This document shows positions 1 to 53,927 of a stretch of 53,927 nt of DNA, piece after piece. The notes under the pieces were generated by a model. That model was given only the letters and a program-made list of their open reading frames with translations, searched no databases and was not told where the DNA came from. The number at the start of each line of letters is the position of its first letter. Positions within the stretch are counted from its first letter, which is position 1. The stretch lies in contig JANXBE010000005.1 in the NCBI GenBank assembly GCA_025060175.1, positions 1-53,927 on the forward strand, given 5' to 3'. This stretch comes from Thermomicrobium sp. (lineage in GTDB: Bacteria; Chloroflexota; Chloroflexia; Thermomicrobiales; Thermomicrobiaceae). The translations under genes were made by a program, and so were the position numbers.

Positions 1-149
1 CGGGTTATCCCCCGCACCAGGGCAGGTTCCCCACGTGTTCCGCACCCGTCCGCCACGGTCGGCGCGTTCACCACGCGCTCCCGTCCGACTTGCATGCATT
101 AGGCACGCCGCCAGCGTTCCCCCTGAGCCAGGATCAAACTCTCCATCCC
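1..149 (-). rRNA. 16S ribosomal RNA, 5' end only (cut by window edge)
   Basis: Read on the minus strand, 142 down to 123 is the universal 27F site AGAGTTTGATCCTGGCTCAG. It is followed by GACGAACGCTGGCGGCGTGC-like helix 3 sequence and the conserved TAATGCATGCAAGTCGGACG stretch. Placing the 27F site at E. coli position 8 puts the mature 5' end near 149. Only about 150 nt of a roughly 1.5 kb gene lies inside the window; the rest, and presumably 23S and 5S, lies beyond position 1. The upstream leader carries a boxA-like site and a strong promoter, so this is the start of an rRNA transcription unit. Confidence 0.96.
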
Positions 150-271
150 GGATCACTCCACCATCCCCACCAGCCATGCCCTCCGCTCCCGCGGAGTCCA
201 CCTGGTGGGTCACTGTCACATCCAGGCGTCGGCCGTTCCGGCCACGAGGGCTCAGTGCACTCGACCACACT

Positions 272-287
272 CCAGTTGTCAAGGTGC
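272..287 (-). promoter_or_regulatory. boxA-like antitermination site in the rRNA leader
   Basis: On the minus strand the sequence is GCACCTTGACAACTGG, close to bacterial rRNA boxA elements that bind NusB-S10 (CTTTGA-AACT type). It lies about 30-45 nt downstream of the predicted start site and upstream of 16S. A small hairpin (GGCCG/CGGCC, 231-243) follows, and a second (CTCCGC/GCGGAG, 181-196) lies nearer the 16S end. The element contains TTGACA but no good -10 lies at the right distance, so boxA is preferred over a second promoter. Confidence 0.55.
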
Positions 288-322
288 TCGCGGAACTCAC
301 CGCTCCGCCAGACGCATCCATT

Positions 323-351
323 ACTATACCCACAACAGCCACTGGTGTCAA
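323..351 (-). promoter_or_regulatory. rRNA operon promoter (-35 TTGACA, 17 nt, -10 TATAGT)
   Basis: The minus strand shows TTGACA (351-346), a 17-nt spacer and TATAGT (328-323), a near-perfect housekeeping sigma promoter. Predicted transcription starts near 316, giving a leader of about 165 nt before mature 16S. Its quality and place directly upstream of boxA and 16S make it the likely rrn promoter. Between 352 and 529 I see no gene; that stretch separates the divergent rRNA operon and the C26 peptidase gene. Confidence 0.85.
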
Positions 352-529
352 GGCTCACGTCGTCATCCTCAGCGCCTTCGCCGGTCGCGGACGGTGCCCA
401 CCGTGACTGTCGTTCCGCCACGCGATGCCCGCCCACGGTGACGAACGCCACACCGGTCGCTGACCATCCGCTCCACCGCCACTCGTTCTGCTACGCTTCT
501 CCTGCGACCGAACGAAGGGAGCAGGCGAC

Positions 530-1288
530 GTGCAAGCACCCCTGATCGGCATCACTCCTGACATCGCCCAGCAACCAGCTGCGCACGGTCCCACTGATCG
601 ATTGTTGCTCAATCTCGACTACACCGAAGCCATCGTCGCCGCCGGCGGCATCCCGATCGTCCTCGCACCGACCATCGAGCCTGCTGCCTACCTCGACCTC
701 CTCGACGGGCTCCTCCTCACCGGTGGCGGCGACGTGGCACCCAAGTGTTACGGTGCCACCACTGTTCACCCAGAAACCTATGGCGTCTCCGACCTGCGCG
801 ACCACTTCGAAATGACGCTCATTCGCCTCGCCCTCGCCGCAGATCTCCCCATGCTCGCCATCTGTCGCGGCCTCCAAATTCTCAACGTCGCACTCGGTGG
901 CACGCTCCTCCAACACATCCCTGACCAACTGCCTCACGCCCTGAACCATCGCCAGCAAGAACTCGGGATCCCGGCGACCGATCCCGCTCACGACGTCTCG
1001 ATCCGCCCCGAGACGTTGCTGGCCACCATCCTCGGCTCGGGAAGGATCCGCGTCAATTCCTATCACCACCAAGCCATCGCCGACCTCGCGACACCGCTCC
1101 AGCTCGCGGCGACCGCACCGGACGGGGTCATCGAAGCCGTCGAGTTGCCACACGCGACATTCGTTCTGGCTGTCCAGTGGCACCCGGAACGGCTTTTCCG
1201 TCACCATCCACTCCAGGCCGCCCTCTTCTCGGCACTCGTCGATGCCGCCAGACTGAAGATGCGTCGGCGCGCCGCACGCATCCCATGA
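530..1288 (+). CDS. Peptidase C26 / gamma-glutamyl-gamma-aminobutyrate hydrolase-like class I amidotransferase
   Basis: The 252-residue product is a stand-alone class I glutamine amidotransferase domain of the PuuD/peptidase C26 family, cytoplasmic enzymes that hydrolyse gamma-glutamyl amides. The nucleophile elbow is AICRGLQILN with Cys112, the catalytic His-Glu pair sits in QWHPER (His218, Glu220), and LLLTGGGDV near 62-69 forms the oxyanion region. The GTG start at 530 is preceded by GAAGGGAGC (513-521). No polyamine-degradation genes are nearby, so the exact substrate is unknown. It is divergent from the rRNA operon and convergent with lon, from which it is separated by a hairpin. Confidence 0.88.
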   Translation: MQAPLIGITPDIAQQPAAHGPTDRLLLNLDYTEAIVAAGGIPIVLAPTIEPAAYLDLLDGLLLTGGGDVAPKCYGATTVHPETYGVSDLRDHFEMTLIRLALAADLPMLAICRGLQILNVALGGTLLQHIPDQLPHALNHRQQELGIPATDPAHDVSIRPETLLATILGSGRIRVNSYHHQAIADLATPLQLAATAPDGVIEAVELPHATFVLAVQWHPERLFRHHPLQAALFSALVDAARLKMRRRAARIP

Positions 1289-1298
1289 CAAACGCAGA

Positions 1299-1325
1299 CG
1301 AGGCAGGGCGCTTCCCCCTGCCTCG
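1299..1325. terminator. Hairpin between the convergent C26 peptidase and lon genes
   Basis: CGAGGCAGGG (1299-1308) and CCCTGCCTCG (1316-1325) form a perfect 10-bp stem with a 7-nt loop, placed between two converging stop codons. Neither side has a strong T run, so it may act as a bidirectional terminator or an RNA 3' end stabiliser. Confidence 0.65.
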
Positions 1326-1354
1326 CCCATGCGGCCCGCAGTCCGTTTCGCACG

Positions 1355-3841
1355 CTACCCCAGTGCCGCGATCGACTCGACTGGTTGCTCCCCGCCCCGA
1401 GCACCCGCCTGGGCAGCCGAACGACGCTGACGGAAGGCCTCCGGGAGGGCCGCATCCAGTACTTCATCGATCGTTTCCACCAGCACGAACTGCATGTTCT
1501 CGCGCAGTGTTGCCGGTAGCTCCTCGAGATCCATCTCGTTGCGCTTCGGCAGGATGAAGCGTCTCACGCCTGCGCGCTGCGCAGCCAAGGCCTTCTCCTT
1601 GATGCCTCCGACCGGTAAGACCTGACCGCGCAAGGTGATCTCGCCGGTCATCGCCACGTCTTCGCACACCGGGACACCGGTCAGAAGCGAGACCAACGCC
1701 GTCACGAGGGTCACGCCAGCTGACGGTCCATCCTTCGGAATCGCCCCCGAAGGGACGTGAATATGGATGTCCGAGTCCTTCATGAAGTCGGGGTCGATCC
1801 CGTACTGTTCAGCCCGCGAGCGCACGATGCTCAGAGCCGCTTGTGCGGACTCCCGCATGACTTCCCCGAGCTGGCCGGTGATGATCAGGTTGCCCCGCCC
1901 GACCATGCGTGTCGCCTCGATGAACATGATGTCGCCACCGACCGGGGTGACTCCCACCCCGATCGCCACCCCCGGCTGCGCAGTTCGCTCGGAGAGCTCC
2001 TCATAGTAGTAGCGCCGCTTGCCGAGAAACTCGTGCACCACGTCAATGGTGATCCGACGGGGCACGTCCTGACCTTCAGCGACCCGCGTGGCCAACTTCC
2101 GCGCCACGGCAGCGATCTCCCGCTCGAGGTTCCGGACACCCGCCTCCCGCGTGTAGTGCTGGATGATCTCCAAGATCGCCTCGTCCGTGAACTCGAACTC
2201 CCCTGGCTCCAGCGCATGTCGCCGGAACTGCTTCGGAATCAGGTACCGACGCGCGATTTGGAGCTTTTCTTCGTCCGTGTATCCGGACAGGGTCAGAACT
2301 TCCATGCGATCACGGAGCGCCGGCGGAATCGTGTCCAACACGTTCGCCGTCGCGATGAACATCACCTTCGAGAGATCGAACGGCACGTCCAGGTAGTGGT
2401 CACGGAACGTGCTGTTCTGCTCCGGATCCAGCACCTCCAACAGCGCCGAGGCCGGGTCACCGCGCCAGTCGATCCCCACCTTGTCGATTTCGTCGAGCAC
2501 GAAGACGGGATCGTTCGTTCCTGCCCGCCGGATCGCCTGGATGATCCGCCCCGGCATGGCGCCGATGTACGTGCGTCGATGCCCGCGTATCTCAGCCTCA
2601 TCGCGAACGCCGCCCAGTGACATCCGGGTGAACGCTCGCCCGAGAGCCCGCGCGATCGACTGGGCCAGACTCGTCTTGCCAACACCCGGTGGCCCGACGA
2701 AGCAGAGGATCGGCTCGCGCCCCGGCTCGCTCTCCTCACCGCGCTCCTTGCGCAGCCGTCGCACCGCCAGATACTCCAGGATGCGCTCCTTGATCTTCTC
2801 CAGATCGTAATGGTCTGCGTCCAGAATTTCTCGCGCTCGGGCAATATCGATCTCCCCCTCCGTGCTTCGGTTCCAGGGGAGCGACACCAACCAGTCAAGG
2901 TAGGTCCGAATCACCCCGTACTCAGCCGACGCCGGTGGCAACTTGCTCATGCGCTCGAGTTCGCGCAGCGCCTCCCGCCGCGCTTCCTCCGGCATGCCGG
3001 CTTGCTCGATCTTCGCCCGGAACTCGTTGATCTCCGCCTCTTGCTCGCTGGTCTCACCCAGCTCGCGCTGAATAGCTTTCAGCTGCTCACGCAAGTAGAA
3101 CTCGCGTTGCGAGCGCGCGACCTCCTCTTGGACCTCGCTTTGGATCTTCTTCCCGAGTTCCAAAAGATCCAGCTCCCGACTCATGAAGGCGTTCAGGCGC
3201 AACAGTTTGTCGCGGACACTATCCAACTCCAGCAGCGCCTGCCGCTCCTCGGGGTCCATGCGGAGGTTGGAGGCCAGCAAGTACACCAAATGCAGCGGAT
3301 CCTCGATGTTCAAGACGGCGGTGACCAACTCCTCCGGCAAGTTGGACACCAACGACACGAGCCGCTGGAAGAGCTCCAAGGCCGTCCGCGTCAACGCCTT
3401 GACCTCGATCGTCTCCTCGACGACTTCGGGAATTTCCTCGACCAGCGCCTTCAGGTACGGCTCTTCTGTCACCCATTCGACGATCCGAACACGGCGCAGT
3501 CCCTGGACCGCGAGCCGCACAGTTCCATCCGGAACGCGCATCATCTGCTGGATGCTGCCGATCGTCCCCACCTGAAAGACGTCGCTCGGTCCCGCCCCTT
3601 CCTTCTTCGGGTCCTTCTGCAGAACCAAGACGAGGAGCCGGTCGCCGGATGCGACGTCGTCGATCAAGCGCAGCGACCGCGGCTGCCCCGCTGCGAGCGG
3701 TACCAGCGTCGTCGGGAAAACGACCGTGTTCCGGAGCGGGAGAATCGGTAGCAGCTTGCGCTCGCGCCGCTCCGAGGGTTCGCTTCCCCCATCGTCCTGT
3801 TCTTCCGGTTCGACCATCGGTTCACGTAGTTCTTCAGTCAT
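1355..3841 (-). CDS. lon: ATP-dependent protease LonA
   Basis: This 828-residue protein has the full LonA architecture: an N-terminal substrate-binding LON domain (about 30-230), a coiled-coil region (230-300), an AAA+ module with Walker A GPPGVGKT (383-390), and a C-terminal Ser-Lys protease domain. The catalytic dyad is Ser707 in DGPSAGV and Lys750 in [10 protein letters not shown]. It degrades misfolded and regulatory proteins in the cytoplasm. The reading frame stays open upstream, but ATG 3841 is chosen because GAGGAG lies 6-7 nt before it and it starts 10 bp after the hsp20 stop. The two genes form an operon pairing a holding chaperone with a protease. Confidence 0.97.
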
Positions 3842-3851
3842 CGCTTGCTCC

Positions 3852-4307
3852 TCAGGATTCCGACTCGTTGACCGTACGCAGCGGAACCGTCCGCGAGACG
3901 TGCGCTCGTGGCAGTGCCACCTCGAGAAAACCGCGCTCGTACACCGCCTCGACTCGTTCCAGATCGACCGGAAACGGTAGAAGCACTTCAGCCGCAAACG
4001 GACCGTACGCGATCCCCATCTCGTGGTAGGTTCGACGCTGACCTTGTTCCCGCGGTCGGCGCACCCCGGAGATCTGAAGCACCGAGTCGCTCACGACCAC
4101 GGTGATCTCGTCCTCTCGCAGGCCGGCGAGTTCCGCTCGTACGACGAGTCCGCGTTCATCTTCGTAGACTTCGAGCGGCGGTCTCCAGGGGCGCGCAGCC
4201 GTGCGGAGGAGTGGCGCGAAACCCACGTACCAGGCTTGAAAGGCTTCGACAACCTCCGACGGGAGCCGGGCTCCTTCGCGGCGTATCCCTCGTCGCACGA
4301 TCACCAT
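3852..4307 (-). CDS. Small heat shock protein, Hsp20/alpha-crystallin family
   Basis: The 151-residue product has an alpha-crystallin domain from about 42 to 140, opening with [18 protein letters not shown] and ending with the GFLEVALPR strand. It would form oligomers that hold unfolding proteins in the cytoplasm without using ATP. The frame is open for a further 250 codons upstream, but ATG 4307 has GGGGAGG about 10 nt before it and gives the normal family length. It is the first gene of the hsp20-lon operon. The promoter upstream is a housekeeping type, and no CIRCE inverted repeat is visible. Confidence 0.93.
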
Positions 4308-4385
4308 CGCTGTCACGCCTCCCCTATCGCCAGGCGCCGCTCCCACGGTCGGGGCGCACGCCTCCTGCCGCCAGCTCCAGCGCGC

Positions 4386-4414
4386 AGTATACCACTCGGC
4401 CGCGCCCATTACAA
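4386..4414 (-). promoter_or_regulatory. Promoter for hsp20-lon (-35 TTGTAA, 17 nt, -10 TATACT)
   Basis: On the minus strand TTGTAA (4414-4409), a 17-nt spacer and TATACT (4391-4386) lie about 80 nt before the hsp20 start and directly after the UbiA-family stop codon. This gives hsp20-lon a transcript independent of the upstream gene. No HrcA (CIRCE) or CtsR-like operator overlaps it. Confidence 0.72.
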
Positions 4415-4417
4415 TGA

Positions 4418-5359
4418 TCAGTGCAGCAAGATTGCGCCAACCTGTAGCAAGTCTTGGCCGTACAGGAGGACGAGGACGAACACGCCCCAGGCGAGGATCA
4501 CCGCGAGCAACGCCCGATCGTTCAACAGCACCTGTTCCGGCATCCCCCCGAGGTCTTTGCGATACACGAGGTAGAGGTACCGAAATACTCCGTAGAGCAC
4601 AAACGGGACGGTCAACATCATGCGATGCCCGGGCGGAAGATTCGCGGCAGAGAAGGTGTACAACGAGTACGCCATGATCGTCGCGGTCGCGCTGACCTGC
4701 AACAGAGCATCCAACAGTGGCACCGGATACTCGTCGAGCGCCCGACGATGGTTTCCAGCCACCCCCTCGAGCAACAACACCTCGTGTCGTCGCTTCGCGA
4801 CAGCAAGGAACAGGGCGAGGAGAACGGTACACAGGTAGAGCCACGGCGAGAGCGGCACATCCACCGCCGTCGCACCCGCCCAGACTCTGAGCACAAATCC
4901 CCCAGCGATCGTGAAGACGTCCAGCAAAGCAACGTGTTTGACATACATCGTGTAGAGCACCATCAGCGCACCGTAGCCCGCAACCACGTAGACCGCGCCT
5001 CCGCCCGCAAGCCAAGCCAACCAGAGCGCGACGCAAGCCAGCACCGCGATCGCGCCCCAAACCTGCCAAGCCTCCAGACGGCCAGCAGCGATCGGCCGCT
5101 GTCGCTTGAGAGGATGCTCACGGTCCGCCGCTGCATCACGCCAATCGTTGAAGAAATACACCGCGCTCCCAGCCGCACAGAACGCAGCGGCCGCTAGGAG
5201 ACCGTCGAGCAGGGCATCAGGCTCCAGCAGCCGTCGACCGAACACGAGCGGAGCCAGAACGACGGCATTCTTGAGCCACTGGCGCGGCCGCGCCGTGACG
5301 AACAGGTCAGACACCAGCGCGACCGGTCCCGGTACCACGATGTCCAACTTGCGTCCCAT
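4418..5359 (-). CDS. UbiA-family prenyltransferase, similar to decaprenyl-phosphate phosphoribosyltransferase
   Basis: This 313-residue integral membrane protein has about eight or nine hydrophobic helices. The first Asp-rich motif is NDWRDAAADREHP followed by KRQRPIAAG (71-93). The HPxKRxRPIA form is typical of the branch that transfers phosphoribose to polyprenyl phosphate (actinobacterial DprE pathway), rather than of quinone or heme prenyltransferases. The second motif lies around 136-158. ATG 5359 is preceded by AAGGTGA. It follows the glycosidase-like gene by 8 bp, so the two are probably cotranscribed, and a polyprenyl diphosphate synthase is divergent nearby. Exact substrate is inferred from motif similarity only. 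Confidence 0.82.
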   Translation of the reverse strand: MGRKLDIVVPGPVALVSDLFVTARPRQWLKNAVVLAPLVFGRRLLEPDALLDGLLAAAAFCAAGSAVYFFNDWRDAAADREHPLKRQRPIAAGRLEAWQVWGAIAVLACVALWLAWLAGGGAVYVVAGYGALMVLYTMYVKHVALLDVFTIAGGFVLRVWAGATAVDVPLSPWLYLCTVLLALFLAVAKRRHEVLLLEGVAGNHRRALDEYPVPLLDALLQVSATATIMAYSLYTFSAANLPPGHRMMLTVPFVLYGVFRYLYLVYRKDLGGMPEQVLLNDRALLAVILAWGVFVLVLLYGQDLLQVGAILLH

Positions 5360-5367
5360 CGCTCACC

Positions 5368-7140
5368 TTAGCCCGCTGCCTCCAACGCAGCCTCTTGGTA
5401 CACGCTGTCAGCATTCCAGAGCATCCAGGAGTGCAGCCCGGCATCGTAGACCGCTCGGATCTGTGCACGCACTTCCTCCGGCCCGTACGGCTTGCCTGGC
5501 CCGTAGGAGAAATCTTGCAGCCAGGGTCGAAACTTGGCCCTGGCTGCAGGCACACGCTCCAACCCGTTCTCCAAACTCCAACGCATCACCTCGTAGGGAT
5601 GATCATTCGGAATGTCGAACCCCAAGGAACCGGACCAGAAGTGTGACGGGTACAACATCGGACACACGTAATCAACGGTTTGCACGACGATCTCGAGATT
5701 CTGTCCGATCCCACTATCACTGAGCTCCCACATGGTCAAGCCGAAAATATCAGCACCGAGATATGCAGGTGTCGGCAAGAGCGCTTCGTGTACGCTGCGC
5801 AAGAAGGTCCCGATCGCCGCTGTCCTGTTTTCGACCGTATGCGGGACTCCGTAGTCTGCCTTCTGCAAGGGACCGTCGGTCGGAAATCGAATGTAGTCGA
5901 GCTGGATCTCGTCGAAACCCAACCCCGCAGCTTCAACGGCCAGAGCAATGTTGTACTGCCACACTTCGCGACGGTAGGCGTTCACCCACGCCACCCCGTT
6001 CCACGTCCGCCACGCACCGCCCGTGGTGCGGTCCCGGATCGCCCAATCCGGTCGCGCTTCAGCGAGAAGCGGATCCTCGAAGACCACGATCCGAGCGATG
6101 GTATAGATGCCCCGTGCCTTCAGCGAGCGAACCAGCTCGGCGGGCTGCAAGATCGGTCGGACAGCTCCAATCTCGTGTGCGAGCTGCACCTTCGTCTCGT
6201 AGTACACGTGACCCGTGCTGTCCTTCAGATCGATGACGACTGCGTTCAACTCGGTTCGGTCCACGAGCTGCAGCCGCTTCTCCAACGCTTCCGGCTTGGA
6301 GGCGACGAGTGCACTCACGTAGATGCCGCGCACGACGATCGGCTCCAGGGTGACGTCCAGCGAAAAGTTGTCAGGCACAGTCGTCGTGACCGCTCGATAT
6401 CCTGCAGCCTTGACCACGATGCGTTCACCCGCCGTGACACCCTTGAGACGGAATCCCCCCTCTGCGTCGGCTTGTGTCCACCCCGAACTCGCCGCGACGA
6501 GGGCTGCGACAGGCTGCCCCTGCACGTCACGGACGACCCCCCGCAGGACATCCGGCCGCATCGAGACATCGGCCGTCACCTGGTCGGTTGCCAGAACGAG
6601 ACGTTCCGTGGCGAAGTCGGCGTGCTCGAAGACGAGCGCCGCGCCCTCAGGCACCCCGCGCAAGACGTATCGCCCGGTTCCATCCGTGACCGTCCTCGTC
6701 ACGGTGGTACCCTCGCGCTCCGCACGGACCGTTACGCCAGCGATCGGCTCGCCATCGTTGGCACGCACCACCGCACCGCGAACGACATTCGACCGGAGCG
6801 CGATCCGGAGTCGCCGCGCCTCGCTGCCAGCGTCGAACGTCACCGCATCGTGATCCGGCGTCGAGACGCGGATCGTCGCCCCAGGCGAACGCGGGACGCG
6901 TACCCGTCCAGCCTCGTCGGTCCGGAAGATGCCGGACGGTGTCTCGACCGATGCGCCGACGAGGGGCTGCCCTGTCCCCCGATCCACCACCGCGAGTTCC
7001 AACCGATCGTCGCGAAGCCAGAGTTGGTACACGAGCGAGCCGAGCACGAGAACGAGGGGCACGAGGAAGCTCGCCAGACTCACCCTCCAAGACAGTCTCC
7101 AGCCTCGACGAGCGCGATGCGATCGCCTACTCGAGTCCAC
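5368..7140 (-). CDS. Membrane-anchored DUF4015-type putative glycoside hydrolase with three regulatory-like beta-sandwich repeats
   Basis: The 590-residue product has a basic N-terminus and one membrane helix (about 21-41), so it is likely an anchored extracytoplasmic protein. Three carboxypeptidase-regulatory-like beta-sandwich repeats follow (about 45-115, 116-195, 196-267); the later two share the pattern RG-V-D-(E/Q)P. The C-terminal 320 residues form a TIM-barrel-like domain of the DUF4015 putative glycosyl hydrolase family, with FDEIQLDYIRFPTDG (409-423) as probable acidic active-site strand and PMLYPSH (494-500). The start is GTG 7140 with a GAGGCG-like site upstream. Substrate is unknown; cotranscription with the UbiA-family gene hints at envelope polysaccharide metabolism. 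Confidence 0.8.
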   Translation of the reverse strand: MDSSRRSHRARRGWRLSWRVSLASFLVPLVLVLGSLVYQLWLRDDRLELAVVDRGTGQPLVGASVETPSGIFRTDEAGRVRVPRSPGATIRVSTPDHDAVTFDAGSEARRLRIALRSNVVRGAVVRANDGEPIAGVTVRAEREGTTVTRTVTDGTGRYVLRGVPEGAALVFEHADFATERLVLATDQVTADVSMRPDVLRGVVRDVQGQPVAALVAASSGWTQADAEGGFRLKGVTAGERIVVKAAGYRAVTTTVPDNFSLDVTLEPIVVRGIYVSALVASKPEALEKRLQLVDRTELNAVVIDLKDSTGHVYYETKVQLAHEIGAVRPILQPAELVRSLKARGIYTIARIVVFEDPLLAEARPDWAIRDRTTGGAWRTWNGVAWVNAYRREVWQYNIALAVEAAGLGFDEIQLDYIRFPTDGPLQKADYGVPHTVENRTAAIGTFLRSVHEALLPTPAYLGADIFGLTMWELSDSGIGQNLEIVVQTVDYVCPMLYPSHFWSGSLGFDIPNDHPYEVMRWSLENGLERVPAARAKFRPWLQDFSYGPGKPYGPEEVRAQIRAVYDAGLHSWMLWNADSVYQEAALEAAG

Positions 7141-7375
7141 GGTGTCGCCTCGTCACCTTGCTTCGTCGCTCCCTAACTGCGCCGCAGTATGCCATAGTGC
7201 GGTTCACATTTGGAGAACGGAAGCGCAGCTGCGGCAGCGAGACGACCATCCAATCCGCTTCACGTCGATGAACACGGTCACCGCTCTCAGGCGACACCGC
7301 CATACCGCACGTGCTGGATCTCCTGATGCCGCAGCTCGACCTTTTCTGTGCCGAGCGCGTGAGACATACTAGCAG

Positions 7376-8404
7376 GTGCCGCGTCGGCGGCGAGCAACGG
7401 GTACGCGCCGAACTGGGGGATGCTTGGACTTCGCGACTGTTCTCCACCGGATGCGCCCGGACCTGCAGCGGGTCGAGGAACGGCTTCTGGCCGAGACCGC
7501 GCTCGAGTTCCCTTTGGTGGGAGATATCCTCCGCGGGCTCATCGCGTCGGGCGGAAAGCGTCTGCGCCCCTTGCTGCTCCTACTGGCCGCCAAACCGTTC
7601 CGCTACGAGGTCGAACGTCTCGTGCCAGCCGCCGCGGGTATCGAACTCCTGCACACCGCATCGCTCATCCATGACGACTCGATCGACGGCGCGACGTTAC
7701 GACGTGGTCAACCGACCTTGAACGCTCTCTTCGACTCCTCGGTCGTCATCATGGTGGGAGACTACCTGTTCGCTCGCTCCGCGATGCTGGCAGCGTCGAC
7801 GATGAATCCGCGTGTCCTGGCAGTCTTCGCACGGTGTCTCGGCAGCATCTGCGACGGCCAGTTGCGGGAACTCTTCGCTGCCCGCCGCACCGACCTCAGC
7901 TTCGATGACTACCAGCGGCGCATCTACGGGAAAACCGCCTCCCTCTTCGCAGGATCGGCGGAAATCGGTGCCATCCTGGCCGATGCTGCGGACGATCAGA
8001 TCGAGGCGCTCCGAGAGTTCGGTGGAGCCTTGGGGATGGCATTCCAGATCGTCGACGATATTCTCGACTTTCGAGGGCAGACGGGCGAACTCGGGAAGCC
8101 GGCGGGGCAAGATCTCCGTCAGGGGACGGTGACGCTGCCGACGATGATCTTTCTCACCGACGGCAAAGCCAGTCCCGAGGAGCGACAGTTCGTCGAACAC
8201 CTGATTCGGAGCGGTTCCCCCGACGACGACGCGATCGCCACCGCGGTTCGCTTGGTTCGCGACTCCGGGGCGCTTGACGAAGCGCACGCGATCGCGCGCC
8301 AATACGTCGAGACGGCCAAGAACCTCCTCGCCGACCTTCCACCATCCGACGAGCGAGCCATGCTGGTCGCGCTGGCTGAGCATGCGATTGCCCGGCGCGC
8401 GTGA
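7376..8404 (+). CDS. Polyprenyl diphosphate synthase (trans-isoprenyl, long-chain type)
   Basis: This is a trans-isoprenyl diphosphate synthase condensing IPP with allylic diphosphates. The first Asp-rich motif is HDDSID (Asp100, 101, 104), and the second is DDILD (227-231). Small residues before the first motif (LLHTASLIHDD) are typical of heptaprenyl to decaprenyl synthases. The start is uncertain. GTG 7376 gives 342 residues but has no Shine-Dalgarno; a weak -10-like CATACT (7365-7370) ends five bases upstream, compatible with leaderless translation. TTG 7424 after GGGGGA and ATG 7451 are alternatives. The product could supply quinone side chains or the lipid carrier for the neighbouring UbiA enzyme. 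Confidence 0.93.
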   Translation: MPRRRRATGTRRTGGCLDFATVLHRMRPDLQRVEERLLAETALEFPLVGDILRGLIASGGKRLRPLLLLLAAKPFRYEVERLVPAAAGIELLHTASLIHDDSIDGATLRRGQPTLNALFDSSVVIMVGDYLFARSAMLAASTMNPRVLAVFARCLGSICDGQLRELFAARRTDLSFDDYQRRIYGKTASLFAGSAEIGAILADAADDQIEALREFGGALGMAFQIVDDILDFRGQTGELGKPAGQDLRQGTVTLPTMIFLTDGKASPEERQFVEHLIRSGSPDDDAIATAVRLVRDSGALDEAHAIARQYVETAKNLLADLPPSDERAMLVALAEHAIARRA

Positions 8405-8407
8405 GCG

Positions 8408-8998
8408 TCACAGCGCGATCAAACTCCGCTGATACATCCGCTCGAACAGCCGTTCCCAAAAGCGCTCCCCTGGAGCGACGCGCTCGAACTGCTCTGCCAG
8501 TTCATGTGGCTGTGCCGGAGTGATGAGAATGGTCGAGAGTCGCTGACGAAACCGGCGCTCGATCGCCTGGTCCAAAAACACCAGTTCGTGGCGGTGACGC
8601 GGCTGCACTCCGGCGACGATCAGCACGTCCGAGACCATCATCCGTGCGAGGTTGTCGCGAGAAACCCGGGTAGCGATATCGAACTCTTCGCGTACCCGCC
8701 CCTCGAGACTCTGTCGTTGAGCAGCTAATGACTGCAATTCGACTTCGACCATATACGCATTCAATGCGAAGTCACGCCACGGCACAAAGTAATATGTGTA
8801 GAGCAGTCGATACTCGCCCAACCGTCCCAAGATGAAGGATGTGATTCGGCTTCCGCGCGGTCCCCGCGCATTGAAGATGAACCATCCATGCCCAGCACGG
8901 ACGTGATGCTCGAGCGCGTCGAAAAACTGTGTCAGCCGCCCCAGGAGATCGACGTCTTGCAGCGACGGCTGCTCATACGGAACGGGTTCGCCCGACAC
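8408..8998 (-). CDS. Degenerate DnaC/IstB-like AAA+ domain protein
   Basis: The 196-residue product follows the layout of DnaC/IstB helicase loaders but has lost the nucleotide-binding signatures. Where Walker A is expected it has NARGPRGSRITSF (about 43-55), lacking the GKT lysine. The Walker B strand reads VSDVLIVAGVQPRH without the DE pair. The post-Walker B helix and sensor-1 strand are well kept (AIERRFRQRLSTILIT), followed by a PHELAEQFERV-type segment. I therefore infer a DnaC-like fold that probably does not hydrolyse ATP. GTG 8998 is chosen for its GGAGG 8 nt upstream; a TTG at 9055, directly after the preceding stop, would add 19 residues. It is probably cotranscribed with the nucleoside hydrolase gene. 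Confidence 0.6.
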   Translation of the reverse strand: MSGEPVPYEQPSLQDVDLLGRLTQFFDALEHHVRAGHGWFIFNARGPRGSRITSFILGRLGEYRLLYTYYFVPWRDFALNAYMVEVELQSLAAQRQSLEGRVREEFDIATRVSRDNLARMMVSDVLIVAGVQPRHRHELVFLDQAIERRFRQRLSTILITPAQPHELAEQFERVAPGERFWERLFERMYQRSLIAL

Positions 8999-9055
8999 TG
9001 TCCTCGCCTCCACCAGTTCCCGAGTCTCCCTCGGGAGCGATTCTCGATACGGCAA

Positions 9056-10009
9056 TTATGGCGCATCGACTGCTGAGCGGGCCGTCACGCGCTCGTTCCC
9101 GTCCGCCAACCCGAGAGAATTCCGGAACAGGCGCAAAAAGGCCTCGGCATCGACCTTCGTCGCGACGACATCGGTCGCATTCGTATCCGGCACGTACAGT
9201 GTCTGTCCCCTTTTCTCCTCTGGGCTCGTCATGACGGCGAGACGTGCCCGTTCACCGGCGACCAGCTCAGGCCGTGCAGCGACCGCAACCGCTAGCGGAT
9301 CGTGCAACGCATACGACTCGACTCGACACTCCTCAAAAGCCCAGCGCGACACCTCATAGACGAGCCGGGCTGTCGCGTGCGGAAGACGCGCCAGCCGTTC
9401 CCACTCGACCCGTGTCAGGCGGATGATCGTCGTCACATCCAGCCCGACCCACACAGCATCGAACCCCGCCTCGATGACGATGGACGCCGCTTCCGGATCG
9501 CTCCACACGTTGAATTCGGCCACCGGCGTCACATTGCCGGATACAGCGAAGGCACCTCCCATGACGACCAAACGCTCGATCAGCACCGGAAGACGGGGCT
9601 CCAGCCGGACAGCCATCGCCACGTTCGTGAGCGGGCCAAGACAAACGACCCGCAATCTGCCCGCGTATCGGCGTGCTGTTCGGACGATCACCTCCGGCGC
9701 CGTTGCATCCAGAATCGGTCCGCTCTGGCGGGTCGGCAAGCTGGCCCCTCCCAGTCCATCCGGACCGTGAGACGGTCGAGCATCACTGTGCGGCCGCAAG
9801 AGCGGCCGACTGGCCCCGGCAGCCACCGGAACCGCTGCTGCCCCCAGCCAATCCAGCACTCGCCGCGAGTTCCGCGTGGTCTGCTCGAGATCGACGTTCC
9901 CGGCGACCGTCGTCACCGCCATGACGGACAGTTCTCTCGCGGTCAGCGCGAGTCCCAACGCGAGCGCATCGTCAACGCCTGTGTCGACATCCAGAATGAT
10001 CGGGATCAT
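9056..10009 (-). CDS. Inosine-uridine-preferring nucleoside hydrolase family protein
   Basis: The 317-residue product begins MIPIILDVDTGVDDALAL, the Asp cluster that binds catalytic calcium in nucleoside N-ribohydrolases. Further family blocks are CLGPLTNVAMAV, VVMGGAF and EFNVWSDPEAA, and an active-site His-Asp occurs in YALHDPLAVA. It would split ribonucleosides into base and ribose for salvage. The frame is open upstream to 10192, but ATG 10009 with GGGGGTGATC ahead fits the family N-terminus best. ATG 10024 is a close alternative. It is divergent from the propeller protein gene. Confidence 0.92.
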   Translation of the reverse strand: MIPIILDVDTGVDDALALGLALTARELSVMAVTTVAGNVDLEQTTRNSRRVLDWLGAAAVPVAAGASRPLLRPHSDARPSHGPDGLGGASLPTRQSGPILDATAPEVIVRTARRYAGRLRVVCLGPLTNVAMAVRLEPRLPVLIERLVVMGGAFAVSGNVTPVAEFNVWSDPEAASIVIEAGFDAVWVGLDVTTIIRLTRVEWERLARLPHATARLVYEVSRWAFEECRVESYALHDPLAVAVAARPELVAGERARLAVMTSPEEKRGQTLYVPDTNATDVVATKVDAEAFLRLFRNSLGLADGNERVTARSAVDAP

Positions 10010-10091
10010 GCTGATCACCCCCATTCGTTGGCCCCGCTGTCGCGGTGACTCCAGGTATACTCCCCGGCGACCGCTCGAAGGGGGAGCGCGT

Positions 10092-11714
10092 GTGGATCGA
10101 CCACGAACACACCGGACGCGGCGCCTCATTGCCTGGTTGTTCACGCTGATCCTTGCTGCCAGCACCCTTGGTCCATTCCCGCGGACGATCACGGCGCAAG
10201 GCCTCGACTATCGCCTCGAACCGACGTTGACATCTTCGATCGGCGTCGCGCTCGGCTGGTTACGTGCATCCGGTGCACTCTTGGTGTGGGAAGACCGCCG
10301 CAACGGTTCCCCCGACGTGTTTGCCTACGATTTGGACGACGGACGCGAGTTCCGGCCGGACCGCGACCCGGGCGTGCGTTCTCAACCTGCGGTGAGTGGC
10401 ACGCGCGTCGTCTGGATCGAGGGAGCCGATCCCGCTCGCCGGATCATCGTCGGTGCCGACGTGGCCAGCGGGACGTCATTCACCGTCACCGAGCAGCCAG
10501 GAGCGGTCTCCCAACCAGTCATCGACGGCACCCTCGTCGCCTGGCGCGCAGTGCGCGATAGTGCCGGGAGCATTCATGTCCGAGACCTCTCGACCGGCCG
10601 CCTCTTTGACCTCGGTCAGGCTGGCGTCAACCAGGCCAGCCCAAGCGTGAGCGGTCAGGTCGTCGTTTGGCAGGAGTTCCAGGACGGAAACTGGAACCTG
10701 GTGCTCTGGGACGCCCGTACCGGTACGAGAACCTCCCTCACGGCGACCCCCGACGATGAGACCGACCCGGTGATCACGAACGATTGGCTCGCCTTTCGGC
10801 GTCATCGCCGCAGCGGCGGTCCACCCGCACTCGTGTTACTCGACCGTCACAGCGGTGCAGAAACAGTCGTCGTCGAGGGGCATTTCGTCGGTCGCATCGC
10901 GTTGAGTCAGCGACTCCTCGTTTGGGAAGATTGGCGCTCCGGTATGCCGGAACTGTACGCGTACGATATCGCCCAGCGCACCGAGTTCGCGCTCGCGCGC
11001 GCACAGCGAGCCGGATGGCCAGCCGTCTCGGAGCGGGCGATCGCCTGGGTTGCAGAACTTCCCGGGAACCGAGGCCGCGTACAGGCACTGGCTATCCGCT
11101 CCAGACTCCCCAGCGATCCGCAGGAGCCGCCGACCGTCCCGTCCGCCGAACGGGTCTATTTCCCACAGACAAAACACTACCTCAGCGGAGGCTTCAAGCG
11201 GTTCTGGCAAGAGCACGGCGGAGAACGTATCTTCGGCTATCCCTTGACCGAGGAATTTTCGATCACCGATCCGAGCACGGGCGAGCAGATCGTGGTCCAG
11301 TACTTCGAGCGCGTTCGCTTGGAATATCGACCGAACGCACCGGAGGATGAGCGGATCACCATCGGTCGGCTCGGTGCCGAACTGACCGCAGATCGACAGT
11401 TCGCTCCGGTGGCGCCATTTCCCGATACTGCCCAGCGTCGGTACTTTCAGGAGACTGGACATTCGCTCGCTCTCGGGTTCAAGGAGTTCTGGGAGAAGAA
11501 CGGAGGACTGAACATCTTCGGTTACCCGATCAGCGAGGAATTCACGGAAAACGGCCGCACCGTCCAGTACTTCGAGCGCGCACGTTTCGAGTACAACCCG
11601 AATGCAGCGGACGAAGACTCACGCATCACGCTCGGACTCCTGGGACGGGAAGCCCTCCAGCGCATGGGATGGCTCCCCCGACCACCGATCGATACCACTA
11701 TGCTAACCCGGTGA
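10092..11714 (+). CDS. Secreted beta-propeller protein with two C-terminal FGYPxxEEF repeats
   Basis: The 540-residue product has a signal peptide (basic start, hydrophobic 11-30, possible cleavage after TITAQ). Residues 40-345 carry TolB-like propeller blades, with recurring VVWxE/D and S-P-VSG patterns such as LLVWEDRRNGSPDVFAYD and LLVWEDWRSGMPELYAYD. The last 190 residues hold two copies of a repeat (about 354-440 and 448-525) with YFxxTxHxL, FWxxxGGxxIFGYP, EEF, VQYFERxRxEYxPN and ITxGxLG. I know this repeat from surface proteins of Chloroflexota. Function is unknown; binding of envelope polymer is plausible. GTG 10092 is chosen because GGGGGAG precedes it. A -10-like TATACT lies at 10056-10061. 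The 3' end overlaps the convergent kinase gene by 17 bp. Confidence 0.78.
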   Translation: MDRPRTHRTRRLIAWLFTLILAASTLGPFPRTITAQGLDYRLEPTLTSSIGVALGWLRASGALLVWEDRRNGSPDVFAYDLDDGREFRPDRDPGVRSQPAVSGTRVVWIEGADPARRIIVGADVASGTSFTVTEQPGAVSQPVIDGTLVAWRAVRDSAGSIHVRDLSTGRLFDLGQAGVNQASPSVSGQVVVWQEFQDGNWNLVLWDARTGTRTSLTATPDDETDPVITNDWLAFRRHRRSGGPPALVLLDRHSGAETVVVEGHFVGRIALSQRLLVWEDWRSGMPELYAYDIAQRTEFALARAQRAGWPAVSERAIAWVAELPGNRGRVQALAIRSRLPSDPQEPPTVPSAERVYFPQTKHYLSGGFKRFWQEHGGERIFGYPLTEEFSITDPSTGEQIVVQYFERVRLEYRPNAPEDERITIGRLGAELTADRQFAPVAPFPDTAQRRYFQETGHSLALGFKEFWEKNGGLNIFGYPISEEFTENGRTVQYFERARFEYNPNAADEDSRITLGLLGREALQRMGWLPRPPIDTTMLTR

Positions 11715-13035
11715 CACCCGCTCGTCCGTCCACGAGAGCGAGATACAGGTCGTTGACGTTCGTCCCCGTCAGCCCGGTGACTACGAGGGCGCTCGCGCTC
11801 GCGAGCGCTGTCGCCGAATCGTTCTGTGCCAGCGCTTCCTGCGGGTCGATGCCGGACTGCTGCACTGCCTCAGCCGTGGTGCCATCGACCACGGCTCCCG
11901 CCGCCCCGCTCGTGCCGTCGTCGCCGTCCGACGCCAAACTTGCCACCGTGACATCACGGGTCTGGCTCAACACCAACGCCGCAGCGAGTGCCATCTCGGT
12001 GTTCCGACCTCCCCGTCCACGCCCTCGGACCGTCACGGTCAATTCCCCGGCTCCCACGAGCGCGACGGGCGGCTTCCAGGGAACGTGTTCCTCCCGGATC
12101 GTCCAGGCCAGAGTCGCCCAAAAGCGGCCGAACTCCCGGGCTTCACCGGTATAGCGACTCCCGAAGGGAACCGCCGGCAGGTCACGACGCCGGAGCGCCT
12201 CCACCGCAGCTCGCACGAGGACGCGCGCATCGGCGAGCACCACCGACTGGAGGACATGCGGGAGCCGGATCGATCCCTCGTCTGGCTGCGCGAGCAGACG
12301 TTGTACAGCAGCTGGGAACTCCTCCCAGACGCCGAGTTGCCGCAGCGTGACAGGCAACGCGCGACCGGGATCGCTCGGTTCGACGGTCGGCCCACTCCCG
12401 ATGATGGGAAGTGGACTACCGAGCACGTCGGATAGGACGAGGTTGACGATGCGGGCCGGCGCCGCGGCTCTCGCCAAGCCACCGCCCTTCAAGGCACTCA
12501 GATGACGGCGGACCGCGTTGAGAAGCCAGATGTCGGCACCAGCCCGGAGCAACCGCTCGGTCGTCGTGACCACCTGCTCGAGCGTGAGAGGCGGACGCGG
12601 CACCTCCGCGAGCGCTGATGCCCCGCCAGAGAGGAGCACCAGGACAAGGTCGTCAGGCCCCAGACCACGCACCGCGTCCAACAACGCGTGACCGGCGCGC
12701 AGACTTCGGAGATCGGGAAGCGGATGACTTCCCGGGATCACAGTGCACCGGGCGAGCTCTGCCCGTTTCCCGTCCTCGGACTTGGGAATCACGACGCATC
12801 GGTCGACCCGATCGCCCAGCACCTGGACCGCGCCGGAGGCCATCGCGGCGGCTGCCTTTCCGAGGGCCAAGAGCACGAGCCGGCTGCGAGGTTCGAGTCG
12901 GTGCGGCACGCCACGCACGATGATGGTCGTGTCGCGTCGTTCGAGCGCTTCGCGAACGAGTCTCTCGGGGTCGACTGCGTTCAACGTCTCACGGAAGATG
13001 TCTTCGACGAACCGCTTCAGGCGCGGCTCTGGCAC
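11698..13035 (-). CDS. Glycerate 2-kinase, MOFRL/GckA-TtuD family
   Basis: The 445-residue protein matches type II glycerate kinases, which phosphorylate D-glycerate to 2-phosphoglycerate in serine, glyoxylate or tartrate catabolism. The N-terminal lobe carries LALGKAAAAM, VIPGSHPLPD and LVLLSGGASAL with ALKGGGLARAA. The C-terminal MOFRL domain shows GRGRGGRNTEMALA and SDGDDGTSGAAGAV. GTG 13035 lies inside the rluD-like gene, giving a 19-bp overlap, with GGGAGG 8 nt upstream. It is the last gene of the lspA-rluD-kinase operon and overlaps the convergent propeller gene at its 3' end. Confidence 0.92.
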   Translation of the reverse strand: MPEPRLKRFVEDIFRETLNAVDPERLVREALERRDTTIIVRGVPHRLEPRSRLVLLALGKAAAAMASGAVQVLGDRVDRCVVIPKSEDGKRAELARCTVIPGSHPLPDLRSLRAGHALLDAVRGLGPDDLVLVLLSGGASALAEVPRPPLTLEQVVTTTERLLRAGADIWLLNAVRRHLSALKGGGLARAAAPARIVNLVLSDVLGSPLPIIGSGPTVEPSDPGRALPVTLRQLGVWEEFPAAVQRLLAQPDEGSIRLPHVLQSVVLADARVLVRAAVEALRRRDLPAVPFGSRYTGEAREFGRFWATLAWTIREEHVPWKPPVALVGAGELTVTVRGRGRGGRNTEMALAAALVLSQTRDVTVASLASDGDDGTSGAAGAVVDGTTAEAVQQSGIDPQEALAQNDSATALASASALVVTGLTGTNVNDLYLALVDGRAGVTGLA

Positions 13036-13985
13036 GCGGCAGCCTCCCGCTCCTGTTCCCGGAGGGACGCGAGGGCTCGACGCAGATCGGACGGAAGCGG
13101 CGTCTCCAGTTCGATCGTCTGCCCCGTCGTCGGGTGCCGAAACCGCAGAGAACGTGCGTGCAGGAACTGCCGTGGCACCGCCACACAGAACGATCGATGC
13201 CCGCCGTACTGCTGGTCACCAACGACAGGATGGCCGATGAACGCGCAGTGGACCCGAATTTGGTGGGTCCTCCCCGTCTCGATCGTCACGTCGAGCAGCG
13301 TCGCGCAGCGGAATCGCTCCATGACGCGGAAGTGGGTGATTGCCGGTCGCCCCCACGGAACCACGGCCATCTTGGTTGGCTCGCGCGGATCCCGACTGAT
13401 CGGTGCGTCGATCGTCCCTGCGTCGGGTTCCACGATTCCATGAACGAGAGCGGTGTACTTTTTGAGGACACTTCGACTCTGCCACTGTTCGAGGAGCGCG
13501 AGCCGGGCAGGCTCCGTCTTGGCGACGACCAGAAGACCCGACGTATCCTTGTCCAACCGATGCACGATCCCGGGACGATGACTCGGCTGCACCGCCAGAT
13601 CCGGCCGAATCGCCTTCAACGCGTTGACCAGCGTCCCACGCTCATGGCCAGGTGCTGGATGCGTCACGATCCCCGCAGGCTTGTCGAAGACGATGATGTC
13701 GTCGTCTTCATAGATGACCGGGATGGGGAGGTACTCCGGCTCGAGGTCGACCGGAGGCTCCGCCGGCGGAAGCGAGACCTCGAGGCGGTCTCCGTATCGG
13801 ACACGTTGGGCTGGTTTCGCCGGTGCACCATTGACCAAGATCTCCCCACGCTTCATCATCTGTTGCACGAAGCTTCGACTCACCCCGGTCACACGGCTCG
13901 CGATGAGCTTGTCCAGTCGCTCCCCGTGCTCGCGCTCGGCGACGTGCAGAACCAGTCGGATCGCTTCCCTCGACCGACCCGTCAT
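13017..13985 (-). CDS. rluD: RluA/RluD-family rRNA pseudouridine synthase
   Basis: The 322-residue protein has an N-terminal S4 RNA-binding domain (about 20-75) and a pseudouridine synthase domain. The catalytic motif is VHRLDKDTSGLLVV, with Asp145 as nucleophile, followed by KKYTALVHG. The length and S4 domain match RluD, which modifies helix 69 of 23S rRNA, but RluC-like or other RluA-family specificity cannot be excluded. Its start overlaps the lspA stop by 4 bp (ATGA), a sign of translational coupling. The lspA-rluD pairing is common in bacteria. Confidence 0.93.
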   Translation of the reverse strand: MTGRSREAIRLVLHVAEREHGERLDKLIASRVTGVSRSFVQQMMKRGEILVNGAPAKPAQRVRYGDRLEVSLPPAEPPVDLEPEYLPIPVIYEDDDIIVFDKPAGIVTHPAPGHERGTLVNALKAIRPDLAVQPSHRPGIVHRLDKDTSGLLVVAKTEPARLALLEQWQSRSVLKKYTALVHGIVEPDAGTIDAPISRDPREPTKMAVVPWGRPAITHFRVMERFRCATLLDVTIETGRTHQIRVHCAFIGHPVVGDQQYGGHRSFCVAVPRQFLHARSLRFRHPTTGQTIELETPLPSDLRRALASLREQEREAAACQSRA

Positions 13986-14566
13986 CGCGTCTGCCGCTCC
14001 GCATTCGCTCGCTTGGCCGTTGCCTCGTCAGTTGACAGCCTCGTGAGGTCCGGCCAAACGAGCAAGACGACCAGCAGCAGTACCCCGATGGTGATCGCAC
14101 TATCGGCAACGTTGAACGTGGGCCAAAAGGAAAAGTCGATGAAGTCCACCACAAAACCGCGTCGAAACCGATCGACCAGGTTGCCCACTGCCCCGCCGAG
14201 CTGCAAGCCGAGCGCCAACGCGCCTGGCCACCAGGACACCACTGCGCGGAACCACACAGCGAGTGCGACCACGACGAGCAGAGCAACGGTCGCCAGTACA
14301 GGATTCCGGCCCTGGAACAGCCCGAACGCCGCTCCGGTATTCTCGACATAGAACAGGCGTAAAACGCCAGGGATCAGCACGACTTCCTCGATCGGCCCGG
14401 TTGGTCCGAGAAACCGAACCACGAGCAGCTTGCTCAATTGGTCGATGAGCAGCACGACCGTCGCCACAGCAGCGACGATCCCCCAACCTCTTGCACCCAC
14501 CGGTCGAACCCTCTCCAGGCGACGCCGTTCGTCTGCGCGCGCCCGCGACGGTGCACTCCGCTGCAT
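13982..14566 (-). CDS. lspA: Lipoprotein signal peptidase (signal peptidase II)
   Basis: The 194-residue membrane protein has four hydrophobic helices. It contains the family blocks IDQLSKLLV, ENTGAAFGLF, GGAVGNLVDRF (Asp132) and FNVADSAI (Asp155), the two aspartates forming the catalytic pair that cleaves prolipoproteins before the lipidated cysteine. A longer than usual Arg-rich cytoplasmic N-terminus (about 28 residues) precedes the first helix. ATG 14566 has AGGAGGGG upstream. It heads the lspA-rluD-glycerate kinase operon and is divergent from murG. Confidence 0.97.
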   Translation of the reverse strand: MQRSAPSRARADERRRLERVRPVGARGWGIVAAVATVVLLIDQLSKLLVVRFLGPTGPIEEVVLIPGVLRLFYVENTGAAFGLFQGRNPVLATVALLVVVALAVWFRAVVSWWPGALALGLQLGGAVGNLVDRFRRGFVVDFIDFSFWPTFNVADSAITIGVLLLVVLLVWPDLTRLSTDEATAKRANAERQTR

Positions 14567-14666
14567 CCAATTCTACCCCTCCTGCAGGCGCGTTCTTCGC
14601 TTCCTCCTGCAACGACGTTCGGGCGATGTACCATCTCCGGGAAGAGAGGAAGAGGAGCAGCGCGTG

Positions 14667-15815
14667 ATGTCGGCACTTCGGATCGTCATCGGTGGCGGTG
14701 GTACCGGTGGTCACACCGTTCCAGCACTGGCCATGCTCGAAGCGCTCCGGGCCCGCGTCCCCGTCGACGTCCTCTGGATCGGTTCTCGTAACGGCGTGGA
14801 GCGCCGCTTCGCACTTCAGAACGGGCTCTCGTATCGGTGGATCCCGACGGGCAAGCTCCGACGGTACTTCACCGTGCGCACGCTCCTCGACCTGGCCGCC
14901 ATCCCCGCCGGTGTCATCGCTGCGACCGCACTCATCCGGGCCTTCCGTCCCCATGTCGTCTTCGGCACCGGTGGATACGTGAGCGTTCCCGTCGTCCTCG
15001 CTGGCCGATTGAATCGGATACCGATCGTGATCCATGAACAAACGGCAACCGCTGGACTCGCCACGCGAATCGCTGCCCGGTTCGCCGATGTCATCGCCAT
15101 ATCCTTCGAGTCGACACGTCCCCTCCTCGGTGCCACGAGAGCAACCATCGTCCATACCGGCCTTCCGATACGGGAGGAACTTCACCAGGGCGATGCGGAG
15201 CGAGGCCGTCAGCGCTTTGGTCTGACGGCAGCACTCCCGATCGTCTACGTCACCGGCGGCGTGCTCGGTGCGCAGGCACTCAATCGATGCCTCGCCGCAG
15301 CGCTTCCGGGATTAGTGCAATCGGTGCAGATCGTCCACCAATGCGGACCCGCACACATCAACGGCGATCTGCCACGCTTGCTCGCGCTCCGAGAGACACT
15401 GCCTCCTGCTCTCCGAGCCCGGTACGTCGTGCGCGAATTTCTCACTGACGAATTGCCCGACATCTACGCTGCGGCCGATCTCGTCATCGGTCGTGCCGGT
15501 GCGAGCACGGTAGGCGAACTCGCTGCCCTGGGTAAACCGGCGATCCTGATCCCGCTACCGGGCAGCCGGGGAGACGAGCAGACGGCGAACGCGCGGCTGC
15601 TGAGTGCTGTTGGAAGCGCAGTCGTCGTACCGCAAGCGGACGTGACTCCAGAGCGCCTCTCCGAACTGGTCACGACGCTCGTCGCGGACCGCGAGGCGCT
15701 TGCCGCCATGGGCGCACGCGGCAAGGCCCTGGCCGTACCCGACGCTGCCGACCGGCTTGCCGCGCTCATTCGGGCGGCTGCGGAGTCGCGTGCCGTCGCG
15801 AGCGCACCGCTGTGA
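14667..15815 (+). CDS. murG: UDP-GlcNAc--lipid-linked muramoyl-pentapeptide GlcNAc transferase MurG
   Basis: The 382-residue GT28 enzyme makes lipid II from lipid I on the inner membrane face. Signature segments are IVIGGGGTGGHTVPALA at the N-terminus, IVIHEQTATAGLA, VYVTGGVLGAQALN, and the donor-binding VIGRAGASTVGELAALGKP followed by LIPLPGS and DEQTANA. ATG 14667 and in-frame GTG 14664 both follow GAGGAG (14652-14657); either is possible. It stands apart from other dcw cell-wall genes here. Its last 50 bp overlap the convergent radA gene. Confidence 0.95.
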   Translation: MSALRIVIGGGGTGGHTVPALAMLEALRARVPVDVLWIGSRNGVERRFALQNGLSYRWIPTGKLRRYFTVRTLLDLAAIPAGVIAATALIRAFRPHVVFGTGGYVSVPVVLAGRLNRIPIVIHEQTATAGLATRIAARFADVIAISFESTRPLLGATRATIVHTGLPIREELHQGDAERGRQRFGLTAALPIVYVTGGVLGAQALNRCLAAALPGLVQSVQIVHQCGPAHINGDLPRLLALRETLPPALRARYVVREFLTDELPDIYAAADLVIGRAGASTVGELAALGKPAILIPLPGSRGDEQTANARLLSAVGSAVVVPQADVTPERLSELVTTLVADREALAAMGARGKALAVPDAADRLAALIRAAAESRAVASAPL

Positions 15816-17178
15816 CCGCGAGTGCGCTGACAGCCTCCGCGACCGATCGAACAGGCACTATCGCGATTCCGCGTAGCTGACTCGTGAGGCGGCTGGATGC
15901 GGGGAGCACCGCCCGCGAGAAGCCCAACCGCATCGCTTCCTGCAGTCGCCGTTCGAGCCCGTGCACCCCACGGACCTCACCCGCGAGACCGAGTTCCCCG
16001 ATGTACACCGTATCGGGATCGAGCGGTATCCCGCTCGCAGAGGAAGCGATGGCGAGCGCCACCCCCAAGTCCACCGCCGGCTCCACCAATCGGATTCCGC
16101 CAGTGACGTTCACGAAGACGTCCTGGTCCCCGAGACGCACGCCCGCGTGCTTCATGAGCACCGCAACCAAGAGTTGCAGACGCGTGACGTCGAAGCCGGT
16201 CGCGACCCGGCGCGGTGTCCCGTACCCAGCTGGACTCGTCAGCGCTTGCACCTCGATCAAGATCGGCCTGGTACCCTCGAGGGCCACGACCACGGCACTC
16301 CCTGGGACATGGCGCACACGCTCCGCGAGAAAGAGTTCGGACGGATTGCCGACATCGACCAATCCAGCGTCGGTCATTTCGAAGACACCGATTTCGTTGG
16401 TCGACCCGAACCGATTCTTCGTCGCACGGAGCACGCGGTGCTGATGAAAACGCTCCCCTTCGAGATAGAGCACGACATCGACCATGTGCTCGACCACCCG
16501 TGGACCGGCGATGAGTCCCTCTTTCGTGACATGACCGATCAGGAAAATGGGTACGCCAGTCCGCTTCGCAAACTGGAGAAACTGTGCCGTACTGTCCCGC
16601 AGCTGGGACACGCTTCCCGGTGCTGCATCGAGATGACTCAACGAGACCGTCTGGATCGAATCCACGATGATCACTGCTGGGTGAAGTTCACCCGCCGTCT
16701 CGAGCGCCCGATCGACGAATGTCTCCGCTACCAACACGACCCGATCGGTGGTGACCGCGAGCCGATCGGCACGCAGTTTGATCTGCTCAGGGGATTCCTC
16801 AGCTGCCAGATACAACACCAGGTGACCGCGTTGAGCCAAGCGCAGGGCTCCCTGGAGGAGGAGGGTCGATTTGCCGATCCCCGGGTCCCCGCCGAGCAAG
16901 ACCACCGACCCAGGGACCAATCCCCCACCGAGGACGCGGTCGAATTCAGGCATTCCTAACGGTACCCGCTTCTGCTCGGCGCTGCTGATTTCGGACAACG
17001 GATGCAGAGCACCTCGCGGGGGCGATGCTCGTGCCCCGCCGGCTGATCCTTCCACCATCCGCTCCACCAAGGTGCCCCACGCTCCACAGGAGGGACACCG
17101 TCCGAAGTAGCCCGGACTCTCCAGTCCACACTCCTGGCAGACCCACACAGCCCTGCGTCGCTGTCGTCCCCGCGACAC
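15766..17178 (-). CDS. radA: DNA repair protein RadA (Sms)
   Basis: The 470-residue protein has the three RadA parts. A C4 zinc finger (Cys14, 17, 28, 31) comes first, then a RecA-like ATPase with Walker A GGDPGIGKST (97-104) and the RadA-specific KNRFG (254-258), and last a Lon-protease-like domain without the catalytic dyad. It promotes branch migration during recombination. The start is GTG 17178 with an AGGGGGT-like site upstream. Its 3' end overlaps murG by 50 bp. A strong hairpin separates it from clpC, so it likely has its own promoter in the short gap. Confidence 0.96.
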   Translation of the reverse strand: MSRGRQRRRAVWVCQECGLESPGYFGRCPSCGAWGTLVERMVEGSAGGARASPPRGALHPLSEISSAEQKRVPLGMPEFDRVLGGGLVPGSVVLLGGDPGIGKSTLLLQGALRLAQRGHLVLYLAAEESPEQIKLRADRLAVTTDRVVLVAETFVDRALETAGELHPAVIIVDSIQTVSLSHLDAAPGSVSQLRDSTAQFLQFAKRTGVPIFLIGHVTKEGLIAGPRVVEHMVDVVLYLEGERFHQHRVLRATKNRFGSTNEIGVFEMTDAGLVDVGNPSELFLAERVRHVPGSAVVVALEGTRPILIEVQALTSPAGYGTPRRVATGFDVTRLQLLVAVLMKHAGVRLGDQDVFVNVTGGIRLVEPAVDLGVALAIASSASGIPLDPDTVYIGELGLAGEVRGVHGLERRLQEAMRLGFSRAVLPASSRLTSQLRGIAIVPVRSVAEAVSALAVTAVRSRRHATPQPPE

Positions 17179-17236
17179 GGCACCCCCTGAACACCCAACG
17201 CGAACATCCGTTCGCGCGCTTCCACGAAACGGAGAA

Positions 17237-17272
17237 ACACGGTGGTACCGACGACCGTCGGTACCACCGTGT
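17237..17272 (-). terminator. Perfect 17-bp inverted repeat downstream of clpC
   Basis: ACACGGTGGTACCGACG (17237-17253) and CGTCGGTACCACCGTGT (17256-17272) are exact reverse complements separated by two bases. It starts 19 bp after the clpC stop. On the minus strand it is followed by TTTCTCCGTTT, a broken T-rich tail. It most likely terminates clpC transcription before radA. Confidence 0.8.
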
Positions 17273-17290
17273 ACGCGATCAGCAACTCGG

Positions 17291-19744
17291 TCAAGAGACC
17301 GTACTCAGCGCATCGGCAGGTTCGATCGTGAGGAGATCGTCCCGCACATCGATGAGCACGGTGCTGCCGGCCTTGAACCGTCCAGCCAGGATCGCCTCCG
17401 CCAGCGGATCCTCGATCAAGTTCTGGATGATCCGTCGCAGCGGACGAGCACCGAACTGTCGGTCGTAGCCTCGCTGCGCCAGGAGATCCTTGGCCGCATC
17501 GGTCACCTGCAAGCCGATCTGCTGTTCGGCGAGTTGCTTCCGAATCCGCTTCAGTTCGAGTTCGACGATCTGCCGCACGTGCTCCGGCGTCAACGGGTGG
17601 AACACGATGACCGCATCGATGCGGTTCAGGAACTCCGGCCGGAACGTTTGCTTGAGTTGCGAGAGCACCTTGTCCTTCATCGTCTGATAATCGACGCGCG
17701 CCTTCTTCGCCGGATCCTCAGCGACGGCGAACCCCAATGCCCCTTCGCGCTGGATCAACTCTGCACCGATGTTGGACGTCATGATCAGGATCGTATTGCG
17801 GAAGTCCACCCGCCGACCCTTGGCGTCCGTCAGATTCCCGTCCTCCATGATTTGGAGGAGGATATTGAACGCTTCCGGATGCGCTTTTTCGATCTCATCG
17901 AGCAGAATGACGGAATACGGCTTGCGTCGAACCGCTTCGGTCAGCTGCCCGCCTTCCTCATAGCCGATGTACCCGGGCGGGGCACCGACCAGGCGCGAAA
18001 CCGTGTGCCGTTCCATGAACTCGCTCATGTCGATCTTGATGAGCGCGTCCTCGCTCCCGAACATGAACTCAGCCAACGCGCGTGCCAGGAGCGTCTTCCC
18101 GACGCCTGTCGGTCCCAGGAAGATGAACGTCCCGATCGGCCGTCGTGGGTCCTTCAGGCCAGCCCGTGCCCGGCGCACCGCGCGCGCCAAGGTGGAGATC
18201 GCTTCATCCTGTCCGATCACACGCTCGTGTAACGCCTCCTCCATGTGGAGGAGTCGCTCGCTCTCCTCGGTATGCAGCCGCGTCAACGGAATACCGGTCC
18301 ACATGGAGACCACGTGCGCGATATCTTCATCGGTGACGACCGGTTCGTCCTGCCCCTGTTCCTCTCGCCAGTGCTGCTCCAGCTCTTGGATACGCTGAAG
18401 CAGCTGGCGCTCACGGTCACGCAGTTCAGCGGCCAACTCAAATTCCTGGCTCGCCACCGCCGCATCCAACTCGCGACGCAGCGACTCCAGGCCGCGTCGA
18501 GCCTCCTTGAGCGACGGCGGCGACGCCGAGCGGTACATCCGTACTCGCGAAGCTGCCTCGTCGACCAGATCGATCGCCTTGTCCGGCAAGAAGCGATCCG
18601 TCACGTAGCGGGCAGCCAGCACTGCTGCCGCGTACAGCGCCGTGTCGGCGATCTTGAGCTTGTGGTGCTCTTCATAGCGTTCGCGGATGCCCTTAAGGAT
18701 CTCGATCGTCTCCTCCACCGTCGGTTCGTTGACGATGACCGGTTGGAACCGTCGCTCCAGCGCGGCATCCCGTTCGATGTACTTCCGGTACTCGTCCAGC
18801 GTGGTGGCACCGATCGTCTGCACCTCGCCGCGCGACAGAGCCGGTTTCAGGATGTTCGCCGCATCGACCGCGCCCTCCGCTGCGCCGGCACCGACCAGGG
18901 TGTGCAACTCGTCGATGAACAGGATCGTCCCTGACTCCTTGACTTCAGCGACGATCTTCTTGAGCCGCTCCTCGAACTCACCGCGGTACTTGGTCCCCGC
19001 CACCAGCGCACCGATATCGAGCGCCACCAGCCGCTTTCCCTGGAGCGGCTCAGGAACATCTCCCGCGACGATGCGCTGCGCGAGCCCTTCCACGATCGCT
19101 GTCTTGCCGACCCCTGGCTCGCCGATCAACGCCGGATTGTTCTTCGTGCGACGCGAGAGGATCTGCATGACGCGCTCGATCTCGGTCTGCCGCCCGATGA
19201 CCGGGTCCAGCTTGCCCTGACGAGCAGCCTCGGTCAGATCGAAGCCGAGGGCGTCCAGGTACGGCGTCTTGGTCTGCTGGGCACGCTGCTGGTACGCCGT
19301 CCCCTGCGCGAGGACCTGCAAGACCTGCTGCCGCACCTTCTCGAGATTCACCCCGAGACTCTCGAGCACCCCGGCAGCGATCCCTTCACCCTCGCGCACG
19401 AGCCCGAGCAGGAGGTGTTCCGTGCCGATGTAGTGATGCCCGAGTCGCCGTGCCTCGTCCACGGCGTACTCGATGACCTTGCGGGCACGTGGGGTCAGTC
19501 CGATCTCCCCCACGACGGTGGACTCGCCACGCCCGATGATGAACTCCACCGCGCTCCGCACCTTCGGCAACTGCACGCCCATGCTCTGCAGGACGCGAGC
19601 GGCTACCCCTTCACCCTCACGGACCAAGCCGAGCAGCAGATGCTCGGTGCCGATGTAGTTGTGGTTGAACCGCCGCGCCTCCTCTTGCGCGAGCGCGAGC
19701 ACTTTCCGTGCCCGTTCCGTGAACTTCTCGAACTTGTCCGCCAT
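17291..19744 (-). CDS. clpC: ATP-dependent Clp protease ATP-binding subunit ClpC
   Basis: The 817-residue class 1 Clp/Hsp100 unfoldase has two N-terminal Clp repeats (about 1-70 and 80-148, each with [17 protein letters not shown]), AAA+ domain 1 with Walker A GEPGVGKT (208-215), a UVR-type middle coiled-coil (about 425-460), and AAA+ domain 2 with GPTGVGKT (544-551). It feeds substrates to ClpP, which is not in this window. ATG 19744 follows GGGAGAG. The Firmicutes ctsR-mcsA-mcsB neighbourhood is absent, and no CtsR or HrcA operator is visible at its promoter. Confidence 0.96.
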
Positions 19745-19858
19745 AGCGCACTCTCCCGGGCGTACGCCCGTTCCTCTTGACGAGAGATGTCAGTAACGGC
19801 GCTGTCGCGATCGAGACCCGCGCCCCTATCGAATCGATCGCACCTCCTGCACCGACAA

Positions 19859-19886
19859 AGTGTACTCCCGGCGCGCGGGATGTCCA
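19859..19886 (-). promoter_or_regulatory. Candidate clpC promoter (-35 TGGACA, 16 nt, -10 TACACT)
   Basis: On the minus strand TGGACA (19886-19881) and TACACT (19864-19859) are separated by 16 nt, with a predicted start near 19852 and a leader of about 108 nt to clpC. The rpsA terminator hairpin lies just upstream, so clpC needs its own promoter. Confidence 0.5.
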
Positions 19887-19918
19887 ACTCGCAACCGAGA
19901 GCCCACCAGGAAGCCGAA

Positions 19919-19942
19919 GCCCCCAGCGCGAACCCTGGGGGC
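19919..19942 (-). terminator. Terminator hairpin downstream of rpsA
   Basis: GCCCCCAG (19919-19926) pairs with CTGGGGGC (19935-19942) around an 8-nt loop, about 64 bp after the rpsA stop. Flanking GGC/GCC bases could lengthen the stem with a mismatch. The minus-strand tail (TTCGGCTTCC) is only mildly T-rich. Confidence 0.6.
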
Positions 19943-20005
19943 CTCGGGCGCATGATCCCAAAGCGTTGCGACAGCCGGTTCTTCGATGTGCGGTGCTGGT
20001 GGGAC

Positions 20006-21331
20006 TCAGCCGTCCCCACCATGGTCGGCCGGCGGCTCTTCTACCTCCGGCTCGATCTCGGCCTCCGTATCGACTGGCTCTTCGCCTTCAGCGGCATACG
20101 GCGTGATGCCTCGCGCCAGCAGCTCCTGCTTGATCGCCACCGCCTCAGGCCCCACTGTCGCCTCCAGCTCCTCATCCGGCACCTCGAGCGCGCGCCGGAG
20201 ACTGAGCCCGATCCTCCGCCTCGCCGGGTCGATACGGATCACCTTGACGATGATCTCGTCACCCTCTCGGAGCACCTGGTTCGGATGCTCGACACGCCAC
20301 CCGGCGAGCTCCGAAACATGGATCAACCCCTCGACCCCTTCCTGGAGCCGCGCGAACGCACCGAAACTCGCCAGCTGCGTGATCGTACCGCGGACCAGCT
20401 GCCCAACTTGGAACTGGCTCGCGACCTGCATCCACGGCTCGGGTTGCGTGCGACGGATCGACAGCGCAATCTTGCGTTGCTCCGGGTTGACCGAAAGCAC
20501 CATCACGTCGACCTCATCGCCGACGCGCAACACTTCGCTGGGGTGCTTCACGCGCGTCCAGGAGATCTCGGACAAGTGGACCAGCCCATCTGCCCCACCG
20601 ATATCGACGAACGCACCGAAATCCGCGATACTCGTGACGCGCCCACGCCGCGTCTCACCCTCTCGGAGCGTCTCGATCAACTGCGCCTTCATCGCGTCAC
20701 GCTGCTCCTGAACTGCTTGTCGCTCGGAGAGGATGAGCCGATTGCGGTGCCGGTTGATCTCGATGATCTTCAACTTCAGGCGCTGCCCGACCATCCGCGC
20801 CATGTCGGCCTGCTTGCTGACCTCGTCCCCACCGCGGATGGCGACGACTTGCGACGCCGGGACGAACCCGCGAATACCGTCGAGATTGACCAAGAGCCCA
20901 CCCTTGTTATAGTTGACGACCTCGGCCTCGATCACACCGCCGGTCTCGAAAATCTCCTGCAGCCGCCGCCACGTCTTCTCCTGACGCGCCCGATCGATCG
21001 AGAGCACCGCCTGCCCCGCCTGATCCTCAGGCTGGAGCACGAACACCAGCACACGATCGCCCGGCTGCAGGCGCCCGAGTTCTTCCGGCGTCAAGGTCTG
21101 AAACTCCCGAACGGGAACGACCCCTTCGCACTTGCCCCCGATGTCGACCAGAATTTCGTCCCGGCCCACGTACATGATCTGACCCTCGACCACATCTCCA
21201 TACCGAAAGAGACGGTAGTCGTGGTTCGGGTCATCCAACAGGCGCCGGAACATCTCGGCATCATCCATCACCGGGACGCTCCCGAGAGCCTGCCGACCGA
21301 AATGCCCCTCGTCGATCTGCTGCCCCACCAT
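20006..21331 (-). CDS. rpsA: 30S ribosomal protein S1 (four S1 domains)
   Basis: The 441-residue protein contains four S1 RNA-binding domains (roughly 40-110, 128-200, 220-295 and 308-380). The third and fourth have the canonical GAFVDIGGADGLVHLSEIS and FGAFARLQEGVEGLIHVSEL patterns. The tail is acidic (EEPVDTEAEIEPEVEEP) and ends in a short His/Gly segment. Four-domain S1 proteins are usual outside Proteobacteria. It binds mRNA on the 30S platform and aids initiation. ATG 21331 follows GAGGAAGG. A strong promoter lies upstream and a hairpin downstream, so the gene is probably monocistronic. Confidence 0.93.
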   Translation of the reverse strand: MVGQQIDEGHFGRQALGSVPVMDDAEMFRRLLDDPNHDYRLFRYGDVVEGQIMYVGRDEILVDIGGKCEGVVPVREFQTLTPEELGRLQPGDRVLVFVLQPEDQAGQAVLSIDRARQEKTWRRLQEIFETGGVIEAEVVNYNKGGLLVNLDGIRGFVPASQVVAIRGGDEVSKQADMARMVGQRLKLKIIEINRHRNRLILSERQAVQEQRDAMKAQLIETLREGETRRGRVTSIADFGAFVDIGGADGLVHLSEISWTRVKHPSEVLRVGDEVDVMVLSVNPEQRKIALSIRRTQPEPWMQVASQFQVGQLVRGTITQLASFGAFARLQEGVEGLIHVSELAGWRVEHPNQVLREGDEIIVKVIRIDPARRRIGLSLRRALEVPDEELEATVGPEAVAIKQELLARGITPYAAEGEEPVDTEAEIEPEVEEPPADHGGDG

Positions 21332-21406
21332 GAACCTTCCTCGAGTGCCCTAGTTTTGCCGACCTTCCGCACTCGTCGAGCCGGCGGCCAGCGAGACACC
21401 GCCGCA

Positions 21407-21435
21407 AGTATAGCCAGTCTGCAGCCGCACGACAA
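21407..21435 (-). promoter_or_regulatory. rpsA promoter (-35 TTGTCG, 17 nt, -10 TATACT)
   Basis: On the minus strand TTGTCG (21435-21430), a 17-nt spacer and TATACT (21412-21407) predict a start near 21400 and a leader of about 70 nt. It sits in the 186-bp gap after the aminotransferase gene, in which I see no other feature. Confidence 0.72.
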
Positions 21436-21517
21436 GCAACGATGCAGGAACCCCCATCCCCAGAACCCACACTCGGCAGCGCGATCGACCACGGTGTCAC
21501 GCCAGCAGCGAATCTGT

Positions 21518-22606
21518 CTACATCTCCTGTCCGATCTCGGTCGCGAAGGCTGCGACGACCTCCTCCAAATCACCGCGGTGGACCCACCCCATGTGCCCGA
21601 CGCGCACGATCTTCCCTTTGAGCCGTCCCTGTCCACCGTTGATCGCAATCCCGTGCCGCTCCTCGAGACGCGTCACGAGCCGGTCGGCAGCGACTCCGAA
21701 CGGCGGCACGAGAGCAGTGACGGTCGCACTTTCATGACCGGCCTCGGCGAAGCAGCGAAAACCGAGCTCCTGGACCGCGGCCCGGAACCAGGCTGCCAAC
21801 TGCCGATGTCGCTCCCACACGTTCTCGAGCCCCTCGGCCTCGATGAGGTCGACCGCTGCCTCCAGGGCATAGAGCAGACTGATCGGAGCAGTCGACGGAA
21901 GGTCCCCGGTGCGCGCCGCTGCGCGGTACTCCCGCAGATCCCAGAACGCTCGGGGGAAGCCGGCCGCGTCGATAGCATCCCACGCACGCGGCCCGACACC
22001 CACGATCACGAGCCCCGGCGGACACATCCATGCCTTCTGCGACCCGCTGAACACCAGATCGATGCCCCAGGCGTCCATCTCGAACGGGAGCCCAGCGATC
22101 GCGCTCACTCCGTCCACTGCGAGCAACGCCCCGCTCGCACGCACCGCTGCCGCGATCTCTGCCAGAGCATTCGTGACTCCCGTCGAGGTCTCGTTGTAGA
22201 CGACGAAGACCGCCCGCACCCCCGACACTTCATCCAGCCACCGCGCCACCCGATCCGCCGTGATCGCCGAACCATAGGGAACCTCGCGCACGGCCAGATC
22301 CAGGCCGAACCGTTCCGAGACCCGCGACCAGCGCTCACCGAAATCACCGTTCACGAGCATCAGCACCCGATCGCCCGGTCGCAAGAGGTTCACGATGGCG
22401 ATCTCCCAGCCGGCGGAACCCGATCCTGGCAGCACGAAGACCTCGCCGTCCGTGCGGTGCAGGAGCCGCAATCGTCCGAGCAACGCTTTGACGAGCCCCC
22501 GAAACCAGGCTCCGCGGTGCGGGACCATCGGTCGTTGGAGAGCCCGAAGCACTTCAGGCGGTAGCGGTGTCGGCCCGGCGATTCGTAAGTTGCGTACCGT
22601 CGTCAC
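21518..22606 (-). CDS. Class V aminotransferase (serine-pyruvate / alanine-glyoxylate type)
   Basis: The 362-residue PLP enzyme has the family N-terminus LRIAGPTPLPPEVL, the active-site block VFSGSQKAWMCPPGL with the PLP lysine at 191, and LLAVDGVSAIAGLPFEMDAW. Relatives convert serine plus glyoxylate or pyruvate to hydroxypyruvate and glycine or alanine. A link to the distant glycerate kinase is possible but unproven. GTG 22606 follows AGGAGATGG. The conserved N-terminus means the start cannot move far, so the 53-bp overlap with the upstream membrane protein gene is real or nearly so. Confidence 0.9.
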   Translation of the reverse strand: MTTVRNLRIAGPTPLPPEVLRALQRPMVPHRGAWFRGLVKALLGRLRLLHRTDGEVFVLPGSGSAGWEIAIVNLLRPGDRVLMLVNGDFGERWSRVSERFGLDLAVREVPYGSAITADRVARWLDEVSGVRAVFVVYNETSTGVTNALAEIAAAVRASGALLAVDGVSAIAGLPFEMDAWGIDLVFSGSQKAWMCPPGLVIVGVGPRAWDAIDAAGFPRAFWDLREYRAAARTGDLPSTAPISLLYALEAAVDLIEAEGLENVWERHRQLAAWFRAAVQELGFRCFAEAGHESATVTALVPPFGVAADRLVTRLEERHGIAINGGQGRLKGKIVRVGHMGWVHRGDLEEVVAAFATEIGQEM

Positions 22607-24077
22607 GGACCATCTCCTGTTCCCATCGACGTTCCTCGTTCTTCTCCGTGGTTCCGACGCGCAGGGCCAAGACCAGCACGAATGCCTGCGTCAGCCAGAA
22701 CAGCATCACCATATGCGGGAAACTGATGTTCATGTAGTAGTGATCGAAGAGCCCGATCAGGAGCGTTGCCGCCTGCGCAGCCAGCCACGCGAGGAGCAAG
22801 TCGCTCCGCTCGTCCCACTCAGCCGTCCGCCACGCCCGCCAACCTTGTACCGCGCTGCTGACGAGCGCGATCGTCAACGCTGCCAGACCGAGCAGCCCCA
22901 TCTGCTCGGCGACGAGCAAATAGATGCTCGAGACCCCCGTCCAAAGCTCCACGCTGGGCGCCTGACCGAACCCCACTCCGAACGCCGGATACTCCCGGAT
23001 GATCGCCAGGGCAGTCCGGTACTCCTCGAGCCGCATCTGGGTCGCGCGATCCTGCAACGTGAACCCCTGCCACAACCGCTCGAAGAACCCCTCCCCTATC
23101 CCCAGACCGATCGCCCCCGTTGTACCAAGCGCCCCAGGAACGAGCAGCCAGCGATAGCGTGCCAGAGCGACGATCGCCACGCCGACAGCCGCACCCAACC
23201 AACCAGCACGCGAGTAGGTCAGCAACAACGCGGCACCGCAGACCGCGACGACTAGTCCGGTGACCAGACGGGGCACGACTGGCTTGCGGGCCACGAACTG
23301 CGCCAGTCCCACGACGAACGCCAAAGCGAGGAGCCCTGCGAAGGAATTGGGATCGACGCTCGTGCTCGTCAAACGCATCGGTTTCGCCGGATCGTCCTCG
23401 ATGAAGCGCACGATTCGAGAACTCGGATAGCCATAGGGAACCAGCCGCGACAGCACGGTCAACGTCAGCGACGGCCCCCCCGCGTACAGCACGAGTCCGA
23501 TGGCCGCGGCCACCCCCGCCGACCCGAGGAAGACGACCGTCGTGCGTCGCACGTCATGCAAGGTTCCGAGCACTGTCCAGGCGACGAAGAAGACACTCGA
23601 ACCGACCAGGAATTTGGCATAGTCATGGAACGTCTGGGTCGTGTATCCACGGCCCACGCCGAGGATGAAAGCGAACAGGCTTACCGAAAGGTAGACGGCA
23701 ACCGCGGCGACTGCAGGATGGATCGGAATCGCGGAGTCACGGCGAAGGAACAGTTGGATCGACCAGACCGTGAGAACGGCGAGCCCGATTACTTCGAGAA
23801 CGGGTGGCGTGATCACCACCTTGACCGGAATCACGGCGTAGGGAAGCAGTGCTGCGACCGCAACCATGACCCACAGACCAGCCCGAGCGTCGCTCGCGAC
23901 CACGACCGCTGCCACGAGACCGAGGATCGCAGCAGCTGCTGGGATCGGTCCACGCTGCACGACCACACCAGCCAGCATCGCGGCACCGACGACGGTGACC
24001 AGGAGGCCACCGAACGCCACGCGACCGGGTGAACAGCCATGCTCGATCGCCTGTGGCCAGATGGGCAGTCGCATCAT
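22554..24077 (-). CDS. O-antigen ligase / polymerase-like polytopic membrane protein
   Basis: The 507-residue protein has about 11-12 hydrophobic helices. A long non-membrane loop around 200-250 and 320-385 includes TSTSVDPNSFAGLL and EYPAFGVGFGQAP, the pattern seen in Wzy/WaaL-type glycan polymerases and ligases (the E-P-G-G-Q region). It would act at the outer membrane face on lipid-linked glycans. ATG 24077 follows TGAGGCAGC. Its last 53 bp overlap the aminotransferase start. No other O-antigen genes are adjacent, so the glycan is unknown. Its C-terminus (about 480-507) is charged and cytoplasmic-looking. Confidence 0.8.
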   Translation of the reverse strand: MMRLPIWPQAIEHGCSPGRVAFGGLLVTVVGAAMLAGVVVQRGPIPAAAAILGLVAAVVVASDARAGLWVMVAVAALLPYAVIPVKVVITPPVLEVIGLAVLTVWSIQLFLRRDSAIPIHPAVAAVAVYLSVSLFAFILGVGRGYTTQTFHDYAKFLVGSSVFFVAWTVLGTLHDVRRTTVVFLGSAGVAAAIGLVLYAGGPSLTLTVLSRLVPYGYPSSRIVRFIEDDPAKPMRLTSTSVDPNSFAGLLALAFVVGLAQFVARKPVVPRLVTGLVVAVCGAALLLTYSRAGWLGAAVGVAIVALARYRWLLVPGALGTTGAIGLGIGEGFFERLWQGFTLQDRATQMRLEEYRTALAIIREYPAFGVGFGQAPSVELWTGVSSIYLLVAEQMGLLGLAALTIALVSSAVQGWRAWRTAEWDERSDLLLAWLAAQAATLLIGLFDHYYMNISFPHMVMLFWLTQAFVLVLALRVGTTEKNEERRWEQEMVRDDGTQLTNRRADTATA

Positions 24078-24235
24078 GCTGCCTCAGCGGCTGATCCGGA
24101 CTTCGTCCTTGGTCCACCGCGCACGACCCGAGCCTGCTCGGCACCGCCGCTGACATGTCACCCGTCGCTCGCGATCAGTCGCTGGCCCAGTAGCTACACG
24201 CCGGAGGATCGAATCGTCCGTTCGACTCATCGCCG

Positions 24236-24264
24236 TTGTCCCGACGGCTCTCCGATGCTACCCT
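24236..24264 (+). promoter_or_regulatory. Candidate promoter for the HxlR regulator gene
   Basis: TTGTCC (24236-24241), a 17-nt spacer and TACCCT (24259-24264) lie about 95 bp before the regulator start, in the 282-bp divergent gap with the O-antigen-ligase-like gene. Nothing else is recognisable in that gap. Confidence 0.4.
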
Positions 24265-24359
24265 GGCAGCGGAGATGCGGCCAGCCGCTGCCGCACGGGC
24301 CGGGTTCCCTGCGCGGCCCTGAGGAGGATACCGCGAGGCGTCTCGGAGGGGAGTGCACG

Positions 24360-24680
24360 ATGCAACCGTTCCCCCTACCACCGGAGCGCTGCCCGCTCGC
24401 AAAGACGGCAGCGATCCTCTGCGATCGCTGGACGCCGTTGATCCTCCGCGATCTCGCCCGCGGCCTCACTCGCTTCAGCGAACTCGAACGGTCGGTCCAG
24501 GGCATCAGCCCGAAGACGCTGTCGACGCGCCTGAAGCACCTCGAGGCCTCCGGTCTTATCCGCCGGATCGACCGGGAGCCGGTGCGCCCACGCTACGAGC
24601 TGACACCGCGCGGTGCCGCCCTCCTGCCGCTGCTGCGAGCGATGCGCGAGTATGGGAGAACGTGGCTCACGCAGAACTGA
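24360..24680 (+). CDS. HxlR-family winged-helix transcriptional regulator
   Basis: The 106-residue protein is a complete HxlR/DUF24 domain: CPLAKTAAILCDRWTPLILRDL, then the recognition helix region SPKTLSTRLKHLEASGLI, the wing RPRYELTPRG, and a C-terminal dimer helix. A cysteine at 11 occupies the position used for redox or aldehyde sensing in HypR and related members. ATG 24360 follows GGAGGGGAG. Its target is unknown. It lies between a divergent membrane protein gene and a downstream chemoreceptor, and autoregulation from the gap is likely in this family. A short 6-bp hairpin (24692-24708) follows the stop. Confidence 0.9.
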   Translation: MQPFPLPPERCPLAKTAAILCDRWTPLILRDLARGLTRFSELERSVQGISPKTLSTRLKHLEASGLIRRIDREPVRPRYELTPRGAALLPLLRAMREYGRTWLTQN

Positions 24681-24895
24681 CGCGGTTCACCCCGACGGAC
24701 CGCGTCGGTCAGCTCCTGCAGTCGACTCGCTTCCGGCAGTCGTCTCACCTGCAACCGCAGCGGGCAGCATGATCGCGCCGGCGTTGTCCGCTGGACCCAC
24801 CCTGGCCGTTCTGCCCCCTTCAGTGCATGACGGTCTCTGCCGATACGACGTGATGGGTGTGGTCGATGCGGATCGCTGGAGGGGAGCAGAGTGCG

Positions 24896-26899
24896 ATGGC
24901 TGAATCTGCAGCGCAACTCGTCGATCGGTCTCGAGATCGTCTCAGTCTGTGGGTCCTCTGGGGTCACGCGGTCGCCGCGATGCTCGTCACGCTCCTCTTC
25001 AGACAACATCCTCTCTCGCATGCGCTCGTCGGTTCTCTCCTCCTGAGCGGGCTCGCCTCCGTCGCGTATCCGTTCCTCGCCGGAACTCGCAAGTACCGCC
25101 TCGTCGTCGCCAGCGTGCTCATGGCCTACGCTGCCTTGCTGATCCACCTCTCCGGCGGCTTGATCGAGATGCACTTCCAGATCTTCGTTGCGCTCGCGTT
25201 TCTCATCATCTACTACGACTGGCTTCCGATCGTGCTTGCCGCCGGGCTGATCGCGATTCACCACGTGCTCTTCAATGCCTTCCTCCCGCACAGCGTGTAC
25301 AAGGACGGTGCGTCCTGGACCATTACGTTCATCCATGCGGCCTTCGTCGTCTTGCAGACCGCCGTCGGCGTCCTCATTGCCCACCGTATCCGCACGAGCG
25401 CCCTTGCACTCGCTCGAGCGGCACGGCGACTCGCCACCGAGCAGGTACCAGCGTTCGCTGACGCGCTCCGAGCGATCGCCAGTGGCGATCTCAGGCAATC
25501 CGCGTCGTTCCAGTCCGATGATGTTCGGGTCAACTGGCGTGACGAGATCGGCCAGATGGTCGAGTCCTTCAACGCCGTGCAACACCAACTCGGCGGTGCA
25601 GCCGTTGAACTCGATGCGATGGTGCGTCAACTCCGTACGATGGTCATCGACATTCAACGAGCCGCTGACGGTCTCACCGGGGCGATGGAGCAGATGGATC
25701 GCGCCGCCACCGACTCCGCCGACGCGATGCGCGAGGTCAGCGCGAGCGTGGTCGATGTCGGGCGTGGGACCTCCGAGGTCGCGCGAGCCTCGACCACTGC
25801 GCGGAGCTCGATGGAACAGCTCCAACAGGTCGTCCAATCGGTGGCAGCCGGTGCGAGCGCGCAGGCCAAGAGCCTCGAGCGTATCAATGCCGCCACCAAC
25901 GAGCTGGTCGCACAGGTACAGCGCGTGCTCGCCGATACCAGCGCGGTCGAGGAGGCAACGAGCCATACCCGTCAGTCCGCCGACGCCGGTGCCGCCGCTG
26001 TACGTCACACGGTCGACGCCATGGTGGAAATCCGTACCGTAGTGCTCGCCGCCGCCGAACGCGTCGGGGAACTCGGAGCGCTCGGGCAGCAGATCAGCGC
26101 TGTGGTCGAGACCATCGACAACCTCGCTGAACAGACGAACTTGCTCGCTTTGAATGCTGCCATCGAAGCCGCACGCGCCGGCGAACACGGTCGTGGATTC
26201 GCCGTCGTCGCTGACGAAGTCCGCAAGCTGGCCGAACGCAGTCGGCGAGAGACGCAAGACATTGCCGCGCTCATCGACCAGGTACGGACGGCCACCGAAC
26301 AGGCAGTCGCGGCCATGCGGACGGGTGCCGAGCGCGTTTCCAGTGGTACCGAGCGAGCTGATCAAGCTGGTCGTGCCCTGCAGGCGATCCTCGAAGCGGT
26401 AGAGCGCACGAGCGAGAAGGTCAATGCGATCTCGACAGCCGCGCGCCAGATGGCGCAGGCGAGTGAACGAGTCGTCGGGGCACTGCGCGAGATCAGCACC
26501 GTCATCGAGCAGAACGCAACGGCCGCAGAAGAGATGGCAGCGCAAGCCGCTCAGGTGACCGATGCCGTGAAGGCGATCGACAGCGTCGCCGGAAGCCAAC
26601 AGCGAAGCGTCGAACGTGCGACCGCACAAGTCAACGCAGCCGCTCGGTCGATCGAGGCGGTCGGTACGCAGTCGCACATCGTCGGCAGATATGCAGCGCG
26701 ACTGCGATCGCTCATCGCCAACTTCCGAACCGGAGACGACGACGCGGAGCGGGCACCGGACGGGCAATTGGCGCTGGAACGAGTCTCCGTCGACGGGTTC
26801 GCGACCAACGGTCCCGGTCGGCCTTCGCTGTCGTACCGATCGACCGGCCAAGAGGTGCTCGCGACCGGGCCACTCACGAACGGCCATGGACGATGGTAA
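24896..26899 (+). CDS. Methyl-accepting chemotaxis protein with multi-helix membrane sensor
   Basis: The 667-residue chemoreceptor starts with five or six membrane helices (about 17-165) instead of a periplasmic ligand domain. The sensor part holds clustered histidines ([11 protein letters not shown] at 84-94, HH at 122-123, His132) and [16 protein letters not shown]-like linker and a long coiled coil follow. The signalling hairpin around 412-450 includes [20 protein letters not shown] and [13 protein letters not shown] 24896 has GGAGGGGAG 9 nt upstream. No che or flagellar genes are nearby, so it is an orphan receptor here. The sensor domain resembles membrane-embedded sensors of other signalling proteins, but I cannot name it. 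Confidence 0.93.
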
Positions 26900-26915
26900 A
26901 CGCGGAACAAAATGC

Positions 26916-26944
26916 GGGCGGGGGCGCTTTCCCTGCCCCCGCCC
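26916..26944. terminator. Bidirectional hairpin between the chemoreceptor gene and moaA
   Basis: GGGCGGGGGC (26916-26925) and GCCCCCGCCC (26935-26944) form a perfect, very GC-rich 10-bp stem with a 9-nt loop containing TTT. It lies between convergent stop codons and could serve both genes. Confidence 0.75.
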
Positions 26945-26974
26945 CCCGATCGTCGCCTGCCGACTACCCGTCAG

Positions 26975-28021
26975 CTAGCCGCCGATCTGACTCATACCGC
27001 GACCGGTTCGACGATCCCCCTCGCGGAGCCCATGCCCCCAAGGCTTCCGCCACACAGCAGCGCGGATGCGCTCGGCGAGTTCCTCCTCGCTCGCACCGCT
27101 CCGCACGGCGCCCCGAATATCTACCTCGTCGCTCCGGAGCAGACAGAGTCGCAATTTGCCGTCTGCGGTCAGACGGATGCGATTACAGAACGCACAGAAC
27201 GGTTCGCTCACGGGGCTGATGAACCCGATCGTCCCCACGGCACCGCGTATCCGATAGACTCGCGCCGGATCGCTGAGCGGCGCCTCCAGCTGTTCGAGCG
27301 GCCCATACACCTCCTCGATGCGCGCTCGCGTCTCGGAACTGGTGACCAGTCCAGCGTCATGGACGTCAGCCACACCTTCGAGCGGCATGACCTCGATGAA
27401 GCGCACTTGCCAAGGCCGCTCGACCGTCAGTCCCGCGAGGGCCGCCACTTCGTGATCGTTGAGCCCGCGGACGACAACCGCGTTGAGTTTGATCGGAGTA
27501 AGGCCAGCCGCCTCGGCGGCCGCGATCCCAGCGAAGACCTTTTCGATCCGTCCACCACGCGTCATGATCCGGTAGCGTTCCGGATCGAGCGTGTCCACAC
27601 TGATGTTGATGCGTCGGAGTCCAGCCGCCGCGAGGTCGGACGCGAGGCGCTCCAGCAACAGCCCGTTCGTCGTCATCGAGATGTCCTCGACACCGGGAAT
27701 GCTCGCCATCGCCCGTACCAGCTCCACCAGGTTCGGTCGAACGGTCGGCTCGCCTCCCGTCAGGCGAAGTCGGCTGAAGCCGACGCGCACAGCAGCCCGG
27801 ACGACGGTCAACAGTTCGTCGTCGGTCAGCAGTTCATCACGTGGCGCGAATTTCATGCCATGGGCCGGCATGCAGTACACGCACCGGAGGTTACAACGAT
27901 CGGTCAACGAGATCCGCAAGTACGTAATCGGCCGCCCATACGCATCGCGAGTGATGCGCTCACCAGCCCGGGGCACGGCTCGCTCGTCCGTGCTCGTCCG
28001 CTGCAAGAAGGAAACCGCCAT
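26975..28021 (-). CDS. moaA: GTP 3',8-cyclase MoaA (molybdenum cofactor biosynthesis)
   Basis: The 348-residue radical SAM enzyme starts molybdopterin synthesis from GTP. The N-terminal cluster is CNLRCVYC (Cys43, 47, 50). The C-terminal cluster for GTP binding is FCAFCNRIRLTADGKLRLCL, and the protein ends in the conserved Gly-Gly. RLTGGEPTVR is the SAM-binding GGE motif. The frame is open to 28123, but ATG 28021 with GGGGGGAG about 10 nt upstream fits the family N-terminus. It has its own promoter, while moaB lies 2.2 kb away in the neighbouring operon. The second pathway enzyme, MoaC, is not in this window. Confidence 0.96.
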   Translation of the reverse strand: MAVSFLQRTSTDERAVPRAGERITRDAYGRPITYLRISLTDRCNLRCVYCMPAHGMKFAPRDELLTDDELLTVVRAAVRVGFSRLRLTGGEPTVRPNLVELVRAMASIPGVEDISMTTNGLLLERLASDLAAAGLRRINISVDTLDPERYRIMTRGGRIEKVFAGIAAAEAAGLTPIKLNAVVVRGLNDHEVAALAGLTVERPWQVRFIEVMPLEGVADVHDAGLVTSSETRARIEEVYGPLEQLEAPLSDPARVYRIRGAVGTIGFISPVSEPFCAFCNRIRLTADGKLRLCLLRSDEVDIRGAVRSGASEEELAERIRAAVWRKPWGHGLREGDRRTGRGMSQIGG

Positions 28022-28090
28022 CGCTCGTACTCCCCCCAGCGATGCCAGGCCGCAACCCCGAGGATACCGCTCGCTCGCCCGACTATCACG

Positions 28091-28119
28091 AGGATAGCAG
28101 GCACACCAAAGAAATGCAA
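28091..28119 (-). promoter_or_regulatory. moaA promoter with extended -10
   Basis: On the minus strand TTGCAT (28119-28114), a 17-nt spacer and TATCCT (28096-28091) are present, with TGC immediately before the -10, an extended -10 form. Predicted start is near 28084, giving a leader of about 63 nt, too short for a molybdenum-cofactor riboswitch of the usual size. Confidence 0.62.
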
Positions 28120-28144
28120 CCAAGCCGTTGCTTTTCTCGTCGCC

Positions 28145-28849
28145 TCAGCGCCGCACGGAGATCACCTTGAACGCCTCAGCGTACCGGAGTCCACGCTCCG
28201 CGCCCAGCTCAGCGGCGCGCTCCCGCACCCGCTGCGCGACGTCTTGCGAGTCCCCGACCTGGCTCCGGTGTGCCGCCAGCGCCGACAGCTTGAGCTCGAT
28301 CGTCGTCGCGATGTCCACGTAGAGGTCAGGATACTGCGCACCGAAGAGCCACAGTTCGGCAACCTTGTGCGGCTCGAGCCCCTCGGCCAAGTGTTGCGGA
28401 AAGTAGAGCGGGTCGCGAGCAGTCGGATAGACCGCGTCGATGGTCGTGATGCCGACGGCACGATGGTCGGGATGTAACGCGTAGGGGCGAAAGGGGTCAT
28501 GCGTGATGACGATATCGGGGCGAAAGAGGCGGATCTGTCGCACGATCCGCTCGCGAAAGGCGAGATCCGGCACTAGTTCTCCATCCGGGAGCCGAAGGAA
28601 GACGACTTCCCGGACGCCGAGTCGCTTGCATGCTTCCCGCTCTTCCGCTTCCCGTTGTTGCGCGATGCACTCGGGTGCGACGTCACGGCGATCGGTTCCC
28701 TTCTCGCCCGACGTGCACTGCACGAGAACGACCTCCTTGCCCTCTTGCACCAGTCGCGCGACCGTCCCGCCAGCGCCGAACTCCATATCGTCCGGGTGCG
28801 CGACCACGACCATGACGCGGTGGTAGGGCGTCAACTCGCTCATCCTCAC
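28145..28849 (-). CDS. PIG-L / LmbE-family N-acetylglucosamine deacetylase
   Basis: The 234-residue protein has the zinc site VVVAHPDDMEFGAGGT near the N-terminus and the downstream HPDHRAVG histidine motif. Family members remove acetyl groups from GlcNAc conjugates, including BshB in bacillithiol and MshB in mycothiol synthesis. QCTSGEKGTDRRDV and VFLRLPDGEL are typical of the BshB-like branch. GTG 28849 lies 4-5 nt after AGGGG; ATG 28843 is an alternative. It is 21 bp after hisS and probably the last gene of the rplS-to-PIG-L operon. A thiol-cofactor role is inferred only. Confidence 0.88.
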   Translation of the reverse strand: MRMSELTPYHRVMVVVAHPDDMEFGAGGTVARLVQEGKEVVLVQCTSGEKGTDRRDVAPECIAQQREAEEREACKRLGVREVVFLRLPDGELVPDLAFRERIVRQIRLFRPDIVITHDPFRPYALHPDHRAVGITTIDAVYPTARDPLYFPQHLAEGLEPHKVAELWLFGAQYPDLYVDIATTIELKLSALAAHRSQVGDSQDVAQRVRERAAELGAERGLRYAEAFKVISVRR

Positions 28850-28870
28850 CCGGCCCCTCTCGACAGCCGT

Positions 28871-30217
28871 TCACGGCCTCCCGGCCGTTAGCCGCTCCTG
28901 CACGGTCCTGACCGCAACCGCCCGAGGCAGACGCTCCTGGTCGCCGCTCCGGAGGTCGCGGAGCGTCAGGACACCAGCGGCCAACTCGTCCGGTCCCACG
29001 ATGACCGCCAGCGGAATCGCCTTGCGATGCGCATAGTGCAACTGTCGACGGAGGTCGATTCGCTCGCCGAGGTACGTCTCGACACTGATGCCTCCATCGC
29101 GGAGCTCGCGAGCCAGGCGCAACACCTCGCGACGCTGCGCTTCTTCTACTGCGACGACGATCACTTCCGTGACCGTCTCCGGCGTCGGCAACAACCCATG
29201 CTCGTCGATGACCTCGACCAGCCGTTCCAGTCCGAGCGAAGCACCAGTCGCCGGGATGTCTTCGCCGAGGAACATGCCGATCAGGTGGTCGTACCGACCA
29301 GCACCGCCGAGGGATCCGAGAGCCGGCTCGCGCACGACCACCTCCGCAACGGGACCCGTATAGTAGTCGAGACCGCGGGCCAGTGAGAGATCGAGGAGGT
29401 AACGGCCAGGCGGTGCACCGAAGGCCTCCAGCGATTGGAACAGTTCAGCGAGCTCGTCCAGCGCTTCCACTGCGGCATCATCCCCCGCGAGCGCTCGTCG
29501 TGCCGCGGCGATGACCTCGGCCGGCTCCCCTCGGAGGCGGATCAGCTCGAGGACGCGTTCCGCTGCTTTGGACTCAACGCCCAACCGGATCAACTCCTCG
29601 CGAACCCCTTCTTCTCCGATCTTCTCCAGCTTGTCGATCGCTCGGTAGACACCGAGCGCGAGGGTCGCCGGAACCCCGGCCCTCCGCGCGAGTCCTTCGA
29701 GGAGCCGGCGGTGGTTGATATGGATCACGGCATTCGGCACCCCGAGGGCGCTGAGCGCGTCGATCCAGACCGACAGGACCTCCGCGTCCGCCAGCATCGA
29801 TCGTGTCCCGACCACGTCGACGTCGCATTGCCAGAACTGCCGATACCGTCCCCGCTGGGGACGTTCAGCGCGGAACACGGGCCCGATGTGGTACCGTTTG
29901 AAAGGAAACGTCAATTCGGCGCGATGGACGGCCACGTAGCGTGCGAGGGGCACCGTCAAGTCGTACCGCAGACCCACTTCGCGACCGCCGTGATCCACGA
30001 AACGGTAGAGCAGTTTTTCGCCTTCTTCCCCGTACTTCCCAGCAAGGACCTCGTAGTACTCCAGGAGGGGCGTGTCGATCGGATCGAACCCGTACCGCTC
30101 GAATACGCCCCTGAGAATGTCGATGACGCGTTGCCGCAACAACATCTGACGCGGGGTGAAATCGCGCATTCCGCGGAGCACCTGTGGCGGCCGGTGCGTC
30201 TGCGCCCCATCGCTCAT
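28871..30217 (-). CDS. hisS: Histidyl-tRNA synthetase
   Basis: The 448-residue class II synthetase contains motif 1 in the N-terminal helix-strand, motif 2 FRAERPQRGRYRQFWQCD, the histidine-specific block LARGLDYYTGPV, and motif 3 ATGASLGLERL. A C-terminal anticodon-binding domain (about 350-440) follows. It charges tRNA-His. The frame continues to GTG 30241, which overlaps the moaB stop as GTGA. ATG 30217 with GAGGA upstream gives a protein starting 15 residues before VLRGMRDFTPRQ and is preferred. Confidence 0.97.
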   Translation of the reverse strand: MSDGAQTHRPPQVLRGMRDFTPRQMLLRQRVIDILRGVFERYGFDPIDTPLLEYYEVLAGKYGEEGEKLLYRFVDHGGREVGLRYDLTVPLARYVAVHRAELTFPFKRYHIGPVFRAERPQRGRYRQFWQCDVDVVGTRSMLADAEVLSVWIDALSALGVPNAVIHINHRRLLEGLARRAGVPATLALGVYRAIDKLEKIGEEGVREELIRLGVESKAAERVLELIRLRGEPAEVIAAARRALAGDDAAVEALDELAELFQSLEAFGAPPGRYLLDLSLARGLDYYTGPVAEVVVREPALGSLGGAGRYDHLIGMFLGEDIPATGASLGLERLVEVIDEHGLLPTPETVTEVIVVAVEEAQRREVLRLARELRDGGISVETYLGERIDLRRQLHYAHRKAIPLAVIVGPDELAAGVLTLRDLRSGDQERLPRAVAVRTVQERLTAGRP

Positions 30218-30237
30218 GCGTCCGATCCTCGTCTCTC

Positions 30238-30750
30238 TCACTTTCGCGCTTCGTACACGAGATGCGCCAACTCCGGCAGAACGAGTTCGTCCATCGCCAG
30301 TCGAACTGCGCCAGGCGAACCAGGCATCGCGACCACGATCTTGCCTCGATAGACACCAGCCAGTGCCCGAGAGAGCATGGCCGCCGATCCGATCTCTCGG
30401 TAACTCAGCCAGCGAAACAGTTCGCCGAACCCGTCCAATCGTTTCTCGAGCCGCGACGCAACGACCTCGTACGTCACGTCGCGCCGCGCGATGCCGGTTC
30501 CGCCGTTGAGCAGCACGGCATCGCAGTCGGGACGATCGACGAAACGGTCGACCACGCTTCCGATCTCGTGCGCCTCGTCCGGTACGATCGCGTACCCGAT
30601 CACGCGGTGACCGGCGCGCTCCAAGCGCTCCCGGATCAGGGCACCGCTCGCATCGGTCTCGACGGTACGCGTATCGCTGACGGTGACGACCGCACAGCGC
30701 ACTGTTCGCGGGGCTGCGGAACGGTGCTGTTCATGACTCCCGCTCACCAC
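30238..30750 (-). CDS. moaB: MoaB/MogA-type molybdopterin adenylyltransferase family protein
   Basis: The 170-residue protein has the MoCF-binding fold: CAVVTVSDTRT, DCDAVLLNGGTGIARRDVT and the AMLSRALAGVYRGKIVVAMPGSPGAV segment. MoaB and MogA activate molybdopterin with ATP before metal insertion. Tandem GTG codons at 30750 and 30747 follow AGGAGG; GTG 30747 would overlap the preceding hypothetical frame's stop as GTGA. It lies upstream of hisS in the same operon and probably serves with moaA, which is nearby under separate control. Confidence 0.93.
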   Translation of the reverse strand: MVSGSHEQHRSAAPRTVRCAVVTVSDTRTVETDASGALIRERLERAGHRVIGYAIVPDEAHEIGSVVDRFVDRPDCDAVLLNGGTGIARRDVTYEVVASRLEKRLDGFGELFRWLSYREIGSAAMLSRALAGVYRGKIVVAMPGSPGAVRLAMDELVLPELAHLVYEARK

Positions 30751-31091
30751 CCACCTCCTCGTCGCAGACGGCCGAGCCGATCCGCGCAGAGCAGGACGTC
30801 GCCGCTGCCGGACCAGTCACCGACCCATCGCTGCTGTTCCGGAGCAGAACGATCCGCCACCCGCGACTCTTCGACACCACGAACCGAAAACGCCCACGCA
30901 TCCGAACCGAACGCGCGCCTCGGCGCAACGTCGACGGGGTCCCTCGTCGGAACCGGGTTGCCGCATCCGCGCCAGTTCGTCGACTGGACGTCTGTTCGGA
31001 CGGCCGGGATCGTCATCCAGACCGATGCGATGGGTCCCGCGCATCGAGGCATGTCGGCGTCGCTCTCTCCCCGCACTCTCGTCAGGTCCAA
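30744..31091 (-). CDS. Hypothetical small protein between yraN and moaB (uncertain frame)
   Basis: The roughly 330-bp gap between yraN and moaB is open in more than one minus-strand frame. The frame reported here starts at TTG 31091 (or ATG 31052 after GGGGAGAGAG) and ends TGA at 30744, overlapping moaB GTG 30747 by 4 bp (GTGA). It overlaps the yraN stop by 10 bp at TTG 31091. The product (115 or 102 aa) is Trp- and Arg-rich, for example RWVGDWSGSGDVLLCADR, with about 73% G/C at third positions. Competing frames are ATG 31096 to 30817 and TTG 30928 to 30731. I recognise no family, and the stretch may be non-coding. Confidence 0.28.
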   Translation of the reverse strand: MDLTRVRGESDADMPRCAGPIASVWMTIPAVRTDVQSTNWRGCGNPVPTRDPVDVAPRRAFGSDAWAFSVRGVEESRVADRSAPEQQRWVGDWSGSGDVLLCADRLGRLRRGGGW

Positions 31092-31465
31092 CCATCCTCA
31101 CCCTCGGAAACCCCTGCCGGCACATGCGTCCAGCGGAGGACTCGACCACTGCGATCGAGGGTGAGGGCCACGAGGTCGATGCGTCGGAGACGCTGCGCGT
31201 GATCGGGATGTGCCGCGACGAACTCGTCCAGCGCCGCCAGCAACCGGCGCCGCTTGGACCGCGTCACCGCCCACTCCGCTGGCTGGAAGGCACCAGCACG
31301 ACGCACCTTCACTTCCACCGCGACGAGTACCCCGCCATCGAGCGCGACGATGTCGAGTTCCCCCTGGCGACACCGCCAATTCCGAGCCACGATCGACCAC
31401 CCCATCCCCGCCAGCCAGCGCGCAACCGCCGCCTCACCGGTCGCTCCGACGGTCGATCTGCTCAC
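31082..31465 (-). CDS. yraN: YraN/UPF0102 family endonuclease-like protein
   Basis: The 127-residue protein has the UPF0102 restriction-endonuclease-like core: GEAAVARWLAGMGW, IVARNWRCRQGELDIVALD and LVAVEVKVRR, i.e. the E-D-ExK arrangement. Its cellular role is not settled; it is commonly found next to rnhB, as here. GTG 31465 starts 3 bp after the rnhB stop with GAGGAG about 9-10 nt upstream. Confidence 0.92.
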   Translation of the reverse strand: MSRSTVGATGEAAVARWLAGMGWSIVARNWRCRQGELDIVALDGGVLVAVEVKVRRAGAFQPAEWAVTRSKRRRLLAALDEFVAAHPDHAQRLRRIDLVALTLDRSGRVLRWTHVPAGVSEGEDGWT

Positions 31466-31468
31466 GAT

Positions 31469-32131
31469 CTACGTCTCCTCGCCAGTGCCACCACCCCGGA
31501 AGGTCCGCCGGTGCAGCGGCGTGAGGCCACATCGGGCGATCGCCGAGCGATGGGCAGCTGTGCCATACCCTGCATTCTCGTCCCACCCGTATACGGGAAA
31601 TCGGCGAGCTACCCGCCGCATCACGTCGTCTCGGACGACTTTCGCGACGATCGAGGCAGCAGCGATGCTCACCGAACGGCAATCACCCCCGACGACGGCC
31701 GTCGCTGCGCTGAACGGAAACGCCGGTATCGGCAAACCATCGTACAGGACATGGTCCACCGGCCCCAAGCGCTCCAGCGCACGCGTCATCGCGAGCAGGG
31801 TAGCACGGACGATCCCGAAACGATCGATCTCGCGATGCGAGGCCGCGCCGACTGCCCACGCGACCGCCTCGCGTCGAATCCATTCGACCAAGGCTTGACG
31901 CCGTTTCGGGGAAAGCCGCTTCGAATCGTTCAGCTCGTCTGGCACCACGACACCGGGCGCGAAGACACACGCGGCTGCGACGACCGGACCGGCAAGCGCA
32001 CCGCGCCCGACCTCGTCGAGTCCAGCAACCAGCTGCTTACCCTGCTGCCAGAGCTGCTCCTCGAACTCGAACGTGGGCCGCTCGCTTCGACCAGAGCCGG
32101 TTCTCAGGGACGAGGCGAGCGGAACCGCCAC
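31469..32131 (-). CDS. rnhB: Ribonuclease HII
   Basis: The product contains the RNase HII catalytic block VAGLDEVGRGALAGPV with Asp39-Glu40, followed by LNDSKRLSPKRR, the YDGLPIP acid region and AASIVAKVVRD. It removes misincorporated ribonucleotides and RNA from RNA-DNA hybrids. The frame is open to 32209, which would overlap rplS by 68 bp. GTG 32131 is preferred because it starts just after the rplS stop with GGGGGAG ahead, although the spacing is short (3 nt). The result is 220 residues. Confidence 0.95.
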   Translation of the reverse strand: MAVPLASSLRTGSGRSERPTFEFEEQLWQQGKQLVAGLDEVGRGALAGPVVAAACVFAPGVVVPDELNDSKRLSPKRRQALVEWIRREAVAWAVGAASHREIDRFGIVRATLLAMTRALERLGPVDHVLYDGLPIPAFPFSAATAVVGGDCRSVSIAAASIVAKVVRDDVMRRVARRFPVYGWDENAGYGTAAHRSAIARCGLTPLHRRTFRGGGTGEET

Positions 32132-32141
32132 GAACTCCCCC

Positions 32142-32513
32142 TCAGCGCAAGTAACTGCCCTCAGGTCGGCGTCGCTCCTTGAGTCGCGCCGCCTTGCCAG
32201 CGCGCTCACGCAAATAGTAGAGGCGCGCGCGCCGTACCTTCCCGTGACGCACGACTTCCAGCTTCTCGATCAGCGGACTGTGCAGCGGGAAGGTCCGCTC
32301 CACACCGATACCGTGAGCGGCGATCCGTCGCACCGTGAAAGTGGCATCCGTGCCACCGCCGCGCTTGCGGATCACGACACCCTCGAAGGGCTGCACCCGC
32401 ACGTTCCCGCCTTCGACCACGCGATAGTGGACACGGACAGTGTCACCGGGGCTGAAAGGAGGCAGATCAGTCCGGAGGTACTGCTCCTGGACGCTACGAA
32501 TGAGATCCTGCAT
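32142..32513 (-). CDS. rplS: 50S ribosomal protein L19
   Basis: The 123-residue protein matches L19: [55 protein letters not shown] and [21 protein letters not shown]. It sits at the 30S-50S interface. ATG 32513 follows AAGAGGA. It is first in a seven-gene operon; the usual rpsP-rimM-trmD partners are absent. Confidence 0.98.
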
Positions 32514-32590
32514 CGTTTCGGTCCTCTTCCCGCACTCTCCCAGGCTGCGACCCGTGAGCGAACAGAGCCGTCACAAGACAGCCATGCGGC

Positions 32591-32599
32591 AGTATAGCA
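32591..32599 (-). promoter_or_regulatory. Extended -10 promoter for the rplS operon
   Basis: The minus strand reads TGCTATACT (32599-32591), an extended -10, with no good -35 at 16-18 nt. A start near 32584 gives a leader of about 70 nt. It is the only good promoter signal before rplS and probably drives the operon as far as the PIG-L gene. Confidence 0.6.
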
Positions 32600-33384
32600 G
32601 AGCCAGCGCGCTCACGGGACAGCACGCCGTGGCCGTCGACGCAAGCTCCCAACCGTACGCCACGGACCGCGGTGCTCCCGGCCAACGGCCTATCCAATGG
32701 GTGGAGTCGCGCGAGACGTACCGCCCCCCGACGAGTCTGGCGACGGAAGGGCGAGACGATCGTGCAACATGCAGAGACGGCACGCTACGCATCGCCGACG
32801 CGCCGGACGGCGAACGAACGGCTCCCGGTGGACGAGGCGGCGACCACCCCCGAGACCGACTCCAACCCCACGCGGCATACAGGACAGAGCCCAGCGATCA
32901 CTGCCCGATCGATCGGTCAACCGCGTCGAGGGACAAAGACTACCTGCACCGTGACGGTCGCATTGACGGCGCCGCATCTGCGTCAGAACGGAAGGTTCGT
33001 CAGTCGAGCGGCGAGCAGCGGAAGGACCGCGCGATCGAGCGACCGCTCGCGCACAACGGACGACACGAACAGCTCAGTCACCGGCGGTGCTCAACTGGAC
33101 CACGCTGGGAAGCGATGCGCGAGGTACGGTGATCATGACGCGACAACGACCAGCCGCACCACGAGTCGGGTGAAGTCGAGGTCACGGTGCGCACGCCGGT
33201 CGCGTCGTTCATCCGCGGGCTGACTCGCGAACGACGGGACGGCTCACCGACGTGTGCCCGCACGAATCCAAGGCGTTCGGGAACGAGTGTCTCTGGCTCT
33301 CGGAGGACCGATGCTCCGCGGCCGCGTCGCCCACGGTCTGAAGAGGGCAGCGCGGCGCTCCCCGCGTCAGGTTATCGCACCGAA
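32600..33384. other. Large intergenic gap without a recognised gene
   Basis: About 785 bp lie between the divergent rplS and sigma-factor promoters. Reading frames here are short, Arg/Thr/Ser-rich on both strands and lack ribosome binding sites or family motifs. I found no tRNA T-loop, tmRNA, RNase P or SRP RNA signature. A short GC-rich inverted element (GATCGAGCG/CGCTCG region, about 33033-33052) is the only structure noted. It may hold an unrecognised RNA or decayed gene. Confidence 0.5.
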
Positions 33385-33413
33385 TTGACAATCAGGCTGG
33401 ACCCGTGTACGAT
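33385..33413 (+). promoter_or_regulatory. Sigma factor operon promoter (-35 TTGACA, 17 nt, -10 TACGAT)
   Basis: TTGACA (33385-33390), 17 nt and TACGAT (33408-33413) form a strong housekeeping promoter with a start near 33420. This is not the usual ECF-type AAC/GTC pair, so any autoregulation by the ECF sigma factor must act elsewhere. Confidence 0.8.
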
Positions 33414-33491
33414 CGGCTCGTCAGGAGCGCTGCCGTGAGTAGACCGCATCCGGACGAGCCGTCGCTCGTTATAGACATGGGAGGACAGGGG

Positions 33492-34082
33492 ATGTCGGGT
33501 TCCGTCGCACTGTCCGCGGCAGACGAACTACGGTGTGTCGCCCGCGCGAAGGCAGGCGACGACGAAGCGTTCGCCCTGCTCTATCAGAAATACGAACGAA
33601 CCATCTACCAGTTCATCTATCGAATGGTCGGAAATGCAGAGGACGCGAGCGATCTCACGCAGGAATGTTTCATCCGTGCGTACAAGGCGCTCCCACAGAC
33701 GAGCGAGGACCTCAACCTCGGTGCGTGGTTGCGTCGCATCGCGGCGAACGTCTGCCTGGATACGTTACGTCGACGGAGCCGGTTGCGCTGGTTACGGCTC
33801 GACCATCTCGCCCCATGGCAGGGTGGTCCGTCACGCTCCACGACCCACGACCCGGAACGAGCCCTCTTGCAGACGGAAACACAGGATGTCGTCGAACGCG
33901 TGCTGCAGCGCTTGCAACCCCGGTACCGGGCTGCCTTGATTCTCCGCGAGTACGAAGGGTATTCGAGCGACGAAATCGCGGACTTCTTGGGCATCTCGCG
34001 GTCCGCTGCCAAGTCACTCCTCTTCCGAGCGCGAGAGGAGTTTCGTCGCCTCTACCATGAAATGGAGGCTTCGACGTCCTGA
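33492..34082 (+). CDS. ECF-subfamily RNA polymerase sigma factor
   Basis: The 196-residue protein has sigma-70 region 2 (about 15-80: GDDEAFALLYQKYERTIYQF, DLTQECFIRAYKAL) and region 4 (about 130-185: LQPRYRAALILREYEGYSSDEIADFLGIS). Region 3 is absent, which defines the ECF group. ATG 33492 has GGGAGG 7-8 nt upstream. GTG 33435, preceded by AGGAG and close to the predicted transcription start, would add 19 residues and is a real alternative. The stop overlaps the anti-sigma start (TGATG), so the two are translationally coupled. It is probably released when the partner senses an envelope signal. Confidence 0.94.
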   Translation: MSGSVALSAADELRCVARAKAGDDEAFALLYQKYERTIYQFIYRMVGNAEDASDLTQECFIRAYKALPQTSEDLNLGAWLRRIAANVCLDTLRRRSRLRWLRLDHLAPWQGGPSRSTTHDPERALLQTETQDVVERVLQRLQPRYRAALILREYEGYSSDEIADFLGISRSAAKSLLFRAREEFRRLYHEMEASTS

Positions 34083-35539
34083 TGGCGCCGCGGGGCTGTC
34101 GTTCCTTTCGACCACTGCTGTCCGCGTACCTCGACGGGGAGCTGTCCGACGAGGAACGGCAGCGTCTTCTCACGCATCTCGCTCGCTGCGCGGACTGCCA
34201 CCGGCGCCTCCGCGAGTACGAAGAACTGCGCGAGCGGCTCCGGCGACTACCGGCTATCCCCCCACCCCCACGGCACCTGCAACGCGAGATATGGGAGCGC
34301 TTGACGGACGTCGAAGCGAGCCAGCGCCGTCACCATCGCCTCCGCGCGACTTTCCTGGCGACCGCTCTGAGTGTCACGCTCCTGCTCGCGACCCTTCTCT
34401 CGGTGACCGTCGGTCTTCAACGCTCCCAACCTCCTCGGATCGTCGCCTCCAGTCCTGCCGCCGGAACCACCCAGCTGTGGCCGATCTACCAGCCGATCGA
34501 GATCGTCTTCTCCAAACCGATGAACGAGCAGTCGGTCCTCATGAATCTCCGCATTTCTCCGCCGGGGGAGCGGGAACGATTACCTATCAGTTGGTCCGGC
34601 ACCACCTTGATCATCGGAGCCGACAGCGAGCGTCGTGTCGCACTCCTCCCGGATACCGTCTACCAAGTCGCCGTGTTGTCGACAGCTGAGGATCGGTGGG
34701 GGCGCCCCCTCGGCACGACCTACGCCGTGACGTTCCGTACCACGAGCGCCATCATACATGCTGGCGAGACACCGGTTCCCACCCCGAGTCAGCCACAGCC
34801 ACGACCGCCAGCGGAATCCGAGGAGGCACGCCCTGCGCCGGCGCCGCACACCACTCCCACCCCGATCGAGCAGCCAGCATCGCCGACTCCGCCCGCCCGC
34901 TCGACGCCGGTGCACACGCCAGCTGCGCCGGCCGCCCCGAACGGACCCGCTCCGCTCCCCCAGCCGTCGCCAACCGTCACGGTGTCACCCACTCCTCAGC
35001 CGACACCGCTACCGACACCGACACCGACGCCCGTTCCCGAGCCGACCTCGACACCAGAGCCCGTCGCGACCCCTGAACCCATTCCAGTGACCGGTGCCTT
35101 CGGCCGCGTCTACTGGTCGGACCAGACGATCCAGCAGCGACTCGGCAACCCCACTACTCCTGCGTTCGTCGTCAATGCGGCCGAACTCGTGTTCCAACGC
35201 GGCGTGATGATCGAACGGTTCGACACCCTCACCGTCTACGTACTGGAAGCCTCTGGAACGTGGCGCAGCGTGCCGGAGCCGGCCCCGATCGACCCGCCGC
35301 TCGAATTTCGCTCGATCGAGCCGAATCTCTGGCTCCCAGGGGGTACGTTCGGGCAAGTTTGGGAAGCGTTGGCACTCGCCGAGCCGCTCGGCTACGCAAC
35401 CGAAGCGAGCATCCACATGATGACCGCTGGCGCGCGCGTCCAGAATTTCGAGCGAGGAACCCTCATGCTGAGCGACCGCGGTTTCGTCTATGCGCTCTTC
35501 GACGACGGTACCTGGAAGCAGTTCCCCGTCACGAACTGA
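34082..35539 (+). CDS. Transmembrane zinc-finger anti-sigma factor with Ig-like domain, Pro/Thr stalk and duplicated C-terminal domain
   Basis: The 485-residue protein begins with a cytoplasmic ZAS domain (Cys6, His32-x3-Cys36-x2-Cys39), which binds ECF sigma factors. One membrane helix follows (about 88-111), then an SbsA-type Ig-like domain (117-222) with PIEIVFSKPM and PDTVYQV. A Pro/Thr/Ala-rich stalk (228-337) leads to two copies of a roughly 60-residue unit (338-398 and 422-483). Each copy has FGxV(Y/W), LGxxT, a Phe-(Q/E)RG step, (V/Y)xL and GTW. I have seen such units in extracytoplasmic Chloroflexota proteins. ATG 34082 overlaps the sigma stop. The design is a membrane-spanning sensor holding the sigma factor; the ligand is unknown. 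Confidence 0.88.
   Translation: MAPRGCRSFRPLLSAYLDGELSDEERQRLLTHLARCADCHRRLREYEELRERLRRLPAIPPPPRHLQREIWERLTDVEASQRRHHRLRATFLATALSVTLLLATLLSVTVGLQRSQPPRIVASSPAAGTTQLWPIYQPIEIVFSKPMNEQSVLMNLRISPPGERERLPISWSGTTLIIGADSERRVALLPDTVYQVAVLSTAEDRWGRPLGTTYAVTFRTTSAIIHAGETPVPTPSQPQPRPPAESEEARPAPAPHTTPTPIEQPASPTPPARSTPVHTPAAPAAPNGPAPLPQPSPTVTVSPTPQPTPLPTPTPTPVPEPTSTPEPVATPEPIPVTGAFGRVYWSDQTIQQRLGNPTTPAFVVNAAELVFQRGVMIERFDTLTVYVLEASGTWRSVPEPAPIDPPLEFRSIEPNLWLPGGTFGQVWEALALAEPLGYATEASIHMMTAGARVQNFERGTLMLSDRGFVYALFDDGTWKQFPVTN
34770..35093 (+). repeat. Low-complexity Pro/Thr-rich coding repeat (stalk of the anti-sigma factor)
   Basis: Imperfect short repeats of CCGACACC/CCGACGCC type encode PTPTPTPVPEPTSTPEP-like sequence. 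The stretch spans about 110 codons and forms the extended extracytoplasmic stalk. Such tracts are prone to length change by slippage. Confidence 0.75.
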
Positions 35540-35545
35540 GGACTC

Positions 35546-36460
35546 CTACCAGAGTAGACTCGCCAGCATGACAACCACCGCATCGTACACGGCATGGCTG
35601 AGGATACATGCGGTCGTCCCCAACCGACGTCGCTCGATGCCCAGGAGCACCGCCAAGGCGAAAACACCCAGCGCGACCACCGAGAGTTCGTACTGCACGT
35701 GGAGAACGGTAAACAGCGACGCGGTGAGCAACAGCCCATACCGTGGCTGGATCGCCCCTCTAAAGAGCACTTCCTCCCCGATTCCGACGACGATCCCCAG
35801 CAGGATCGCCCAACCCGGTGAACCGAATTGCATCGTCAGCGGTGATAACCGCTCCGCGATCCTGGCGGCAGCTTCAGGCTGCATCAGCTGCGCAAGCACT
35901 CCTGTGAGGAGCGAGATCACGAACATCCCTAGGGCAAACAGCAACGCACCGCCCACCGTCTGCCAAGAGGGTCTCGTGACTCCCAAACGCTCGAGCGTGC
36001 TCGACCAGTTCCGCGAGAAGGGAAACCCGACCGAGACGAACGCGAGCGCGACCTCCGCGACCGCCTGCCCGACCAGTTGCGACCGACTGATCATGAGACT
36101 CGGAAAGGCGGTCGTGTGTACGAGCACGCTCAGGAAGAGGACGAGCGTCGCCTGGAGTACCGCCAGACCCAACGCATCCAAGATCGATGTCGGGTCGATC
36201 GGTATCCACCGCGCCACGAAGGACCGGTAGGGTCGCCACCAGGCCAGGAGGAGTGCGCTGCCGACGCCGACGGCACCCGTCCCCCACTCGACCCGACCTG
36301 CGACCAGCGCCATCGTCCCGATGATGAGCGCCCCTCCCCCCGCGGCGATGACGACCGCGTCGATCGACCAACGCGCCCACGCCGAGCGACTGGCTGCCTC
36401 CCCCGCTGCCCGTGCCGCTGCGCCGAGTAGCACGATCACCGCCGCTTCGATCACCCACAC
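35546..36460 (-). CDS. CPBP-family intramembrane metalloprotease (Abi/CAAX protease)
   Basis: The 304-residue membrane protein has about eight helices and the three CPBP motifs: VGIGEEVLFRG (EExxxR), FTVLHVQYE (FxxxH) and ILSHAVYD (HxxxN/D-like). The family includes prenyl-protein proteases and bacteriocin-immunity proteins; substrate is unknown. GTG 36460 is used, with a GAGGA somewhat far upstream; GTG 36454 is close. It converges on the anti-sigma gene with a 6-bp gap. Proximity to an ECF/anti-sigma pair raises the possibility of regulated intramembrane proteolysis, but this family is not the usual site-2 protease. Confidence 0.9.
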   Translation of the reverse strand: MWVIEAAVIVLLGAAARAAGEAASRSAWARWSIDAVVIAAGGGALIIGTMALVAGRVEWGTGAVGVGSALLLAWWRPYRSFVARWIPIDPTSILDALGLAVLQATLVLFLSVLVHTTAFPSLMISRSQLVGQAVAEVALAFVSVGFPFSRNWSSTLERLGVTRPSWQTVGGALLFALGMFVISLLTGVLAQLMQPEAAARIAERLSPLTMQFGSPGWAILLGIVVGIGEEVLFRGAIQPRYGLLLTASLFTVLHVQYELSVVALGVFALAVLLGIERRRLGTTACILSHAVYDAVVVMLASLLW

Positions 36461-36497
36461 GTCGTCACATCCTCACGTCTCCCGGACCGTCCCGTCG

Positions 36498-36506
36498 TGC
36501 TAGACT
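36498..36506 (+). promoter_or_regulatory. Candidate parB promoter (extended -10 TGCTAGACT)
   Basis: TGC followed by TAGACT forms an extended -10 with no convincing -35. The predicted start near 36513 gives a leader of about 22 nt to ATG 36535. It lies in the 74-bp divergent gap with the CPBP gene. Confidence 0.42.
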
Positions 36507-36534
36507 CGAACCGGAGAGGAATTGGCAGGCAACG

Positions 36535-37416
36535 ATGGCACGCCGCAGTGGACTCGGTCGCGGGTTGGACGCCCTGATTCCCCAGACGAGCGTCGACCCC
36601 GAATCGATTCGAGAGCTTCCGATCGACGAGATCGCCCCGAATCCGCGCCAGCCCCGGCAACACTTCTCGGCCGAGAGCTTGCAAGAACTCGCGGATTCGA
36701 TCCGGCGACACGGGATCGTCCAGCCCATTATCGTCGCACGCACTGCTGGTACGCCACCGTACCAGATCGTCGCCGGCGAACGTCGCTGGCGTGCTGCTCG
36801 CTTGGCCGGGCTGAGTGTCGTCCCGGCGATCGTCCGTGAACTGTCCCCGCGCGAAGCGGTGGAGATCGCCCTGGTCGAGAATCTCCAGCGGGCCGATCTG
36901 TCGCCGCTCGAGGCAGCAGTAGCCTACCACACCCTCATGACCGAGTTCGGCCTCAGTCAAGCCGAGATCGCAGAACGAATCGGCAAGAACCGGTCGACCA
37001 TCGCCAACACGCTCCGCTTGCTCGATGCTCCCGAGCCGATCCGGCGAGCACTCGCGGCCAACGAGATCAGCGAGGGACACGCTCGGGCGCTCCTCTCGCT
37101 CGGTGACCTTGCCGCGCAAGTCGAAGCGTTGCGACTGGTTCGTGAACGCGGTCTCACGGTCCGACAGACGGAAGAACTCGTTCGCCGTTGGACTGCGAAC
37201 CACCGGGCGCGTCGGCGTGCGACCCCGCCACTGCCACTCGATGTCGAGCGTGCGACGAACGCCTTGCAGCATCGCCTTCGGACCAAAGTCGAGCTGCGCC
37301 CGAGTACACGCGGCGGACGGCTGATCATCCACTTCTCGACACCCGACGACCTGCAACGCCTGCTCGCAGAATTGCTCGGGCAGACCGACGAGATCGTCAT
37401 GATCGATTCAGTGTGA
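36535..37416 (+). CDS. parB: Chromosome partitioning protein ParB
   Basis: The 293-residue protein shows the ParB N-terminus [14 protein letters not shown] for ParA stimulation. The ParB/Srx CTPase core follows, with [12 protein letters not shown] and [12 protein letters not shown], then the helix-turn-helix region [22 protein letters not shown] and a C-terminal dimer domain. It loads on parS and clamps DNA using CTP. ATG 36535 is the natural start. No parA is adjacent and I see no canonical TGTTTCACGTGAAACA parS in the window. The stop overlaps that of the convergent glyQS by 9 bp. Confidence 0.94.
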
Positions 37417-38814
37417 CCGAAGGCGATCCTCCAGTTCTTCGTCCAGCCGGTCGATCGGAACGCGGACTTGGTGCATCGTGTCACGATCGCGAACGGTGAC
37501 TGTTCGGTCGTCCAGGGTCTGGTAGTCGATCGTGATGCAATAGGGCGTTCCGATCTCATCCTGTCGGCGATAGCGCCGTCCGATGCTCTGCGTCTCGTCG
37601 TACTCGATCCGAAAACGCTCCCGCAGGCGGTCCGCTACCTGACGAGCCACGTCGACGAGCTCGGGTTTCCGCATCAAGGGAAGCACCGCCGCCTTGAAGG
37701 GCGCGATCCGCGGATGGAAACGCAGGACGACGCGAGTATACGGATTACCGTTCACGTCGACCGCTGGCTCCTCATCATAGGCGTCGCAGAGGAGCGCGAG
37801 GAACAAGCGCTCGACCCCCATCGTCGGCTCGATGACGTGTGGAATGAATCGCTCGTTCCGCTCCTGATCAAAGTAGGTCAAATCCTCACCACTGTATTCC
37901 TGGTGTCGACGCAAATCATAGTCAGTCCGATAGGCAAGACCGCAGAGCTCCTTCCAACCAAAGGGAAAAAGGTATTCGAAGTCGACCGTCTTCTTCGAGT
38001 AATGCGAGAGTTCTTGAGGGCCGTGTTCTCGCGTGCGAACCCGGTCGGGTCGGAAGCCGATCCAGCGGAGGAAGCGTGCCATCGCATCGAGCCAGTGATC
38101 GAAGTACTGTTGCCACGTCTCCGGTCGAATGAAGTATTCGATCTCCATCTGCTCGAACTCGAGCAGCCGAAATATGAAGTTGCCAGGAGTGATTTCGTTC
38201 CGAAACGCCTTCCCGATCTGACCGATGCCGAAGGGAATCTTCACGCGACTGGTTTGGATCACCTGCTTGAAATCGACGAAGATCGCCTGCGCCGTTTCCG
38301 GGCGAAGATAAACCGGTGTCGATTGCTCTTCGACCGGCCCGATGAAGGTCCGGAACATCAGGTTGAACCTCCGGACGGGCGTCCAATCCCGTCCTCCACA
38401 GACCGGACATGCCAGGTTGGACTCCTGGATGAGTGCGGTCAAGTCCTCGATGGACAACCCCTCGGTCGAGCGGTGGAGTCGCTCCTCGATCAGGGTGTCG
38501 GCTCGGAAGCGGCTCTTGCAGCGGCGGCAGTCGACGAGCGGATCGTGGAACTCCTCGACATGGCCGGAGGCCTCCCACACGCGCGGGTGCAGCAGAATGC
38601 CGCCGTCCAGCCCTACCATATCGTCACGTCGCTGGATGAAGAATTCCCACCAGGCATTCTTGATGTTGCGCTTCAGTTCCGCGCCGAGTGGACCGAAATC
38701 CCACGTGTTGGCCAGGCCACCGTAGATCTCGCTACCGGGATAGACGAAGCCTCGTCGCTTCGCTAACGAGACGACCGTTTCCAGTCGCAGGGCCGACGGA
38801 CGACTAGCCTCCAT
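37408..38814 (-). CDS. glyQS: Glycyl-tRNA synthetase, alpha2 single-chain type
   Basis: The 468-residue class II enzyme is the dimeric archaeal/eukaryotic-like form. It opens with [20 protein letters not shown], has a Cys zinc-like insert (CRRC ... CPVCGG), [12 protein letters not shown], motif 2 [21 protein letters not shown], motif 3 [14 protein letters not shown], and a C-terminal anticodon-binding domain. It charges tRNA-Gly. ATG 38814 follows GGGGGGAAG. Only 27 bp separate the start from a strong hairpin, so its own promoter must lie inside xerD or the hairpin acts as an attenuator. Confidence 0.97.
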
Positions 38815-38841
38815 CGCTGCTTCCCCCCACCGGGACGAAGA

Positions 38842-38864
38842 GCCCCTCGTCGTGGACGAGGGGC
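38842..38864 (-). terminator. Perfect 10-bp hairpin between xerD-like gene and glyQS
   Basis: GCCCCTCGTC (38842-38851) and GACGAGGGGC (38855-38864) pair perfectly around a 3-nt loop. On the minus strand it lies 23 bp after the recombinase stop and 27 bp before glyQS, with a TCTTCGTCCC tail. It can act as the recombinase terminator or as an attenuator in the glyQS leader. Confidence 0.7.
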
Positions 38865-38887
38865 GAGCCGAGTTCCGACGACGACGG

Positions 38888-39832
38888 TCACGCGTCGACG
38901 ACTGGGCTCATCGCTGCCCCCACCGTCATGCCCTCATGGTAGCATTCCTGCCCCTGCGCCACGTGTCCGTCCGCCTGCACGAGCTGGGCCAACAGTTGAC
39001 GGTACACTTGGGTCGTCGCCGGGCTCACATGTCCCAGGATCCGTTGCACGTCGCGCAACTCCCACCCGTTCGCCAGCGCATGGACGGCGAACGAGTGGCG
39101 GAGCGTATGCGGGGTCACGTCGGCCAGACCGACCGCGTCAGCGTACCTTTTGAGGATCAACCAGAAGCCTTGCCGAGTCAAACGGGTCCCACGGTGATTG
39201 AGGAAGAGCGCGGGCTCCAATTTGGATGGAGAAAAGGCCGGTCGTCCCTGCTCGAGATACTCGCGGAGTGCGTCGATGGCCTCCTGGACGAGTGGGATCC
39301 GACGCTCACGACCATTGGGCCGACGGACTACCAGCTCTTCCCGCTGCAGATCGAGATCGCTCAGATCGAGCGCGGTGAGTTCGCTCACGCGCAGTCCGGT
39401 CGTGGCCAGGGTCACGAGCATGGCTCGGTCACGCAATCCCTCCGGCGAACGATCCGCGGAAGCGGCATCGATCAACTGTCGAATCTCTGTCGCACTGATG
39501 GCTCGAGGACTGAAGCGGCCGACGCGAGGCATCGGCAAAGTGTCGGCCGGATTGCTCGGAAGCAAACCAGAACGCACCAGAAATTGACAAAACGACTTGA
39601 TCGCTGCCAGTTTCCGTGCCGCTGTCGTTTCGGCATACTGCCGATCGCGGAGGTACTCGAGAAAGGACTGTAGATGCTCGCAACGGAGCGAGCCCCAATC
39701 CTCGAGACGATGCCCATCGCGGAGATAGACGGCGAACTGCTCGAGGTCGTTGCGGTACGCTGCCACGGTGTTCGGCGAGAGTCCCCGCTCGCGAACCATG
39801 CCAGCCAAAAACTGCTCGATCACGCTCTGCAT
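38888..39832 (-). CDS. Tyrosine recombinase, XerC/XerD family
   Basis: The 314-residue protein has the SAM-like core-binding domain (about 1-90) and the catalytic domain with Arg148 (TTGLRVSEL), His242-x2-Arg245 (PHTLRHSFA), His268 (ILGHVS) and nucleophile Tyr277 (TTQVYRQLL). The usual beta-hairpin GKGxKER reads [11 protein letters not shown] here, so the catalytic lysine is missing or replaced by Arg. Length and layout match XerC/XerD, which resolve chromosome dimers at dif, but a different role cannot be excluded. ATG 39832 follows GGAGGAAGGG. There is no phage or integron context. Confidence 0.9.
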
Positions 39833-39896
39833 CAGCCCTTCCTCCACCCACTCCGAACGACCGACGACAAAAGAACGACAGCACGCTCGTGCCGCG

Positions 39897-41006
39897 TCAG
39901 AGAAGGTCGTTCAACGGCACGAACGGCAGTTCGAACGCCTGAGCGACGGAAGGATAGGTGATCCTTCCTCTAAACACATTAACGCCTTTGGCGAGTGCAG
40001 CGTCGCGCCTCACCGCCTCCGCGAATCCGAGATCGGCCAGCTCGAGCACATATCGGAGCGTCACATTGCTGAGCGCGAGCGTGCTCGTGCGCGGTACTGC
40101 TCCGGGCATATTGGTCACGGTATAGTGCAAAACCCCCTCCTCCTCGTACACCGGCGCATCGTGCGTTGTCGGTCGAGCCGTCTCCACGCATCCGCCCTGG
40201 TCGATGGAGACATCGACGATCACACTCCCCCGTTGCATCGATGCAACCATCGCCCGAGTCAACAGTTTGGGAGCGCGGGCGCCAGGAATCAACACCGCTC
40301 CGATCACCAAGTCGGCCTCGCGCACTGCGTCGGCGATGACTTGTTCGCTCGACACTCGGGTCTGAAAGCGGCCGTGCAAGATTTGCTCCAGGTACCGCAG
40401 GCGTTCGATATTGATGTCGAACAGGACGACTTCCGCCCCGAGCCCGAGAGCCATCTGCGCGGCGTTCGTCCCCACTGTCCCACCGCCGAGGATCACGACT
40501 CGACCAGGGCCGACCCCCGGAACCCCGCCGAGCAGCACCCCCCGGCCGCCATAGGGCTCCATCAGATAGTACGCCCCCACCTGGATCGCGAGCCGCCCAG
40601 CCACTTCACTCATCGGAGCGAGCAGCGGCAACGACCCGTCCGGGAGTTGCACCGTTTCGTACGCGATCGCTGTGACCTCCCGCTCCATGAGGACGCGCGT
40701 CAAGGATTCGCTCGCAGCCAGGTGCAGGAACGTGAACAGGATCAGACCGGGACGAAGAAAGCGATACTCCTGCTCGATCGGTTCCTTCACCTTCAGGACG
40801 AGTTCCGCCTCCGACCAGACCGTCTCCGCATCGTCGACGAGCACCGCGCCCGCAGCAGCATACTGCGCATCCTCGAAACCGCTCCCCACGCCGGCTCCTC
40901 GTTCGACCAGCACCGTGTGTCCGTGGCGCACGAGTTCCCGAACCCCGTGCGGTGGTTGAGCGACCCGATACTCCCGCGGTTTGACCTCGCGCGGAATACC
41001 GATGAT
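39897..41006 (-). CDS. ald: Alanine dehydrogenase
   Basis: The 369-residue NAD enzyme interconverts alanine and pyruvate plus ammonia. It has LIIGIPREVKPREYRVA at the N-terminus, LKVKEP with the substrate lysine, the Rossmann motif VVILGGGTVGTNAAQMA, and the C-terminal VTNMPGAVPRTSTLALSN. TTG 41006 is chosen because it aligns with the family start and follows AGGGGGGC. ATG 41027 would add seven residues. The usual EYRVALTPAG block is EYRVAQPPHG here, a small change near the substrate pocket. A conspicuous 14-bp hairpin precedes the gene, and the Xer-type gene lies 64 bp downstream. Confidence 0.94.
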   Translation of the reverse strand: MIGIPREVKPREYRVAQPPHGVRELVRHGHTVLVERGAGVGSGFEDAQYAAAGAVLVDDAETVWSEAELVLKVKEPIEQEYRFLRPGLILFTFLHLAASESLTRVLMEREVTAIAYETVQLPDGSLPLLAPMSEVAGRLAIQVGAYYLMEPYGGRGVLLGGVPGVGPGRVVILGGGTVGTNAAQMALGLGAEVVLFDINIERLRYLEQILHGRFQTRVSSEQVIADAVREADLVIGAVLIPGARAPKLLTRAMVASMQRGSVIVDVSIDQGGCVETARPTTHDAPVYEEEGVLHYTVTNMPGAVPRTSTLALSNVTLRYVLELADLGFAEAVRRDAALAKGVNVFRGRITYPSVAQAFELPFVPLNDLL

Positions 41007-41038
41007 CAAGGCTGCCCCCCTATCCATCCGTACCGCAT

Positions 41039-41083
41039 GCCTCGTCCTGCCGTCCCATGCCGCCCTTTTCGGCAGGACGAGGC
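41039..41083 (-). promoter_or_regulatory. 14-bp leader hairpin upstream of alanine dehydrogenase
   Basis: GCCTCGTCCTGCCG (41039-41052) and CGGCAGGACGAGGC (41070-41083) pair perfectly around a 17-nt loop. On the minus strand the loop is AAAAGGGCGGCATGGGA, and the hairpin ends 12 nt before ATG 41027 or 33 nt before TTG 41006. A weak promoter-like TTGTGG-18-GACAAT sits just upstream, so the hairpin would be the first element of the mRNA. It has no T tail and looks more like an RNA stability or control element than a terminator. Confidence 0.5.
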
Positions 41084-41484
41084 GTATTGTCGCGGAAGAC
41101 GATCGCTCCCCACAAGACGTGTACCGAAACCGTGCCCGCTGAGCCTCGCGCCGACCGCGAAAAGTCTCGCCTTGATCGCGCGCCGGCGGGAGGCAACATC
41201 GGCAGCACCAGACCCGCCATCGACTCGATCGGTATGCCGCCGATCCGGATCGACCGAACCGCAACCTTGCTCGCGTACGGCGACCACCGTCGAGGCTGCC
41301 GAGCAGCCTCGTGCATCGAAACAGCGCACCGCCGCCATGGCTCGACTGCTCTCTTGCTTCACTGCGACAATGCCGCGGTACCGCCGACCAGTCCTCCGGC
41401 GAAGACCGTGTCGTTCGACGTTCTGGCAATTCGAGCGACCGACCAGCGAGCAACGGTCGAGAACCTCGCGTCCGCTCGCTGGAT
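41084..41484. other. Gap between ald and rseP with no recognised gene
   Basis: About 400 bp with only low-quality reading frames. A second hairpin, CGAGGCTG/CAGCCTCG with a 5-nt loop (41291-41311), is present. The divergent promoters of ald and rseP flank it. Confidence 0.5.
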
Positions 41485-41514
41485 TTGACGGATAGCGCGA
41501 CAGCCCGATAGAGT
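41485..41514 (+). promoter_or_regulatory. Candidate rseP promoter (-35 TTGACG, 18 nt, -10 TAGAGT)
   Basis: TTGACG (41485-41490) and TAGAGT (41509-41514) are 18 nt apart, giving a start near 41521 and a leader of about 37 nt before rseP. It could drive the rseP-ispG-PfkB-queG series. Confidence 0.5.
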
Positions 41515-41557
41515 TAGTGCGCTCGGCCGGTGTTCCGGCCACTGAAAGCGAGCCGCC

Positions 41558-42880
41558 ATGCAGGCACTGTACATCGTCCCGATCCTCGCCATCCTCATCC
41601 TCGTCCACGAGCTCGGTCATTTCCTCGCTGCGCGCCTGTTCGGCATCCGGGTTCTGGAATTCGGAATCGGCCTTCCTCCTCGTCTCTTCGGCATTCGGCG
41701 AGGAGGGGTGCTCTATTCGTTCAACGCGATCCCTCTCGGCGGCTTCGTCCGCGTCGTCGGCGAAGACAGCCGGACCGACGAACCGGATAGCCTCCAGGCG
41801 AAGCCGCGGTGGCAGCGCGCCGTCTTCTTCGGGGCCGGTGCCGTGATGAACCTGCTGCTCGCCTTCGTCATCATGGTGCTGCTCGTCGGCTTCCGCGGTG
41901 AACCCCAATTCCACATGTACGTCGCCGAGGTCGTTCCTGATTCTCCCGCAGCCCAAGCTGGTTGGCAGCCTGGCGACCGCATCGTGGCGATCGACGGACA
42001 AACGATCCGCGCGGCGGGCGAGATCATCGAGCGGACTGAGCGAGCAGCTGGTCGACCAGTGCGCGTGACACTGTCGCGCGGATCGCAACTCGTCGAGACG
42101 ACGGTCGTTCCCCGGCAGAATCCTCCACCCGGCCAGGGTCGTCTCGGAGTCCGCGTGCTGACGGAACCAGCAGCGCACTTGACTGTCGCCTCGGTCGACC
42201 CGAACTCGCCGGCTGCACGAGCTGGTCTTCAGCCAGGCGATCGCCTCGTGTCGCTCGCGGGGCATCCGATCGATGATGCGGCGATCTACGTCTTCCTGCT
42301 GGAGCGCAACCACGGACGCACGGTCGAGCTCGTCGTCGAGCGAGACGGACAGCGCATAACCGTGCACCTGGAGGTACCCGCCTCGACAGAGAGTGGGGGG
42401 GAGGCTCCCCAAATTGGCATTGCGCTTCGTCCCAGCCTGGTGACGGTCGGTATCCCATGGTGGCGCATTCCCTTGGACGCTGCCGCGCAGACCGTCGCGC
42501 TCCTCGCGCAGATGGTCTACGGTCTCTTCCTGCTCATCCGTGGCCAGGCATCTCTCGGGGATATCGCGGGGCCGATCGGCATGGGTCAACTCACCTCGGA
42601 GATCCTCCAGATCAGCCCGGAACCGGTCTGGGTTACCCTCGGCCACCTGACCGCGCTGCTGTCCGTGAACCTCGCGATCCTGAATCTCGTGCCGTTTCCG
42701 GCACTCGACGGCGGCCGCTTGCTCTTCGTCCTGGTGGAAGCGATCCGCGGACGTCGCATTGCGCCTGAGAAGGAAGGGCTGATTCACCTCATCGGCTTCG
42801 CCATCTTGTTGACGCTGATGTTCATCGTCGCGTTCGCCGATATCGGTCGCCTCATCAGCGGCGAGTCGTTTCTGCGCTAG
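41558..42880 (+). CDS. rseP: RIP zinc metalloprotease RseP (site-2 protease)
   Basis: The 440-residue membrane protease has HELGH (17-21) in its first helix, YSFNAIPLGGFVRV, two tandem PDZ domains (about 118-190 and 200-275), and the third-ligand motif NLVPFPALDGGRL near the C-terminus with two last helices. It performs regulated intramembrane proteolysis, for example of anti-sigma factors, and could act on the ECF anti-sigma factor encoded 6 kb away, though this is inference. Two PDZ domains match E. coli RseP. It precedes ispG as in many genomes, but dxr is missing upstream. Confidence 0.96.
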   Translation: MQALYIVPILAILILVHELGHFLAARLFGIRVLEFGIGLPPRLFGIRRGGVLYSFNAIPLGGFVRVVGEDSRTDEPDSLQAKPRWQRAVFFGAGAVMNLLLAFVIMVLLVGFRGEPQFHMYVAEVVPDSPAAQAGWQPGDRIVAIDGQTIRAAGEIIERTERAAGRPVRVTLSRGSQLVETTVVPRQNPPPGQGRLGVRVLTEPAAHLTVASVDPNSPAARAGLQPGDRLVSLAGHPIDDAAIYVFLLERNHGRTVELVVERDGQRITVHLEVPASTESGGEAPQIGIALRPSLVTVGIPWWRIPLDAAAQTVALLAQMVYGLFLLIRGQASLGDIAGPIGMGQLTSEILQISPEPVWVTLGHLTALLSVNLAILNLVPFPALDGGRLLFVLVEAIRGRRIAPEKEGLIHLIGFAILLTLMFIVAFADIGRLISGESFLR

Positions 42881-42967
42881 CCGGTTTGGACAAGAAGCGA
42901 CGGATCGTGCAGACTTGATACGACAAGACTCAGCGTGAACAGGGATCCGTAGAGGAGCAGGAACGCG

Positions 42968-44122
42968 ATGGCCTATCAGCGGCGAAAGACGCGACCGGTC
43001 TGGGTCGGAAACGTGCAGATCGGCGGGGACGCGCCGATCGTCGTCCAGTCGATGACGACGACCGATACGCGCGACCCGGGTGCGACGCTTCGCCAGATCC
43101 AGGAGTTGGCCGATGCGGGATGCGAGATCGTGCGCCTCGCGGTTCCGGATCGCATCGCTGCGGCGGCGCTGGCCGAGATCGTGCCGCGTTCACCGATCCC
43201 AGTCGTCGCGGACATTCACTTCGAACACACGTTGGCATTGAAAGCACTCGAAGCCGGTGTCCACAAGCTCCGTCTCAATCCAGGGAACATCCGCAAACCG
43301 GAAGAAGTCCGCGAGGTCGTCCAGAAGGCGAAGGAGCGTGGTGTTCCGATTCGCATCGGGGTCAATTTCGGTTCGCTGCCGCCGATGTCGCGAGAATTCG
43401 TCGACGAGATGGCAGCCCAGGGTGCGACACAGACGGAATTGATCGCCGAACACATGGTGCGCACGGCACTGAGCCACGTGAGGATCCTCGAGGACCTCGA
43501 TTTTGGCGACATCGTGATCTCTCTGAAAGCGTTCGAGGTTCCGGTCATGATCGAGGCCTACCGAAGAATGGCGAAATTGAACGACTATCCTCTCCACCTC
43601 GGTGTGACCGAAGCTGGAACACCCAAGTCCGGCGCCATCCGGTCGGCGGTCGGGATCGGAACGCTGCTGCAGGAAGGGATCGGCGACACGATTCGCGTGT
43701 CCTTGACCACGGATCCGGTCGAGGAAGTGTGGGTGGCCTACGAGATTCTCAAGAGCCTTGGCTTGCGGGAGCGCGGAGCCACGCTCGTTGCGTGTCCGAC
43801 CTGCGGACGCGTCGAGGTCGATCTCTTCCGCTTGGCGAATGAAATCGACGAGTACCTGCGCACGGTCCGGGAACCGATCAAGGTCGCCGTCATGGGGTGC
43901 GTCGTCAACGGCCCTGGGGAGGCGCGAGACTCGGACGTCGGAGTCGCTGCCGGACGGGGCAAAGGGGTGATCTTCCGCAAAGGAAAGATCGTCCGGCGTG
44001 TCGATGAGGACCAGATCGTTCCCGCTTTGAAGGAAGAGATCGAGCAGATCCTGGCCGAGCGGCGCTCCGGAGGGGCAACCTCCACAGGACGGCAGATCAG
44101 CATTCCGATCGTCGGAGACTGA
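42968..44122 (+). CDS. ispG: 4-hydroxy-3-methylbut-2-enyl diphosphate synthase IspG
   Basis: The 384-residue iron-sulfur enzyme of the MEP isoprenoid pathway converts MEcPP to HMBPP. The TIM-barrel half has VVQSMTTTDTRD and VADIHFEH. The [4Fe-4S] ligands are Cys276 and Cys279 (ACPTCGR), Cys311 (MGCVVNGPGEA) and Glu318. ATG 42968 follows GAGGAG. It feeds IPP/DMAPP for the polyprenyl synthase encoded elsewhere in the window. It lies 87 bp after rseP and 22 bp before the PfkB kinase gene. Confidence 0.97.
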   Translation: MAYQRRKTRPVWVGNVQIGGDAPIVVQSMTTTDTRDPGATLRQIQELADAGCEIVRLAVPDRIAAAALAEIVPRSPIPVVADIHFEHTLALKALEAGVHKLRLNPGNIRKPEEVREVVQKAKERGVPIRIGVNFGSLPPMSREFVDEMAAQGATQTELIAEHMVRTALSHVRILEDLDFGDIVISLKAFEVPVMIEAYRRMAKLNDYPLHLGVTEAGTPKSGAIRSAVGIGTLLQEGIGDTIRVSLTTDPVEEVWVAYEILKSLGLRERGATLVACPTCGRVEVDLFRLANEIDEYLRTVREPIKVAVMGCVVNGPGEARDSDVGVAAGRGKGVIFRKGKIVRRVDEDQIVPALKEEIEQILAERRSGGATSTGRQISIPIVGD

Positions 44123-44144
44123 CTCCATCCTGGGGGACGACACG

Positions 44145-45104
44145 ATGGACGTCGGGACGGCGAGCGGTCGACAACCCCAGGTCGCCGTCCTCGGGACGAC
44201 TTCGTGGGATCAGTTTCTGGTGCTCGACCGACCTCTCACAGAGGGATCGGGTGCGATCGTCGTCGATCGCTTGGAAGCCAGCGGCGGCACGGCCGCCAAT
44301 CTCGCTGTCGCCCTGGCCCGTCTCGGTGTCCCTCCCTTGTTCGTGACGACCTGTGGCGACGACGATCTCGGCCGACGACTGCTCGACGAACTGCATCGTG
44401 AAGGTGTGCTGGTCCATGCCCTGCCACCACGGAGCGGGACGCCGACCGACCGTTGCACCATCCTGGTGACTCCTGGGCCCGAACGCACGATCCTCTGGAC
44501 ACCGGGAGCCAGTCTCCGGCTCGGCGATCCACTTCCGCTCGATCGCGTCTTCATGTGCCAGATCGTGGTGGTCGATGTCGAGGATGCGGCCCTCCGGCAA
44601 CGACTCGTCGACCTCCCAGCACATGTGGCGCCGCGCGTTCAACTCGTCGGACCGCTGACGCATCTTGTCGATCTGCAGCCCGATCGGGCCACCTGGCTCG
44701 CGCTGCAGCATGACGTCATCGTGGGAAGCGACGAGGAACTGCGCGCGGTCACCGGTTGCGACGAGTTCGAGGCCGCGCTCACCCGCCTTCGGGAGATGAT
44801 GCCCCTCGGGGCAACCCGTCTCGCCGCGATCACGCGCGGACGGGCAGGGTGCGTCCTCTTGACGCGACGCCAGGAAATCCGCGTACCAGCCTTCGAGGTC
44901 GCGGCAGTCGATCCCACCGGTGCTGGCGACGCCTTCGCCGCCGGCATCGTGTACGGTCTTCTGACCCGACGCTCCCTTCCCGAAGTCGGCCGGTTCGCGA
45001 ACGCCATGGGTGCGTTAGCGACGCGCGCCTTCGGAGCCCGCACGTCCCTCCCGACGCACCACGAGATCACCGCTTTCCTGCAAGAGGCACGGCCATGTGC
45101 CTGA
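44145..45104 (+). CDS. PfkB-family carbohydrate kinase
   Basis: The 319-residue ribokinase-like protein shows the N-terminal GGTAANLAVALARLG substrate motif and the ATP/anion-hole signature DPTGAGDAFAAGIVYG with catalytic Asp. It phosphorylates a sugar or nucleoside, but the substrate cannot be told from sequence. ATG 44145 follows TGGGGGA. Its last 10 bp overlap queG, so the two are probably coupled, although no functional link is obvious. Confidence 0.9.
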   Translation: MDVGTASGRQPQVAVLGTTSWDQFLVLDRPLTEGSGAIVVDRLEASGGTAANLAVALARLGVPPLFVTTCGDDDLGRRLLDELHREGVLVHALPPRSGTPTDRCTILVTPGPERTILWTPGASLRLGDPLPLDRVFMCQIVVVDVEDAALRQRLVDLPAHVAPRVQLVGPLTHLVDLQPDRATWLALQHDVIVGSDEELRAVTGCDEFEAALTRLREMMPLGATRLAAITRGRAGCVLLTRRQEIRVPAFEVAAVDPTGAGDAFAAGIVYGLLTRRSLPEVGRFANAMGALATRAFGARTSLPTHHEITAFLQEARPCA

Positions 45105-46273
45105 CCCATGATGAACTGCGGGATCTGGCCCGCTCCGTCGGCCTCGCCCTCGTCGCGATTGCGCACGCGGAGCCGTTCCCTGGGCTGGCTGACCTCTTAC
45201 GAGCACGGATCCGCGAGGGGTACTTGCGGGGGATGGATTGGTTCGACGAACGCCGGGCCGAAACCGCAGCCGATCCCCGCGCGCTCCACCCAACTGTCCG
45301 GAGCTTCATCAGCGTCGCCCTGCCGTATTGGCTTCCCGACATCCGACCTCCGGACGACGGGATCCCCCGTGGTCGGATCGCGCGTTATGCATGGGGACGG
45401 GACTATCATCGTGTTCTCCGCGACCGGATGCGACAGCTTCATCGGCTGTTGGAGCACCGGCTGGGTCGTCCGATCGAGGCGCGTTTCCTGGTCGACACGG
45501 CCAGGATCGTCGACCGCGAAGTCGCGGTCCGTGCCGGCCTCGGTTGGCAAGGAAAGAACACGCTGGTGATCGTGCCACAGCACGGTTCGTGGGTCCTCTT
45601 GGGAGAACTGCTCGTCGACATCGACCTGGAGCCGAACACGCCCCTCCGCCCCCGGTGTGGCCGCTGTCGACGGTGTCTGGACGACTGTCCCACCGGTGCA
45701 CTCGTCGCGCCGTACGCGCTCTTCGCTCCCCGTTGCATCTCCTACTTGACCATCGAACACCGCGGACCGATCCCGTGGGAATTGCGGCCACTCATGGGTA
45801 ACTGGGTGTTCGGCTGTGACCTCTGCCAAGAGGTCTGTCCGTACACCGCAGCGGCCCGCCCCGCCGACGATCCGGTCGTCCGTCCCGAGCGGTTGGAGCA
45901 CTGCTACCCGTCACTGACCTGGCTCCTGCGGATGACCGAGTCTGAATTCCGCGACGTCTATCGGGGTCGCCCCGTACTGCGCACGAAACGCGCAGGATTG
46001 GCACGGAACGCTGCCGTCGCTCTCGGCAATATCGGCGATGCACGTCATCTCGACGTGCTCGAGGAGACCCTCCAGGGTCACGACCAACCGCTCGTCCGGA
46101 GTCACGCCGCCTGGGCGATGGCACGCATCGACTTCGCTGCGAGCGAACCGGTGCTCCGACGCGCCCTCGACCGCGAGACGGATCCCGCGGTCCACGAGGA
46201 ACTGGAACGGCTGCTCACCGATCCGCCGCTCCCCGTCAGCCCGTCGTCTGTAACCCCGCTGCGATCGCGTTGA
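45095..46273 (+). CDS. queG: Epoxyqueuosine reductase QueG
   Basis: The 392-residue cobalamin-dependent enzyme makes queuosine in tRNA from epoxyqueuosine. The N-terminal cobalamin-binding half includes FLVDTARIVDREVAVRAGLGW with the probable catalytic Asp134. Two [4Fe-4S] clusters are encoded by CGRCRRCLDDCP (Cys188-198) and Cys214, CDLCQEVCP (241-248). A C-terminal HEAT-like repeat region (about 300-380) follows. ATG 45095 lies inside the end of the kinase gene with AAGAGG upstream. The 3' end overlaps the convergent ppc by 38 bp. Confidence 0.95.
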   Translation: MCLTHDELRDLARSVGLALVAIAHAEPFPGLADLLRARIREGYLRGMDWFDERRAETAADPRALHPTVRSFISVALPYWLPDIRPPDDGIPRGRIARYAWGRDYHRVLRDRMRQLHRLLEHRLGRPIEARFLVDTARIVDREVAVRAGLGWQGKNTLVIVPQHGSWVLLGELLVDIDLEPNTPLRPRCGRCRRCLDDCPTGALVAPYALFAPRCISYLTIEHRGPIPWELRPLMGNWVFGCDLCQEVCPYTAAARPADDPVVRPERLEHCYPSLTWLLRMTESEFRDVYRGRPVLRTKRAGLARNAAVALGNIGDARHLDVLEETLQGHDQPLVRSHAAWAMARIDFAASEPVLRRALDRETDPAVHEELERLLTDPPLPVSPSSVTPLRSR

Positions 46274-49013
46274 TGCTGTGGTGAATGGCGTCCAGCAGTC
46301 GGCTTTTCCGTGCAGCAGCCTCCTCGCTGGTGCGCCGGTAACGGCGCAGCAACTCGATCTGACAGAGGTGGAGGACATCCACGTAAGGATTCCGCAGTTT
46401 GATGAGCCGCGCGAGGATCGGGGATTTCTCCAGGAGTTCCTGCTGTTCGGTCACCATGAGCACCGATCGGACTGTCCGCTCGTACTCGCTCCGAATGGTT
46501 GAGAACAGGGAAGCGTGATCGCCGGCAAGCGCTGCGTATCGCTCGGCGATCGTCATGTCGGCGGTCGCCAGACTGATCTGTGCGTTGTCGATCAACATCT
46601 CGAAGAACGGCCACCGGCGATACATCGTGCGCAGCGTGTCGAGTTCACCATCGGCCGTGAGTGCCTGCAACGCCGTACCGAGACCGTACCAACCGGGCAG
46701 GTTGACCCGACTCTGCGTCCAGCTGAAGACCCAGGGAATCGCACGCACGTCAGGGAAGCGCAGCGATCCGTCCAACCCGCTCCGACGAGTCACCGGTCGG
46801 GAGGCGAGATTCAGGCTCGCGAGCTCCGGAAACGGTGTTGCAGCCAGGAAATAGGGCACGAGGATCGGCGTCTCTTTGACCAACGTTTCGTATGCACGCT
46901 GGGCGGTCCGTGCGAGTCGATCCATCGTGTGCCACCACGCGGGGTGCACCGCGGGCTCTGGCTCGACCGAGGCGGATAGCACCAACGCGTGCAGCATTTG
47001 CTCCCAGTGCCTGAGTGCGAGAGCGGGGTCGCTGTAGCGCGCAAAGATCACTTCTCCCTGCTCCGTGACCTTGAGCAGCGGTCTCCGTGCTGCTGCTGGT
47101 CGCGCTCGGATCGCTCGGCCCATCGGTCCGCCGCCACGGCCGATCGCGCCACCACGTCCATGGAACAGACGGAAGTCGAGACCATTCCGCACCGCGACTT
47201 CGGTGAGACGCTGCTGTGCTCGATAGATCCGCCAGTTCGATGAAACGTACCCACCGTCCTTGTTGCTATCCGAGTAGCCCAGCATGATCTCCTGGATCGA
47301 TCCCCGCGCCGCCACGATCGCTCGATACGGAGCGAGCTCTAGGAGTCGAGCGAAAATCTCGTGACAGCGGTCCAGTTCAGCGATCTGTTCGAACAAGGGA
47401 ACGACGTCGATCCGCGACCAGGCACGCATGGCACGACCGTCGAAATCACACAGGCCAGCTTCTCGAGCGAGCACCAGCGTCCCGAGGACGTCCCCTGGTT
47501 CCGAGGTCATGGAGATGATGACGGTCCGGCACGCTCGCTCACCGTTGAAGCGCTGGATCCGCGCGATCGCGTCGAACGTGTCGAGTACCTCGCGGGTCCG
47601 GGGGGAAAGTGCGCCACGGGGAAAGCCGAACGGTTCAGACCCCATGCGCTCGACGAGGAGGGCGATCCGCTCCTCCGGATCGAGTTCGTCGAAACCGACC
47701 CGGCCTGCGAGACCGAACAGCTCGGCGAGCGCCGCGCGGTGTCGTGCAGCGTCCTCTCGGATCTCGAGTTCAGCGAGATGGAACCCGAAGAGGTCCACCC
47801 GGACGAGAAGATCCTCGATGCGGCCGTCTGCGATCCGCCGTCCACCATGCCGTCGCAGCGAGTCAGCCACCAGCTGGAGGTGGGTCCGAAGCTCCCCCGG
47901 ATCGCGATAGCCGCCCGGCTCCCCGAACTCCGTTCTCCGCAGCCGCTCTTCGATCAACCCCAACATCCGTCGGTAGGGTTCGTCAGCCCAGGCACGCACC
48001 GGGACGAGACCGAGCGCCTCACGTTCCTGCTCGATCGTCATCGCGAGGTCCGCGGTGATCGCACGCAGACGAGCCGAAATGCTGAGCGATCGCCGCAATG
48101 CCTCAACTTCCTGCCGATACCGGCGCACGATCGCTTCTCGCAGGAGTCGAGCCGTCGCTTCGGTCACCGCGGCCGTGACACTCGGATTTCCATCGCGGTC
48201 ACCGCCCACCCAGGTACCGATGCGGAGGGGTAACCGCCATCGTCGATCAGCAAGGTCAGGGTACGAGACACGCAGTGCCCGCTTCAGCGCGCGATGCAGC
48301 GCCGGGACGGCCTCGTAGACCGGTCCGATGAGGATCTCGATGTTGCTCCGCACTTCGTCCAGCGGTGTCGGTCTCCGCATTCGCGTCTCCGCCGTCTGCC
48401 ACAGCAACGTCGTCTCTTCTCGTATCCGGTCGAGCAACCACTCGCGCTCGCGGGGCGACAGACGGAGATCGTCCAGCTCCTGAATCGCACGCGCCAAGGC
48501 GGCGAGCCGCTGCAGGACGGTACGTCGCCGGGGTTCAGACGGATGCGCTGTAAAGACGGGGAAGACGAGTAGCTGCTCGACCAACTGCGCCACTTGCTCG
48601 GGCGCGACGCCCCGTTCGCGCAGCACGCGAAAGGCGGCCTCCAGCGATTCATGGAGCGGCGGCTCGTTCCGTTCCCGCTCGCGGAGCGTGCGGATGCGGT
48701 GATGCTGCTCAGCCAGATTGATCAGGTGAAAATAGATCCCGTAGGCGCGAACGAGACCGAAGAGCTGCTCGTCCGTGAGCGCTTCCATCCAGACCGCAAG
48801 GGCGTGCAATCGTGCGTGCAGGTCTCCAGCAGTCCGTGCAGCGATGGTGGCTCGGCGGGCTCGCTCCACCAACGCATAGAGGTCCGCTCCACCTTGTTCC
48901 TGCAAGATCTCACCCAGGAGAACGCCGAGAAGGTTGACCTCGTTCCGCAGGCCTTCGATCGGTTCGGCCCGCAGTGGCTCACCCGTTCCGCGGTGTTCCG
49001 GCAATTCCGACAT
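46236..49013 (-). CDS. ppc: Phosphoenolpyruvate carboxylase
   Basis: The 925-residue enzyme fixes bicarbonate onto PEP to give oxaloacetate. Active-site blocks are FTAHPSEP (catalytic His157), WVGGDRDGNPSVT, GYSDSNKDGGY, the Gly-rich loop FHGRGGAIGRGGGP, and WTQSRVNLPGW. The conserved C-terminal tail ends TTG. The first motif has Ser where most PEPCs have Thr (TAHPTE), a mild change. ATG 49013 follows TGGAG. A longer frame to 49049 is less likely. Replenishing the TCA cycle is the probable role. Confidence 0.97.
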   Translation of the reverse strand: MSELPEHRGTGEPLRAEPIEGLRNEVNLLGVLLGEILQEQGGADLYALVERARRATIAARTAGDLHARLHALAVWMEALTDEQLFGLVRAYGIYFHLINLAEQHHRIRTLRERERNEPPLHESLEAAFRVLRERGVAPEQVAQLVEQLLVFPVFTAHPSEPRRRTVLQRLAALARAIQELDDLRLSPREREWLLDRIREETTLLWQTAETRMRRPTPLDEVRSNIEILIGPVYEAVPALHRALKRALRVSYPDLADRRWRLPLRIGTWVGGDRDGNPSVTAAVTEATARLLREAIVRRYRQEVEALRRSLSISARLRAITADLAMTIEQEREALGLVPVRAWADEPYRRMLGLIEERLRRTEFGEPGGYRDPGELRTHLQLVADSLRRHGGRRIADGRIEDLLVRVDLFGFHLAELEIREDAARHRAALAELFGLAGRVGFDELDPEERIALLVERMGSEPFGFPRGALSPRTREVLDTFDAIARIQRFNGERACRTVIISMTSEPGDVLGTLVLAREAGLCDFDGRAMRAWSRIDVVPLFEQIAELDRCHEIFARLLELAPYRAIVAARGSIQEIMLGYSDSNKDGGYVSSNWRIYRAQQRLTEVAVRNGLDFRLFHGRGGAIGRGGGPMGRAIRARPAAARRPLLKVTEQGEVIFARYSDPALALRHWEQMLHALVLSASVEPEPAVHPAWWHTMDRLARTAQRAYETLVKETPILVPYFLAATPFPELASLNLASRPVTRRSGLDGSLRFPDVRAIPWVFSWTQSRVNLPGWYGLGTALQALTADGELDTLRTMYRRWPFFEMLIDNAQISLATADMTIAERYAALAGDHASLFSTIRSEYERTVRSVLMVTEQQELLEKSPILARLIKLRNPYVDVLHLCQIELLRRYRRTSEEAAARKSRLLDAIHHSINAIAAGLQTTG

Positions 49014-49144
49014 CGGCACTCCACTCCCGGTCGAGAACGCGCCGATCACCTGTCACGACTGCGACGAGGCGCCCACACCTGCAGTACGCTCTCCATCAGC
49101 AGAGCGACGCTCGTACGCTGCGAGAGCAGGAAAGGATACTCGCG

Positions 49145-49939
49145 GTGTTCCTGGCGGTAGATATCGGAAACACCAACGTCGTCATCGGACTCTTCAAGGA
49201 CACGAGGCTCGCTGCACGGTGGCGACTGGCCACGGTACGGGATCGGATGCCTGACGAATGGTGGGTCGATCTCGTCGTCCTCAGCCAGACCCAGGGGCTG
49301 AACCTCGCAGAGATCGAAGCAGCCGCTCTCGCCAGCGTCGTTCCGCCACTGACTCGCGTCTTCACCGAACTCCTGCTCGAGCGTCTCGGCATCGAGCCCT
49401 TGATCGTCAACGGCGAGCGCCACGTGGGGTTGCCGCTCCGCGTCGAAAATGCGTCCGAGGTCGGGGCGGATCGGATCTGCAATGCCTTGGGGGCTATCGA
49501 ACGATACGGTGCACCGGTCATCGTCGTCGACTTCGGTACCGGAACCACCTTCGACGTGGTCGACGACAGCGGCGCATACGTCGGCGGCGCGATCGCACCC
49601 GGCATTCTGGTTGCCTTCGAGGCACTGACGCAGCGGGCTGCACGGTTGTTCACAGTCGCACTCGAGCCTCCCGAACGAGCCATCGGACGCAATACGCGCG
49701 AAAGTCTTCGCATCGGCACCCTCCTCGGCTATGCCGAGCTCGTGCGCGGGCTGATCCGTCGGATCCGCGAGGAACTCGGGTACCCGGCTCCGGTCGTCGC
49801 CACCGGAGGCCTTGCGTCGCTCGTTGCCCCTTTGGTTCCAGAGTTCCACGCAGTCGAACCCGATCTGACCCTCCACGGGCTTCGGATCGCCTACTACCGT
49901 GCCCAGGAGCGTTCTGGTCCTCCGTCCTCCTCGTGGTAA
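49145..49939 (+). CDS. coaX: Type III pantothenate kinase
   Basis: The 264-residue protein begins VFLAVDIGNTNVVIGLF, the phosphate-binding P-loop of the ASKHA-fold CoaX family. Other blocks are GADRICNALGA, VVDFGTGTTFDVVDDSG and GGAIAPGI, matching CoaX. It phosphorylates pantothenate in the first step of coenzyme A synthesis and needs a monovalent cation. GTG 49145 is chosen because AAAGGA lies 8 nt upstream and the family signature begins at once. It is divergent from ppc and overlaps the convergent peptidase gene by 46 bp. Confidence 0.96.
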   Translation: MFLAVDIGNTNVVIGLFKDTRLAARWRLATVRDRMPDEWWVDLVVLSQTQGLNLAEIEAAALASVVPPLTRVFTELLLERLGIEPLIVNGERHVGLPLRVENASEVGADRICNALGAIERYGAPVIVVDFGTGTTFDVVDDSGAYVGGAIAPGILVAFEALTQRAARLFTVALEPPERAIGRNTRESLRIGTLLGYAELVRGLIRRIREELGYPAPVVATGGLASLVAPLVPEFHAVEPDLTLHGLRIAYYRAQERSGPPSSSW

Positions 49940-51051
49940 CCGGCGAGAAAGTCGAAGTCGACCGTACCGTCGAAAGCCCGTACCGCCGCGTCGAGCAACT
50001 CGAGTGTCGCCTGTACGTCACGGAGGTCGATCGTCTCGACAGGACTGTGCGAGTACCGACGGGCGATATTCACCACCATCGACGGGATCCCACCTCCGGC
50101 GAGATGGACGGCAGCCACGTCCGACGTGCTGCGCGGGAACAGCGCGAGTTGGACTGGGAGACCTCGTTCCAGCGCCACCCGCGAGAGAAACGCCCGCATC
50201 CCCGGATGCGCCAAGTGACCCCGCGTCCCACCCAACCCGCTCGCTAGCGTCAATACCGGTCCCCCTCCGAGACGAATCCCTAAGTCGCGGACGAGATCCG
50301 TATCCGGGGTCCCGCCGGCCGGAACGGTATCCACCACGATCGCTGCATCCGGCGCGACGCGCTGCGCTGCCATCTGTGCACCACGGAGCCCAACCTCTTC
50401 CTGCACCGTCACGACCAACACCGGACGACAACGGAGCGGCACGTCGCGGAGCCGCGCTGCGAGCAGCACGAGGAGCGCACAGGACACCCGATTGTCCAGT
50501 GCCTTACCACTCAACCGATCCGGATTCGCGAGTTGCTCAACCGGTTCGTCGTACGCGATCGGGTCACCGACACGGATCCCGAGCGCACGCACTTCGGCCT
50601 CCGAGTCGAAGCCAAGATCGACGTAGAGTTCGCGAACCGGTGGCACGAACCGTTGTTCATCCGCAGTGAGAAGGTGACCCGGCCGGACACCGATCACACC
50701 GCGATACCCGCGCACCCGCACGTGTCTCCCGGGTAGCAAGGCATCGACCACGCCACCGAGCTTCTCGACACGCAGAAACCCGTTCGGCTCGATTCCCTTG
50801 ACCAGCAGGCCGATCTCGTCCGAGTGCGCAGAGACCATCAGACTGGGTCGACGGACCGGCGAGGACAGCCACGCAAAGAGGTTGCCGTACGAGTCGACTT
50901 CGACCGACTCGGCATACGGAGCCAGTAACGCCCGGAGACGCGCGACGACTGGTTGCTCATGCCCCGCCACCCCATCGAGTGCAGCGAGTTCTCGGATCAG
51001 GGAGACCAGGCGCTCGCGTTCCGCATCGACATGGCCGTCCGGAGGCATCAT
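49894..51051 (-). CDS. M42-family metallopeptidase (aminopeptidase/endoglucanase-like)
   Basis: The 385-residue protein has all M42 metal and catalytic residues: MVSAHSDEIGLLV, GKALDNRVSCALL, VTVQEEVGLRGAQ, VVDTVPAGGTPDTD and the last ligand YSHSPVETID. These enzymes form tetrahedral aminopeptidases that trim peptides in the cytoplasm. An N-terminal extension of about ten residues precedes the family start. ATG 51051 lies about 9 nt after GAGGA; ATG 51048 and GTG 51069 are alternatives. Confidence 0.93.
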   Translation of the reverse strand: MMPPDGHVDAERERLVSLIRELAALDGVAGHEQPVVARLRALLAPYAESVEVDSYGNLFAWLSSPVRRPSLMVSAHSDEIGLLVKGIEPNGFLRVEKLGGVVDALLPGRHVRVRGYRGVIGVRPGHLLTADEQRFVPPVRELYVDLGFDSEAEVRALGIRVGDPIAYDEPVEQLANPDRLSGKALDNRVSCALLVLLAARLRDVPLRCRPVLVVTVQEEVGLRGAQMAAQRVAPDAAIVVDTVPAGGTPDTDLVRDLGIRLGGGPVLTLASGLGGTRGHLAHPGMRAFLSRVALERGLPVQLALFPRSTSDVAAVHLAGGGIPSMVVNIARRYSHSPVETIDLRDVQATLELLDAAVRAFDGTVDFDFLAGYHEEDGGPERSWAR

Positions 51052-51078
51052 CCTTCCTGATCCTCTCACTTCCGGTGA

Positions 51079-51107
51079 TCCGCACGGTCGTGCTGACGGG
51101 TTATACT
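51079..51107 (+). promoter_or_regulatory. Candidate promoter for the EF-G2 gene (-10 TATACT)
   Basis: TATACT (51102-51107) lies at the divergent gap with the M42 gene. The -35 position 17 nt upstream reads TCCGCA, a poor match, so the call rests on the -10. A leader of about 113 nt to GTG 51227 would result. Confidence 0.38.
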
Positions 51108-51226
51108 ACCCTGTGCCAGTCCTGCAAGCCGAGGTGCGCCATGCGGCGATCTCGCACCTGTTCGATTCCGTCACACCGGTCTCGACCGAGCGACCGGTCA
51201 ACGGATCGACTAGTGAGGAGGGTACG

Positions 51227-53305
51227 GTGAAGCAGTATCCCGCTGAACGGATCCGCAACGTCGGCCTCTTCGCGCACGGTGGAGCTGGGAAGACCTCGTT
51301 GACGGAAGCGTTCCTGTACGCGACCCGCACGATCTCCCGGATGGGCAGAGTCGAAGACGGGACGACCGTCTCGGACTGGGACCCCGATGAACAGAAGCGA
51401 CGTATCTCCATCACGCTGAGTGTCATTCCGATCGAGTGGCGCGAGCACAAGGTCAATCTGATCGACACCCCCGGGTATTTCGATTTCGTGGGTGAAGTGC
51501 ACAGCGCCATCCGTGTCGTCGACGCTGTACTGATCCTCATGGACGCGACCGTCGGCGTCGAGGTCGGTACCGAGCACGTGTGGGAGCTGGCAGCGGCACG
51601 GCGACTCCCTCGCGCGCTCGTCATCAACAAAATGGACCGGGAACACGCCAACTTCAGCAAGGCGCTCGCCAGTGCGCACTCCGCCTTCGGTTCACGCGTC
51701 ATCCCAGTGCAGATTCCGATCGGTCAGGAGAAGGCGTTCCGCGGCTTCGTCGATATCCTGACGGCCTCTGCGTACGAGTATGGTGAGAACGGGGCAGTGG
51801 TGAGCGTCCCGGTGCCGGACGAACTGGTCAGTCTCCTGGACGATTACCGCACACAGCTCGTCGAAGCAGCGTGTGAAAGCGACGAAGAGCTGACGCTCCG
51901 CTATCTGGAGGGCGAGACGATCGAGCTGGACGAACTGCGCCGCGGCTTTCGTGCCGCGTTCGCCGCCGGTACCATCGTTCCTGTCTTCGTCACTGCAGCG
52001 ACGTCAGTCAAAGGCGCGCTTCCGCTCCTCGACGCGGTGGTCGACTTCTTCCCTGCGCCCAGCCCGACGGACGGTGTGCGGTCGAATGGCCAAAGCGTCA
52101 CACTGGCTCCCGATCCCTCGGGCCCCTTGGCCGCAGTCGTGTTCAAGACGATCGCTGACCCGTTCGTCGGGAAACTCTCGTACTTTCGAGTGTACTCGGG
52201 AACGCTCCGGACCGACTCCCAAGCGGCGGTACCGCAGCGAGGGGAGACGGAGCGGATCGGCCAGCTCTTCGTCGTGCGTGGAAGAGAGCAGATGCCGGTG
52301 GGGCAAATCGGTCCTGGTGACATCGGGGCCGTCGCGAAGCTCCAAGTGGCTCGCACCGGCGATACGCTGACCGACCCGACACGCCCGGTGGTACTCCCCG
52401 GGATCCAGTTTCCCGAACCGGTGTTTACTGTCGCGGTCTTTCCACGCACCAAGACCGACTTGGACAAGATGGGGACTGCGCTGCACCGTCTGCTCGAAGA
52501 AGATCCGACGCTTCGGGTCGGCCGAGAGCAACAAACCGGTGAAACACTCCTTTCCGGACTCGGCGAGAGCCACATCCAGATCGCCTTGGATCGCATGACG
52601 CGCAAGTTCGGTGTCCACGTCGACTACAGCTTGCCCCGCATTCCTTACCGCGAGACGATTTCGGTTCCGGTTCGTCGGATCGAATACAAGCACAAGAAGC
52701 AGACGGGGGGACACGGCCAGTACGGCCATGTGTTCCTCGATCTCGAGCCGTTACCCGATGCTGACTTCGAGTTTCATGAGACGATCGTCGGAGGCGTGGT
52801 TCCCAAGCAGTTCATCCCCGCAGTCGAGAAGGGGGTACGCGAGGCGATGGAGGAGGGTGTCCTCGCCGGTTACCCGGTGGTCAACGTGAAGGTCACCTTG
52901 GTCGATGGCTCCTACCACTCCGTCGACTCGTCTGAACTATCGTTCAAAATCGCGGCGGCTCAAGCGTTCCGCAAGGGTCAAGCAGCAGCGAAACCGATCC
53001 TTCTCGAACCGATCATGAAGTTGCGTGTAACTGTACCGGACATGTATACCGGTGACGTCATGAGCGACTTGAACGGCAAACGAGCTCATGTTCTCGGGAT
53101 GACTCCCGATGACCATGGCCGTACCACGATCGAGGCGCTGGTTCCACTCGCAGAGGTACAACGGTATGCAACCGAGCTGCGCTCCCTCACGCAAGGACGG
53201 GGGACGTTCCGAGCGGAGTTTTCGCACTATCAACCAGTCCCGCAGCATCTCGCTGAGAGTATCATCCAACAGACGCGCGTCCGGCAGACAGCCGTCGCAG
53301 GTTGA
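51227..53305 (+). CDS. Elongation factor G-like protein, EF-G2 type
   Basis: The 692-residue GTPase has EF-G domains I-V. The P-loop is HGGAGKTSL (canonical EF-G: HIDAGKTT), switch II is DTPGYFDFVGE with Tyr in place of the catalytic His (DTPGHVDF), and NKMDRE is G4. Domains III-V follow (TGETLLSGLGESHIQI, GGHGQYGHVF). This matches the EF-G-2 paralogue known from Thermus and actinobacteria, which can act in translocation but is not the main factor. GTG 51227 is chosen for GAGGAGG upstream. The main fusA gene is not in the window. Confidence 0.93.
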   Translation: MKQYPAERIRNVGLFAHGGAGKTSLTEAFLYATRTISRMGRVEDGTTVSDWDPDEQKRRISITLSVIPIEWREHKVNLIDTPGYFDFVGEVHSAIRVVDAVLILMDATVGVEVGTEHVWELAAARRLPRALVINKMDREHANFSKALASAHSAFGSRVIPVQIPIGQEKAFRGFVDILTASAYEYGENGAVVSVPVPDELVSLLDDYRTQLVEAACESDEELTLRYLEGETIELDELRRGFRAAFAAGTIVPVFVTAATSVKGALPLLDAVVDFFPAPSPTDGVRSNGQSVTLAPDPSGPLAAVVFKTIADPFVGKLSYFRVYSGTLRTDSQAAVPQRGETERIGQLFVVRGREQMPVGQIGPGDIGAVAKLQVARTGDTLTDPTRPVVLPGIQFPEPVFTVAVFPRTKTDLDKMGTALHRLLEEDPTLRVGREQQTGETLLSGLGESHIQIALDRMTRKFGVHVDYSLPRIPYRETISVPVRRIEYKHKKQTGGHGQYGHVFLDLEPLPDADFEFHETIVGGVVPKQFIPAVEKGVREAMEEGVLAGYPVVNVKVTLVDGSYHSVDSSELSFKIAAAQAFRKGQAAAKPILLEPIMKLRVTVPDMYTGDVMSDLNGKRAHVLGMTPDDHGRTTIEALVPLAEVQRYATELRSLTQGRGTFRAEFSHYQPVPQHLAESIIQQTRVRQTAVAG

Positions 53306-53333
53306 CCGCTTTCCTGGATGTGACGAGACCCGT

Positions 53334-53359
53334 AGGAGCCGGGCAACGTCCCGGCTCCT
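53334..53359 (+). terminator. Terminator hairpin after the EF-G2 gene
   Basis: AGGAGCCGGG (53334-53343) pairs perfectly with CCCGGCTCCT (53350-53359) around a 6-nt loop, 28 bp after the stop. There is no T run. Confidence 0.65.
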
Positions 53360-53381
53360 CCAGTGTGGATGATGGAGCGAG

Positions 53382-53807
53382 ATGGACAGTGCAGGCGGAG
53401 CGCAGCTGCAGCGGTGTGTCGTGATTTTCGATGGTGGGTCGCGGGGGAATCCCGGACCCGCGTACGGAAGTTTTCGCCTCGAGTGCGACAGCCAGGAGCC
53501 GATCACCGCTCGCATCGACTTCGTGGAAGAGCTGACCAACAACCAAGCCGAGTACCGGACGTTGATCGCAGCGCTGGAGGCGCTCTTGCGGACGCTCCAG
53601 GAGCAACAGCGAGCGGCTGGCGACATCTGGCTCGAGATCCGCACGGACTCGGAACTCGTCGCCCGGCAGCTCACGGGGGCATACCGCGTGCGTGACGCCA
53701 AACTGCAGCCGCTCTTCGAGCGCGTGCGCACCATGCTCGCGCGTTTCGGTGGCTGGGAGGTCCACTGGCAACCACGCGACGTGATTTACCGGTACTTCGG
53801 TCACTGA
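53382..53807 (+). CDS. RNase H-like domain protein lacking the last catalytic acid
   Basis: The 141-residue protein has three of the four RNase HI acidic residues: Asp17 (FDGGSRGNPGPA), Glu57 (TNNQAEYRTLIAALE) and Asp89 (IRTDSELVARQL). The C-terminus ends WQPRDVIYRYFGH, without the N-xx-AD motif that supplies the fourth acid. It may be a truncated or repurposed RNase HI-like protein. ATG 53382 follows GGAG. It lies after the EF-G2 terminator, so it probably has its own promoter. Confidence 0.85.
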   Translation: MDSAGGAQLQRCVVIFDGGSRGNPGPAYGSFRLECDSQEPITARIDFVEELTNNQAEYRTLIAALEALLRTLQEQQRAAGDIWLEIRTDSELVARQLTGAYRVRDAKLQPLFERVRTMLARFGGWEVHWQPRDVIYRYFGH

Positions 53808-53891
53808 CGGACCGCGGGAGAGCCACGTGCCCGTTCACTGCAGTCGGACCACAGGCAGAACCGGAAAGCCGCCGTGCAGGACTGGAGTCGC

Positions 53892-53927
53892 GCCGGCTCG
53901 TCCTCGTGGATCGAGGACCGAGCCGGC
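53892..53927 (+). terminator. Terminator hairpin after the RNase H-like gene
   Basis: GCCGGCTCG-TCCTCG (53892-53906) pairs with CGAGGA-C-CGAGCCGGC (53912-53927), giving about 15 bp with one bulged C and a 5-nt loop. It ends exactly at the window edge, so any T tail is not visible. Confidence 0.65.

Follow-up and report, generated by a model that had tools for sequence, protein, structure and literature searches.

The window examined here, a stretch of 53,927 nucleotides that constitutes contig C16 of an incomplete Thermomicrobium genome (G000, 711 kb, 54% complete), contains a gene for an ECF sigma factor that runs into a gene for a membrane-bound anti-sigma factor with a long outer part, which raises the question of what this pair senses and how it is controlled. 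To our knowledge, envelope sensing in the Chloroflexota is largely unknown, and many members of the phylum have unusual envelopes. The wall of T. roseum contains little peptidoglycan and is dominated by protein (PMC2615216). The explanation that we find reasonably probable, taken as a whole, is that this translationally coupled pair of the Thermomicrobiales watches the cell envelope. The features on which the analysis is based are listed in Table 1.

Table 1. Positions of the genes, protein domains and promoter elements in the window (aa, amino acids).
Feature	Position	Strand	Details
P1, sigma70-like promoter	33385–33413	+	TTGACA-N17-TACGAT; sequence and spacing identical in 7/7 genus genomes
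Possible upstream GTG start of sigma gene	33435–33437	+	19 extra residues; AGGAG at 33423–33427
P2, remnant of ECF-type promoter	33446–33473	+	AACC-N15/16-CGTT at the corresponding place in relatives
ECF sigma factor gene	33492–34082	+	Regions 2 and 4; core start ATG 33492
Single-pass anti-sigma factor gene	34082–35539	+	485 aa; zf-HC2; orthologues in families f1, f2, f4 and f5
Zinc anti-sigma domain	34097–34201	+	zf-HC2 3.6e-14; zinc-site residues C6, H32, C36, C39
Transmembrane helix	34355–34411	+	Residues ~92–110; hydrophobicity maximum and helix in model
SbsA-type Ig domain (Big_5)	34427–34741	+	Residues 116–220; Pfam 3.3e-11; model pLDDT ~96
Pro/Thr stalk	34754–35083	+	Residues 225–334; composition; disordered in model
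Pair of LGFP-like repeats	35084–35536	+	Residues 335–485; hhalign, Pfam LGFP and PS1 profile match
RseP-type M50 metalloprotease	41558–42880	+	Candidate site-2 protease, putative link; Peptidase_M50 4.2e-55; M50/PDZ

The overlapping genes and their conservation

The product of the sigma gene matches the Pfam families Sigma70_r2 (6.1e-19) and Sigma70_r4_2 (2e-16), exceeds the cut-off of the TIGR02937 sigma70-ECF model and contains regions 2 and 4 only, which defines it as an ECF factor. The section picked out in a preliminary description of this DNA opens at 33385; this position belongs to the –35 box of a promoter and is not the start of the gene, and the core start is the ATG at which the close orthologues also begin in the alignment (MSGS/MDGS). 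An in-frame GTG (33435) with its own AGGAG is kept in 7 of the 7 genomes of the genus (33423–33491 in the window), and transcripts from P1 would allow a sigma factor longer by 19 residues to be made from it. The sigma stop and the anti-sigma start share one base in the sequence TGATG (34080–34084), so that the overlap of an ECF sigma gene with an anti-sigma gene, as originally described, is borne out by these bases together with the Pfam matches.

The pair is present in 28 genomes from four families of the order Thermomicrobiales, and its genes overlap in nearly all cases. Orthologues occur across the whole of family f1 and also in families f2, f4 and f5; no clear orthologue was found in family f3. 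The sigma gene could be read in all 28 genomes and the anti-sigma gene in 27, where its start overlaps the sigma stop or lies within ~10 bases of it; in the remaining genome (G024) an anti-sigma match is located just downstream of the sigma gene. The co-encoded anti-sigma factor that is characteristic of ECF factors is thus overlapping or immediately adjacent across the order. Families f1 and f2 keep the whole block RplS, sigma factor, anti-sigma factor, CPBP protease, ParB, GlyRS and XerC. The tested neighbor genes were not found beside the pair in f4 and f5, and since the pair itself is retained there, it is the functional unit. The gene for the CPBP/CAAX-type membrane protease (35546–36460, minus strand) is convergent with the anti-sigma gene. 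A role for this protease as a dedicated partner was considered and rejected: it keeps its place in f1 and f2, yet so does the entire block as far as XerC, and in f4 and f5 it was not found beside the pair, so that its adjacency is no special evidence. The conserved distance to RseP was discounted as evidence on the same grounds.

The outer part of the anti-sigma factor and its relatives

The anti-sigma factor had been described as a ZAS domain followed by a single membrane helix, an Ig domain of the SbsA type, a stalk of ~110 residues and a duplicated C-terminus, and every one of these parts was recovered. The N-terminal anti-sigma domain carries the Hx3Cx2C motif of class I zinc anti-sigma factors (zf-HC2, 8.8e-13; 48.5 bits against a cut-off of 22.2). 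Residues H32, C36 and C39 do not vary among 24 anti-sigma orthologues, and C6 is almost invariant; C6, C36 and C39 are the sole cysteines of the window protein, and the zinc-site cysteines are the only ones in nearly all copies. The Ig domain scores 44.3 bits (Pfam gathering score for Big_5: 23.6) and has many invariant residues in the orthologue alignment. The stalk contains 39 prolines and 18 threonines in its 110 residues, and its length ranges from ~110 to 290 residues among the relatives, with both ends of the protein conserved. Modeling of the outer region had been suggested beforehand, and the full-length AlphaFold2 model shows the anti-sigma helices, a single long helix (64–115), the Ig domain (119–221, pLDDT ~96) and the C-terminal domain (335–484, pLDDT ~97), with a disordered stalk between the last two. 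A phmmer search of the PDB with the whole protein returned low-complexity or weak matches only.

The two halves of the C-terminal domain are homologous to each other (hhalign probability 98.9, E 1.7e-17), and the domain was modeled with a pLDDT of 96.5. Pfam LGFP (PF08310) gives weak matches to the C-terminal domain in 20 of the 24 orthologues (best 8.1e-9); the window protein, with 19.0 bits, stays below the Pfam gathering cut-off of 22, while the orthologue from G027 reaches 31.1 bits and some other relatives are also above it. The profile of the domain matches corynebacterial PS1 (PDB ID: 6swz) at 2.2e-7, mostly via one repeat. A fold search of the PDB with the C-terminal model gave nothing significant, 6swz being found at rank 27 (E 0.11, TM 0.23). 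We therefore call the tip LGFP-like: as far as sequence can tell, the pair is related to the LGFP repeats of PS1, yet the PDB fold comparison gave no confirmation. PS1 (mycoloyltransferase A of Corynebacterium glutamicum, PDB IDs: 6swz, 6sx4) also differs in carrying several repeats of ~54 residues and an enzyme, whereas the window protein has two of ~65 residues and no enzyme attached. LGFP repeats have been described as cell-wall anchoring or associated (PMC6116114; PMC12113857), and the resemblance of the tip to such domains makes it probable that the pair registers changes in the envelope and responds to them.

Within the genus, the domain was found in the anti-sigma protein alone. The preliminary description had proposed a search for it across the Chloroflexota, where it turned up in 48 of 300 genomes. 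The cases inspected include anti-sigma factors adjoining an ECF sigma gene (G265, G149, G249, G343), further zinc-domain proteins with a stalk and an LGFP pair (G157, G125, G273) and other secreted proteins. In families f6–f9 of the same class, the stalk and LGFP pair are joined through a membrane helix to Ser/Thr kinases. These kinases are PknB-like, with the stalk and the LGFP-like pair outside (loci L107, L108, L109, L110, L111, L112–L116, L118, L119 and L121). The occurrence of the tip on kinases and secreted proteins points to a module that senses or anchors on the outer side. No Ig domain was detected in the distant Chloroflexota relatives with a zinc domain, stalk and LGFP pair, which makes the tip the more constant of the outer elements. 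Outer repeats are familiar from PknB-type Ser/Thr kinases, namely the PASTA kinases; the outer repeats of the Chloroflexota kinases are not PASTA. These kinases have the stalk and tip in common with the window anti-sigma factor and differ in their output, which would be phosphorylation and not sigma release. A search of the open literature found no paper linking LGFP with anti-sigma factors or kinases, and the outer architecture of the anti-sigma factor is not described in the literature searched, relative to which it is new. In G027, a secreted protein with an LGFP-like pair and 'FLDYW..GFPLTEE..VQYFER' repeats is encoded directly upstream of the sigma gene (L028:6957–8148, minus strand).

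Promoters and candidate target genes

P1 is found beyond the genus in the sister genera g3 and g4, as TTGACA-N17-TAGGCT, and is absent elsewhere. The element AACC-N15/16-CGTT, as expected for autoregulation by an ECF factor, directly precedes this gene in all 21 of the 21 genomes that do not belong to the genus, the chance expectation being 0.11 among 28 shuffled (mononucleotide) sequences. In the window, its –35 has decayed to GCATCC (33446–33451), followed by N15 and a retained –10, CGTTATA (33467–33473); the motif search locates this copy at 33450–33484. The –35 reads GCATCC or GCACCC within the genus, where the –10 is retained. Genera g3 and g4 carry both promoters, and g1, g3 and g4 form one clade (support 100/99). 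Read from this distribution, the ancestral promoter of the operon is of the ECF type and the housekeeping promoter arose later; the simplest history would be that P1 was gained in the g1/g3/g4 clade, after which the –35 of P2 decayed in the genus of the window. Autoregulation has probably been weakened or lost there. The housekeeping promoter of the preliminary description is thus real and general to the genus, but the control at the protein level deduced from it is not implied for the family, since the ancestral promoter is ECF-type. Genome G004 contains two copies of the P2 region (G004:C15:6274 and G004:C33:118503), one of them near a contig end, which is probably an assembly overlap.

The extended motif AACC-N15/16-CGTTNTA was counted against its reversed pattern as a control. 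Genomes with P2 only contain 89 sites against 33 for the control (own sites included), while there is no excess in the P1 clade (19 against 46). No enrichment is seen in the genus of the window (14 against 30), where the strict P2 element, with zero mismatches, was found at its own gene only. In family f4, a gene starts within 150 bases downstream of 13 of 31 sites, compared with 6 of 60 control sites, and the gene that follows codes for a hydrophobic N-terminus at 11 of 31 sites against 0 of 60 (Fisher 1.8e-6, which is indicative only, as the controls come from nine genomes read in both directions). The putative targets in f4 include subtilases and MltG as well as surface proteins and a solute-binding lipoprotein; for a polysaccharide deacetylase that also matches LGFP, the motif lies just outside the 150-base limit. 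These exported genes in distant relatives, together with the LGFP-related tip, support the earlier view of an exposed sensor that reaches out to read an envelope signal. Similar promoters could also serve other ECF factors. A FecR-like membrane protein (L175, L192, L261–L273) is encoded in single copy in the P2-only genomes; the P1 clade lacks it. Its orthologues were set aside as generally conserved targets, the upstream motif being confined to f4 and genus g2, where support for a conserved target is moderate.

It is tentatively proposed, with rather more doubt than belief, that the stalk and paired LGFP-like tip form a portable wall-sensing module of the Chloroflexota with two unrelated outputs, ECF anti-sigma factors in the Thermomicrobiales and elsewhere and Ser/Thr kinases in further families of the class, and that the version in the Thermomicrobium clade lost its autoregulatory promoter, was rewired to a housekeeping promoter and lost the ancestral regulon.

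Proposed sensing and release, and alternative readings

The pair belongs to a known kind. Class I (ASD/ZAS) membrane anti-sigma factors, of which RsiW of Bacillus subtilis is an example, have in common with the window protein the Hx3Cx2C zinc domain, one membrane helix, the overlap with an ECF sigma gene and a probable RseP/PrsW route, and differ from it in lacking the long outer part with its Ig domain, Pro/Thr stalk and LGFP-like pair. The conserved pair is most likely a cell-envelope sensor acting by regulated proteolysis. The zinc domain would hold the sigma factor at the membrane, while outside, the Ig domain and the disordered stalk would present the LGFP-like pair, which probably binds a wall or surface polymer. 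When contact of the tip is altered, the anti-sigma factor would probably be cut stepwise, at site 1 by a PrsW-type or some other protease and then by RseP, freeing the sigma factor. In the ancestral state, the freed factor would activate its own operon and exported or wall genes from AACC-N15/16-CGTT promoters, whereas in Thermomicrobium the sigma70-like promoter would drive the operon instead. RseP is nearly universal and PrsW-type proteases are present in 9 of 9 relatives searched, although none was found in the 54% of the genome that G000 represents; both are compatible with a stepwise release of the sigma factor and not evidence for it.

The tip could instead be an anchor that fastens the protein to the wall and does no sensing, the signal being read by the Ig domain, the membrane or tension in the stalk. 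The anchoring role of LGFP repeats cited above, a stalk that varies in length between conserved ends and the many invariant residues of the Ig domain all agree with this; the distant relatives, where the Ig domain is not detected and the tip is the more constant part, speak against it, and we think it unlikely while regarding it as a serious contender. The layout of the protein also recalls RsgI of Clostridium thermocellum, which likewise combines an inner anti-sigma part, a single helix and a binding domain at the far end (PMC12203970), and the tip might by analogy bind an external polysaccharide or nutrient polymer, with the sigma factor controlling degradative enzymes. The subtilases and the solute-binding protein behind the f4 motif would fit such a role. 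MltG and exported surface proteins are among the same targets, however, the LGFP links point to the wall, and no substrate-specific enzyme cluster adjoins the pair. RsgI itself differs in its anti-sigma domain, in acting on sigma-I, which is not an ECF factor, and in bearing carbohydrate-binding modules, not LGFP-like repeats. Binding of an external polymer with control of degradative enzymes is improbable in our view.

A different question is whether the Thermomicrobium pair still controls what its ancestor did. It could be constitutively expressed and have drifted from the ancestral regulon, with few or no ancestral targets left under its control, as would be in line with the gain of P1 in a single clade, the decayed –35 of P2 and lack of motif enrichment in the genus, and the absence of the FecR-like gene, a putative target, from the P1 clade. 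Both proteins and the –10 of P2 are nevertheless well conserved within the genus, which indicates continued function. Drift of this extent appears rather unlikely.

The sigma/anti-sigma pair is thus real, conserved and of a known type, and is probably envelope-sensing, the preferred reading. It would provide the Chloroflexota with a conserved candidate envelope sensor and a likely class of ligand, together with a candidate regulon and its promoter motif. It also offers a traceable case in which a stress operon exchanged an ECF-type promoter for a housekeeping one by way of a stage with both. What is new is the pair as a unit of conservation, its LGFP-like tip, the kinase fusions, the derived promoter and the motif before exported and wall genes (MltG, subtilases) of a distant family. 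A large family of secreted proteins typical of the Thermomicrobiales was also observed (L275–L304), with roughly 10–50 matches per genome.
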